Shown: one piece after another, positions 1-64,000 of the stretch | Layout of the letters: each line of letters begins with the position of its first letter | How positions within the stretch are numbered: position 1 is the stretch's first letter | Assembly: GCA_029204225.1 (NCBI GenBank) | Contig: CM055099.1 | Coordinates: 49,683,294 to 49,747,293, forward strand | Direction of reading: 5' to 3' | Source of the DNA: Diphasiastrum complanatum | Lineage: Eukaryota; Streptophyta; Lycopodiopsida; Lycopodiales; Lycopodiaceae | DNA: 64,000 nucleotides | Made by a program: the position numbers and the translations under genes | Notes under the pieces: generated by a model | Databases searched by the model: none | The model's input: the letters and a program-made list of their open reading frames with translations, nothing else | Told to the model about the DNA's origin: nothing

Positions 1-210
1 TGCTTAGTTGTGGATTAGAATTCACTTCTTGTTTATGGAATAAGGTAGAAATTAAGTAAACTAAATAGGCTAGAATAGTGGTGTAGATCTTGCATACTCT
101 CTTACTTTCCAGTTCTTGATTGTTCTTGGGCATTCTAAGCATCAAGAAATGAGTGTTTCTTGATTCTTGGATTGTCAAATGCTGTTAGCAATCTAGTTTC
201 TTGTTTTCTA
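1..210 (+). repeat. left arm of a diverged inverted repeat
   Basis: This stretch matches the reverse complement of about 5465-5665. Shared blocks include GTAAACTAAATAGGCT (left 56-71), TCCAGTTCTTGAT, and TTGATTCTTGG near 160-170. The arms are diverged, with small indels, and the left one is cut by the window edge. They enclose a Ty3 gag remnant and a G-rich minisatellite block. They could be oppositely oriented LTR fragments of one family or terminal repeats of a larger element; the sequence does not decide. Confidence 0.6.
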
Positions 211-497
211 GTTTCTAGTTTCTTGTTCGGTAGTTAATCTTGTTCTTGATTGATTTCTAACTCAGTAGATAGTGGTAGGTCTGCTCCCTACTCCAAAATG
301 TTGATCCTCTTGAGCTAAAGATGGTTACATGGTCGGTTTCTGCATGTAGCTGAGCATCAAAACTGTGTCTCCCACTGACAGGCTGGAAAATACATGTTGA
401 AATCTAAGTAACGCTTCTGCTTTGTAATTGTTCTAATAAGAAGAAGAACCATAAAGAACCATAACTAAAGAAGAGGTAAAGAAATCACAAGAACCAT

Positions 498-524
498 GTT
501 CACAAATTCAAAGAATTTGTGAAC
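498..524. repeat. perfect 12-bp inverted repeat
   Basis: GTTCACAAATTC and GAATTTGTGAAC are perfect reverse complements separated by AAA. Otherwise 210-1330 is AT-rich non-coding DNA in which I recognise nothing. The short reading frames there have no family features. Confidence 0.6.
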
Positions 525-1360
525 ACTGTAGTTGACTCAAAGAATAATATGGCAATGAGATGCATGAATCAACTCTAATTTGACATGGATTTCTCATATG
601 TCTCAAAAATCCTAAATTGTTGTACAAGGGAATCTAAAGATGGAGAGATGAATGAAAATGTGTTCTAAAGATGCTCTACAGAAGACTCTCGTGGAATAGC
701 TATTCCTCAAGCAAAAATCAATCACACAAAATAGGTGAAGAGAAACAAGAAAATAAACAAACGTTACAGAGAGTGAGAACTGTATAGCACTTGTCAAACA
801 AAACTTGCATTCATCAACGTTGATAATGTACCTTGATAGTTGCAATATTTTTTTGTTTTGTAGAGTAATGTAACTTACTCTGACATGCCCTTGTCAAAAC
901 AAGACATGGTTGGTTACACTAAAATCTACCATCATTGATAGCAAATGTTGTAAGATATAGCTTGAGATGCAGGTATTATTGAGGTACTATGTCCTGAGGA
1001 CCTTTGTGAACAAGAGATTCAGAACCGAATCTCTATCTAGATTTCCAAATCCGAGAAATATTATGTATTGGCACATTGGAAATCGTATCAACATATGGAA
1101 AGACATAATAGATTTGAGGTTGTAGAAGGGGTGAAAAACTGTCAATCCCCTATGGAGGTTGCTCTTGGTTGGGCATTGTAGCATATGACAGAATATCTGT
1201 TTTGCTTTCCTTTTAACAAGGACTCATTTCATATTAGTGTCTTTTGCATTATGGAGCTGGTGTATTGGACGATGATGTAGAAGATTACAAGAAACTTCTC
1301 GATTGAGCAGCAGGTTTAACTACTGGTTGTTATGGTGCTCGTGTTGTTGTCGTGAGGATC

Positions 1361-2711
1361 CTATCCTGATTCATAACTGACGTGACGAACATGTAGGATC
1401 TTAGTTGGTTGTTTTGGACAGTCTTTAAAACTGTGTTTTCTGATACAATCAGGACACTCAGCATGGTACTTGGTCTTGACTGGACAATCAGCCATGAAGT
1501 GGCCAGTTTCACCACAGATGAAACATCTAGTGTGCAATGGCCCTTGTATAACAGCATAGCCATCTTGTATGGCTAGTGGGTCTGGACTTTCAGGTGGATA
1601 TTCATGATAAGTGATGGCATTTCTAGATTGTGATGGTTGTTCTTCATGTCGTTGGACTGTATGTGCTTGGATAGGCGGATATGAAGGACAAGCATCAACA
1701 GGATGCGTAGCCCGGCAGTGTGGGCACCATATTGTTTTTCGTCTATAAGGTACTTGTGCAGGGTTTGACTGACCAGACATATTGCTCTGGATAGACTTCA
1801 AGGTAGTTTAAAACTCATTGGTGAGTTTCTCCATCTGTAGTTGATGTTGCTTATTAAGCAACTCCAACTGGGATCTCCAAAGCTGATCTTGGGTGTCCTC
1901 GATCGGCTTCGACTCATGGGCAGGAGCACGTGGTGCTCGTCTTTCCCTTGATTCGTCAACATCTGATCCTTCATCTTCCTCCTTGATGGCATCAGACATA
2001 GCTAATTTGAGGCACATATAGTCATCATTTGATTTAAGCTCACGTCTAATCCATCTTGGAAGGCTGACTAAAAACCAGATGATGAGCATTTGTTCGGAGG
2101 ATTGTTCTTGGACTTGACTTTTGAGATGTTTGAAATGCTCAATATAGTCTCATACTCGTTCGTATTTTGCCATCTTGATGTTACTCAATTTGACAAAAGG
2201 GCTCTCGATCAAGTAAAAGGGCTTAAAATGCTTGATAAAGGATTTTTTCAAAATTGACCAGTCTGTCTTTTCGTCACGATCAAGGTTGAAAAACCAGTCA
2301 CGTGCTTTAGTGATCATGGTCATCAAAAATAGCTGAACCATAGCATCGAGAGATGTTTTGCCATACGCATCACATGCATTCTCAAAGATTTGCAAAAATC
2401 TTTGAGGGTCCGAACTACTGTCAAACTTTGGTAGATCTAGCTTGGGTATACATCTTTCAAAATGAGCTTCGTGGGTAGCAGGAACTCCATTAGGTTGGTT
2501 CTGACCTGTGAGGGCTCAGCACCAGAAAAATGGGGTCGTGCGCATGAAGTCTTGGCTCTATCAAGTTCTTGTCCCTCGAATGGGTTTGTGGATGGCTCCT
2601 GGAGTTCGACCTGCATTCGGTAGAACCTATGGCGTCTGATTGTTCAGCTACAAGGGACCTGACCTTGTATGGATAATCATCTGGGATTTCAGGGTCGCTT
2701 TGTTGGTCCAT
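1361..2711 (-). pseudogene. Ty3-type retrotransposon gag, degenerate
   Basis: Gag is the structural protein that forms the virus-like particle and packages element RNA. Reading leftward from 2711, the retrotransposon gag core lies at about 2395-2040, with motifs such as ARDWFFNL and EQMLIIWFLVSLPRW typical of plant Ty3 gag. A charged linker follows, then a zinc knuckle with the pattern C-x2-C-x4-H-x4-C near 1530-1490 (CFICGETGHFMADC) and further CxxC pairs. The frame is broken by a stop at 2149, a TAA near 1807 and a frameshift near 2500. No protease or polymerase follows on the same strand. Family assignment is firm; the gene is dead. Confidence 0.82.
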
Positions 2712-3547
2712 TAAATACTGGTATGAGTTTTTTTTTATTGTTTTGGATTTTTCGAGGTGTTGGTGTTTTTGGAATTTTTTTTTTTTGGGTTTTTTGCGGT
2801 CCCTACGGTTTACGGTTACGGTGGGTTGCAGTTATTTGCGGGCGTTTGTGGTTAGTGGTGATTTGTGGTCTGGTGTGGTCTGTTGCGGGTTTACGGTGTC
2901 CGTGTATTGCAGTGAAGGTTGTTGATGGTAGTCGTAGGGAGAATAAGTGCGGTTGGATGCGGTTGGGCACTATGGCTTAGTGGTGACTACGTTGGTGACG
3001 GTGGATGGGTGGGGTTGAATTTAGTGGTTGCAGTTATTTGCGGGTGATTGCGGTCAGTGGTCGATGGCGGTTGATGGTGGCCGAGGGTAGTCGTAGGGTC
3101 GTATGATTGCAGTCTGTTGCGATTGTGGATGAATGCGGTTGTAATGTGTCTATTTTGCAGTGGGCTGCTGTACCTACTGGTTACGGTGGAATGGATGTAT
3201 GCGGATTATTGTAGGTGAAGCGATTGAGTGTGGTGTCAGCTGTCGATTGAAGTGTGTTGCGATCTGTGGCGTTGATTGCGGTGGAGATGGGTGAGTGCAA
3301 TAGATGCGGTGGAATGTGGTATTACGATAGTTGTGGTGTTGTTGTTGATGATGGCTGCGGCTCATGACGATCACTATGGTGTAACGTAGTGTGTGCGATG
3401 GCTACGGCTCAAGGCAGTCGCTACAGCTGTGAGTCGGCTTGATGCGGTTGTAATGCGGATGAATGTGGTCGGAAAGGAAGGGGACTACGGTTGAGGGCGG
3501 GTAGGATGGTGGACAGAAATGTAGTGTGTTAAATTATGGTCTCAATG
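2712..3547. repeat. G-rich, strand-biased low-complexity region
   Basis: The plus strand is strongly G/T-biased, with recurrent GGTTG, GCGGTTG and GTTGCGG words at irregular spacing, for example around 2830-3140. No unit longer than about 8 bp repeats cleanly. Apparent reading frames here are composition artefacts. It grades into the minisatellite that begins near 3560, and a similar G-rich stretch separates the two minisatellite blocks at 4140-4460. Confidence 0.6.
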
Positions 3548-3559
3548 GTTCAAGGGTCG

Positions 3560-4135
3560 GTTGAGATCTAAGATCATCCGTCGGTTGAGAACTGACGTGA
3601 GGGTGTGGTCGAGATCTGACGCGAGGTCATCGGTTGAGATCTGACGCGAGGGTGTCGGTTAAGTTCTAACACAAGGACATCGATTGAGATCTGACGCAAA
3701 GCATCGGTCAAGATCTGACGCGAGGCTGTCGATTGAGATTGTAAGCGGATCCCGTCAGTTGAGATTTTAATTGAGGCCGTCGGTTGAGATCTAACTAAGT
3801 GCATCGGTCGAGATTCACGCAACTCGTTAGTCGAGATCTAACTGATGGCATCGGTCGAGATCTAACTGATGGCGTCGGTCGAGATCTGACTAATAGCGTC
3901 AGTTGAGATCTGACTGATGGTGTCAGTTGAAATCTGATTGATGGACATCAGTTGAGATCCGATTGATAGCGTCGGCCAAGATTCAGACAACTCGTCGGTC
4001 GAGATCTGAATGATTGGCTTCAGTTGAGATTTCACGGGGCACCGTCGGTTGAGATGTCACAGAGTGCCGTCGGTTGAGATCTGAGGATGGGTGTCGGTTG
4101 AGATCTAACATAGGGCCGTCGGTCGAGATTGAAGA
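3560..4135. repeat. degenerate ~26-bp minisatellite, block 1
   Basis: The core GTCGGTTGAGATCTGA recurs about every 24-27 bp, roughly 22 times by eye, with variants TCGGTCGAGATC and CAGTTGAGATC. The unit is not a multiple of three, so each strand reads as a rotating peptide (minus strand QISTDG, then SQPTAS, then LNRR). That makes the apparent ORFs here by-products of the array. Confidence 0.88.
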
Positions 4136-4463
4136 GATGGCTCTGGCTCTGGTGGAGATGGAAGGGTGAGAGGACTAAAGGACGGTTAAATGGTATGCGG
4201 TCGTTTACAATGGAATGTGGCTGGATACAATTGAAAGTGTGTTGCAATGAAGGTGGCTGAGGGTAGTCGTAGTGCGGATGAAAACAATTGGATGCAGCGG
4301 CGACGGGCGAAAGTGGTTGTGTGGAAGCGGTGTCGACGGAAGCGGTCAGCTGCGGTGATACTATGGTGCGTTGTAGGGTGAATGCGGTGGAATGGGACGG
4401 AAACGGATGGAGGTGGAGGTGGGCCATTACAACGATGGAGTGCGGGAATATGGGAAGCTGGTC

Positions 4464-4976
4464 CATCGGTTGAGATATGAGCGACTTCCTTCGGTTGAGA
4501 TCTAATAGCTCACTCCGGTTGAGATTTATTTGAGGGGCTCCGGTTGAGATGTGAGGTAGTGCGTCGGTTGAGATCTAAAAGATTGCTCCGGTTGAAATGA
4601 GAGTCAGTGCATTGGTTGAGATCTGAACGAGCACTCCGGTTGAGATGTAAGTTGGTGCTTTGGTTGATATTTGATTGAGGGCCGTCAGTCAAGATTTCAC
4701 AGGGCCGTCGGTCGAGATTTAACGCATGGTCATCGGTCGAGATTGGAATGAGGCCATCGGTTGAGATCTGATGGAGTACCATCGATTGAGATCTAAGTGG
4801 AAACTGTCGGTCAAAATTTCAATAGATTATCATCGATCGAGATGTAATGAACGACTGTCGGTTGAGATCTGAGAGTGTGTGTGTCGGTTGAGATGCAATA
4901 GAATGCGTTGGTTGAGATTGGACACGAGCACTCCAATTGAGATTTCAACACAGGGGGGCTCCGGTTGAGATGTGAT
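4464..4976. repeat. degenerate ~26-bp minisatellite, block 2
   Basis: About 20 further copies of the TCGGTTGAGAT core at ~26-bp spacing, separated from block 1 by a ~330-bp G-rich spacer. This block has a distinctive subset with CTCCGGTTGAGAT that block 1 lacks, so the blocks seem to have homogenised separately after splitting. Confidence 0.88.
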
Positions 4977-5464
4977 CGTGAGGGGATGGACGGAGCGTGG
5001 ACAAGGTTGCAGGTTTCTGATATAGAAGGTGTTGGAGTTCAATGGGGAACGATGCTAAATGTTTACTGAAATGTTTACAGATCCAAAGGTCCAGAGGATC
5101 TGTTTACTACGGTTCTTTTTCTTCTTGCTTATAGCTTCTACGACTTGGTATTCTGCCTGTTACCAGGCTTCAAGGCATTCATTATATGTGTTCTTGATAT
5201 TACAATGCCAAACCAGGCAGAAGGGAATAGATTCTCGTTGTAGTATATTGTTTTTGCCCTGCCTGTCAGAGGACTACTCATGGTCGAACTCTCTTGATCG
5301 CACTTACATTCTAACAGAGATGCAAGCCAAGAACGCTCATTCACATATTAGAGTGCAGCCCAAATGAACATTTAGCAAAATCTACAGCTATCTACTCTTA
5401 AAAACAAACTGAATCATAGTCTAAACTTTTCTAAACTGATCTACACTTGCATGAATTGACAAAC

Positions 5465-5665
5465 CAAGAAACAAGAAACTAATCTACAACATGTTAGAAG
5501 TCCAAGAATCAAGGAACCAACCAGTCTATTGATTCTTGGACATCCCAAGAACATCAAGAACTGGATTGTAAAGAGATATGCAAGATTCACACCATAGATC
5601 CAGCCTATTTAGTTTACCTAAATGCTGGTTCCTACATTAATCCACAAACAAGAAAAGAAGCTAAT
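5465..5665 (-). repeat. right arm of a diverged inverted repeat
   Basis: Reverse complement of the start of the window; see the left arm at 1-210. GTAAACTAAATAGGCT, for example, occurs here on the minus strand near 5605-5620. From 5665 to 6100 I see no recognisable feature. Confidence 0.6.
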
Positions 5666-6099
5666 CCACTCTACGAAAGCAGCAAATCTAATCCACTCTA
5701 CAATCCACAACCACACACAAAAAGAGAGAAGGTCAAGATCATAAATGCATCACTCAAGAAACAAGAATGACCAAGGAGCTCAATGGATGCACCAAACTCA
5801 TGAAAGCTCTTCTCATTTTAGCATGGAGTTGATACAATTCACAAAAAGCTCCTCTTCACAAAGAGGGAGTCTCTTAAATAAGCAAGAGAGCTCCTTAGTT
5901 GGCATCCTAGTGGAATTGTCACATTTCACAATTTACAAGTAGAATAATGCTCTCCACTAGAGGTCACCATCAAATGGTGGCTCACTCTACTTTCGTTAAG
6001 AGGGGTCTACTTGCATTTAATACATTTGCCTAGAAATACTAGTTCCTACATGGTCATTCCATCTTTCGTTGAGCAATAGGATGAGTGCCACGATACTTT

Positions 6100-6290
6100 G
6101 AAGTTAATCTCTCACTTGCTTCTAAAAGGAAAAATCCAAATAGAATAATTAGATGAACTTAGTCTCTCACTTGCTTCTAAAAGAGAAAAATCCAAATAGA
6201 ATGATTAGATGAAGTTAATCTGTCACTTGCTTCTAAAAGAAAAAATCCAAATGGAATGATTAGATGAAGTTAATCTTGATTTCCATATCC
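6100..6290. repeat. 55-56-bp tandem repeat, about 3.4 copies
   Basis: Units start at about 6100, 6155, 6211 and 6266. Each contains CTCACTTGCTTCTAAAAG and AAAAATCCAAATAGAAT. Copies differ by only a few bases, so the amplification is fairly recent. The array ends about 30 bp before a (GA)n microsatellite. Confidence 0.88.
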
Positions 6291-6316
6291 AACCACCCAT
6301 AATAGACTCATTCACG

Positions 6317-6319
<3 letters not shown>

Positions 6320-6406
<87 letters not shown>
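6320..6406. repeat. (GA)n microsatellite
   Basis: An uninterrupted 87-bp GA dinucleotide run, with no interruption seen. No retroelement coding sequence is recognisable beside it, unlike the CT runs at 28334 and 35999. Confidence 0.97.
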
Positions 6407-6407
<1 letters not shown>

Positions 6408-6729
6408 ATACAAGAGTTAAAGGTAACCAACACTCCCAATTCTAGGAAGGTGTGTAGCCCTTGTTTTCTTCCGTTAAAGATGTGGTTCAAATGTTTTTTG
6501 TTGGAAGATGAGTTCCACAAGAAAGCCCAAACGCCGTAGGGAGGGAGCATGTGGTGACATTCAGGAGTAGGATATAATCGTGTGGTTCAGGAGTTTCGAT
6601 TAGTACTCAATAATGTTCTCTCTATTTTTCTCTTCATGTGTGTTTAGGGTGGGTGTGGGTGTGTGCGCGTGTGTGTGTTTCATGCTACTAGTTTACGGTT
6701 TGTGTTATATATTAATTTATGTTTCATGC

Positions 6730-6865
<136 letters not shown>

Positions 6866-7621
6866 CATCCAACATTTTCAACTTTTGCAGAAGAAGGAAC
6901 GTAACCTCGTGCTTCACAAAGCTAATCACAATCTATGAAGGTTATGAACCTTTTACTGACAATCTATCTGAACGAAAGAATTGATGCATGAAAGCATCTA
7001 CAATGTCTATCTCACATGTTAGAAATCATGCTTCATTCTCTATCTCTTTGAATATTGAAAAGGTATTCACTATATACACAAATTGTATAGGTGTGTAGAT
7101 GAAGAAGGTACAAAAGTGGTTGTGCCGTCTGTAGGAGATTGTGGGTGGTTGTTGTTGTTGTCAAATCTGATTGCACAATGCATAGAACGAGCTTGAGGAC
7201 GCCACGACGTCGAGCTTCACTAAAATTGACACTTGTGAAAATGCAAAAATTGTGGCACTTTGTCCCATTTTTTGTCTGTCATGAATTGCATGTGAAAAAA
7301 AAAATGCAAACTGTGCAGTTGTCACGTTTCTAGAAGTGTGGCAAAGCACTTAGTTGCTCAGGATGACCCAAAGGTGAAAAGGCAACAATGTCAGCGACAA
7401 TGGCAGCTTATTTGCCTGTGGAAATTCCTGAGTAAAAATGCAAACTGTAGTGACAAACAACTCAAATATGCAGACTGTGGGACAACACAAGTAAAAATAC
7501 AGCAGCATGAATGAAGGCAGATTAACATAGGATTTAGGAGAGTAGAGGAGATAAATCCAACACAAATGGAATGAAGCCAAAGCAATAAGAAAGGATGATG
7601 CCAATTCCACTGCCAAATTTC

Positions 7622-8013
7622 TGTGAAAGATTCAACTAGTTTCATCACATTTTGCAATATTTCCATATTTGGCATATTGAGGCCAAAACTTGTTTTAGAC
7701 TTAAAGGTTGATTTTTCAAAGTTCATTAGTCTAAATTTCATTTGAATAAACACTTTTTGAAAGTGTGGGAAAGATAGAATGCGATTTTGAGTAGATTCAA
7801 TTTGAATAAGTTGGGTACATTAAATCTAGATCCAAAATTGGTAGGGTTAGCATTTTGGTGGGAAAGCCAAGTGGCCAAATAGGGTTTGGACCTGTTATAA
7901 AAGGATGTAACTTGTGGAGAGAGTCATCTTCTCTCTTCTCTATCTCATTTCATGCTTATACATGGTTCTCTTGGGTTCTACTATCCATTGGTGCACTATC
8001 TTGGTGATTGCTT
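7622..8013 (+). mobile_element. copia LTR fragment, family A
   Basis: Begins TGTGAAAGATTCAACTAGTT. It matches the start of the complete family-A LTR at 26774-27421 (read on the minus strand), including the stretches around GAAAGTGTGGGAAAG and TTATAAAAGGATGTAA. The TTATAAAAG at about 7896 is a plausible TATA box. The fragment stops at about 8013, where copia coding sequence is joined, so the LTR 3' end and primer binding site are missing. Confidence 0.7.
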
Positions 8014-8015
8014 GC

Positions 8016-8375
8016 AATTCTATGTGAAGAAGGCAATGTACCAAAGAAAGTTGATGTTGATGAAACTAACAATCTTCAAGTTGTTTTTCCTATCTTTCTT
8101 GATGGTGATGGATCTATGGATGATGGTGGTGGAGATGCCTCTCCAATTCAAGTCTCAAGAAGACCCTCAAAGCAAAGTGAAAAGCCAAAAAGGCTTACAT
8201 ATGATGAGAAGGGTAAGCAAGTTGTGGAAGGTACAAACTTGGCTTTACTCACGTGTTTTGGTACATGTTCTTGTATAGATGATGTTATATGCATATGGAT
8301 GGTTGTCTTCATGAAATGGATGTCATTTATGGTTATGGAAAATAGGTCTTGGTCAATGGTTTTGATGACAAGAGA
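8016..8375 (+). pseudogene. copia pol fragment, integrase-RT linker
   Basis: In one frame this reads the end of the integrase C-terminal region and the acidic linker, with the copia signature RLTYDEKGKQVV at about 8188-8223. The normal RT start does not follow. The next ~120 bp are instead similar to the non-canonical sequence at about 30610-30715 (TCTTGTGTAGATGA-like blocks). Two elements therefore share the same unusual replacement of RT. The fragment is cut by an LTR remnant from about 8376. Confidence 0.72.
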
Positions 8376-9354
8376 TGTCGCGGTCGCGAAACAATCGCGA
8401 AAGCAAAGCAACCACGATTCAACGCGTTTCGGATGGAGTTCAGATGCGATCGCTGGACATTGCCAGCTGAATCACTCCCATAGTCCTCCAGAATATAGTC
8501 AGGCAATGTTGATCTACGTTTATAAATTAATGCAACATTCAACAAATTCAACCAATGTGCAAAATTAATATGAATGCGAGAATCAGACACACGAATAATC
8601 AGCAGACACATTTGCATTCAAAATCATACATCATAAATTGACATGTGCACAATGGCTACAAGATCATCTACTGATTTTCTTCTGATTCTTCAAGGGCACT
8701 GCATGCATATCCACGCAGTGCGTTGGCATGAGAGAAATACAATTCTCTCACAAGTGGATGTCTCGCTTACTAGCGAACCTATGGATCTCTTGGATCCTAA
8801 TCACAGAACTCGTCTCGCATGCAGACGGACTTCTTGTCTGTATTTCGTCTTGATTGCTTACTAGCATCAGACTACTTCATACATCTATCTGTATGTTCAT
8901 CTATGTGCCAAGTATCATCCAGTAAGTATATAGTCGTTCTATATAACTTATAAGATTAGAGTGATTAAGTATCTACAACTAATTAGGAAACTACAAGAGT
9001 GGGAGATTAGCCATGATCTAGAGTGTATCTGCTGACATCATGCCATCAGATCAAATATCTGTACTTATGGGTACTTGCATGATCTTTGCTGGTACTCTTT
9101 GGAACGTGAGGGCAGAGGAGGTTTCACTATGTTTTTCGTGTCGCGTCGTTGGTTTCGTTTCCGTCATCTGACTTTCTCATGTTGGACAACAAAAGATTCT
9201 CGTTTGCGAATCTTTCGTGTTTGTGTCTTTTCGTCAGGTGTTCATGAAATTTTTGTGCTTCGTGTCTCTTGACTTTCATGTTCGCGAACATCTTCGTCAG
9301 GAAGAGGGCTGAAAGCTAGCAAAGCTTTGTAAACAAAAACGTCTTGTTTCTTCA
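8376..9354 (-). mobile_element. copia LTR, family B, minus orientation
   Basis: Read on the minus strand it begins TGAAGAAACAAGACG at 9354, directly after the RNase H end of the copia fragment to its right, so it is that element's 3' LTR. It matches the LTR starting at 13051 across several blocks: the GCTTACTAGC-type block near 8770, the TGTGTCTGATTC-type block near 8590, and a TTTCGCGA/TTCGCTTT-rich stretch near 8380-8410. The far end is uncertain. Confidence 0.65.
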
Positions 9355-10457
9355 GCTCCCTCTCAAAGGATGATAGCTTCACAATCTCGAGACTGCTCCT
9401 CTGTCTCTCAAAAAGTCCTTTGTCCAGGACTTTGGTGAAGATGTCAACAGCCATGTCTTTCGTTCCAAAGAAGGTGGTCTGCAACATCTTCTTTTCAATT
9501 AGATCCCTGATCAAGTGGTACTTGATCGTAATGTGCTTTGTTCTGGAATGGAACACAAGATCTTTCGTCAGGTGTATTGCAGAGGTGTTGTCCATCTGCA
9601 AGACCAGAGACTCATTCCTTGTTTCACCCAATTCGTCCAGGAACTATCTTAGCCAGATTATCTCATTGGCCATCTTTGCTGCTGCAACGTACTCTGCTTT
9701 GTAGGATGACTGGGCTACAACGGTCTGCTTCTTGCTGACCTAGAGAACTGCTGCTCCTGATGCGATGGTGCACCCTCTTGAGACACTTTTACAATCGTCC
9801 TTGAGAGATGTCCAACTAGCATCGCTGTAGCAAAGTATCCTGAAAACCTGCATCATGACAATAACACAGGCCATAATCCCTCGTTGATTGAAGATATTGT
9901 AAAATACGTTTTGCAATCTTCCAATGTGTCGAGCCTTGATTCATGCAGAATTGGCTCATTTGGAATACTGCATAAGCAATATCAGGATGTGTGTTGTCTG
10001 CAAGGTACATCAATGACCCTATCAGCTTCCTATAAGATGTGAGCTGCATCTGTTCTCTCTCTTTCTCAGTCTTCGGACAGTCATCATTTGTCAGCACCAT
10101 CCCTGCGAGCATTGAAGTATTTGCTCCTTTGCAGTTCAGCATCCCAAAGTCCTCTAGGATCTTTTGGGTGTATCTAGACCGGTGAAGGTATAACCTACCT
10201 CCCTCATAGTCCCTTTCAATTTGCAAGCCTAGATAACACTTGGTTTCTCCCAGATCCACGATCTCGAAATGTTTTGAGATGTCTGTCTTCACTTCAGCAA
10301 TCAGCTGCTCACTCCTGCAAAGTATCAGAGTGTCGCGCACGTATACAACCACAATGATGATCTGCCCATCTGTAACTCCGACATATATATAGGAATATGC
10401 CAACAGAGCTTGAATCCTAATAATTTCAGGGCTTAATCTTTCTTCTTGTACCACCAT
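9355..10457 (-). pseudogene. copia reverse transcriptase-RNase H remnant, family B
   Basis: The right part reads the RT C-terminal half (DLGETKCYLGLQIERD, then YRKLIGSLMYLA) and enters RNase H. The left part reads the RNase H C-terminus (QMDNTSAIHL, FHSRTKHI). The RT catalytic motif is degraded to YVRD at about 10337-10348. Stops lie near 9640 and 9750. At the 5' side the sequence jumps to protease at about 10457, so IN and the RT N-terminus are deleted. It runs into the family-B LTR at 9354. Confidence 0.85.
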
Positions 10458-10745
10458 TCACTCAGTGTTTTGATCTGTGTCCAAATGGCCAAAAACAACC
10501 ATTATTTGTCTGGACATGATGAAGTGAGAGGTTGCTCCTGAATCAAGGATTACCTCTTGTGTGTCAGATATTGATGCTACACACACGTGTGTACATAGAT
10601 AGGCCGTCAAATTTCCATTGTTCAACCTTTTTTCGCCCATCTTCAAGCTTTCTGGATCTTTGACATAGGAAAAACTATTATTGTGCTCAGGTTCTGGTAG
10701 CAATCCATGGTTGCATAACCCTTCTTGTGGCAATGGATACACTCA
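10458..10745 (-). pseudogene. copia zinc knuckle and protease fragment
   Basis: The retropepsin signature LDSGATSHFIM is readable at about 10509-10541. A gag zinc knuckle (CHKKGYATMDC) lies at about 10704-10736 but in a different frame, so a frameshift separates the two. It joins the RT fragment at about 10457; the missing IN and RT N-terminus mark an internal deletion. Confidence 0.75.
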
Positions 10746-10859
10746 ATCTTCAGATTGAGCTAGTAGGAATCTATTAGATTTCTTATGCTCAACCTTAAAG
10801 AAAAAAATCGTTAAGTAATGAGCATCTTGAAAACGGAAGGCCGACAACATGATTTCGGA

Positions 10860-11510
10860 CCTTCACATTTTTTTCCTTTAAATTTTTTCCTTGTGCCTTA
10901 AACAATTTAAGACACCTTTGCTTTTTTCAGCCTTCTTCACCTTTTTTGTGCCTTCACAAAAAATGCGACACACTGGCTTAGAAACCATTTCTGGACCACC
11001 TTCGTCTTTTTCGCCCCTTTGTGAAAAAGGAGACATAGTGGCCAGAATGCCTTAGAAAACCATTTTAAGACACCTTCGTCTTTTTTTTGCCTTTTTCGTC
11101 CCGTTGCAAAAAAGGAGACAAAGTGGCCAGAATGCCTTAGAAACCATTTTAAGAACATTCACCTTTTTCGCCTTTTTTGCCCCTTCGCAAAAAAAGTTAC
11201 AAAGTGGCCAGAATGCCTCAGAAACCATTTTAAGACACCTTCACCTTTTTTGGCTTTTTTGTTGTCTTTAGTCTAAGGCACCTGCTTTTTTGCTGCCTTT
11301 AGTCCAAGACACCTTCGCCTTCTTTGCTGCCTTTAGTCCAAGGCACTTTTCGGCTTTTTCGGCTTTTTTGCCTTCTCCACTGTCTTAAATCTAAGGGCAC
11401 CTTTAGGATCTACATACCTTAAGTCTAAGGGTACCTTCAGGATTTGCATACCTTCAATCTAAGGGCACCTTCAGGTTTTTCGAGTTTTTCGGATTTTTTT
11501 GGGTTTTTGC
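10860..11510. repeat. compound tandem array, ~83-bp and ~35-45-bp units
   Basis: GTGGCCAGAATGCC begins at 11038, 11123 and 11204, giving an ~83-bp unit that also contains AAACCATTTTAAGAC and a T-rich CTTCGTCTTTTT tract. From about 11250 shorter units with CTGCCTTTAGTCCAAG follow, then units with TCTAAGGGCACCTT. The last set is similar, in reverse complement, to the start of the LTR-like sequence at 14973, so the array may have grown from a Ty3-like LTR. Confidence 0.8.
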
Positions 11511-11534
11511 ATTTATGCTACATTGGTAGACCGA

Positions 11535-11977
11535 TGTTGCCAGCTTATCATCAACCCTAAAACAGTTGGAGAAACAAATATCCTAAGGCCGCTTACCAAC
11601 TTTGATAGATGCAAAATTGGAGTAAATGACAGCTAAGACATAAGATATTTTCTCTCAACACTTGTAAATATATATACTAGCTAAATCAAACTATGTAAGT
11701 ATTAATTGACTCTTTTTTTTTTTTTTCAATCATAGTTATCTGTAGCCAGCGTTATTATGCTCAGCAAGCTGAAGTTATTACTTCAAGCCATTGTACTCGC
11801 TGTTGATATTAATCAGAGTGCAATTTTTGTTTCACTATTGTGTTGTTCATTTGCGTAATCTGTATGAATTCTTCTTGTTGAATATTTCTGCTGCTAATTG
11901 TTGCATTTCCGTTCCTACACGCCGTGCTCAAATTCTTGAGCTTCCACTGTCGCTCATGCCCCCACGGTTTTACGACA
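11535..11977 (+). mobile_element. copia 5' LTR, family D
   Basis: The 3' end is fixed by TTTACGACA followed at once by a primer binding site. The 5' end is tentative: TGTTGCCAGC at 11535 is the first suitable TG start downstream of the tandem array. A TATA-like AATATATATA sits near 11670. No second copy is in the window to confirm the boundaries. The gag at 12121 belongs to this element. Confidence 0.55.
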
Positions 11978-11989
11978 TGGTATTAGAGC
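11978..11989 (+). other. primer binding site, initiator-Met tRNA
   Basis: TGGTATTAGAGC abuts the LTR end. It differs by one base from the TGGTATCAGAGC seen at several other elements here, which pairs with the 3' end of initiator-Met tRNA. Confidence 0.75.
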
Positions 11990-12120
11990 GGGCATTTTAG
12001 TAATCTATATATCTACTGTGGATTATCAGTCTTGTTTCTATCAAGACGTCTTACTAGCAAATGCGCAACCAACAATATTTTGATAGTCGTTGTTTCTACC
12101 AAAGATCTCGTTCAGCCAGA

Positions 12121-12985
12121 ATGGATCCATCATCTAGTTCATCTCTCATTGACAAACTCGATGGAGATAACTACCATCTCTGAAAATTCAAGATAAAGGT
12201 TATACTTCTAGCCAAAGAACTGTGGGACATCGTTGATGGCACATAGCTCAAACCAGAAGGTGATGCAGCCATCATCACCAAGTGGACAGTGAGAGATGGC
12301 AAAGCATTTGCCATGATTACTCTCAATATCAAGATCAGCCACATACGTGCTGCTCAAACCGCTAAGGATGCATGGGACATCCTAGCAACTCTTTACAACA
12401 TCAGAGACATTACTTCCAAGCTACATCTAAGGAAGAAATTTTTCACCCTCAGAATGTCTAACATAGATAGTGTTTCGAGTCATCTCAACACGTTCAAAAA
12501 TCTTATGGAACAGATGACTGCAACTGGCTCAGTCATAGAAGATTCTGATGCACTCATGACTCTATTATCGAGTCTACCTGAAGCCTACAAAAATTGGGTA
12601 ATGGCAATTTCTACCCAAGAGCACCTCACTCTATCAAGAGCAATTTCGCTACTCCTACAAGAGGAGATCAGAAGATCAGCTCCCTAGGCTCAGGATCAGA
12701 TCCTCAAGCTCTGTATTAAAAAAATCAGAAGTTTAGATCCAAGAGGTCTACACAGTCAGACTATCATGACAACAAGAGCAATATGCAATGACCTGTATCA
12801 AATACACCATCAACTTCAAAGTCTTCATCCTTCTAGCCAAGACAAAATCTATTCTGTAAAAATTGTAAGAGGACTGGTCACCTTATCAAGGCTTGTAGAA
12901 TGCTGCAATACAACAACAAAAGGAAGCAACAATTCCAATTACAAGCAAATGCTGCTTCCACCAGTCACTTGATCCAACAATAGGA
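12121..12985 (+). pseudogene. copia gag, family D, degenerate
   Basis: Starts with MDPSSSSSLIDKLDGDNY and reads through the usual copia gag helices (KDAWDILATLYN, LTLLSSLPEAYKNWV). A zinc knuckle, CKNCKRTGHLIKAC, lies at about 12852-12893 in another frame. Stops occur at 12181 and 12247, and after residue P of RRSAP (12685). The sequence is interrupted by a family-B LTR at 13051, so protease and pol are missing. A second, shorter copy of the same gag start lies at 24957-25163. Confidence 0.82.
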
Positions 12986-13050
12986 TGAAGATGAAGTTGT
13001 CTTCTTGAACAAAGTCGAAGAACAACAGGATCGATTCCTAGTATTTCGAC

Positions 13051-14311
13051 TGAAGAAACAAAATGTTTCTAGTGCCAAAGACTTGCTAGATCTCCACTCT
13101 GATTTTGAGAAAAGACACAAGAAACGTGAACAATTTTGTGACACACGACACAAAATTGTTTTGCGACACAAAATCATTCTTGCTCCATGAACGACCAAGA
13201 AGATCAACCAAGTACCATGGGGTACAAATATTTCATCAGATATCATGACATTAGCAAAAGTACTCTAGATCGTGGCTAATCTACCATTCTTGTAATTTAC
13301 GATTAGTTATATATGTTTAATCTTTCTAATTTGGAAGTTACACGATGTGACATGAAAAAGTTTGTGAAGTATATACTTTCTGTTTGATGCATGATACAAG
13401 TAAGTCAGATAGAAGACGAAAAATACAGAATACATGACCGCCTACATGCGAGAAAATTTTGTAGAGGATATGTAGATCCAGAAGTCTGCTAGTAAGCGAG
13501 ACATTATTCATGAGAACACTGTATTTCTCTCATGCCAATGCACTGTGTGGATCTGTTGCACAGTGCTTGAAAAGTCAGAAGATTAATAGATAATATTGTA
13601 GTGGTTATGCACATATTAATTTGTATGATTGTATGATCTCGAATGAATATTAGTTTGCTACTACTTGTGTGTCTGATTCACTTGTTTATTCAATTTTGCA
13701 CTTTGGTTTGATTTGTTGAATGCTATATTAATCTATTAACGTAGATTAGCAGTGTTTGTCTACACTTTGAAGGATTGTAGGAATGATATAGCCGATAGTG
13801 ACCAACAATCATATCTGAATTTTTGACAAACTGATTTTGTTCGCGAATGCTTTCGCTTCATGTTTCGCTTCGTTTTGCATAGCGATCACTTGCTTATAAG
13901 CGTAAATCAATTTCAGAGCTCACTTAAGTTTCGTTTCATTTCACTTCATTTTGTCTTGTTTCGTTTCGTCTCGTCTCATCTCGTTACAGAGCTTGATTGA
14001 TCTTTTCGTGAATTCTTCTCTTTCGTCTAATTTCGATTCATTTTGTTTCATTTTTTGCGATCTCTATGCTTTCAACATGAATCAATGTCAAAGCTCATTT
14101 AAGTTTCGCTTCGCTTCATTTTTTTCGTTTTTGTCTAGATTTCGTCTCATTTTGTTTCGTTATGTTACAGAGCCTGAGTGATCCAACACAAATTATTCTC
14201 GAACAGAAATAATTCGAGTTTTGCAAAACTGTTCGTGAATCGTTCGAGACTTTTATCAGTTTGTCACTAGAGTTCTAGCTGGAATTTGCATTTTCTTAGT
14301 GCAATTTTTTG
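13051..14311 (+). mobile_element. copia 5' LTR, family B (~1.26 kb)
   Basis: Starts TGAAGAAACAAAATG, the same start as at 19097 (+) and 9354 (-). It ends near TTTTTTGCA, four bases before a primer binding site, so it serves as the 5' LTR of the gag at 14400. It is unusually long for copia. Its last third (13850-14170) is rich in TTCGTTTC/TTCGCTTC words. It interrupts or abuts the family-D gag on its left. Confidence 0.7.
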
Positions 14312-14315
14312 CATT

Positions 14316-14327
14316 AGTGGTATCAGA
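14316..14327 (+). other. primer binding site, initiator-Met tRNA
   Basis: TGGTATCAGAGC, the canonical plant copia primer binding site, just downstream of the family-B LTR end. Confidence 0.88.
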
Positions 14328-14399
14328 GCCTTAGTCTGACATAGCTGAAAAGCTATCAGATCCAGGAGGTTAAGCATTCAAACAAAGAACCATCAACAA

Positions 14400-14965
14400 G
14401 TGAATAATACAAATTCAAAAGCAATGGCTTCAATTAACAGCATACAATCCAAGACCTATACAGTTCTAGATTCATCAGAATCTAACTTCCTAGCATGGAA
14501 GGTTAAGACCTCGTTGATATTAAAGGGAAAAAGATTATTCCCTTGGGTAAATGGCACCGAGGAGATGCCTACAACAACACACAAAGACCTACGTGAATGG
14601 AGGGAGAAGAATGACAAGGCAGTAGCCTTGTTATCATCATCCATCAAGGGTAGCTTGACTCTTGACTTGACTACACTCTCTAAACCAAAAGAGATGTGGG
14701 ATACACTACTCACAAGATTTCAGACGATCATCATGCAGTCAGATAATGATGCTTGAGGATCAGCTGACAAACTTGTAGTGGGATGGCAAAGACCTCACCT
14801 CTTTTGTTAGAAAAATGAAGGATCTATTCTTTTCACTACAAAATTTTGGAGCAGAAAATGCAGTGTCAGCAGAGAAGCAGCTCACGTATCTGTTGAGAGC
14901 CTTACCAAGATCCTTCCTGTTACATACCTATGTAACTAGTAGTACTTCAGACCCCTATTAGTCCA
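14400..14965 (+). pseudogene. copia gag N-terminal fragment, family B
   Basis: A copia gag with LAWKVKTSLILKGK and a KEMWDTLLTRFQ helix, open for 118 codons from 14400 (probable start ATG 14424). A frameshift near 14750 breaks it, and the other frame continues (KQLTYLLRALP) to about 14950. It ends where a different LTR-like sequence begins at 14973, so the rest of this element is lost or displaced. Confidence 0.8.
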
Positions 14966-14972
14966 TTTAGTG

Positions 14973-15900
14973 TTGGGGGCTACATGGCAAGGTACCCTTA
15001 GGATTAAGGGTATGTGCCCTTGGATAAAGACAGGCAAGTGACTATACCTTAGTCAGAGGTATGGAGTCATGAGACTCTTGGATAAGGGTTACCCTTAGGA
15101 TTAAGTGTAGGTGCCTTAGATAAAGGTACTAGTGTCCTTGATTAAGGACAGGTAGGTGTCTATGACTTGGATGGAGGTATGGAACCTAGAAAGGTCTTAG
15201 AAAGTCATTGGATAACTATATTTCTAAACCTTGGGCCTCAATCTTGAACCATATCACTTTATTGGTCTTGGACCAAAGTATACAAGCACAACTTGGGCAA
15301 TGGGTCCTAGTAGGAGGGTGCCCTCCTAAAGGGTCCATTGAGTTTCAAGTTCCACAAGAATAGTAATCAAAGAGTCATAAGTTATGGAAGATGTCTGATG
15401 ACCTTCCATAAGCCTATGAAGGCTCTTGAACTCCTCTAGGCCTCTCTCTTTCTCATTGGATGTGCATGTAGCTCCATAGTGTATCGGAGAGAACTAAATG
15501 CCATCTATATAAGAGGAGTAGGGCGCCCATTTGGAGGGAGAGAGATCTCTTTTGCTTACCTTGCTTAAGCTATAGTGTGGCTACTAGTGTGTAGAGTAAT
15601 TCTTGTGTGTAGTATGATAAGGGTTTAGATCTTGCTTATTGTTGTAAAGCTGACTCGGGTGCATCCAGCGTGCCCTGTAAGACTCAAAGGGGTGACACTC
15701 TCTAAGGTCCCAGAGCAAGTTAGAACGTCAAGGACTGAGCCTCCGACCTGTGGTGAGCCAGTCAAGTAGTCACAAGTCATGAGCTAGCTCTGGAGCTCGA
15801 GTCATGGCCTAGTCAGGAAAGCAAGTTGATTTGGCCGCCAAGACGGCTCTCGGGACCCATGTTTGGGAGCCAAATTGATTCTGCCAGGCTTGCCAGGCTT
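14973..15900 (+). mobile_element. Ty3-like LTR sequence
   Basis: Begins TGTTGGGGGCTACATGG and carries a TATA box (CTATATAAG, 15505-15513) followed by an AG-rich leader, a layout typical of an LTR promoter. Its first 250 bp contain internal repeats (CCCTTAGGATTAAG near 15000 and 15100). The CCCTTAG/CTAAGGG blocks recur in reverse complement at 11390-11470. I cannot find a clear 3' end, primer binding site or partner LTR, so family and boundaries are inferred. Confidence 0.45.
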
Positions 15901-17000
15901 AATTAGCAAAATAAAAACTAAGTCCTAAAAAGCGTGCTTTACCAGAAAGCACTATGTTTCAAACCAGAGGAGGTGCGCCGAATCACATCAGAACTATAGG
16001 GGGAGTCTGGCAGACAGAAACTTGGACAGCTCAACCAACGCCAGGAATCCAGTCGCCAGGTCTCAACTCCCTCTACCAGCACGAGCCAGGCACAATGCCA
16101 AGCACGTGTTGGTGGCCCCGAGACCAGTCAGTTTATGTATGAATGTAACCTCTTCCAAATCTAATAAAGTTGATCCTTGGAGATGATTACCATTTCGGTT
16201 TCGCCTCCGGGACTGGTCCAAGTGGAAGGACCCTTACTACAACCTTTTTGTGTCACTGGCGCCTAAGGGTCCATGTCATCGCCATGGGGCTTGCCGCTAT
16301 CCAATTGGTCAGTTTGTCTACCACTATGCCTTGGGTTTCATGTGTGGCTTGTCTTTGCCTTTGGTTACCTTTTGGAGACAGATTCTGAGTTGGCTTTCGG
16401 GTTGGTTGGGATTCCAGTTTTCTTAAGTCTGAATGGTTAAGCTTGTTACATTTATGAGTTGGCTTTTACATAAGCGCATGATGGATGAATGTTAGATTTA
16501 AGTGCGTGTTGGGGAAACCGCTCAAGTCCCAGCGCCCTTTGAGGCACCGGCGCAACACTTATGGTATGAGACATAAGTAGGGTTTGGATCTTGAGTAAAC
16601 TATGGTTTGTTGTGATATGCTTTTGATCTGTTTATGGTTAGCAAGGGGGTGCTAGATAGGTCTTGCTTGGAGCTTAGATCTAGCTATGGTTGGGTGGTGA
16701 ATACTTGAGGCCAGTTTGTTATCTTCCTATATGTTTAAGAGTAGGGACATAGGTGGAGGAGAGATCCTTACCTTTCTAGACTTCTTTAAGTTCTATTAAG
16801 ATCACCAATTAAATTTTTTTGGAGAAGATTATTGGCTTTCCAGGAAGCTTGTAGTTGGAGTTCCCAATGAATCTATTCTTCTTAAGAAAAGAGTAGTGAT
16901 CCTTATAGAATTGTTTAGGGACTGATTTTTTGACCATGGTTTGAGATTTTTGAACAAAGTATAGGTTTTGTTTCAAATACTTGAAAATCAAACTTAATAA
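15901..17000. other. no recognisable gene
   Basis: Mixed-composition DNA without domain signatures. Short frames at 15954-16142 and 16170-16388 show no family motifs. This may be the internal part of the LTR element to the left. Confidence 0.4.
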
Positions 17001-17560
17001 CTTTTTTTGGACTCACTCTTAACCCAAATAATCTCACTCTTGATATTTGGATTGAATTTGATTCGATTTGACAACACTATACCATAAATTCTCACAAGAA
17101 AAAAGGATCTACACTAGATCACATAAACTTGACATGTATACTTGACACAAAGATCAGATCCAATCACCCTTTTTGGAATCCCTCTTGACCCAAAGAATCT
17201 CACTCTTGAGATTTAGAATGGACATGAAATGGTTTGATAACAATCCATGTCAATAATTTTCACCAAGCATAAAATTTAGACATCTAGAGATTCACAAAGA
17301 TCCCAACCATGCATGAACACTCAAATATGGACTCCTCCCTGTTCTAGACTCCAAATGGGATCACAACTTGACCCTCACACTCTCACAAAGAAAGTTGAAT
17401 AGAGGTTATTTGAGTTTTATACATATAATGTCAAAAGTTTGCTCAAAAAATTGAATTCATTCACCCCTATTGGACTCCACCAAGTACCAATGACTCTACC
17501 TCTTTAGAGTTGGAATGAAATTCAAATTTTCAGAAATGTGCTACTTCTCTCTCACTAAGA
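17000..17560. repeat. degenerate long repeats
   Basis: Similar blocks occur near 17005, 17175 and 17465. Each has a GGACTC- or GGAATC-type start, then ACCCAAA-AATCTCACTCTTGA and a T/A-rich tail ending in GAATTTGAT- or GAAATTCAA-like words. The spacing is irregular (~170 and ~290 bp). Similar degenerate leader repeats occur in the young copia at 42205-42680, so this could be the leader of a minus-strand element. Confidence 0.45.
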
Positions 17561-17984
17561 TATGTGCTTACAAAGAGCTAATCCCACTTAGCAAAATTTG
17601 ATCACAATGAAGAAGACAAATTTTCCACCAAAGTCAAGAATTGAGCTACTAGTTCTTGCCCTCTACAAAGGAAGGAAGAATTGAAAATTTTGGATCAACC
17701 ACAACGCATATGCCTCACTCACCCTTATGACTTTAATTCAAGCCAAAAAAACACACTCACACACTTGAGTAGGGGTGAACAGTTTGACCTGGATATCAAA
17801 TTTTTCTCCTAGTACTTGCCAACAATTCTTATCACCTTGTATAGGTAGATTTTGCCTTTATGAGTATTTGTGCTTTAGAGATTCACTAAGATTTTACTTG
17901 GAGGACTGATCCAAGAGTGTCTTCTAGCATTTAGATGCTTCTAGACTCAGCCCTTTCACTTCTAAACAAATCTAGAATGAAGGT

Positions 17985-18165
17985 ATAATGGGTTTCCTCC
18001 TCCTCTTGAATAGCATCTCAAAAGCTATTCTTCCATCCAATATAGCACTCGGCCACCTATTGCGTAGAAAGTTAGCACACAATAAGGCTTGATCCCAAAA
18101 TGGTTTAGGAAGATTAGCACTAAACCTCATAGCTTTGGCACCTTCCAACAATACAAAAGCTTAGA
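17985..18165 (-). pseudogene. copia integrase fragment, out of order
   Basis: Reads AKAMRFSANLPKPFWDQ and NRWPSAILDGR, the end of the copia integrase core, matching IN of the 1317-aa polyprotein at 38033-41986. On the minus strand it comes after the RT fragment, whereas copia order is IN then RT. The junction is near 18165. This is a rearrangement, not a point-mutated element. Confidence 0.75.
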
Positions 18166-18880
18166 TCTGGTCTTGTGATGGTTAGATATATAAGTCAACC
18201 AACTAGCTTTCTATAGAGAGTAATGTCCTCAAAGGAGCTTTCATTACCTCTTATAATTAGCTTTACATAGGAGTAATCTTTCATTACTCCATAGGTGTAT
18301 CACAACACTTTGCTTCTACTATATGAAATCATCTTAGAATAAAAGTAGCATACTTCTCTTGACAAATGAAAGTAGATTGAGAATATCTAATCACTTCTAT
18401 TCCTAAAATGTAATGCAAATGACAAAGATCATGCATCTCAAACTCCTTCATGAGAGCACTCTTGATATCATCAACATCTTGATTGTTTCCACCAGTCAAG
18501 ATGATATCATCCACATAGATTAGCAAGATAGTAACATCATTTCCAGCAAATCTAAAATATAATAAATGATCATACTCACTCATAACAAAATTTTGAGAGA
18601 TTAATAATGTGTTAAGTTTGGCATACCAACAACTTGGTGCTTGCTTAAAACCATACAAACTCTTTTGTAGAAGACACACATGATTTGGCTTTGTAGGTGA
18701 AATGTAGCTCTCAAATTACTCCATGTACACTTCCTCCTCAAGGTCACCATTCAAAAAAGCATTTGTAATGCCCATTTGCCATAGATCCCATCCAAAAAGA
18801 GTAGCAAGAGAGATGATGTCCTAAATGCTAACCATCTTTGCCATGGGTGCAAAGGTCTCATCATAATCAATTAGTGCAAG
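18166..18880 (-). pseudogene. copia reverse transcriptase fragment
   Basis: Open from 18679 to 18329 and readable outside that with stops. It has ITNAFLNGDLEEEVYME, SLYGFKQAPSCWYAKLN and an intact YVDD active-site motif (LLIYVDDIIL, about 18500-18530). It then enters the TRPDLSF region before the IN fragment. The 5' side ends at 18880, where a plus-strand LTR and polypurine tract begin. Confidence 0.85.
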
Positions 18881-18886
18881 AGGGAG

Positions 18887-19096
18887 TGTGAAAATTGTCA
18901 ACTAGTTTGATATTCTGGTCATATTTGTTGATTTGGTTATATTAGTCTAAAAGCATTTTAATTACCACTTTTAGAAAGTGAGGGAAAGTAGAAAGTCAAG
19001 TTTTGACACATTCAAATATAAATGTTAGATACATTGAATTTAGTCCACATTAATGATAGGGTTTTAATTATGGAAGAAAATCAAGCTCATTAATGA
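18887..19096 (+). mobile_element. copia LTR fragment, family A, with polypurine tract
   Basis: AAGAGGGAG (18878-18886) followed by TGTGAAAATTGTCAACTAG is the same polypurine tract-LTR junction as at 38037-38047 (minus strand). The match to other family-A LTRs runs to about 19096, where a family-B LTR starts. The element that owned this 3' LTR is not present to its left; an antiparallel RT fragment is there instead. Confidence 0.72.
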
Positions 19097-19665
19097 TGAA
19101 GAAACAAAGTGTTTCGAGCCACAAAGCTTTGCTAGCTTTCGAGCTCAAGTCTACGGAAACACAAGGGAGCATCCCAGACACGATTACTAGAGCTTTGAAG
19201 ACTGAAGGCCCGAAGATGACAATAAAATGTTCGTTGACTAGAGGCCACTTGAACACAAAAGAAAAATGTTCGTGGACCCAAGACAACCTAATGACAAGGC
19301 CAAAGAGGGAGAAGAAGACACGAAGACCCAAGGGGCGGCGGGTCTCCACGTGTCAAAGTAGAAAGGAGATTGTGAAAGTACAAGGAGAACATCATCCTCC
19401 AGAGACTAACAGGATACCGTTGGAACGTGCCTAATCAGCCATTTTTGTAATCTCTTGATCAACTAATTGTGTCCTCCTCTCTATACACATGAAGATCGTA
19501 ATTATTGATTATGCAGATGCAAAGAATCAGATTGGTAGTATACCAATGTAAGCTGAGCACCGTGTAGCCAGCTAATGTTCTAGAAGTCGGCTAGTAAGCG
19601 TGACAAGTTTTGATTCATGAAAGATAGAGTTTCTTTTGTGAAGTTTTTAGCACGTGTGAACTTCA
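19097..19665 (+). mobile_element. copia LTR fragment, family B
   Basis: Starts TGAAGAAACAAAGTG, inside a family-A LTR. It matches the copy at 13051 at the start and again at about 19585-19625 (AGAAGTCGGCTAGTAAGCG versus AGAAGTCTGCTAGTAAGCG). The 3' end is not found. The 113-codon frame across it is within LTR sequence and is not a gene. Confidence 0.6.
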
Positions 19666-19699
19666 CCACACACCCTACAGGATCTTACTGAGGTGTTGT

Positions 19700-20365
19700 G
19701 ATTGCACAAGATTGATCAAAGAACAGTATGCTTGAAAAATCTAAGGCAAGAGCACAATGGCATACATCTGATGAAAAAATCTAACTCTTCACTATGAGAA
19801 GTGAATGTCAGAAATAATTCTAAGTGTTCAGTATGGGAAAAAGAGGCTGCTCTTGGGTAGAGAGAGAAAATCATACATAGAAAACTCGGGTAGAGAGAGA
19901 ATGAGTCCAAAACACCAAAATCTCAATATTCACAATATGGCAAAACATGCCCAGCTTTTCCTACATGAGAGAGACTCGAATTCCGACAGTGGAATTGCAT
20001 GGAAAGTCCACTTAACTGAACTAATTCAACTACCAGAGATACACATGTGTAACTGCATGCATGTATGGTGCATGTACATCATGTCAACTCATAAAATTGC
20101 CTAGACATGTGTAGATCACAGAAACTACTTTGCATGTTGCATGCACTGATTGCATGTGGCTTGCATGCATACAGTAAGACTTTGCATGCTATCAACACAT
20201 TTGCATGTCATTACAATTGAACCTATCTAACTCAAATCCGAGCTACACTAGAAGGAATGTGCTCAATTCACCCTCTTTATATGTACAGCATGAAATCTTG
20301 TGGAAATTATCATGGTCATGACCCCAAACTCGAGATAGGAAAATAATATTTTAATAATCTTCACA
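19700..20365 (-). mobile_element. 3' LTR of the copia element at 20380-24294, family E
   Basis: On the minus strand AAGGAGGAG (polypurine tract, 20366-20374) is followed by TGTGAAGATTATTAAAAT at 20365, just after the RNase H stop. The far boundary is a guess because no second copy is in the window. Confidence 0.6.
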
Positions 20366-20379
20366 CTCCTCCTTAAAAT

Positions 20380-23300
20380 TTATGTTCCTATCAACATAGA
20401 TTTTGAAATTAGGCCAAGGTTAGACCTCATCTTCATAAAGACATTCTTGAGTAGTGGCTTGGTGAGAAGATCTGCAACACAATCTGAAGATGAAACATGC
20501 TCCAATGAGATCTCTCCTCCAATGACTTTTTCTCTTACAAAATGATGAGCCACTTCAATATGCTTGCTCCTTGCATGAAAGGCTGGATTATTTGCAAGAG
20601 CTTGAGCAGAAATGTTATCATTAGTGAATAATTGGTAAATCTTCATCTGCATAACACTTAAGCTCCAAAAGTAGCCTTTTGATCCATAAAACCTCCTTTG
20701 TTGTGGTTGTAAGAGATTTGTATTTAGCTTCACAAGATGATAAGGAAATAGTTGCCTGCTTCTTTGACAACCAAGAAACCAAATTTTCTCCAAGAAATAT
20801 AGTGTAAGCACTTGTGGATTTTCTATCCAACCTGTCTCCTGCAAAATCAGAATCTGAAAAAGCAATCAAGGTCAGATCTTCTCCTTCATAGTATAGTCCA
20901 TAATCCAAGGTAGAAGATATATACCTCAAGACTCTTTTAGCCAACTTCCAATGATATAACTTTGGATTATGCATGTGTTGACTCAGCTTATGAACACAAA
21001 AGCTTAGATCAAGCCTAGTCACTGTTAACCAAATAAGTGAGCCAATAAGACTCCTATAAAGAGTGATGTCCTCAAAGTATTTTTTATCATCTTTAATAGG
21101 AACTTTTACAGTGTGCTCCATAGGTGTATCTATGCCTTTACAGTTCTCCATATGAAATTTTCTGAGCATGGAAAATGCATATCTACTTTGGCTTATAAAT
21201 GCATGACCTTTCCAAAAATCTATTTCAAGGCCAAGAATATAGTGAAAAACTCCTTAAGTCCTGCATTTTAAACTCAATACCAAGTGCATGCTTAGTTTCT
21301 TCAACTAACTTCTCACTGTTTCCAAGAAGAATGCTATCATCTACATAGATGAGAAGAATAATTACAAAGTTATCTACAAACTTATAATACAGAGAAGGGT
21401 CATATTCACTTAGACAAAATCCGAGTGATATGAGATAAGAATTGAGCCTTGCATACCAAGACCTTGGTGCCTGTTTCAGTCCATACAGACTTTTGAACAA
21501 AAGACAAGCTTTTGATTTATCACCTTCCTTCACAAAACTTGGAGGTTGCTCCATATAAATCTCCTCCTCAAGGTAACCATTGAGAAATGCATTAGAGACA
21601 TCAAACTGGAACATACTCCATTTGTGAAAACATGCAAGAGAGATGAGTATTCGAATTGTTACCATCTTTGCAACTGGTGCAAAGGTATCTTCATAATCAA
21701 GACCGTTAATCTGAGAGTAGCCTTTAGCACAAAGTCTTGCTCTATACTTATTGATAGATCCATCATGATTATACTTGATTCTGAATACCCACTTACATCT
21801 GATCACGTGCATGTTGTTTGGTGGCTCCACAAGCTCCCATGTGTTATTTGACATCAAGGCTTCAAATTCTTGGGTCATTGCTTCAACCCACTTCTTGGAT
21901 TGAAAAGCTTCTTGGACATCCTTAGGCTCTTCATCTGATATAAAAATTGCATGATAGGAAGTTTCACCTTCCACTTGCCTTCCTTCTTCATCATATGTGA
22001 GCCTCCTTGGCTCAGATCTTGCTCGTGTAGAACTTCTTGGCGTGATAGCTTGAATCTGCTCCTCCTCAAGCCTCGGCCTCACCTCTTCTTGAACATCATC
22101 AAGGTTGATAATTGATCTTGCATGTCTCTCTTTGATCTGAGCATCATCCAAGTTAAATTTCTGATCTTCATGGAAGACCACATCTTTACTAACAACATTT
22201 TTGTCAGTAGAGGGCAAATAAATCTTGTATGCTTTTTTAGTAGATGCATAATACACAACCAAAAATCCTAAGATGGTCTACCTTAGGCTTTTTCTTATAC
22301 AACATCTCAAATGGTGTCTTTCCTCCTATTGCAATATTTGGAAGCCTATTACAAAGATAGTTTGCACATGCAACTGTCTCTTCCCAAAATTCTTTAGGCA
22401 GAGAAGCTTCCAGCCTAATGGCTTTTGCACATTCACACAAAGTTCTATTTTTTCTCTCAGCAACTCCATTTTTCTGAGGAGTATATGAACAAGAAAACTC
22501 TCTTTGAATACCCTCTCTCTCACAAAAGTCTTTAAACTTATTGGAAGTGCATTTCCCTCCACTATCACTTCTGAAAGCTTTTATCTTGAAAGGAAACTGC
22601 TTCTCTACATAAGCTTTAAAAGTAAGAAAAACATCATAAACCATGGCTTTTGAAGACAACATATAGATCCAAGAATGTCTTGTATAATCATCTACAAAAG
22701 AGACAAATCAGTTGGCTCCTCCTTTGCTCTTAGTTGATAAGAAATGAACATCTGAGTGTACAAGTTCAAATGGTTGCTTTGTCTTGATACTTGATCTAGG
22801 AAAAGGCCTTCTGTGTGACTTTGCCAGCACACAAGCTTCACAGGTAGAAGCTCCTTTGACAGTGTCTTTGGTAGACCAACAACTTTTCCTTCTTTGACCA
22901 TAGATTGCATGGCTTTGAGATTGGGATGACCCAATCTCTTATGCCACAGATCCTCCTATAGAATCTTGGTCTCATAAGCAATATCTGAAATGTTAGCACT
23001 CTCCCTAGAATCTAGTTTGTATAACTTACCAATTCTAGATCCTCTAGCAATAACTTCATTTTCTCTTGAGATTATACACTTGTCAACTTGAAACTTGACA
23101 TCCAATCCACTATCAAACAATTGTCCTACACTAATGAGATTCTTAGTCAACTTAGGTACATACAGTACATCTTGTAAGCAAATTTTTTTTGATGATGATG
23201 CATGTAATGGAATACTACCTATTCCTTCAATCCTACACTCTACATCATTAGCAGTATAGATTGACCTTTTTGCACCTAAATATGGCATGAGATTAGTGAA

Positions 23301-24294
23301 AGAGTTCCTAGAACTAGACATGTGGGAACTAGCCCCACTATCTATCCACCAAACTTCTTCATTCTTAACAGAAAGAGATGAGAAAGTAGACATCATTAAT
23401 GAATCCTCTCTTTCCCTCTCTACACCCTCACACTCATCCTCATTAGTAAGGTTAGCTTGCTTAGATTGGTTCTTCTTCTTGAAACAATTTGATGCATAAT
23501 GTCCTTTCTTTCCATAGAAAAAACACTTGATCTTTGACAGCTTCTTCTTGCCACTGGATGTTGCACCTTGTGAGGACTGATCCTCACCACCTTCTTTGGC
23601 TTTGTCCTTCTTGAAGTGTTGTTGTCCTTTGCCCTTGCCTCTTGACTTGTCTCTGATGAAGAGTGCTTTGTCATCTCCACCATCTTTCAATGAAAGTTTG
23701 TTGATCCTCAGCATCTTGTTCTCTTGCCTACTTTCTTCAGCAATGAGAACACCTTGTAGTGTCTCCAAGGATGAAAGATCCTCTCTGACAACATAAGTCT
23801 ACACAATATTTTCATACTCATCTCTAATTCCATTTAGGACTAATTATACAAGTTCAGTGTTCTTAAGAGCATTACTAATACCAGCTAACTCTTGATGAAG
23901 ATCCTTAACTCTCATGACATATAATGAAGCACTCTCATCTACTCTCTGATAACTTAGAAATATTTGGTTTCTGAGTGTAAGCAATCTAGAAGTATTTTTG
24001 ATCTCATAGATTGTTTTTAGAGTATCCAAAGCTTCCTTGGTAGTGGTGCATGTACTGATCTCTCTTAACACTTCATTGGTAGCATTTATTTTTATAAAAT
24101 GAAGGGTAATTTTGGTTCTTTTGTGGAATGCTGCAGCTTCATTAGGTGCAGCAGCTTCTTCTTCAGCTCCACTCACAATATCCATTACATCATGTAGAAT
24201 CAACAATGATGACATTCTGATCTTCCACATTGCATAATTGGAAGATGTTAATCTCTCACTGTGCTCTAAGAAATGTGAACCAGATTAAGACATC
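20380..24294 (-). pseudogene. copia gag-pol, family E, all domains present but disabled
   Basis: Domains in minus-strand order: gag (24294-23620), zinc knuckle CFFYGKKGHYASNC with the second Cys changed to Tyr, protease WWIDSGASSHM (about 23325-23357), pre-integrase zinc region (22940-22850), integrase (22850-22237, with CSYTPQKNGVAERKNRT), RT (22262-21225, YVDD intact as LLIYVDDSILL), and RNase H (21170-20380). Lesions: a stop as the third gag codon (ATG TCT TAA at 24294), stops near 23843 and 23802, a stop at 22955, frameshifts near 22850 and 21245, a small deletion near 22250, and a shift in RNase H near 20640. It is a recognisable full-length relic with long coding stretches. Confidence 0.92.
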
Positions 24295-24956
24295 TTCTTG
24301 GTGAGAAATTCTAGTAATGATAAAGAATGGAGTTGATAGGATGTTACTTGCTATCTCAATCTAGGATCTAACACAGATGTTGATCCACCCTAAGAAATCT
24401 AGCAATAGATGTGAGAACAAATTCTCAATATAGAAAATCAATCTATCTTGAATTTGGATCTTGCTTCAGTCATAAAAGAAGAAGCACATGCAAGCAAGAA
24501 GTCTATCTCTCCCACGAGTTTCAATGTATTGAAAAACTCTCTAGGAATTTACTCTCAACTCAAACACAGTAATATGTGTGAAATGAAAAGTCTAAGACCT
24601 CAGAACACTCACTTCTATCCAATCATACTTGATTGACAGTGAAAATTGATGAAAAATGGTGAAAAAGACATATGTGTCCTCACTTTGGCATATCCCACGA
24701 GTTGAGTACCCTTTAAACTCTCTGATTTCCTAAAACTCTTCCAAAATAAATAAAATTAATTTTAAAAACAAAAGCAACACATTTTACTCCTCAATACCTA
24801 TCCAACAAGCTATAGAAAATCAAATTTGGATCATTCCTTGAGAAGTAGCACTCATTAATGAGGGCTGAATTCACACGTGTGAGCTCTCTGTCCATACAGA
24901 GCTCTCTTGTCTTGAACATGATCGAATGATTTATTGTCTAGTAGTTGTATGTTTGT
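24295..24956 (-). other. probable leader of the family-E copia
   Basis: AT-rich non-coding DNA upstream of the family-E gag, holding TCACACGTGTGA at 24871-24882. No primer binding site or 5' LTR is visible before the unrelated gag fragment at 24957, so the element's 5' end is truncated or displaced. Confidence 0.4.
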
Positions 24957-25163
24957 AGTCATCTAGTTCATCTCTCATTGATAAACTCGATGGAGATAAC
25001 TACCATCTCTAGAGATTCTAGATGAAGGTTATACTTCTAGCCAAAAAACTGTGGGACATCATTGATGGCACAAAGCTCAAACCATAAGGAGATGCATCCA
25101 ACATCACCAAGTAGAGACTGAGAGATGGCAAAGCATTTGTCATGATCACCCTCAATATCCAGG
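24957..25163 (+). pseudogene. copia gag fragment, family D
   Basis: About 200 bp closely matching 12131-12338 in the same orientation (for example AAACTCGATGGAGATAACTA). It contains stops. It lies between two minus-strand copia elements and truncates both: the 5' end of one and the 3' end of the other. Confidence 0.82.
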
Positions 25164-26380
25164 ATACTCATGCATAAGGCAAGGTTGGTGGCCAAGGGAA
25201 GTCCAATGCTTCGTAAACAAGTCTTTTTCCAATCCTTTGGTGAAGATATTAGCTACACATTTTCTTGAAGAAACATGTTGAAGTTCCACCTCCTTTTCCA
25301 TGACTAGTTCTCTCACAAAGTCATATGCCACCTCAATATGCTTGCTCCTGGAATGAAATATAGGATTGATATACTCACTACCATTGTCACTCCTCAAGTA
25401 CTCGACTGTAGTGAATTGGTTCTCCCTTGAGTTCTTGAATTCTTCAGCCTTGCTCTTTAGTAGATAGACCCAACAAAATCTACTAAAATCATCAAAGAAA
25501 GTGACATATGTCTTAGCTCCTCCATTTCTAATAGTAGTAATACCATGAATATCCGAATGTACAACTTGGTAATAGATGGAATGAACAAAACATCCTATTT
25601 GTAGAGAGAGAAATAGGAATTGTGCCAATCCCTTTGATTGCACACTCACCATCATTGCATGTAGATCACCATCTTGTCATCTCCATATGCCAACAAAGAA
25701 GTGAAATACTCCTTTTAAAAACTCATGTGTGAGCTTGCTCCACTATCAATCCACCATGGATCAATATCTCCAACAATAGAACTCAAACATGAAGACATCA
25801 CAAAAGCATCATCATTTGTGTTTTCAATATCAACGCCATCCTCATCAAGAGTTAGATTGCCTTGCTTTTCTCCTTGATGTCTCTTCTTTTTGTAGCAATC
25901 ACTAGCAAAATGACCCGTGATGCTAGAATATGAGCACTTGAATTTAGACCTATCTTTCTTCTTACCAGAAGAAGAAGACTCACCATGATCTTGTCCTTTA
26001 GACCACTTGCCCTTTCCTTTGCCCTTGAACTTGCCTTTGATGAACATTGCCTCCTCACCATCTTGAGATGTTGTTGTAGATCCACCTCTTGCTTGAAGCC
26101 TATATTCTTCATTGATCAAGATATCTTGAAGATCCATCAAAGTTGGCAAAGTTTTTTGAATAGTAAGACTTTGTACAATGTTAGCATGAGCATCCAACAA
26201 ACCATTAAAAATAAATTGAACAAGCTGCTCTCCTTCCTTAATGCTCTTATCAATGCAAGCTAACTCATCATTTAAAGCCTTCACTCTCAAAACAAAAAGT
26301 ATTAGAACTCTCTTCTTTCTTTTGTATGCTTTGAAAGATTTGTCTTCTTAGATTCAAAACTCTAGATGTAGATCTTGATC
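25164..26380 (-). pseudogene. copia gag-protease-IN/RNase H deletion derivative, family A
   Basis: Gag C-terminal half (26380-25850), a zinc knuckle degraded to CSYSSITGHFASDC, and the protease signature WWIDSGASSHM at about 25720-25752. After a deletion the frame 25655-25152 reads integrase (VHSDIHG, DDFSRFCWVYLL, LRSDNGSEYI) and then jumps in frame to the RNase H C-terminus (FHSRSKHIEVAYDFVREL). RT is absent. The jump, near 25372, leaves one continuous 167-codon frame, so the fusion is clean. The 5' LTR is at 26774-27421; the 3' end is cut at about 25160. Confidence 0.85.
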
Positions 26381-26761
26381 ACCCTATGGTCTACCAACAA
26401 TCTAATGAATCTTGCCACTTCCTAAGATTGAAACACACTCTATTGAAGTCCAACAACCTCAAAAATAAAGATCCAATCAAAAATAGGGTTTTGACAAAAA
26501 AATGAATCTTCCAAATACTACATGCAATTGCCACAAACTTGATATGGAATCTTGTAGCCTCTAATGAAGCCTTCCTAATGCAATTAAAATTGGACAAATC
26601 CAGTAATCCATGTGTGATATCGAAATTCTTCAAGATGATAAACCTAAATTGAGTTTTGACCTACAAAAGATCAATTTTACATATTTAAAATGCTTGATTT
26701 CTGTGTAGAAATCAATCTAGCAACTCCTCCAAATATTTGCTACGTATGGCTGATCCTTTCA

Positions 26762-26773
26762 GATTTGATACCA
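26762..26773 (-). other. primer binding site, initiator-Met tRNA
   Basis: The minus strand reads TGGTATCAAATC directly after the LTR end. The first eight bases match the canonical site. Confidence 0.75.
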
Positions 26774-27421
26774 TGTGAAGATTTTGTGAATCACTAAGAT
26801 CCAAAATCATTTATTGATCTTTGGTATGAAAGACAACACAATTAGCACCATTGGCAATGTAGAAAATCAACATCTACTTAATGAAAGAGATGAAAACTTA
26901 ATATGACATTGATCAAGCATCAAACATATCATAGCATGAAATTTCTGTCCATACAAAATATTAAGTTATTGTATTTCACATGTGTGAACCCAACGAACCA
27001 TATATCAAAGCATTCTACACACAAAATTGCAAGATATCATCAATATCGTGCACCAATGGATAGATGAACCCAAGATAACTCACGTATAAGCATGAAATGA
27101 GATAGGAGAGAGAATATCATCCTCTTACCATGAATTTACATCCTTTTATAACAGGTCCATGCCTCATTAATTAGCTTGGTTTCCCTCCATATCAAAACCC
27201 TATCATTAATGTGGACTAAATTCAATGTATCTAATATTCAAATTTGACTGTGACCAAACTCAACTTTCTACTTTCCCTCACTTTCTAAAAGTGGTAATTC
27301 AAATGCTTTCAGACTATTATAGCTTTGAAAAGTCAAACTCTTAGTCTAATATGAAAATTGGCCTCAATTTCCAAATAAAAGAATATGACCAAAATATCAA
27401 ACTAGTTGACAATATCTCACA
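26774..27421 (-). mobile_element. copia 5' LTR, family A (648 bp)
   Basis: Bounded by TG...CA on the minus strand: it starts TGTGAGATATTGTCAACTAG at 27421 and ends CTTCACA at 26774 next to the primer binding site. Its start matches the LTR fragments at 7622 and 18887. A variant of the LTR palindrome (TTCACATGTGTGAA) lies at 26975-26988. Its 5' end abuts a plus-strand gag exactly at the AGA-ATG-GAG codons (27422-27430). Confidence 0.82.
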
Positions 27422-27424
27422 AGA

Positions 27425-28330
27425 ATGGAGTCTCTTCTTGAGATGAATGAGTTGATGGAAATTGTTGTACGTGTGGACGAGAGACTTTTGGCACCTCAAG
27501 AACAAATGAGGTATGATAGGAGGTCAAAGATAGCTCTTAATAGGATTAGATGAATTTGGCAACTTCTCAAGGAAGTTAATAAGTGCACTACATCTAGTGA
27601 GGCTTGGAAAACCTTGAAGAAGGTTTATGGGTCTAAGTCTACATCAAGGGCTCTAACCCTTAGGAGGAAAATCTTTCAAAGTTTTCAAAAGAAGGATGAA
27701 AGTGCTCATGCTTTTGTTTTGAGGGTTAAGCATTCAATGATGAGTTAGCATGTATTGATGAAAGAATTAAGGAGATAGAACTTATTCAAGTCGTTCGTAG
27801 TGGATTTTGGATGATCATGCTAATCTTGTTCAAAGTTGCTATTCAAAAGAAATTTCTCCAAGCAAGAGGATGATCATCTTCCACATCTCAAGTTGGAGAG
27901 TAGGAAGCTATGTTTTTAAGAGGCAAGTTCAAAGGCAAGAGAAAAAGCAAGTGGTCTAAAGGGCAAGATCAATGTGAGCCTTCTACTTTTGTTGGAAAGA
28001 AGAAAAACATATTCAAAGCTAAAATGTTTCTATTGTGGAGTCAAAGGACATTTTTCTAGTGATTGCTTCAAGAAGAAAAAAAAGATCAAGTTGAGAATCA
28101 AGAAATCTAACTATTGATGAAGATGGTGTTAATGATCAAAACTCAAATGATGATGCTCTTTTGATGTCTTCATGTTTTATTGCTAATGATGGAGATATCA
28201 ATCCTTGGTGGAGCAAGCTCACACATGAGTTTTCATAAAGAGTACTTTACATCTTTGTTGGCATATGAAGGTGACAATAGGGTTCTACATGGCCAATGAT
28301 GGTGAGTGTGCAATCAAAAGGATTGGCACA

Positions 28331-28408
<78 letters not shown>

Positions 28409-29446
28409 CAATAGGAATGTTTTTTGAAGGATGTTTTGTCCATTCCATCTATTACTAAGAACCTTCTTAGTGTGAGTCAAATGCCAAATAAGGGTCTTAA
28501 GGTGGAGTTTGATGGTGATGCATGCTTGATCAAGAAAAAGATATGGTGATTGCAAAAGAGAAGAGACAACATTAATTGTTCAAACTTGATGCTTTTGTTG
28601 TTGCTAACCAATTTGGATGTATGGCAAAGGAGCAATTGTCAATGCAAGAGGTATGGCATAAGAAATTGGGGAATCACGACTTCAAGTCATTGGAGGTAAT
28701 GGCAAAGAGGCAAGTTGTTTTTGGTCTTCCAAAGTCTCTAACTAGCATGAATCATGTTTGTGAGCAATGTGCAAATGGATCACTTTTAACCAGTTTAAGA
28801 TGAGAACTGAAAACATTTTTGGTGAAGTCACATAGGTTACCTTATAAGAGATCTATATCTAGATCTACTAGGCCTTTCCAACTTGTGCATTTGAATATAC
28901 ATGGATTTAGTGTAAGTAGCAATGGTGGTGTATTGTATAAAAGTGAAGATCTTTCTATAGTTGGCTATTCTGACTCGTATTTTGCAAGTGATAGAGCAGA
29001 TCGAAAATCTACAAGTGCTTATGTCATATATCTTGGAGGAAACTTGATATCTTGGCTTTCCAAAAAGCAAGATATTGTATCACTCTCATCTTGTGAAGCT
29101 GAGTATAAGGCACTCACTACTACAGCCAAGGAAGTGCTTTGGATCAAAAGGTTGCTAGTGGAGCTAAAGATAATCATGGAAGATGATCTACCTATGATCA
29201 TGTGTGACAACATTTTAGCCCAAGCCCTTTCCAACAATCCAATATTCCATGCAAGGTGCAAACACATCAAAGTTGCACATCACTTCACGAGAGAGAAGCT
29301 CATTGGAGGGGAGATCTACTTGGAGCACATCAACACATCATCTTGTATTGCAAATTTGCTTACCAAACCTTGGAGCAAGAGTTCCTTCATCAAGCATAGA
29401 GCCAATCTTGGAGTAATACCAAGATCCATGTTCAAGTCAATATAGA
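27425..29446 (+). pseudogene. copia gag-protease-IN/RNase H deletion derivative, chimeric
   Basis: Gag begins mid-protein (MESLLEMNELME) with a stop at 27551 and frameshifts later. The zinc knuckle CFYCGVKGHFSSDC is at about 28025-28070. At 28206-28220 the protease active-site Asp is gone: TGGTGG joins GAGCAAGC with 11 nt missing. A (CT)n array sits in the coding region at 28334-28406. Pre-integrase follows (HKKLGNHDFKSLEVMAK), then a small insertion, the first integrase residues (VHLNIHGF), and at about 28935 a direct jump to RNase H (VGYSDSYFASDRADRKST) open to 29446. The 5' part resembles family A; the RNase H resembles family E. RT and the IN core are absent. Confidence 0.85.
28334..28406. 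repeat. (CT)n microsatellite inside copia coding sequence
   Basis: A pure ~73-bp run flanked by GGCACAATTT on the left and CCAATAGGAA on the right, which are codons of the protease region. It occupies the position of the ISLS codons in the intact polyprotein. Confidence 0.96.
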
Positions 29447-29458
29447 TTGTTTTTAGGA

Positions 29459-30345
<887 letters not shown>

Positions 30346-30349
30346 TTCT

Positions 30350-31619
30350 GGAAATTGTGTCAAAGATGTCATTTTTTATGAAGGAAACATTTCAAAGGTT
30401 TCTTCAAATGGTGATGTGGTTATTGGATCTAACATTCTTGATGTTGATGACAATGTTGATGATACTTTGGATGGTGATGGTGCAGAAGTATCTTCAAGTC
30501 AAAATTCAAGGAGGACATCAAGGTAAAGGCAAAACCTTCAAGGTACACATATGATGAGAATGGTAAGCAAGTGGCAGTTACTCATTTTGCATCTCTCACA
30601 TATTTTGGTGAATCTTCTTGTGTAGATGAGGGTATGCAAATGGATGAGAATTTTCATGGAATGGAAAAAACTAATGGATATGGATGTTTTTTTTCAATGG
30701 CTTTGATGGTCAAGTGGTAGATCAAGAGGTTGATTTCAAAGGGCTTCAACAACACAAAAGTGAAAGTGGAGCTATCAAGAGCATCAAAGGGAAGTCAAGT
30801 GGAAAAGATACTTTGGATATGTTTTTGGAGGTTATTGAAGAGTCAAGTAAGGTCAAGGAAGTAGCAAGAAAGTGTTTTTCAAAGTTACTTTACTTGTTCT
30901 ATCTCATGTTTGAGCAATTTTATGTGAATGTGTGCAAATTGTCACATTGTTTTTCATTATTTTGATGTTGGAGTTGTACTAGAATTTTTAGATGGTTTTT
31001 CTGAATGAAATGAAGATAAGAGAGGCTCATTATATCACTCATTCATGGATAAGTTCTCAAGTGTTGAGCTATGTGGTGTCAATACTTGGAGATTGTCAAT
31101 TTTTGGTGAATCTATGATCATTTTCTTGTATCAAGTAGATCTTGAAAATGGACTAGTGATACCTACTAGTTATATGGAGTCATGTAGAGCTAGATTAGCA
31201 TCATTATTGTACTCTTTTACTCATGTATTTCCAATGGTTGATGATTTTTTGTGGCAAGGTGGTAATGGATGCTCATTCATGGATTTTTATGGTGGAGACA
31301 TATCAAGGAAGGACAAAGATGGAGGAGACATGCATGCTCACATTTATTGTTTGGTTGTTATTATTATTCAGAGAGTTCAAGGTTGGAAGAATGGAGGAAT
31401 CATTGCACTTACATTCTATTTGATTTTTCATGTTCTAGTTATATCTTGAAATGGAATATTGATGATAGAAATAGTGAAGTATCCAATTTGGACAATATTG
31501 TTTATATCAGTCATGAATGGTTCTATTTTGGACAGGAGGTCTATACTAAGGATGGAGATCATTCTAAATTTGGAGCAAAGTTGTATAGTTAAAACTATGC
31601 TAAAGCGTCAAAGGGGAAG
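30350..31619 (+). pseudogene. copia linker fragment plus non-canonical 3' module
   Basis: It opens with the integrase C-terminal end (KDVIFYEGN at about 30362), the acidic linker and a shifted RYTYDENGKQV (about 30540-30572). Instead of RT, about 0.95 kb of sequence follows with no copia domain I can recognise, up to a polypurine tract AAAGGGGAAG (31610-31619) and the LTR. The module contains a 134-codon frame (31045-31449) without known motifs. A shorter stretch of the same module start is present at about 8255-8375. It may be captured DNA, an LTR-element 3' non-coding region, or very diverged pol; I do not assign a function. Confidence 0.6.
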
Positions 31620-32312
31620 TGTGAAGAAAATCAACTAGTTTGGTCATTTGTTATTTGGCATATTAAAATATTTTGTTCAAATGCGATACTTGTGGACTAA
31701 AGATGGACAAGACTCAAGGTCATATTCAACTGGTGCACCATGGATTTTGTACATAACAACTTAGAGATAGCTTAAAATAGTACAATTATTATTTCTAGAA
31801 ACTATTTAGGTGGATTAGGTCAGATTTGGACCTACCTTAATTGGTTAGAAGAGATACATTGATTGAATCTAGGCTTTTGGCAAGTACCTAGAAACTTCTG
31901 TAAGTTGATAAGATTAGGCAAGACCATCTAAATGGTCGCATACAAGTGTGGGAGAAACTCATCTCTCTCATTCTTCTCTCACTCATTCTTATGAAAGGTA
32001 TCTCTTTGGGTTTCTACATCAATCTCTTGCATCTTGGTGATATAATAAATTTCTGTGTGTAGAATGTTGATTTTCTTATGTATACGAATCTACATGTGTG
32101 TGTATTGTTATTGTAAGGCTGTTGTACAAAAAGGGACATTATCATATGATATCTAAGTGTTTATGACAATTCCTTATTGAGTTTTCATCTTCTATGTGTA
32201 GTTGATGTATGATTTCTACATTGGTAGTGAAGCCAGATGTGCTCTCCAAATTAGCTAAAGATCAAAGGGCATAATTAGCCTATCATTTGGATCTGATTTT
32301 TTTACACACAAT
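31620..32312 (+). mobile_element. copia 3' LTR, family A/H
   Basis: Starts TGTGAAGAAAATCAACTAG after the polypurine tract. It matches the LTR at 48897 (for example CAACTTAGAGATAG and GATACATTG blocks) and, in its later part, the family-A LTR at 26774-27421. The 3' end is estimated near TTTTTTTACACA (about 32312); the last third overlaps a tandem duplication. Confidence 0.62.
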
Positions 32313-32690
32313 GTTGATACCTTGACAAGTTTTTATGGATATCTAAGTGTTTATTGCAATTCCTTATTGAGTTTTCATCTTCTATGTGTAGTTGATGTAT
32401 GATTTCTACATTTTCTTATGTATATGAATCTACACATGTGTGTATTGTTATTGTAAGGTTGTTGTACAAAACAGGACATTATCATATGATATCTAAGTGT
32501 TTATGAAAAATCCTTATTGAGTTTCATCTTCTATGTGTAGTTGATGTATGATTTCAACATTGGTAGTAAACCCAAATGTGCTCTCCAAATTAGCTAAAGA
32601 TCAAAGGGCATAATTAGCCTATCATTTGGATCTAATTTTTTTCACACAATGTTGGTACCTTGACAAGTTTTTATGGATATCAAACAACAA
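32072..32690. repeat. 340-bp tandem duplication of an LTR end
   Basis: TTTTCTTATGTATA begins at 32072 and again at 32412, and the following ~90 bp (ending ATATCTAAGTGT) are nearly identical. A nested partial copy (ATATCTAAGTGTTTAT to GATTTCTACAT) also starts near 32339. The duplicated material includes the 3' part of the LTR at 31620. Confidence 0.82.
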
Positions 32691-32699
32691 CAAACATGA

Positions 32700-34964
<2,265 letters not shown>

Positions 34965-35997
34965 CTTTTGATATGATATTACAATGTGGTGTGATTTTCT
35001 CTCTTCCTTATGTTGTTGATGGTGTCAATGGCAATGATTGTGTGATTAATTACATGGTATAAAAGCTTCTATGATCTAGAGAGCCTACTTAGTGAATTTG
35101 GCTTGTCACAGGCTTCTATACTAAGATGACAAAGTCCCTCATAGGAGGTGAAAGTAGTGAAAATGCGAGTGTATGAAGAAGACTAGTTTTGAGTAGTTTG
35201 TAGGTTATTAAGCATTGTAGGAGGTGCATGAGCACTCTACATGGAGCTAAGAATTTCATTTAAAAAAATTTGAAATTGAAAAAAAAAATTGTGAAGTTCC
35301 AAGTGAGTTAACAAATTAGCTTTGTAGTGAGAGAATGTAAAATCTTTGTATATAGTGATCTTGGTTATCCTTGACCATTTTTTTTGTAAAGACTTGGTGG
35401 AGAGCTCATTTGGAAGAAAAAAAAAACTTGCCAAAAAAAACTCCATGTGATTTTGATAAGTGTAGAAATAGTTATAAGGATATGAAGCTTTAACTACAAT
35501 AAGAAGAATCCAATGGAAAAACTAAGGATTTGCACCTAATAGTCAGAGTTTTTGAAAAATAGTAGGCTCATCAAAAACACATCCTAGGGGCAATCTAGAA
35601 GCGATAGGAATATAGGCAAAGGTAAGTGGTCTAAAGGGAAAGATCAAGGTGTGCCTTCTACTTCTATTGGCAAGAAGAAAGATAGACCTAAGCTAAAATG
35701 TTTCTATTGTGGAGTCAAAGGACATTTTGCTAGAAGAGAAAAGATCAAGGTGAGAAGCAAAGCAAACTCTTGATGAAGATGGTGTTGATGAACAAAATTC
35801 AAATGATACTTTTGTTATGTCATCATGCTTGTTGGCTAATCATGGATATATTGATCCTTGGTGGATTGATAGTGGAGCTACATCACATATGACATTTCAT
35901 AAGTAGTATTATTCATCATTGTTGGCATTTGAAGGTGACAAGAAGGTGATCTACACGGCCAATGATGGTGAGTGTGCAATCAAAGGGATTGGCACAA

Positions 35998-36129
<132 letters not shown>

Positions 36130-36915
36130 AATAGGAACGTGAATTTGAAAAATGTTTTGTTCATTACATGAATCACGAAGAATCTTCTTATTTATAGTCA
36201 AATGCTTGACAAGATTTTCAAGGTGGAGTTTGATGGTGATGCTTGTTTGATCAAGAAGGAAGGTGAATTGATTGCAAAAGGGAAGAGGGAAGGTAAAGTG
36301 TTCAAACTTGATGCTTGTGTTATTGCTAACCAAGTTGGAGCAAAGGAGCAATTGTCAATGTAAGAGGTATGGCACAAGATATTGGGGCATCTCAACTTCG
36401 AGTCATTGGAGGTAATGGTAAAGAGGCAAGTTGTTTGTGGTCTTCCCAAATCTCTAACTAGCATGAATCATGTTTGTGAGCAATGTGCTTTATCAAAGTC
36501 ACATAGGTTACCTTAAAAGAGATCTACATCAAGGTCAAATAATCCTTTTCAACTTGTGCATTTGGATATTCATGGAGTTACTACAATTAGCAATGGTGGT
36601 GCTATGTATGTGACATTTATGGATGATTTTAGTAGATTTTGTTGGGTGTATCTATTAAGAGCAAGGATGAAGTTTTTGATGTCTTTGTAAATTTCAAGAT
36701 TGGAAGGGATGTCCAATTCAACACCAAAATTAAGTGCTTGAGAAGTGACAATGGTGGTGAGTACATTTCTACCAAGACTTTGCTGGAGATCAAATGGATA
36801 GGACATCCATAAGTGCACATGCTATTTTTATAGATGATGGAGCTATCTCCTGGATGTAGAAGAAACAAGCAACAATATCTTTATTCTCAAGTGAGTCCGA
36901 GTACAAAGCCTTGAC

Positions 36916-36920
36916 TTTAT
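36916..36920. repeat. probable target-site duplication of the middle element, left
   Basis: TTTAT precedes the left LTR; TTCAT (48574-48578) follows the right LTR. Four of five bases match, consistent with an aged 5-bp duplication. Confidence 0.55.
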
Positions 36921-37382
36921 TGTTGAAAATTGTCACTTCTCACTTGACATTGGTTCATGTAAATATTGATCAAACATTAGAATATGTTGATGATCTATTT
37001 TCACACGTGTGGAGCCTGTTCCCACGTGTGAAAGGATGTACTTTTCATGTTTGTATATATCCAAATTGATTTTGTATCATTCTAGTTAGTGTGAACATGA
37101 AATGACTAGTTTTTAGTCAAGTTGACTAGTCACCTACAAATTAGCTTTTCCTTGCATGTGCATGAGTAAATGCTCCCACATGGCAAGTGAATGTTCACAC
37201 GTGTGTATAGAGTACTAGAAGATAAGAGTTGACCATTTTCCTTAGATCCCATTTTGTAGGGAATATTCTTATATTCTAGGAGACTAGCTTTTTGGATTTT
37301 AGTCATATTCTAGAAGGTCAACTATTGGATAAGGATCAAGGATGGATCAAATGGATAGATCTGAGTGATGTGGCACTCTTCA
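36921..37382 (+). mobile_element. family F 5' LTR, left piece
   Basis: Starts TGTTGAAAATTGTCACTTC, identical to the 3' LTR start at 47712. It is broken at 37382 by the insertion whose target duplication is CTTCA (37378-37382). It contains G-box palindromes at 37001-37010 and 37196-37205 and a CCACGTGTGA at 37021. Confidence 0.93.
37378..37382. repeat. target-site duplication, left (CTTCA)
   Basis: CTTCA directly precedes the LTR at 37383 and is repeated at 43814-43818 after the other LTR. A perfect 5-bp duplication is what copia integrase makes. Confidence 0.93.
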
Positions 37383-38037
37383 TGTGAAAAATACAGATCC
37401 TAAGTGGATCTAAACTCCAAAATCATTGGCTTGAATGCTTGCACTCCAAACTACATAAGCTAGGAATTGGCAACACATTCTATGCTACCTAGAATGCAAA
37501 GAACTTGATCAAAAAGCATTTATCACAAATGGAAACTTCCATAAACATCAAGTGCGGCCCAAAATAGCATTATACAATCCATAATACATCAGCCTATCAC
37601 TTTTGGAAAGCACCTAAGATCATACACAATAGCTTGAAGACAATACACACAACAATGCTCTCAATGGAGGAAGAAACAATGACAATGATCTATTGATCTC
37701 AATGAAGCATACAAAAGGTTTCTCCAACCTGTTCTCCACGACTTCCCTACTATTTATGGATGAGGAAGATGACTCTCTCTCCTCTCTCTAGAAGGTACTT
37801 GACCCTAGATATTCCCTATATAGGAAAAATAGCTAAAAATGGCTTATATGACCAAAATACATCAAAATGGTCTCATTTTGAAGGGTATGAAGTTTGACAC
37901 TTCATCATACTGAAAAAATACAGTAAATAAAAACATTGTGGCCTGGTTCACACGTGTGAAACTCCAGAACCAAAACTATTTACAATTTTAGCCAATTTAG
38001 GCCTCAAACTAGCTAGGAAATGTTGACAATTTTCACA
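37383..38037 (-). mobile_element. 3' LTR of the young copia (655 bp)
   Basis: Begins TGTGAAAATTGTCAAC at 38037 (minus) and ends at 37383. It has a TATA-like CCTATATAGG at about 37814-37823 and a TTCACACGTGTGAA palindrome at 37947-37960. The gag-pol stop codon TGA (38033-38035) lies inside the first bases of the LTR. Confidence 0.95.
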
Positions 38038-41000
38038 CTCCCTCTTCAACATTGGATGCTAGTTTCAACATAGTCTTTGAGCACATTCCAAGATTAGATC
38101 TATGCATTAAATATAGGTCCTTTCCCAATGGTTTGGTGAAGATATCAGCCACACACTCCTTTGAAGAGACATGTTGAAGCTCCACCTCTTTGGCAATGAC
38201 TTGATCTCTCACAAAATGGTGAGCAATCTCAATGTGCTTGCTCCTTGCATGAAAAACAGGATTGCTTGCCAAGCTTTGGGCTGAAAGGTTATCACAAAGT
38301 ATGATTGGAGTCTTCTCTGGTTCCAGCAAGTGAAGATCCAATAACATCCTCTTGATCCAAAGAATCTCCTTGGTGCATGTTGTTAATGCCTTGTACTCGG
38401 CTTCGGTGGAAGATAGAGAGATAGTTGGTTGCTTCTTTGATAGCCATGAGACCACTCCATCTCCAAGATAGATTGCAAAGGCACTTTTTGACTTCCTATC
38501 CATTTGATCACCTGCAAAATCTGAATCTGAAAATCCACAAAGGTTAGGTGTAGTACCTCCATACAAGATGCCAAAATCTCTAGATCCCGAGATGTATCTA
38601 AGTACTCTCTTTCCTAGCTTCCAATGAGCCTCACTAGGATCTTGCATAAATTGACTTAGTTTACCAACCACAAAGCTTAGATCAGGTCTTGTGATGGTTA
38701 ACCATATAAGAGATCCTATTAGCTTTCTATAGAGAGTAATTTCCTTGAAGGATCTTTCATTACTTCTTGTAGTTAGCTTTACATTTGATTCCATAGGAGT
38801 AGAAACAACTTTACAATCTTCCATATGAAACCTTTTTAGAATAGAGTTAACATACTTTTCTTGACATATGAATGTAGATTTAGAAGTTCTAATAATCTCT
38901 ATTCCTAAGATATAATGAAGTTTACCAAGATCTTGAATTTCAAACTCTCTTTTGAGTGCCATCTTGATTTCATCTATATCTAGATTGTTACCACCACTTA
39001 AGATAATGTCTTCAACATAGATCAAAAGTAAAGTGATATCATTTTCATTCAATCTAAAGTAGAGAGAATGATCATACTCACTCATAACAAAGTTTTGAGA
39101 AAGTAAGAAGGAATTGAGCTTAGCATACCAACTCCTTGGTACTTGCTTTAGCCCATACAAACTCTTTTGGAGATAGCACACATGATTAGGCTCATCATGT
39201 GAAACATAGCCCTCGGGTTGCTCCATGTAAATATCTTCTTCAAGATCACCATTCAAGAAGGCATTAGTAACATCCATTTGCCACATATCCCAATCATAAA
39301 GAGTTGCAAGAGAGATTAGGATTCGAATAGTTACCATCTTTGCCACGGGTGCAAAGGTCTCATCATAGTCAATACCATATTCTTGAGCATACCCCTTTGC
39401 CACCAACCTTGCCTTGTACTTGTTGATTGATCCATCTTGATTTGTCTTGATCTTGAAGATCCACTTACAACCAATTGCCTTCTTGTCCTTTGGAAGCTTT
39501 ACCAACCTCCATGTGTTGCTTTTGATGAGTGCTTGATGCTCATGATCCATGGCTTGGATCCATTCCTTCTTTTGAATTGCTTCACCTACACAAGTTGGTT
39601 CATCAAAAGAGGTAAGAAAAGCAAAGTTAGAGTTGTCCACCACTTGCTTTCCTTTTTCATCATAGGTTAGCCTTGATGGCTTAGCCCTTTGCCTTTGAGT
39701 CTTCCTTGAAGTTTGCTTTGGAGTGGCATCTCCATCTTCATCCAAGACATCTTGCACATCATGATGATTAGTAGGCACATCAACATCAACATCAACAACA
39801 TTGGAAACATTCTCTTCATGAAAGATGACATCCCTACTTATGACAACTTTCTTTGTAGAAGGAATGTACACTTTGTAAGCCTTGCTTACTTCACTATAGC
39901 CAACAAACACACCCTTCTTTGATGAAGGATCTTCTTTAGTTCTATCATCAAGTGTGATATTGACAAAACATGTACATCCAAAGATCCTACAATGCTTGAC
40001 ACTCGGCCTTCTACCATAAAGAACCTCATGAGGAGTTTTACCATCCAAGGAAGCACTTGTCCATCTATTACATAGATAGTTAGCACATGCTAAAGCTTCC
40101 CCCCAAAAAGACTTAGCAAGATTAGCATGTAGTCTCATTGCCTTGGCACATTCACAAAGGGTTCTATTCTTCCTCTCGGCCACTCCATTCTGTTGTGGAG
40201 TCCTAGGACTAGACATCTCCCTCTTAATCCCATGTGCTATACAAAAGTCTTTGAACCTATTTGAGGTGTATTCCCCTCCATTATCAGATCTTAAGCATTT
40301 GATCTTTGTATTGAATTGGTTTTCCATTTCATTCTTGAACTTGACAAATGCAGCAAACACTTCATCCTTACTTTTAAGAAGATAGATCCAAGTATACCTA
40401 CTAAAGTCATCAATGAAAGTTGCATACATCTTTGCCCCACCATTGCTAGTTGTACTAGAAGAATGAATATCAGAATGCACAAGTTGAAAAGCTTCTTTAG
40501 ATCTAGAAGTAGATCTAGAATAAGCAAGTCTATGAGATTTGGACAAGGCACAATGTTCACAAACACTATTGTTTGCAACAAGACTTTTAGGGAGACCAAG
40601 AACAAGCTCTTTCTTTGCCATTACCTCCAAAGATTTGAAGTTGGGATGGCCCAACCTCTTGTGCCAAACTTCTTGGTTTGTCAATTGCTCCCTAGCCATA
40701 CATCCTTCATGATTAGAGATCACACATGCATCAAGCTTGAAAAGTTTACCATGCCTCCTACCTTGAGCAATCAAGGATCCACATTTACTTATCAAACATG
40801 CATCTCCAATGAACTCCACATCAAGTCCTTTGTCAATCATTTGACTTACACTAAGCAAATTCTTAGTGATTGAAGGAATGTACAAAACATTTTCAAGATT
40901 TGCTTTCCTATTTGTTGAAAGGGAAATAGGAATAGTGCCTATGCCTTTGATGTCACATTGACCATCATTTGCAGTGTAGATGATGTTACCTTCTCCCTCA

Positions 41001-41986
41001 TAAGACAATAAGGATGTAAAGTATTCCTTATGTCTTGTCATGTGAGATGAGGCTCCACTATCAATCCACCAAGGATCATTATCATCTATGTTGGCTAACA
41101 AACTTGAAGTCATAACAAGTGATTCACATGTGTTATGTTCTTCCTCATCTATTGTAAGATTTCCTTGCCTCTCTCCTTGCTCTCTTTTCTTCTTATAACA
41201 TTCATTTGCAAAATGACCTTTTATCCCACAATAAAAGCAATTGAACTTTGACTTATTGTTCTTAGTAGAAGAGGAAGAGGAAGAGTGATCATCATGATCA
41301 AAGTTACCACCTTTGGACCATTTCCCTTTGCCTTTACCTTTGCCCTTGAATTTGCCTTTTGTGAAGAAAGCCTCTTCACCTCCACCTTGCAAGGATGCAC
41401 CATCAAGCTTTGATTGCAACCTATGTTCTTCAGCCAATAAGATTTCTTGCAAGTCAACCACACTTGGCAAGACTCTTTGAATGGAAAAACTTTGCACAAG
41501 GTTAGCATGTTCATTTAGCAAACCATTCAACATAACTTGGACTATTTCACCATCTTTTATGTTCTCATCAATGCATGCTAAATCATCACTTAGGGACTTA
41601 ACTCTCAAGATAAATGCATGAGCACTTTCACCCTCTCTTTGCCTACTAGAAAATATTTGTCTCCTTAGGGTCAATACCCTAGATGTGGACTTTGATTCAA
41701 AGAGCTTCTTTAAGGCATTCCATGCCTCACTTGCACTTTGACACTTTCCAACTTCCTTGAGAAGTTCATTTGTAACATTCATTTTAATGATATGAAGAGC
41801 CCTTTTGGCCTTCTTATCAAACCTTTGTTGCTCTTGAAGTGTGAGAGGTCTCTCTTCAATTTCTGCAACTATGTCCATGAGTTCATTCAACTCAAGTAAG
41901 GACTCCATCCTCACTTTCCAAGTAGAGTAGTTTGATGAACTCAACCTTTCACTAGACTCTAGCATGATCCCACCATTGGAAGCCAT
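38033..41986 (-). CDS. copia gag-pol polyprotein, 1317 aa, RT motif YVED
   Basis: A single uninterrupted frame encoding all proteins for the copia life cycle: particle assembly, polyprotein cleavage, reverse transcription and integration. Seen along the protein: gag helices (1-200), a Lys/Gly-rich tract, zinc knuckle C250-C253-H258-C263, protease Asp309 in IDSGASSHM, integrase zinc site H442/H447/C476/C479, and integrase catalytic triad D506, D568, E604 with the usual 35-residue D-E spacing. RT has Asp905 (QMDVTNAFLNG) but its active site is Y990-V-E992-D993: a GAT-to-GAA change from the family's YVDD. RNase H has D1154 and the usual KHIEIAHHF end. The start ATG 41986 gives a normal copia N-terminus. 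Known RT biochemistry predicts that Asp-to-Glu at this position cripples polymerisation, so this copy is probably not autonomous despite its intact frame. Confidence 0.96.
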   Translation of the reverse strand: MASNGGIMLESSERLSSSNYSTWKVRMESLLELNELMDIVAEIEERPLTLQEQQRFDKKAKRALHIIKMNVTNELLKEVGKCQSASEAWNALKKLFESKSTSRVLTLRRQIFSSRQREGESAHAFILRVKSLSDDLACIDENIKDGEIVQVMLNGLLNEHANLVQSFSIQRVLPSVVDLQEILLAEEHRLQSKLDGASLQGGGEEAFFTKGKFKGKGKGKGKWSKGGNFDHDDHSSSSSSTKNNKSKFNCFYCGIKGHFANECYKKKREQGERQGNLTIDEEEHNTCESLVMTSSLLANIDDNDPWWIDSGASSHMTRHKEYFTSLLSYEGEGNIIYTANDGQCDIKGIGTIPISLSTNRKANLENVLYIPSITKNLLSVSQMIDKGLDVEFIGDACLISKCGSLIAQGRRHGKLFKLDACVISNHEGCMAREQLTNQEVWHKRLGHPNFKSLEVMAKKELVLGLPKSLVANNSVCEHCALSKSHRLAYSRSTSRSKEAFQLVHSDIHSSSTTSNGGAKMYATFIDDFSRYTWIYLLKSKDEVFAAFVKFKNEMENQFNTKIKCLRSDNGGEYTSNRFKDFCIAHGIKREMSSPRTPQQNGVAERKNRTLCECAKAMRLHANLAKSFWGEALACANYLCNRWTSASLDGKTPHEVLYGRRPSVKHCRIFGCTCFVNITLDDRTKEDPSSKKGVFVGYSEVSKAYKVYIPSTKKVVISRDVIFHEENVSNVVDVDVDVPTNHHDVQDVLDEDGDATPKQTSRKTQRQRAKPSRLTYDEKGKQVVDNSNFAFLTSFDEPTCVGEAIQKKEWIQAMDHEHQALIKSNTWRLVKLPKDKKAIGCKWIFKIKTNQDGSINKYKARLVAKGYAQEYGIDYDETFAPVAKMVTIRILISLATLYDWDMWQMDVTNAFLNGDLEEDIYMEQPEGYVSHDEPNHVCYLQKSLYGLKQVPRSWYAKLNSFLLSQNFVMSEYDHSLYFRLNENDITLLLIYVEDIILSGGNNLDIDEIKMALKREFEIQDLGKLHYILGIEIIRTSKSTFICQEKYVNSILKRFHMEDCKVVSTPMESNVKLTTRSNERSFKEITLYRKLIGSLIWLTITRPDLSFVVGKLSQFMQDPSEAHWKLGKRVLRYISGSRDFGILYGGTTPNLCGFSDSDFAGDQMDRKSKSAFAIYLGDGVVSWLSKKQPTISLSSTEAEYKALTTCTKEILWIKRMLLDLHLLEPEKTPIILCDNLSAQSLASNPVFHARSKHIEIAHHFVRDQVIAKEVELQHVSSKECVADIFTKPLGKDLYLMHRSNLGMCSKTMLKLASNVEEGV
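38038..38047 (-). other. polypurine tract
   Basis: The minus strand reads GAAGAGGGAG immediately before the 3' LTR. It primes plus-strand DNA synthesis. It also encodes the last residues (EEG) of the polyprotein. The same tract-LTR junction occurs at 18886 and 48896. Confidence 0.88.
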
Positions 41987-43146
41987 GATTCTAATGTTTC
42001 TTCAACTTTTAGGTTTTGTCCTAAAGCACTTAGCACTCACTTTTCTCTCAACAAATGATAGATAAAGAGATCTATGAAGATTTAGGACCCTAAAACACTT
42101 CTATCTTGAACCTAGATGGTTTCCAAGCATAGAAAGGAAGATTGAAACACATGCAACACTTTGCACACACTAAGAATGGATTACAAAATCAAACCAACCT
42201 GAACACACTCTTGCTTAAGCTCTCAAACTTTCCAGCAAGTGACCAAATCAAGTTATGGTGTGAAGAGTTACTTGCATTCTTAGAAAATACCCAAAACTAG
42301 GATGCCAAGATTACCTAGTAATGAACAAACTTGATCAACATATGATCAACACACTAAGATATTGATTCAACCTGTAAAACCACATGTAAACCACACTTCT
42401 AAAAGTTTATAAACTCCAGCAAGTGATAAATACAAGATTTAGAGGTGAATGAATGAGCACACTTAGTGAATCACAAGACTAGCTTCACTATCTTGTCAAA
42501 TCTTGGTGTTTAGATGTAGATCTAAGATCACTTCACATGAGAATGTTCCTCAACCTGTTAAGAACCTGAAAACACACTTGCATAATGGTTAACACCTTCC
42601 AGCAAATCCTCCAATCAAATTACATAAGGAGAGTTACTTACATGCTCAACAAAGTACACCAAAATTTATGCCAAAATTGATGACAATCTTTACAATATGC
42701 TCTTCACAATGGAGCTTACAATATGTTCACCCAAAAAAGGGGATCTTTCATCCAAATGGGAGCTTTGCTCAGCCTTTAGGAGAATTACAACTCACTCAAA
42801 AGAGCATTTGTCATCCACTTAAGGAGAAGTTTCATCCACTTAAGGAGAGTGTTCATCCAAGAATGGAGATTGTCAACAATAGGATTGAAAAGAACATTGT
42901 TAGTATTGAATATGCACAAGCCTCACAATCACAAATGATTAGGTGTTATGATCTGATCCAAAATAGCTTCTTTTCAGCCTCTGATCTTCAATAGACCTGA
43001 AATATGCTTTTGATCCACAAGTTCAACTCACAAAACAAAGGTTAGTAAGATTTGATCAACAAAGCAATGCAAAATCATGCTAGAACTTGATCAAACATCC
43101 AAATATCACCAAAAATGGAATACTTACTATAAATAGAAGCCAACCA
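41987..43146 (-). other. long leader of the young copia
   Basis: About 1.16 kb between primer binding site and gag start, long for copia. It holds about three degenerate ~170-180-bp repeats (42205-42680) with AACCTG...CCAGCAAGTGA and AGAGTTACTTGCAT blocks. A 22-bp direct repeat (TTCATCCACTTAAGGAGA) lies at about 42831-42865. No coding potential is convincing on either strand. Confidence 0.6.
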
Positions 43147-43158
43147 GCTCTGATACCA
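43147..43158 (-). other. primer binding site of the young copia
   Basis: The minus strand reads TGGTATCAGAGC directly after the 5' LTR. It pairs with the 3' end of initiator-Met tRNA to start minus-strand synthesis. Confidence 0.93.
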
Positions 43159-43813
43159 TGTGAAAAATACAGATCCTAAGTGGATCTAAACTCCAAAATC
43201 ATTGGCTTGAATGCTTGCACTCCAAACTACATAAGCTAGGAATTGGCAACACATTCTATGCTACCTAGAATGCAAAGAACTTGATCAAAAAGCATTTATC
43301 ACAAATGGAAACTTCCATAAACATCAAGTGCGGCCCAAAATAGCATTATACAGTCCATAATACATCAGCCTATCACTTTTGGAAAGCACCTAAGATCATA
43401 CACAATAGCTTGAAGACAATACACACAACAATGCTCTCAATGGAGGAAGAAACAATGACAATGATCTATTGATCTCAATGAAGCATACAAAAGGTTTCTC
43501 CAACCTGTTCTCCACGACTTCCCTACTATTTATGGATGAGGAAGATGACTCTCTCTCCTCTCTCTAGAAGGTACTTGACCCTAGATATTCCCTATATAGG
43601 AAAAATAGCTAAAAATGGCTTATATGACCAAAATACATCAAAATGGTCTCATTTTGAAGGGTATGAAGTTTGACACTTCATCATACTGAAAAAATACAGT
43701 AAATAAAAACATTGTGGCCTGGTTCACACGTGTGAAACTCCAGAACCAAAACTATTTACAATTTTAGCCAATTTAGGCCTCAAACTAGCTAGGAAATGTT
43801 GACAATTTTCACA
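43159..43813 (-). mobile_element. 5' LTR of the young copia (655 bp)
   Basis: Same length and sequence as 37383-38037 apart from one base. It holds the element's promoter. On the minus strand the G-box palindrome (43723-43736) lies about 78-91 nt from the LTR start and the TATA-like motif about 215 nt from it. Confidence 0.95.
43591..43600 (-). promoter_or_regulatory. probable TATA box of the young copia 5' LTR
   Basis: CCTATATAGG, palindromic, in the U3-like part of the LTR downstream of the G-box palindrome. It is assigned by position and sequence only. Confidence 0.55.
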
Positions 43814-43818
43814 CTTCA
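43814..43818. repeat. target-site duplication, right (CTTCA)
   Basis: Partner of 37378-37382. Removing one copy with the element restores the family-F LTR continuity seen intact at 48165-48185. Confidence 0.93.
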
Positions 43819-44219
43819 CACGTGTTAAGGCCTGCTGGACTATACCAGACTCATGGATGTACTTGATCCATAAAAGGATCATCATTTCGCTAAGAAGATT
43901 GATGAGACTTTTACACTCTACACTTTTGTGATATTTCTAATCATTTGTCTTGTGATTTTTATGTATGATTGCTATCTAGTATCATTGTACTTGTTGTTTC
44001 AGGTGCAAGCCGTACAGTGGACAGTACTCCACACGTGTAAGGCCGCTCTCACTAAAAAATGATGTGTTGATCCATTGCTCTTGCTTAAATCCAAGTGTAG
44101 TGAATCTAGATCAAGATCTAATGTGTAGAACTTGATAGATTCATTGATTAAGCAACCAATAACTCTCTATGATTGTAAAGTACAATCATTATTGTCCTAA
44201 AAGTTGTAAAATTTATCAT
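43819..44219 (+). mobile_element. family F 5' LTR, right piece
   Basis: Continues the LTR broken at 37382 and ends AAATTTATCA next to the primer binding site. It matches 48175-48573 with about a dozen substitutions, several of them C/T or G/A. It contains CACACGTGTAAGG at about 44030. Confidence 0.92.
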
Positions 44220-44231
44220 GGTATCAGAGCT
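44220..44231 (+). other. primer binding site, family F
   Basis: TGGTATCAGAGC immediately after the LTR. From here to gag at 44814 is a non-coding leader with one more TTCACACGTGTGAA at 44379-44392. Confidence 0.93.
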
Positions 44232-44813
44232 AAGTAAGAGAGTGATCATTGAATCATAAATCTTGTAAAGATCATTGGCAAAATTTGTTTTTGGCCAATA
44301 CTAGTGAGGGCGAGTTCTTCTAGAGTGATAGCTTGTAATCATTTGGATCAAAACGACTTGGAGGCTGTGTATGTACTTTTCACACGTGTGAAACCGTACA
44401 GTAACTTTCAATTCAAGCTACTTTGTGTTTGTTGGTCCCAAAATCACAATACTAGTTCATTTTTGGTGCTTTTTGAAGCACAATATTGATCCAGATTCAT
44501 TCTAGCTAATGCCTATGACCAAATAGTGTTTTGGATCATTGAAGCATTTCTTTTTAGAGTCTAAGATCAGATCTTAGAGGCTGATTTGTTCAGATCCTTA
44601 GTTGAAGTGAAATCTCTAAGAAAAGTGTAAAGCAATTTTTTGTTGTGAGAGTGAAACCTAGGAATTTCTGGTAAGATCTTTGAGTATCATTCAAGCTTGT
44701 GTGCTAGTTCGATAGAGACAAGCCTATAGGCATTCTAGTAAGCTTTAGGCCTTTTTATAGATCTTTTAAAATTCAAAAATCTTTGTGATTTTTAAAAGAG
44801 CATTCATTCTAGA

Positions 44814-45839
44814 ATGTCATCCATGGGTGGATATTTGATGGAATCAAGTGAGAGACTCACTTCCACAAATTATTCCATTTGGAAAGTGAGAATGGAATTA
44901 CTCCTAGTGATCCATGATCTATATGACATAGTTCAAGGAGTAGAGGAAGAGCCTCAAACTCCCCAAGAACAAGCCAAATACAAGAAGAGAGCAAGATTAG
45001 CTCTACTGCATAAAGTAAATGTATGCAATGACCTCTTGAAAGAGTTTTGGGATTCATTAAAGAGCATTTATGAATCCAACAATACTTCAAGAATCCTCAT
45101 GCTAAGAAATCAAGTTTTCCAAAGCATGAAAGGAAGTGGAGAGAGTGGACAAGAGTATGTCCTTAGGATCAAATCTCTTAACAAGGAGCTAAGTGCAATA
45201 GGAGAGAAGATCCAAGATCAAGAACTAGTACAAATCATCTTGAATGGTCTAGGTGATGAGTTCACCAACTTAGTCCAATCATTTGCCATTCAAGACTCTC
45301 TTCCATCCATTGAAAAGTTGCACAATGTTCTTGTGGCCGAGGAGAGTAGGCTTCTACACCTCAAGACAAGAATGGATAGCATGTCACTTAATGGAGGAGA
45401 GGAGAAAGCTAACTTTACATCTAAAGGCAAGAAGAAGCAAAATCCATTCAAGAAAAATCAAGGCAAGGAGGCTGAGATGAAGAATGGAGGATCTACCTCC
45501 AAAGGCAAAGTGAAGAACAAGGCAAAACTAAAGTGTTTCTTTTGCGGAAAGAAAGGACACTTTGCCTCAAAATGCTACTTGAAGAAGAATCAACAAGCCA
45601 AAGGAGATCAAGGGAACATTGCTCAAGAGGAAGAAGAAGAGGATGGATTCAACACATCCTTAATGGTTGCATCTACACCAACTTCAAGTCAAGACACATG
45701 GTGGATAGATAGTGGGGCTAGTTCCCACATGTCCTTTAACAAGCATTATTTTTCTACTCTTCTATCTTGTAACAATGATATTAAGTTACAATACACTTGC
45801 TCCTACACCCCTCAACAAAATGGGGTGGAGGAAAAATAG
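44814..45839 (+). pseudogene. copia gag-protease with integrase fusion, family F
   Basis: A 341-codon frame. Gag starts MSSMGGYLMESSERLTSTNY and lacks about a dozen residues near 45043 (LLKEF joined to WDSLKSIYES). The zinc knuckle CFFCGKKGHFASKC is at about 45537-45578 and protease WWIDSGASSHM at 45701-45733. Near 45790 a deletion joins protease directly to the end of the integrase core (YTCSYTPQQNGVEEK), removing the pre-integrase region and the first two catalytic Asp residues. Gag and protease could still be made. The frame closes with a stop at 45837. Confidence 0.85.
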
Positions 45840-47698
45840 GAGTCTATGTGAGTGTGCAAAGTCCTCGAGGCTTGATGCATCACTTCCCATCTCATTTTGG
45901 GAGAAGCCATAACATGTGTTAATTATTTGTGTAATAGACTTCCTAGTAGTGCTATAGATGGGATCTCACCTTATCCAGCCTTGTTTGATAAGAAACCCAA
46001 TGTAAAAGATTTTAAGATCTTTGGATGTACTTGTTATGTACACATTCCTTTGGAGACTAGAAGGAAAGAAGATGCTACCTCCTTCAAAGGAATCTTTGTT
46101 GGCTATGGAGGAAATAGCAAGGGATATAGGATATATGATCCTACATCCAAGAAAGTAAAGGTAAGCAAGGATGTACTTTTTGATGAGTCACAATTTGCTA
46201 AGAGCTTGTCAAATGGATCTAACCCATTGTGCATTGAAGATCTTGACAAATTCGAGGAGGATCTTGACAAACCCGAGGATGGAGATTTGGATCCGAGTCA
46301 AAAGGGGCCGAGAAGATCATCAAGGAGCAAGGCCGAGCCCTCAAGGCTTACCTATGTGGACAAGGGAAAGCAAAAGGAAGGCTCTACATCTTCTACCCCT
46401 TACTCTTTTTTAGCTACATTGCTTGAAGAACCATCATCTTTTGAAGAAGCATATAAATCTAAAGTTTGGAGAGATGCAATGCAAGTAGAGTATGATGCAT
46501 TAGAAGAGAATCATACTTGGAATCTTGTAAATCTTCCAAGAGGAAAGAAACCACTTGAATGTAAGTGGATTTATAGAATTAAGTACAATCAAGATGGATC
46601 TATTAGTAAGTACAAAGCTAGGCTTGTTGCTAAGGGATTTCTAGGATTGGATTATGAAGAAACATTTGCACCTGTAGCTAAGCTTGTAACTATTAGATTA
46701 ATCATTTGCATTGCTACTTTGTTCAAATGGGATCTCTACCAAATGGATGTGACAAATGCCTTCTTGAATGGCTTCTTAGAAGAGGAAATCTACATGATGC
46801 AACCCGAGGGCTTCATCAAGGTTGGTGAGGAGCAAAAGGTGTGCTACTTAAGGAAGAGCCTATATGGCTTGGCAATTGTACTTTCATAAGTCAATCTAAG
46901 TATGCTACTTCCATTCTTGAAAGATTTGGTATGAAAAATTGTAAGGGGATTGACACTCCTATGGAGCATGTTGTGAAAGCAACTAATGAAGTGATGAAGC
47001 ATCCTTTGAGGACATCACCCTCTTTAGGAAGCTTATAGGCTCTCTAATCTATTTAACCATCACTAGACCTGAATTAAGTTTTTGTGTAAGCAAGTTGAGT
47101 CAAAGTATGCAAGCTCCTTTAGTTCATCATTGGAAAAGTGCCAAGAGAGTACTTAGATATGTTTCTAGTACTAGATTTTTTGGCATACTTTATGAAGGAT
47201 CTAACTTGCACTTGAGAGCCTACTCGGATTCAGATTTTGCAGGTGACAAGATGGATAGGAAGTCCATTAGTTCATTTGCAACATTTCTTTGTGGAGGAGT
47301 GATATCTTGGCTTTCCAAAAAGCAAGATACTCACTATCTTCTTGTGAAGCCGAGTACAAGGCATTGACTTCAACAACCAAAGAGCTCCTATAGCTAAGAA
47401 GACTCTTGATAGAACTACATGTGCTAGAGGCCGAGGAGATCCCTTACATATTTTGTGACAATCAAGCTTCTCAACAAATTGCTTCAAATCTATCTTCCAT
47501 GCTAGAACAAAGCATATTGAGATAGCTCACCAGTTTGTGAGGGAGAAGGTACAATCCACGGAAGTGCAACTACATCATGTACCATCATCCGAATGCATAG
47601 CTGATATCTTAACCAAACCATTGTCCAAAGATCCATTTTTTAATTTAAGATATGCTCTTGGAATTGTAGATAGATGTACACTAGATTTGCCAAGTTAG
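45840..47698 (+). pseudogene. copia integrase end, RT and RNase H remnant, family F
   Basis: Integrase C-terminal region and linker (45897-46400, SRLTYVDKGKQ), then the RT fingers and palm start (KCKWIYRI-type, YQMDVTNAFLNG at about 46737-46775), open to 46889. Near 46875 about 80 codons are missing: SLYGL is joined to sequence just before FISQSKYATSILERF, so the YVDD active site is deleted. RNase H is readable to 47698 with a frameshift near 47330 and stops. It ends AGTGAGGAGGAG, a polypurine tract, before the 3' LTR. Confidence 0.87.
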
Positions 47699-47711
47699 AA
47701 GTGAGGAGGAG

Positions 47712-48573
47712 TGTTGAAAATTGTCACTTCTCACTTGACATTGGTTCATGTAAATATTGATCAAACATTAGAATATGTTGATGATCTGATTTCACACGTG
47801 TGGAGCCTGTTCCCACATGTGAAAGGATGTACTTTTTATGTTTGTATATATCCAAATTGATTTTGTATCATTCTAGTTAGTGTGAACATGAAATGACTAG
47901 TTTTTAGTCAAGTTGAGTAGTCACCTACAAATTAGCTTTTCCTTGCATGTGCATGAGTAAATGCTCCCACATGGCAAGTGGATGTTCACACGTGTGTATA
48001 GAGTACTAGAAGATAAGAGTTGACCATTTTCCTTAGATCCTATTTTGTAGGGAATATTCCTATATTCTAGGAGAGTAGCTTTTTGGATTTTAGTCATATT
48101 CTAGAAGGTCAACTATTGGATAAGGATCAAAGATGGATCAAATGGATAGATCTGAGTGATGTGGCACTCTTCACACGTGTGAAGGCCTGTTGGACTATAC
48201 CAGACTCATGGATGTACTTGATCCATAAAAGGATCATCATTTTGCTAAGAAGATTGATGAGACTTTTGCACTCTACACTTTTGTGAGATTTCTAGTCATT
48301 TGTCTTGTGATTTTTATGTATGATTGCTATCTAGTATCATTGTACTTGTTGTTTCAGGTGCAGGCCGTACAGTGGACAATACTCCACACGTGTGAGGCCG
48401 CTCTCACTAAAAAATGATGTGTTGATCCATTGCTCTTGCTTAAATCCAAGTGCAGTGAATCTAGATCAAGATCTAATGTGCAGAACTTGATAGATTCATT
48501 GATTAAGCAACCAATAACTCTCTATGATTGTAAAGTACAATCATTATTGTCTTAAAAACTGTAAAATTTATCA
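47712..48573 (+). mobile_element. family F 3' LTR (862 bp)
   Basis: The intact partner of the split 5' LTR. G-box palindromes lie at about 47791-47801, 47986-47995, 48170-48183 and 48384-48397, so four copies of CACACGTGTG occur in one LTR. It ends TTTATCA at 48573, followed by TTCAT. Confidence 0.93.
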
Positions 48574-48896
48574 TTCATGCATGAATGGAATGCTATGGAT
48601 CAAAAGGATTAACTTGATGGATTTTCAAAAGTGTCCAATCATCTTTTGTGATAATATTTCAGGTCAAAGTTTGGCAAGCAATCTTGTTTTTTATGCAAGG
48701 AGCAAACATATCGAAGTGGCTTATCATTTTGTGAGAGAACAAGTCATGGAGTAGGAAGTGGAGCTTCAACAAGTCTCATCAAGGGAGTGTGGGGCTAATA
48801 TCTTCACCAGATCATTGGTAAAGGACTTGTTTATGAAGCATAGAACTCATCTTGGAGTACTATCAAAATCTATGCTAATATTAGTTGAAGAGGGAG
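48574..48896 (+). pseudogene. old copia derivative, 3' part (RNase H)
   Basis: Continues the RNase H gene interrupted at 36920: MLWIKRINLMDF, CDNISGQSLASN, RSKHIEVAYHFVREQ, with a stop at 48752. It ends in GAAGAGGGAG, the family-A polypurine tract. With 35605-36920 it forms one deletion derivative split by about 11.65 kb of nested elements. Confidence 0.88.
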
Positions 48897-49260
48897 TGTG
48901 AAAAATTCAACTAGTTTAGCTGATCTAAATTGGCAATTTTAAGGCCAATATGAAATTTCAACTTAGAGATAGATTCTTATGTCAGTAAGGTCTAAAATAG
49001 TGTTAATACTATTTTTGGATGGTAATGAAGTAGATAAGATCAGATTTAGACTACTCTATTTGGCTAATATAGATACATTGCATTTAGTCACTAGAAACTA
49101 GGTTTTTGGTGAAGTACCTAGAAGTTGTTATTTTAGGGCAACTGACATTATGGCTGCTATAAATAGTTATACCAGATTGTGACTGGAAACAGTAATAACA
49201 AGTGTCTACTTTGTACTGAACAATTGTTCTAGTACTATAAGCTCACTTGATCTTGATGTT
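48897..49260 (+). mobile_element. 3' LTR of the outermost copia
   Basis: Starts TGTGAAAAATTCAACTAG and matches the LTR at 31620 over several blocks. The 3' end is not resolved. From about 49260 to 49918 I see no gene. Confidence 0.65.
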
Positions 49261-49918
49261 CTCATTTTGAATGGTAAGATTGTACAAGAAGGACCAAAAC
49301 AAATTATAGACTATTACTTAAATCATTTTTTCAACCAGAAGAATATCTATGTTGGTGTCTTAGACAACCATGAAAAGAGCGATACTATTAGCCATTAGTG
49401 ACTATCATGCCTTGTTCATGTCAGATACTCTATGCTTGAGCGAGTACCAGTAACATAGGCATAAATTTTAAAAAAGCATTCGACAACACAAAAGTACATA
49501 AAGAGAATTGAAAATTTGTGTATTAGCTATTGTAATAACAATGATTAGATCACAAGTCCTATGCATGGTTCACAAGAGTATTGTGCTATGCGATGTGATC
49601 CTAATATGCTAGTTACAAATTAAATTACATCTCTACTTCTTGAATTGCTCTCACTCTCTCTTGTGATCTCTGACTCTAAGGAGTCGAATAATCTGATACA
49701 ATGGAGGTCACATACAAACTCTTATTCACACCCTTTTGATGATTATCCATGCTCTCCTTATTTTGTCTTACTATATATATACATCGGTTATAGAGATCAT
49801 GGATAACTAATGTGCTAGGCATGATGTGGAGATTGCAAGATTGGATAAACCATTTAATGTAAACTGTATAGATAATAGTCATGAAAAGAGAGCAGTTATT
49901 GCATCGTAGTAAGTTTAA

Positions 49919-50253
49919 TGTTAAAATTTTCCCCAAGCTATTTGTAAATTTCACTTGGAAATTGTGATTTGGTCATAATGTGGGATGTCATATGTGCCAA
50001 GTAGGTTATAATCTTTTCAATAATGTTTATTTTAAGCCTAACATTGTTGTGACACCTTTGAAATGAGGCCAAAATGTACATATATAAGCTAGAGATTTTA
50101 TAGGAGCCAAAAATAACAAATTTTTGCATTGCTGAAGGATCTCAAGATCTCGATCCACAATTAGGGCGGATCTTATAACCTAGTTAGTAGGTTAGTTGTC
50201 ATGATTACTTCATGAATGGGTCAAAGGTAACCCTAAACCCTCATATCTGAGAT

Positions 50254-50316
<63 letters not shown>

Positions 50317-50658
50317 TGAGGGATTTCCCATGCAAATTGATGAAAATTTGAGATCTTGCTTCATGACTAGTTTTTGTCTACATTTTGAGTATTGATCGCT
50401 ATGATCATTTGTTTTCTTGTAGTTATTCAATTGATCTGAAGGTGTTGGTACTATACTCAGGTCTGAGCAAGCTGTACAGTCACACGTGTGAAGCCTTTTG
50501 CACATTTTTGGAGCCAAAAAGTTGAGTTCAAGCCAAGATAAGCTAGAAATCAATACATTGTTTTATGTTCTAGCTTTATAATCTTGATTCGATATTAATT
50601 AGCTGCTTTCTCCATCATTTCTAGGATCTATTGGAGTCAATTTACTATAATTTTAACA
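49919..50658 (+). mobile_element. copia 5' LTR, family I, with (TA)n at its TATA position
   Basis: Starts TGTTAAAATTTTCCCC and ends TATAATTTTAACA before a primer binding site. It is a diverged relative of the LTRs at 59002 and 62648 (shared blocks such as TTTTTGCATTG, then GGATCTC). A TCACACGTGTGA palindrome lies at 50480-50491. Confidence 0.8.
50256..50313. repeat. (TA)n microsatellite in an LTR
   Basis: A ~58-bp TA run at the place where the related LTR at 59002 has ATGTATATATAGG (about 59336-59348). Confidence 0.95.
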
Positions 50659-50670
50659 TGGTATCAAATC
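50659..50670 (+). other. primer binding site, family I
   Basis: TGGTATCAAATC directly after the LTR end; eight of eight core bases match the canonical site. Confidence 0.8.
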
Positions 50671-50739
50671 AAAAGCAATAAATGAATTATGGTAATCAAA
50701 ATTAGAAAGTTTTGTGATTTCTTCTACTAGATACCATAT

Positions 50740-51309
50740 TTGTTACATTCATAGATGATTACTCAAGGTATCCTTGGGTTTTCTTGATCACATCTAAAGC
50801 ACAAGTATTTGAAAGCTTTCTCAAGTTCAAAGTCTTTGTTGAAAAGCATCACGGTTACAAGATCAAGACTTTTAGAAGTGATAATGGTGGAGAATACATC
50901 TCCAATGAATTTAAGAATTTTTGTGACCAAGAAGGAATTAAGGAGGAGTTATCTTGTCCCTATACCTCTCAAAAAATGGTATCCAAGAGGAGAAATAGGA
51001 CATTCTATGAGCGTTCTAAAGTTTTAAGGCTTGATGCTAGTTTTCCAAAGTCTTTTTGGGGAGAATCCCTCATTTGTGCTAACCATTTGATTAATAGAAT
51101 TTTTGAAGGAAAAAACCTTATGAAGTCTTGTATCGAAAAAAGCTAAATCTCAAGGACTTGAAGGTGTTTGGATGCATTTGCTATGTGCATGCACCTTTGG
51201 AGACAAGGAAAAAGGAGGATCCATCTTCCAGCAAAGGGATCATGCTCTGATATGGAAATGCAAGCAAGGGATACAAGGTATACATTCTATCTTCCAACAA
51301 GTTTGTGGT
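50740..51309 (+). pseudogene. copia integrase fragment, family I
   Basis: Integrase core from FIDDYSRYPWVFL through FRSDNGGEYIS to LDASFPKSFWGES, open for 120 codons from 50784. The C-terminal part follows in other frames (FGCICYVHAPLETRKKED). The catalytic Glu region is damaged (TSQKMVSKRRNRT). Gag, protease and the integrase start are deleted between the primer binding site and this fragment. It ends at an LTR of another family. Confidence 0.85.
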
Positions 51310-51964
51310 TGTGAAAAATAGCCTATCTAGGCAAATCTAGCCATGTAGAACTTTGTAAATATTGTGTACAATTGGGTTCCACACATGGAAGGCCAAGATG
51401 CCACATGGCAACCCACTCCTAATGTAGGTTAGGTCAAGTCAAGAGAGTTGGTCATGTCTATTTGGTGGTCATCCCTACTTTATAGGACCTACACCTAAGT
51501 TTAAAGTGAAAATTTGACCAACTAGCTACCCACCAAGCATAACTCTAGGATCTAGGCTAGGGTTTCATTTTAGGGCAAGAAAAGTGAGTTAACTTCCTTA
51601 TTACAGGTTGATAATCCACCTAACTTCAAGAAGGAAGTCGGATTTGCCATGTATTCCAAGCTCCCATATGAGAAGATAGAATATTTTTGGAGCTCATTGG
51701 CAATCTCAAGCTACTCCACTATGTACATTGAGTTTTTGTGATCCAAATGCAACCAGATCAATTTCTACTTGTTTCTCAAATTGAAGGCCGTACTATAGCC
51801 TGTAGTACAGATGTGTGGGATCGGATTTCAATGTTGATCAATACTTTTGATTGTTAATGTTGTTGTTTGTCAAATTGCCAATCTAGATTGTTAAGCAAGC
51901 ATCCAATCACTCTTGTGGATCTTTTGTAGATCCATTTATGGTCCTAAAGTATAGTACTTTGACA
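51310..51964 (+). mobile_element. copia 5' LTR, family J
   Basis: Starts TGTGAAAAATAGCC within integrase sequence of family I and ends ACTTTGACA next to TGGTATCAGAGCC. No partner LTR is present downstream, so this element has lost its 3' end. The start is the likeliest TG, not proven. Confidence 0.7.
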
Positions 51965-51976
51965 TGGTATCAGAGC
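51965..51976 (+). other. primer binding site, family J
   Basis: TGGTATCAGAGC, canonical, abutting the LTR. Confidence 0.92.
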
Positions 51977-52400
51977 CAAGTACAAGAGCATAAGCCATTG
52001 ATCTAATGCAAATCCATTTTTAGTAGGTTTTGGTGCTAAAAACTAGTATTGAGAGGGCAAGCTAGAATCTTGATTTTGGTGAGGAGATTTGATCCCAAAC
52101 TTGGTAGGGGTCCAAATCCATACTATCCACATGTGTGGGCACCTTTGAACCTGCATTTAATGCATGGTATTCATTTGATCCAAAGAAATTCAATTTGTGA
52201 GCTTTTGATGTAATTTTTGGTGGAAATCTTAGGATAAGCTACCAAGATTGAGTGCCATTGATTAGATTTGACTTAGGGTCATGGGATCTAATTAATCTAG
52301 GATGAGATCAGGTCCTCTAAACTTGTTTTACAGGTCTTGAAAGTACATCAAAAGTGTGAGGGAGATTCAGTCATGTTATTGTCCAAAAATAGCCAAAATT

Positions 52401-52744
52401 GGCAAGATTTGATTGTAAGTAGATTTCAAATCATCTTATCTTCATTCCAACTTTGTCAGGGAGTGCTAGAACTGAGATTATAAGTCCATTTTTTGGATTA
52501 GAAATCTAATTTGAGTGAAACACTACAAGAAAGAGACCTTAGTGAGATTCTAGAGACAATCAAATCCATTTCTTGGCAAGATTTGTTTGAAAGTAGTTTT
52601 CACTTCAACTTATCTTTATTCCAGCTTTGTGAGGGAGTGATAGAACTGTGATTATAAGTCCATTTGTTGGATTAGAAATCAAATTTGAGTGAAACACTGC
52701 AAGTTTGAGACCTTTGTGAGTTTCAAGTCAATCAAATCTATTAC
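52401..52744. repeat. 174-bp tandem duplication in the family-J leader
   Basis: GGCAAGATTTG begins at 52401 and 52575. Both copies contain GAGTGAAACACT and TATAAGTCCATTT and differ at perhaps 15% of sites. Leader duplications also occur in the young copia (42205-42680). Confidence 0.82.
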
Positions 52745-52768
52745 TTGTTTGTAGAAGTCACTACTAAG

Positions 52769-53092
52769 ATGGGATCTGTTGGAGCATACCTTCTAGACGC
52801 TAGTGAGAGATTGAATTCTACAAATTATGCTCTTTGGAAGGTTAGGCTGGAGTCACTCTTGGTGCTCCAAGACCTTTATGAGTTCTTGATTGAAGATGAA
52901 GATGAACCTCTAGGTGCACAGGAGTTAGCTAGATACAAGAAGAGATCTAGGCTTGCACTTCATTGCGTGAAGCCGAATGTGAGCAATGATATGTTGAGAG
53001 AAGTATCAGCATGTACTAGTGCTAAAGAGGCTTGGGAGTCTTTAAAATCAATCTATGAATCTAGTAACACTTCAAGAGTACTCATGCTTAGA
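52769..53092 (+). pseudogene. copia gag N-terminal fragment, family J
   Basis: MGSVGAYLLDASERLNSTNY through EAWESLKSIYES to VLMLRK, well preserved. At about 53092 a deletion removes the rest of gag including the zinc knuckle, and the sequence continues with protease codons in another frame. Confidence 0.85.
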
Positions 53093-54209
53093 AAAGATTT
53101 CATCTTTGATGGCATCTACATCCACTCCAACAAGAAAAAGCAACTCAAAGGACACTTGGTGGATTGATAGTGGGGTTAGCTCCCACATGACTTTCCAAAA
53201 GGACACATTATCAACCTTACACTCTTTCAATGGTGCTAATAAAGTTGTTTCTTTAGCAAATGATCAAGAATGTAAGATAGATGGTATTGGTACCATCTCA
53301 TTAAGTATAGGATCTAGCAAAAGGATGGATCTAGACAATGTCCTTTTTGTACCATCAATTACCAAGAGCTTGCTTACGGTTGGACAACTAATGGATGATG
53401 GTTTAGATGGTCACTTCAAGCATGGAGTTTGTTCCATCATGAAGAATGATATTTGCATAGCAAATGGTGTTAAAAAATGTAGTTTGTTTCAGTTGGATGC
53501 TAAAATTGTTATGGCAAAAGAGGAAATCATTCATTCAAATGTACACTCTTTTTCTCATGTACCAAGTAGTGATGATAAGATGCATGAAACATTCTTAGAT
53601 GTTTATACAAGAGATGCTTGGATCCATCTAGTATCTTGTGTGAATGAAAGTGAAATCAACAACCTTAGTGTCAATGATCTTGCAAGGATTGAGGAGGAGC
53701 AACAAAGTGATGGAGATCTTGAGGATCCACCTCAAAGGTCAAGTGCTCCAAGAAGATCCACAAAGGCAAGGGACGAGCCTTCAAGGCTCACTTATCTTGG
53801 CAAAGGTAATCAAGGAGAAGATTCTCAACCATTCACTTTCAACACTTTTCTTACTTCAATGCTTGATGAACCATTTTGCTATGAGACCGACATGAGGAAA
53901 ACTGAGGTACGCTATGAGAACTACATGAGGAAACTTGAGGGCTTCATCAAGAAGAAAGTTGAAGATAAGATGTGTAATGACTCATTTGAGAACAAGTTTT
54001 TATGTCTTAGTGATCAAAAAATTGTTATGAACCAATTAAGAGTAAATTGGTTGTTTGATCAGATGAGTGCTCTCGGATTTTGGAAGAGCAAGAAAAAGTT
54101 AATCACTCATTGTTTTGAAAAATGTGTTTTTTCTTTTGGAGAGGCAGATTGTAAGCTTCTTATGAGAATAAGTGAAACATCCTTGAAGGACACTTATATC
54201 CATAACTAG
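53055..54209 (+). pseudogene. copia protease/linker ORF with unexplained C-terminus
   Basis: A 384-codon frame. Residues about 34-48 carry a protease signature, WWIDSGVSSHM. The pre-integrase region follows (DNVLFVPSITKSLL) to about residue 170, then remnants of integrase, and the linker SRLTYLGKGN at about 238-247. The last ~110 codons (from about 53875) do not read as RT. They start with an 11-residue tandem repeat (YETDMRKTEVR, YENYMRKLEGF) and are Lys- and Cys-rich. A weak likeness of EGFIKKKVEDKMC to the RT segment QGFIKHGMENKVC suggests this may be badly diverged or rearranged RT; captured foreign sequence is the alternative. No function is assigned. Confidence 0.62.
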
Positions 54210-54612
54210 AATCCATGTGTCATTCTCCATTAAAGCATTGTACTCATCTAGCATTGCTTGAAACCATTCTTTACTTGATCTTGATCTCCTCCAAGATGAA
54301 TTGAAGAGCCTTGATTCTTCCTTGCACCTTTGCACTTGATTTCTTCCATGTTGAGTGAAGATGCAGGAACTTGAAACTTGCTCCTCCTTGATCTTGATGC
54401 TTCTCTTTGAAGGAAATATGATGTCTCCATGTCTTGTGAAAATCACATTGATTAAGATCACAAAACATGTACTTGCTACTTTTACGTATATACCAAGATT
54501 TATCATGCTAAAATGACTAGTCCACAAACCATCAAAAGTAAACATGATTTCTCTAATCTTGTAATTACAAGCGATCTTGAACTTCATGAGGCTACATACT
54601 TGCTTTAAGGAA
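54210..54612 (-). pseudogene. inverted copia RT-start fragment
   Basis: On the minus strand it reads SSKEWFQAMLDEYNALMEND, the conserved start of copia RT (compare 61117-61176 on the plus strand). The flanking pol sequence is on the plus strand, so this ~0.4-kb piece is inverted relative to its surroundings. Confidence 0.78.
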
Positions 54613-54624
54613 GAATGTGATTAG

Positions 54625-55297
54625 ATGCAAATGGAGATGGAAGTGTAAGCAAGCATAAGGCAAGGTTGATTTCTAAAGGATATCCCAAGAAAGGGGCATA
54701 CACTATGAGGAAAACTTTTGCACCCGTGGACAAGATGGTCACAATAAGGTTGATCCTAGCATTTGCTTCTCATTTTGGAGGGATGATTTTTCAAATGGAT
54801 GTATCTAATGCATTTCTTAATGGATATTTGGAGGAGGATATATTCATGGAGCAGCCCCAAAGCTTCATCGAGCTTGGGATGGAAGGTAAAGTATGTCATC
54901 TTCAAAGGAGCTTATATGGCTTGAAGCAAGCATCAAGGTCTTGGAATTCAAGACTTAATGACTTTTTGGTTTCTATTGGATTCACTCAAAGTGAGTATGA
55001 TCCAAGCTTTTACATAAAGTTTGATGTAAATGGCATTGTACTTTTGCTTGATTTATGTAGATGACATAATTCTAAGTGGTGATAATACTGATGGCATAGA
55101 AAAAACCAAGAAAGATCTATCTTTAGAGTCAAAGATGGTAGATCTTGGTCAGCTTCACTTCATATTGGGCATAGAAGTACTTAGAGATTCAGATTTCATC
55201 TTCATTAGTCAATCTAAGTATCCTCAAAGTTTTCTCAATAGATTTAAAATGCAAGATTGCAAGCATGTAGAAACACCAAGGGAGCAAGATGTAAAAG
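54625..55297 (+). pseudogene. copia reverse transcriptase fragment, family I-like
   Basis: RT from KARLISKGYPKK through FQMDVSNAFLNG and SLYGLKQASRSWNSRLN to an intact YVDD (LIYVDDIILSG, about 55053-55085) and DLGQLHFILGIEVL. One frameshift lies near 55045. It ends at EQDVKV, where it joins a short piece of LTR end. It is close to the RT at 60900-61900. Confidence 0.88.
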
Positions 55298-55340
55298 TTC
55301 TCATTTCTAGGATCTAAGTCAATTTGCTATAATTTCAACA
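55298..55340 (+). mobile_element. 3' terminal scrap of a family-I LTR
   Basis: TTCTAGGATCTAAGTCAATT to TATAATTTCAACA resembles the last ~40 bp of the LTR ending at 50658. RT is joined straight to this, so RNase H and nearly the whole 3' LTR were deleted. Confidence 0.65.
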
Positions 55341-55384
55341 TTCAAATGGTGATGTCATCTATATTGGATTCAGTAGGTGATCAT

Positions 55385-55500
55385 TCAATTGTCGAGTCGA
55401 GTTGATTGTCATTGAGTTGGTTCAATGTCGACTATCGAGTCGATGTCGATGTCGATGGGAGTCGTGAGACTCAAACTCGAGTATTGCCGAGTCAACCTTG
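55385..55500. repeat. TCGAGTCGA-rich low-complexity tract
   Basis: Repeated GTCGAGTCGA, GTCGATGTCGATGTCGATG and ACTCGAGT words, rich in CpG, in otherwise AT-rich DNA. No gene is associated. Confidence 0.65.
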
Positions 55501-55562
55501 CTCTGCTTCAAATATTCATGTATTTATGCAAACTATTTGACTATGCAAGAGCTTCGGGACTT

Positions 55563-55760
55563 TTACGTTCCAAGTCTCCAACTCTGCTCCGCTCCTGGAG
55601 CTAGATAAACTTTATATCTATGACTACTGGCTTCAAGTTCCAAGTTGAGTTTGTGCACAAGATGAGAATTAATAAAATTATGAGTTGAACCACTTTCCAA
55701 TAAAATACTTACTTCTTGATCTTTGTCAGTTACAAGCAAGAACACAGATCAAAGACTCAA
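55563..55760 (-). pseudogene. Ty3-type protease fragment
   Basis: ILLESGSTHNFINSHLV is a Ty3 retropepsin signature in which the catalytic Asp (normally DSGSTHNF) reads Glu. Only about 60 codons remain. It is separate from the Ty3 element to the right, whose own protease end lies at 63783-63992. Confidence 0.7.
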
Positions 55761-55799
55761 GTCCTCAGATAGGGACTGACATCTCATATGTATACATAC

Positions 55800-56340
55800 A
55801 TTTCTATCAATGATTGGGCTAGACTATACCAAATGTAGACTTTATTCGAGTGTCAAAAAGAAAGTATTTGTAACAGACGAATAAGAGGATTTAAAGACAG
55901 TTCCTTAGAGCATATTTACGGACATACAACAAATGACTGTAATGCGCTAAAGAGTCTGTCTGATCAGAGAGTAATTCATGTATTAGAGATTGCTAGTAGA
56001 CTTAGAATCACTCACACTCAACAATGTGGAGAACAGAGATAAGAGAGAATAAATCTCAACACTCTATTCATTTCTTCAACCTCTCACAAATACATAAATC
56101 ACTCAAAATGCTGAGAAGGCAGCTAGAAAGAGTTCTCGAAAAATTGGAAAAAGATGCTAGAAAAGTTCACGAAAACTTGGAGGAAGCAACTAGAAAAAAT
56201 TCTCAAAAAGTTGGAGAAATATTCTAGAAAAATGCTAGAAAGTGGTTTAAAAAATCACGATCAATTCTAGAAAAGATAGGAGAAAAGTCACGAAAAATTC
56301 CAGAAAGAACCTAGAAAAGAATGAGAAGAAAAAAAATTAT
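55800..56340 (-). mobile_element. probable 3' LTR/U3 of the Ty3 element, HSE-rich
   Basis: This lies directly downstream of the Ty3 integrase stop (minus strand), where the 3' LTR must start. It contains three ~34-bp tandem units with CTAGAAA and TTCTCGAA-like words (56122-56220). No partner LTR is in the window, so the LTR assignment is by position only. Confidence 0.45.
56133..56305. promoter_or_regulatory. cluster of heat-shock-element-like sites
   Basis: Five perfect TTCnnGAA sites: TTCTCGAA 56133-56140, TTCACGAA 56166-56173, TTCTAGAA 56222-56229, TTCTAGAA 56265-56272, TTCCAGAA 56298-56305. Plant heat-shock factors bind arrays of nGAAn in alternating orientation. Function is inferred; the sites are seen. 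Confidence 0.5.
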
Positions 56341-58996
56341 GGTCAAAGATAATATTTCTTGAGTCTAGACCCATTAATTTGTGTCGGTAATAGTTCGCCT
56401 TCAAGTGATTGGAGTTGAACAAAACCATTCTCGAACACCTCTATGACTTTATAAGGTCCAAGCCATCTCATATGAAGTTTTCCAAGAAACTTTTGATGTC
56501 AACTATCATAGATTAGCACAAAGTCATCAACTTCAAGATTACTTTTCCTGACACGACTATCATATTTTTTCTTTCGTTGTTTCTGGATTTCCTCCGTTAA
56601 TTTTTGTGAGTTTGCACGAGCTTCAAATAGTTCTTCAATAGTCGTCAACCTTTTGTTAATACATTATGCATCTATTCGTTGAGCTTGAATACAAAAAGTT
56701 GTCACCTCAAATTCAATAGGTAAATTAGGATACATACCATAAGTAAGAAATTATGGTGTTTGCTTCATCGTGATCTTTTCTATGTTTTGATAAGCCCAGA
56801 GAACTAAGGGTAATTTTTTATCCCAATCAGTCGTATGTGCGATAATGATCTTGTTTAGGATCTTGCATAGTATTCCATTAGCTCTCTCAGTCAACCCATT
56901 TGCTTTTGGATTAAAAGGGGTTGTCTTTATGTGTTTAATCAGAAAATATGTTGTCAACAGTCGTATTGTGTCATTTAGAAAATATGTACCACGGTCACTT
57001 ACTAGTTCAAGAGGACAACCATATCTTGTGATTATAGTTTTGAATAAGAACGCCGCGACAGTTTTCGCATCGTTTCATTTCGTCGCTTCTGCTTCAACGT
57101 GCCTTGTAGCATAATCCGTAGCAACAAGAATATAACGACACTTAGTATGTCGAGTGATGGGTTTGATTGGACCGACAAAGTCAATCCCTCACTTCTCAAA
57201 TGGTGTAAGAGATAGGATTGGTATCAACGACCAATTCATTGCTTTTGTTGCTTGCCAGATCTCTGGCATGGATCACACGAACGGATATAATTCAATACAT
57301 CCTTGAACATAGTTGGCCACTAGTACTTGGCAGTCAATATTTTATTAACAATGTTCTTTAAAGCAAAGTGTCCGCCAGCATCCTCTGAATGTAAGACTTG
57401 TACAACCTTTTTATATCTTCAGTTTCGAGACATCTTCTTAGTTGTTGATCAACACCAAGCTTGTACAGGACATTGTTAATAATGGTATAAGGTGCTACCT
57501 TATATTGACAAACTATCTTTTATTTCAAATCATATCCATTCGGATATATCTGATCTTTGAAATAAGTAATGATATCAAAATATAACGAATTTGTAGATGA
57601 GATTTTGAATAAATTTTTGTCTAGAAAAACATCATTAATTGGTTTTTCAATTTCTCTCGTGCTGAGTCGCTATAGAAAATTAGCATTCGTATGATATTTT
57701 CCTTGGCGAAGTTCTACTTGATAAGTGAATTCCTGCGGAAGTAGAACCCATCGAGCAATTCGTCCTGATAAATCTAGTTTGTTCACGAGATGTTTTAGAG
57801 CATAGTAATCAACATGAAAAATGAAAGCATATCCCAACAAATAATGCCAAAATTTCTTAACAATGAAAATCATTCCGAGTGCTTTCCTTTCTATAGCCGA
57901 ATATTTTTTCTCCAAGGCACTTAGCTGTCGACTTGCATAGTGTATGGGATGGTCTTTCTTCTGATCGTCCTTCTGGCTTAGACAAATGCCAATAGCAAAT
58001 GCAAAAACATCAACATAACTATGAAATAAAATAGCCCAGTTAGGTGGTCTCAGAATAGGAGCATTGATCAACCTTTGTTTAAGTTCTTTGAACGCTTTCT
58101 ACTGTTCATTCGTCCACAAGTATTCCACTTGTTTCTTGAGTAGATGCGTAAGAGCGGCGGCAATAGAGACATGATTTTGGATAAATCTTCGATAATAGTC
58201 GACATGTCCTAAGAGAGCTCTTGGTTCACGTAGATTTGTTAGTATCAGGAGGTTCTTTATAAGCTCGACTTTATCTTTATCGACCTCTATTCCTCTGTTT
58301 GATATTCTGTGTCCAAGTAAAATTCCTTCTTTCATACCATAAAAATATTTCTCTGGATGAAGGGATAAACAAGTATCTCAACACCGTTGCAATGTAAGTT
58401 TCAGCTTCTGTAGATGTGTTTTTTTATATCACTATATACACATAGATCATCAATGAAAATTTCAAGAAAAGTTCTTAGGAAGGTTGCAAAAATTAACATC
58501 ATAATTCGTTGAAAAGTCACTGGTGCGTTGCAAAGACCAAAGGGCATTTTGTTGTAGGCATAAGTGCCCCAATCCATAGTAAATGTGGTGTTTGATCTAT
58601 CCTCCTTTCTCACTCCAAACCTAATTATAACCAGAGAAACCGTCACAGAAACTGTAACACTCTTGACCAGCAACCTGATCTAAGATAGAATCAGTGAAGG
58701 GTAGAGGACGATGATCCTTCTTTGTGACAGCATTGAGCTTCCAAAAATCCTGGCATATTTGTATTTTGCCAGTCTTCTTCTTTGGAACAACAACAATGGG
58801 AGAAGCCCATTCACTACTTAAGACGAGATAGATGATACCTACCTTAAGATGCTTGTTGAGTTCGTCCTTAACCATGAGGGAGTACTTTGGATTGAGACGA
58901 TATTGTCTCTGTCGAACATGTACACAATCTTCTTTAAAATTGATATGGTACTCTCTGAATTCTGTAGGTATACCTTTCAAATCTTTGAGCAACCAA
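56341..58996 (-). pseudogene. Ty3 retrotransposon pol, RT-RNase H-integrase (left part)
   Basis: Minus-strand order: RT (58996-58100) with WASPIVVVPKKKTGK, a YNKMPFGLCNAPVTFQR palm and a FIDD active site (58450-58470); RNase H (58071-57670) with HYASRQLSALEKKYS and degraded catalytic residues; integrase (57600-56341) with GIDFVGP, VSDRGTYF and ANGLTERANG carrying the D, D and E of the catalytic triad. Stops and frameshifts separate the blocks (near 58340-58400, 58625, 57085, 56750), so it is dead. RT before integrase is the Ty3 order, opposite to copia. It is interrupted at 59001 by a copia and continues at 63335. Confidence 0.92.
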
Positions 58997-59001
58997 GCAA
59001 A
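58997..59001. repeat. target-site duplication, left (GCAAA)
   Basis: GCAAA precedes the LTR at 59002 and recurs at 63330-63334 after the partner LTR. It sits in Ty3 pol codons that continue on both sides. Confidence 0.92.
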
Positions 59002-59646
59002 TGTTAAAAATTCACAATTCTAGCTTGACTAGTTTTGGTCATATGACTTGTAAATAGTTAGATGGTCATGATGTGGCTTGTCACACGTGCCAAATAGCAT
59101 AGGATTCCATTCATAAGGATGTTCTAAAGTAGACCTAAGTGTTAGAACCTTTGGAATGAGTCCAAAATATGCTTAGATACAAGGGAGAAAAAATAGGAGC
59201 TATTTTTGGTAGTTTTTGCATTGTTGAGGGATCTCCAAGATTCCAACCCTAACCTGGTAGGGATGAAAGATCCACCAAAATTAGCATTAGGAATAGGTTT
59301 AGGGCTACTCGTACCTGCCCAAAACCGTGATGGATCATGTATATATAGGTGATGATATCTCACCAAAATCAATCAAGCAATTTCATGTTTTTTCTCTCAT
59401 AATGGTGCAATTGCTCTCTATGTTCATAATTGTTTGAGTACTTGTGTACAGTACTTAGACTATGGGAGGCCGTACTTTCACACTTGTGAAGCCTTCTTCA
59501 AGGATTTGGGCCATTTAGTGAGGTTCAAGCATAGATTTTTTATGGATTTTGATGGTTCAACTTGTGCTAATCTTATGAAATCATAATCTATTGTTTCCCT
59601 CATCATTTCAAGTGTTTTAGGATCCTTATTTGCTGTAATCTTTACA
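59002..59646 (+). mobile_element. family I 5' LTR (645 bp)
   Basis: Starts TGTTAAAAATTCACAATTC and ends TTTACA. It has a TATA-like GTATATATAGG near 59338-59348 and an imperfect palindrome TTCACACTTGTGAA at about 59477-59490. Confidence 0.94.
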
Positions 59647-59658
59647 TGGTATCAGAGC
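59647..59658 (+). other. primer binding site, family I copy
   Basis: TGGTATCAGAGC, canonical, abutting the LTR. From here to gag (60458) is about 0.8 kb of non-coding leader. Confidence 0.93.
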
Positions 59659-60457
59659 CTAAAGGCTGAAATGAGCTAAATCCTTGGTTTTCATTCAATT
59701 TGATCACAATTTTTGATCTAAATGTTGTGTAGATTGGATCTTAGCATCTAGTATTGATTCTAGAACTCAAAGTGAGTCAAATACATTGGAGATTGGTGTT
59801 GTGTGACTTTATTTTCAGGTGTTTAGGTGTCTAAAACCAGAGGCAAAGTTGAATTCAATTCACATTACCAAGATAGCAAGTTTTGCTTGCTCCAAGCATT
59901 GATTTCTAAGCGAGTTTTGGAGGTGATTTCATAGAGGAGGCTTTCTAGCATTCAAGGAGAGGGAAGATCAGAGTTTTGGGGACTCTTCAAGGCTGTTCTA
60001 AGGTGTAGTAGGCACCTCCTAAAGTGATTTAGGTTCAGTCCAACCATTGCTTGACTTATGCACCAAATTAGATCAATTTTTCATCAATTTTGATCATTTT
60101 TTGCTTGTGATTGGATAGTAGATTGTGTTGCATCCTCATTAAGTTCCATTTAGATCTTTTACAAGTGATTTTGGAAGTATATTAGGTTGCTGAAATTCAC
60201 TCTTGATCAGATCATTTGGAAGCTTTAATGTTCTTTATAGAAAGAGGGGCAATTCTACTAGTATTGTCTACTTCAATCAAGCAAGTGCATTGTTTCTAGT
60301 ATTCTATGATTTGATTTTGTTAGAGATCATTCTTAGATCTTTATAGGAAGTCCATTACTGATCTTTTCAGGTCCCTAAGAAGTGGGATAAGGTAGACCTT
60401 CAATCAAATCAATAGAAGTAACCTTCATTTGTGTCAAGTCCTTGATTAGGAGACTAG

Positions 60458-60890
60458 ATGGCATCTATAAATGCATATCTTTTGGATACTAATGAAAGGC
60501 TCAACAAAACTAACTATTCCATATGGAAAGTTAGAATGGAATCTATCATGATCATGCAAGATCTGATGGAAGTTGTAAATGGTAAGGAGGGTGAACCTAT
60601 TTATCCTCAAGAAAAAGCCAAATACATCAAGAGGTGCAATGTTGCACTACATTGCATAAAAATGAATGTTGCAAATGAACTCTTAAGAGAGGTAGGAGAT
60701 TGCACTTCAGCTCAAGATGCTTGGGAGACTTTGCAAAAGGTCTATGAATCCAAGAACCAAACTAGAATGTTAGCTTTGAAGAATAAAATCTATAGAAGCT
60801 ATCAAAAGAAAGGAGAGAGTGCACATACTTTTGTCCTAAGAGTAAAGGAATTGAACAAAGAGCTAGCCTTTATAGGTGACAAGTGCTCCA
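60458..60890 (+). pseudogene. copia gag N-terminal part
   Basis: MASINAYLLDTNERLNKTNY through DAWETLQKVYES and KIYRSYQKKGESAHTFVLRV to AFIGDKC, with no lesion. At about 60890 the sequence jumps to the integrase-RT linker in another frame, so the gag frame runs only a further ~15 codons. A short gag-like protein of about 158 codons could still be translated. Confidence 0.88.
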
Positions 60891-62633
60891 ACAATCAAGA
60901 AGAAGATGGCCGAGGAGCAAGATCTTGGTTTTGAGGAGGAGCTCATGGAGGAGCAAGCACCAAACCCACCTATCACACCAAGGAGATCTTCAAGGGCAAA
61001 AGTGGAGCCATCAAGGCTCACATATCAAGGCAAAGGACAGCAAGTTGAGGGTATATCATCCACTTCTTATGCTTTATCTAGTTTTGAAGAACCGTCTAAT
61101 GTTGAAGATGCATTGAACTCCAAAGAATGGTATAAAGCTATGTTGGATGAGTATGATGCCTTGATTGAGAATGAAACTTGGTTGCTTGTTGAGAGACCTC
61201 AAAGGAATGTAATAGGATGCAAGTGGGTCTTCAAGCTTAAGTTGAATGCAAATGGGAGTGTTAACAAACATAAAGCAAGATTAGTTGCAAAAGGTTATGC
61301 TCAAGAGAGAGGGATAGACTATGAGGAAACTTTTGCACCCGTGGCCAAGATGGTCACAATAAGGCTAATCATTGCACTTGCATCACATTTTGGATGGATT
61401 CTATGTCAAATGGATGTCTCTAATGCTTTCTTGAATGGGATTTTGGAAGAGGATATCTATATGGAGCAGCCACAAGGGTTCATCAAGCATGGAATGGAGA
61501 ACAAAGTATGCCATCTCCAAAGAAGCATCTATGGCTTGAAGCAAGCCTCGAGATCTTGGAATTCAAGACTACATTGCTATCTTATTTCACTTTTTTTTGT
61601 TCAAAGTGAATATGATCCTACTCTTTAAATTAAGTTTGATGATGTTGGTATTGTACTTTTACTCATTTATGTAGATGACATCATCATTAGTGGAAATAGT
61701 GTTGATGGTATTGAAAAAATCAAGATAGATCTATCCTTAGAGTTCAAGATGGTAGATCTAGGGTGTCTTCACTTCATCTTAGGCATAGAAGTACTTAGAG
61801 GGTCTGATTTTATCTTTATAAGTCAAGTAAACTATGCTCAAAGTCTTTTGAAGAAGTTTAAGATGGAAGTATGCAAAAGTGTTGACACACCAATGGAGCA
61901 AGATGTAAAAGTGCCAAATGAAGATGATGAAAGATCCTTCATGGACATCACTTTGTTTAGGCAACTTATAGGTTCCTTAATGTGGATCACTATAACTAGA
62001 CCAGATCTTAGCTTTAGTGTATGTAGGTTGAGCCAATCCATGCAAAATCCATTGAATATCCATTGGAAAAAGGCTAAGAGGATTCTAAGATACATCTCGG
62101 GTACATTGGATTTTGGGATTCTATATAGAGGAGATGTGATTAACCTTCATGCATTTAGTGATTCAGATTTTGCAGGGGACAAGAGAGATAGGAAATCAAC
62201 AAGTGCCTATTCAATTTTCATAGGAGAAGGTGTGGTTTCATGGCTTTCAAAAAAGCAAGAAACTACATCTCTATCTTCAATCGAGGCCGAGTACAAAGCT
62301 TTGACAACCACTACAAAGGAGGTACTTTGGATCAAGAGATTATTGGTGGAACTAAAGATCATGGATTCAGAGGAGGCACCAATCATCTACAATGACAATA
62401 TATCAGCCCAACACCTTGCATCTAACCCAATCTTCCATGCAAGATCTAAGCACATTGAGATATGCCATCACTTTGTGAGAGAAATGGTGCAAGCCAAGGA
62501 GATTGCTTTGGAGCATGTTCCAAGCAATGAATGTGTAGCTGATCTACTTACTAAACCACTTCAAAAGACACCTTTTATGAAGTTCAGATCATCACTTGGA
62601 GTGATTAGTAAAGCAATGATTGAACCAAGCTAG
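60891..62633 (+). pseudogene. copia RT-RNase H, one in-frame stop
   Basis: Linker (SRLTYQGKGQQVEG), RT from EWYKAMLDEYDALIENETW through CQMDVSNAFLNG and SIYGLKQASRSWNSRL, then TAA at 61626, then FDDVGIVLLLIYVDD with the active site intact (about 61662-61680). RNase H follows (HAFSDSDFAGDKRDRKST, NDNISAQHL, RSKHIEICHHFVRE), ending at 62633. Frame is kept on both sides of the single stop. It is the best-preserved RT in the window that keeps YVDD. Confidence 0.92.
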
Positions 62634-62647
62634 ATAGTGAGGAGGAG

Positions 62648-63329
62648 TGTTAAAAATTCACAATTCTAGCTTGACTAGTTTTGGTCATATGACTTGTAAA
62701 TAGTTAGATGGTCATGATGTGGCTTGTAACACGTGCCAAATAGCATAGTATTCCATTCATAAGGATGTTCTCAAGTAGACCTAAGTGTTAGAACCTTTGG
62801 AATGAGTCCAAATTATGCTTAGATACAAGGGAGAAAAAATTGGAGCTATTTTTGGTAATTTTTGCATTGTTGAGAGATCTCCAAGATTTCAACCCTAACT
62901 TGGTAGGGATGAAAGATCCACCAAAATTAGCATTAGGGATAGGTTTAGGGCTACTCATACCTGCCCAAAACCGTGATGGATCATGTATATATAGGTGATG
63001 ATATCTCACCAAAATCAATCAAGCAATTTCATGTTTTTTCTCTCATAATGGTGCAATTGCTCTCTAGGTTCATAATTGTTTGAGTACTTGTGATTACTAA
63101 TGATTATAGGATTGAATGTAGGTCTGGTGTACAGTACTCAGACTGTGGGAGGCCGTACTTTCACACGTGTGAAGCCTTCTTCAAGGATTTGGGCCATTTA
63201 GTGAGGTTCAAGCATAGATTTTTGATGGATTTTGATGGTTCAACTTGTGCTAATCTTATGAAATCATAATCTATTGTTTCCCTCATCATTTCAAGTGTTT
63301 TAGGATCCTTATTTGCTGTAATTTTTACA
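62648..63329 (+). mobile_element. family I 3' LTR (682 bp)
   Basis: Partner of 59002-59646. It keeps the 37 bp lost from the 5' copy (at about 63092-63128) and a perfect TTCACACGTGTGAA at 63160-63173. It follows GTGAGGAGGAG, the polypurine tract. Confidence 0.94.
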
Positions 63330-63334
63330 GCAAA
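63330..63334. repeat. target-site duplication, right (GCAAA)
   Basis: Partner of 58997-59001. Confidence 0.92.
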
Positions 63335-64000
63335 AACATCTTGGTACTCGAGCAATTTCGTAAATTCTGCTAATTTTGTTTCTCCAAGTGACTTTGAGAC
63401 ATGTACAAATCTGCCAGGTGCAAGTTCAATTAGTTCAGTAGAATCTGGTAGAATGATACCTTCTGTCATACTAGCCTTGGTGTGGCCATGGATTTCACGC
63501 ATGGTTGACTCCATAGGTATATTCTTTTTGTCAGCTTGGTTCTGATTATCAAATTCTTATTCAGATTCGTCCAATTTGTCACTTGAATCATCATCAGACT
63601 CTTTAGAGTTTGTGTCTGCAATGTTTATTTCTTTATCCACAACATCCGCTCCAGCGTTGCAGACATTGAAGAATTCTTCTTCGTCAGTATTCTCATAGCA
63701 TTTGAGATATTGCACTTCGATGTCAGATGCATTGAAAAAAATATTTAATGCATAAGAAGAATTTTCTGGGGTAAAACTAGTGTCAGAAAAAAGGAGTTTC
63801 ACCTTCATATATGTCACAACTCCAGGTGAGTGTTTGTTTTGTTGGCTTACCTCGATTATTGGTCTCACCAGTTTGAAATCTCAACTCTCTGGATTTCCAA
63901 TGAACACTTGCATTTGATTGATAAAGCCAGGGCCGTCCAATTAGCACAAAATAAGATGACAAACCAAGTGGTTTGATAACTATAAAATTCATTGTGAAAG
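63335..64000 (-). pseudogene. Ty3 retrotransposon protease-RT region (right part)
   Basis: On the minus strand 63992-63783 reads the retropepsin C-terminal end (YFVLIGRPWLYQ). 63868-63557 is an acidic linker. 63514-63335 leads to FTKLLEYQDVFA, the segment just before Ty3 RT. It continues at 58996 past the inserted copia, restoring one Ty3 pol. Frames change at about 63800 and 63540. The element's gag and 5' LTR are beyond the window. Confidence 0.87.

Follow-up and report, generated by a model that had tools for sequence, protein, structure and literature searches.

The consequences of altering the acidic residues of the YxDD box of reverse transcriptase (RT) have been described for several retroelements. 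In Ty1, as far as the sections of PMC2148107 on these mutants go, polymerization was completely abolished by substitutions at either D129 or D210, D211N retained activity but lost transposition, and changes that suppress a mutation of the Asp next to D210 mapped to RNase H. In Ty3, D213E was partly tolerated in vitro and every active-site mutant was lethal for transposition, according to the account of the active-site mutants in PMC5371799, while D185E serves as an RT active-site mutant of HIV-1 in the relevant part of PMC7560218. Ty1 D210, Ty3 D213E and HIV-1 D185E all alter the first acidic residue of YxDD, as does the genomic copy described here, and in Ty3 and HIV-1 the substitution is the identical Asp-to-Glu change; however, the Ty1, Ty3 and HIV-1 mutants were made in the laboratory, whereas the present copy is a natural genomic singleton. 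In architecture it is no different from plant Ty1/copia elements, which commonly have a single ORF encoding gag, protease (PR), integrase (IN), RT and RNase H in that order, TG...CA long terminal repeats (LTRs), a 5-bp target site duplication (TSD), an initiator-Met-type primer binding site (PBS) and a polypurine tract, and it is set apart from its own family by private point changes only.

The element, hereafter the window copy (the window being the whole 64,000-nt stretch of DNA that was analysed), is a 6,431-bp Ty1/copia element on the minus strand spanning 37383-43813. In element orientation, its 655-bp 3′ LTR lies at 37383-38037 and its 655-bp 5′ LTR at 43159-43813, both on the minus strand; the LTR ends are TGTGAA...TTCACA, and sequence comparison revealed a single mismatch between the two repeats (37577 versus 43353) as well as a perfect 5-bp duplication, CTTCA, at 37378-37382 and 43814-43818. 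Adjoining the 3′ LTR is GAAGAGGGAG (38038-38047, minus strand), which we take to be the polypurine tract, and TGGTATCAGAGC, found at the position of the primer binding site (43147-43158, minus strand), is presumably a PBS of the initiator-Met tRNA type; both were read directly from the sequence. The gag-pol ORF (38033-41986, minus strand), taken from the ORF list and matched by Pfam, encodes 1317 amino acids without a break, and its stop codon falls barely within the 3′ LTR. The original prediction had described two 655-bp LTRs with one difference, a perfect target duplication and an intact 1317-codon frame, and on each of these points it was borne out.

When the ORF was cut into five pieces, Pfam matches were obtained in four of them: RVT_2 (E 1.5e-75, defining the RT piece at 38807-39544, minus strand), Retrotran_gag_2 (1.5e-23), rve, SH3_retrovirus, gag_pre-integrs and Pol_BBD. 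The C-terminal piece (257 amino acids) had no Pfam match. The zinc knuckle scored slightly below the Pfam cut-off and was present by simple pattern, as were the protease DSGA (residue 309) and the motifs of integrase (504-601), RT (858-994) and RNase H (from 1153). Motif positions and Pfam matches together give the domain order gag-protease-integrase-RT-RNase H, with integrase upstream of RT. The assignment to Ty1/copia is based on an RVT_2 RT combined with a copia-type gag, on the order PR-IN-RT-RH, on TG...CA LTRs with a 5-bp TSD, and on a PBS and a polypurine tract flanking the LTRs, the last two being putative assignments. An autonomous element would also possess the complete catalytic Asp triad of RT, and at this point the window copy has YVED instead.

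The window copy interrupts the 5′ LTR of a copia element that is older and lies on the plus strand. Once the window copy is removed, the joined flanks (36921-37382 and 43819-44219, the two parts of an LTR split across 36921-44219, plus strand) are colinear with the unsplit 3′ LTR at 47712-48574 (plus strand), with 97.2% identity over 863 bp and no break at the junction, which shows that a single, clean insertion event took place and left one target duplication. The older element (36921-48574, plus strand) has LTRs that are 97.2% alike, gag at 44796 and an incomplete pol. Elsewhere in the window, direct repeats at 59002-59446 and 62648-63092 (plus strand, 97.3% alike) enclose gag and a YVDD RT and are probably the LTRs of another copia element. 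The statement that the other RTs in the window keep YVDD was right for the four motifs that it named (at 18506, 21336, 55054 and 61668) but overlooked an RT fragment with YVRD in place of YVDD at 10332-10343 (minus strand).

Codon 992 of the window copy (39011-39013, minus strand), which specifies the first acidic residue of the YxDD box (39008-39019), is GAA (Glu) in the assembly sequence and yields YVED, as had been reported. No solved structure was matched in sequence searches with the RT piece, whether it was used by itself or in a profile of three rows, and the predicted equivalence of residue 992 with the metal-binding Asp is therefore based on the YxDD motif and RVT_2 membership. By analogy with the Ty1, Ty3 and retroviral mutants, we infer that transposition in cis would be lost, and the Ty1 and Ty3 results make this well supported; polymerase activity may not be lost entirely. 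The earlier expectation of a nearly inactive enzyme fits the Ty1 mutants described in PMC2148107 but is too strong for the in vitro activity of Ty3, where the D-to-E change was partly tolerated in the experiments that PMC5371799 reports on this residue.

The family to which the window copy belongs is a large recent burst. A 47-base pattern around codon 992 had 2,115 matches in the genome at ≤3 mismatches; the only zero-mismatch match was the window copy, and the others among the matches listed had one mismatch and GAT. A 65-base pattern covering the LTR/internal border had 2,307 matches at ≤3 mismatches, a count that includes partial copies (L028, for instance, is an LTR piece alone). Family size is thus some 2,000 copies in the 1.74-Gb genome. 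Six near-identical copies were rejected as a complete sister set, as the pattern searches gave more than 2,000 places; the DNA search that gave the six skips common words.

We aligned 27 copies including the window copy (L009-L015 and L018-L037), of which 24 were used for rate estimates after L015 (from an indel-rich contig), L028 and L034 (partly N) had been dropped. The sample from contig C1 consists of the 20 copies that head the border-pattern list. Divergence from the window copy was 0.22-0.49% in the 27-copy alignment, and LTR pairs of the 24 copies differed at 35 of 15,198 sites (a mean of ~0.23%). Plant substitution rates are 7e-9 to 1.3e-8 per site per year. At these general rates, which may not be those of the host, the mean insertion age of the 24 copies is ~90,000-160,000 years; that of the window copy, under the same proviso and with the wide error of a single LTR difference, is ~60,000-110,000 years. 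Judged against the window frame, the ORF is free of gaps and substitution stops in 15 of the 24 copies, the window copy among them, and YVDD copies with an open frame therefore exist. Two LTR subtypes, distinguished by T or C at 37597, are represented in the sample in nearly equal numbers (11 and 12).

The state of codon 992 across the family was determined by a genome-wide census in an exact 22-base context, in which silent GAC and copies with any other change in those 22 bases fall outside the count. GAT (Asp) was present at 2,079 places; the YVDD sister copies for which the original prediction had proposed a search are thus abundant. GAA or GAG occurred at one place, the window copy, and TAT (Tyr) at two (G000:C4:47638308 and G000:C16:13622431), while codons for Ala, Gly or Val, and likewise for Asn or His, were found at none of the places with this exact context in the genome. 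Neither the zero-mismatch 47-base match nor the exact 22-base context revealed, genome-wide, a second YVED copy or, with it, a separate YVED lineage, which would need at least two genomic copies with the codon. Many young YVED copies, which had been put forward as the sign of a functional variant, were accordingly not seen in that context. Among the aligned copies, codon 992 was readable in 18 of the 20 from C1 and was GAT in all 18; it was also GAT in five of the six first sisters, the sixth, L015, being unreadable owing to an inserted base. L015 was rejected as a second YVED copy, its GAA in the alignment being a product of that inserted base in an indel-rich contig.

Whether an active-site mutation carries meaning in a copy that is young and still open depends on the size of the family and on the private mutation rate. 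The window copy has 6 private internal substitutions, compared with a mean of 5.5 for all 24 copies. The 103 private ORF changes in these copies comprise 24 synonymous changes, 75 nonsynonymous changes and 4 stops, a neutral pattern that lies close to the expected proportions (22.6, 71.4 and 6.0%, respectively). The four sample-private ORF changes of the window copy are all amino acid replacements, with no silent change among them, but four are too few to mean much, given that 79 of the 103 private changes in the sampled ORFs either replace an amino acid or introduce a stop. From the private-mutation rates of the 24 copies, the lesions expected at codon 992 in 2,115 copies are ~0.6 Asp-to-Glu, 1.3 Ala/Gly/Val and 3.7 Asn/Tyr/His, or ~5.6 in total (the difference from the 2,082 copies seen in the census is negligible). 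In the exact context we observed 1, 0 and 2, respectively, that is, three lesions (P(≤3) = 0.19). A lesion of the YVED type is therefore expected from the size of the family, and with three lesions found against ~5.6 expected, one such copy is unsurprising. Taken together, these counts make YVED look like a one-off lesion in an amplified family, at a frequency that neutral mutation predicts, and give no ground for reading it as remarkable.

LTR variants that are private to one copy bear on the timing of the Asp-to-Glu change: a variant in one LTR dates from after insertion, and a variant in both from before it. Across the 23 copies with usable LTR pairs, 29 private variants were present in one LTR and 8 in both, with five one-LTR differences at sites variable in other copies left out. 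Excluding the window copy (28 and 7), the probability that a private internal change is later than insertion is 0.66 per site (0.48-0.83). We infer that the change at codon 992 most likely followed insertion, with odds of about two-thirds (0.48-0.83), and that the remaining odds fall mostly to a copying error during the founding cycle. Of the two origins initially offered, a change after a recent insertion is thus the better supported, whereas nothing speaks positively for the copying of a defective genome in trans, since the 47-base and exact 22-base searches gave no further copy with the codon. Copying in trans is also not required, since an error by a normal YVDD enzyme during the element's own reverse transcription would give the same outcome.

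The LTR variants of the window copy itself, of which one is shared by its two LTRs and the other confined to one of them, each private in the sample, do not favour a late change; per site they lean towards an earlier one, and they decide nothing. The variant shared by its two LTRs is likewise present in the LTR pair of another copy, L038, and is therefore not private genome-wide. A>G/T>C changes account for 30 of the 133 internal private changes versus 1 of the 29 one-LTR changes (Fisher p 0.018), an excess suggesting that replication errors contribute to the internal class; A>T changes do not discriminate.

With one partial exception (L039), no sub-lineage defined by the rare alleles of the window copy was found. 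In the genome allele search, and with the window copy included each time, the LTR allele at 37421 occurred at 13 places, the residue-249 allele at 3 and the residue-1167 allele (RNase H) at 7. Six of the 13 places with the 37421 allele were read: the two window LTRs, two in L038 (C1) and two in the C407 copy, L039. L038, with the rare LTR allele in both LTRs and GAT at codon 992, shares no rare internal allele with the window copy. L039 (G000:C407:48350-54000) shares the adjacent rare alleles at 43129 and 43197 and, being only partly alignable, no other rare allele of the window copy among the readable sites; its leader is near-identical, its LTR is strongly diverged past about 43405, and it is perhaps a template-switch product. 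Eight 2-kb pieces from carriers of the residue-249 or residue-1167 allele contained no further rare allele of the window copy over the parts that could be compared (L043 is alignable only to 41605, and L041 is gapped over 43197). The residue-168 allele is present in the partly N copy L034, and the 43129 allele in L035. Two carriers of the residue-1167 allele, L040 and L041 (C1 near 34.25 and 34.27 Mb), lie ~30 kb apart in opposite orientation and also have a variant at 41484 in common; they are perhaps sister insertions or a local duplication. The rare alleles are shared singly or as one short block, fitting recurrent mutation or template switching, and switching between family members in bursts is documented for Onsen in Arabidopsis in the part of PMC5668417 that deals with it.

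Our reading, to which we assign a probability of roughly 0.87, is that the window copy is a recent, transposition-dead copy of a lately amplified Ty1/copia family, its Asp-to-Glu change being private and, for most of the odds, post-insertion. Copies with an intact YVDD enzyme would have produced it; codon 992 would then have changed after insertion (about two chances in three) or otherwise mostly by a copying error on a YVDD template in the founding replication cycle, and the frame would still be open since little time has elapsed, that is, through youth and not through function. Alternatively, a YVDD copy could have supplied the RT that copied, in trans, a packaged genome already carrying YVED. 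Non-autonomous LTR elements move in plants (as treated in part of PMC8704663), co-packaged family members recombine in bursts (as described for such bursts in PMC5668417), and about one-third of private variants are older than insertion; however, three copies that each share a rare allele with the window copy (L038 and two C1 residue-1167 copies) carry GAT, the pattern and context searches found no second copy with the codon, and a founding-cycle error suffices for a pre-insertion change without any defective parent. We therefore consider packaging in trans unlikely.

Somewhat less likely again is a sequencing or assembly error behind the GAA at 39011-39013. Assembly errors probably exist, contig C2178 (the source of L015) having 42 gaps relative to the window element, but the window copy lies on the large contig C8 (70.7 Mb), its frame is without indels and it carries an average number of private substitutions. 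It is highly improbable that YVED is a working variant, in which a YVED RT sufficient for retrotransposition, possibly aided by a compensating rare change at residue 1167 of RNase H, would have made the window copy. The partial tolerance of Asp-to-Glu by Ty3 in vitro and the RNase H location of the Ty1 suppressors would be compatible with such an enzyme (in the mutant descriptions of PMC5371799 and PMC2148107, respectively), but the Ty3 mutants reported in the former were lethal for transposition, YVED copies have not proliferated in the exact 22-base context across the genome, and of the six other places with the residue-1167 allele, the census in that context gives GAA for none, while two were seen to have GAT.

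The observation behind the original prediction is correct and was made with care, but what it concerns is ordinary: a young copy, in all likelihood transposition-dead, of a highly amplified copia family. A more useful by-product than the lesion is the family of some 2,000 copies, in which errors of reverse transcription, seen in both LTRs, can naturally be told apart from mutations that follow insertion, seen in one.
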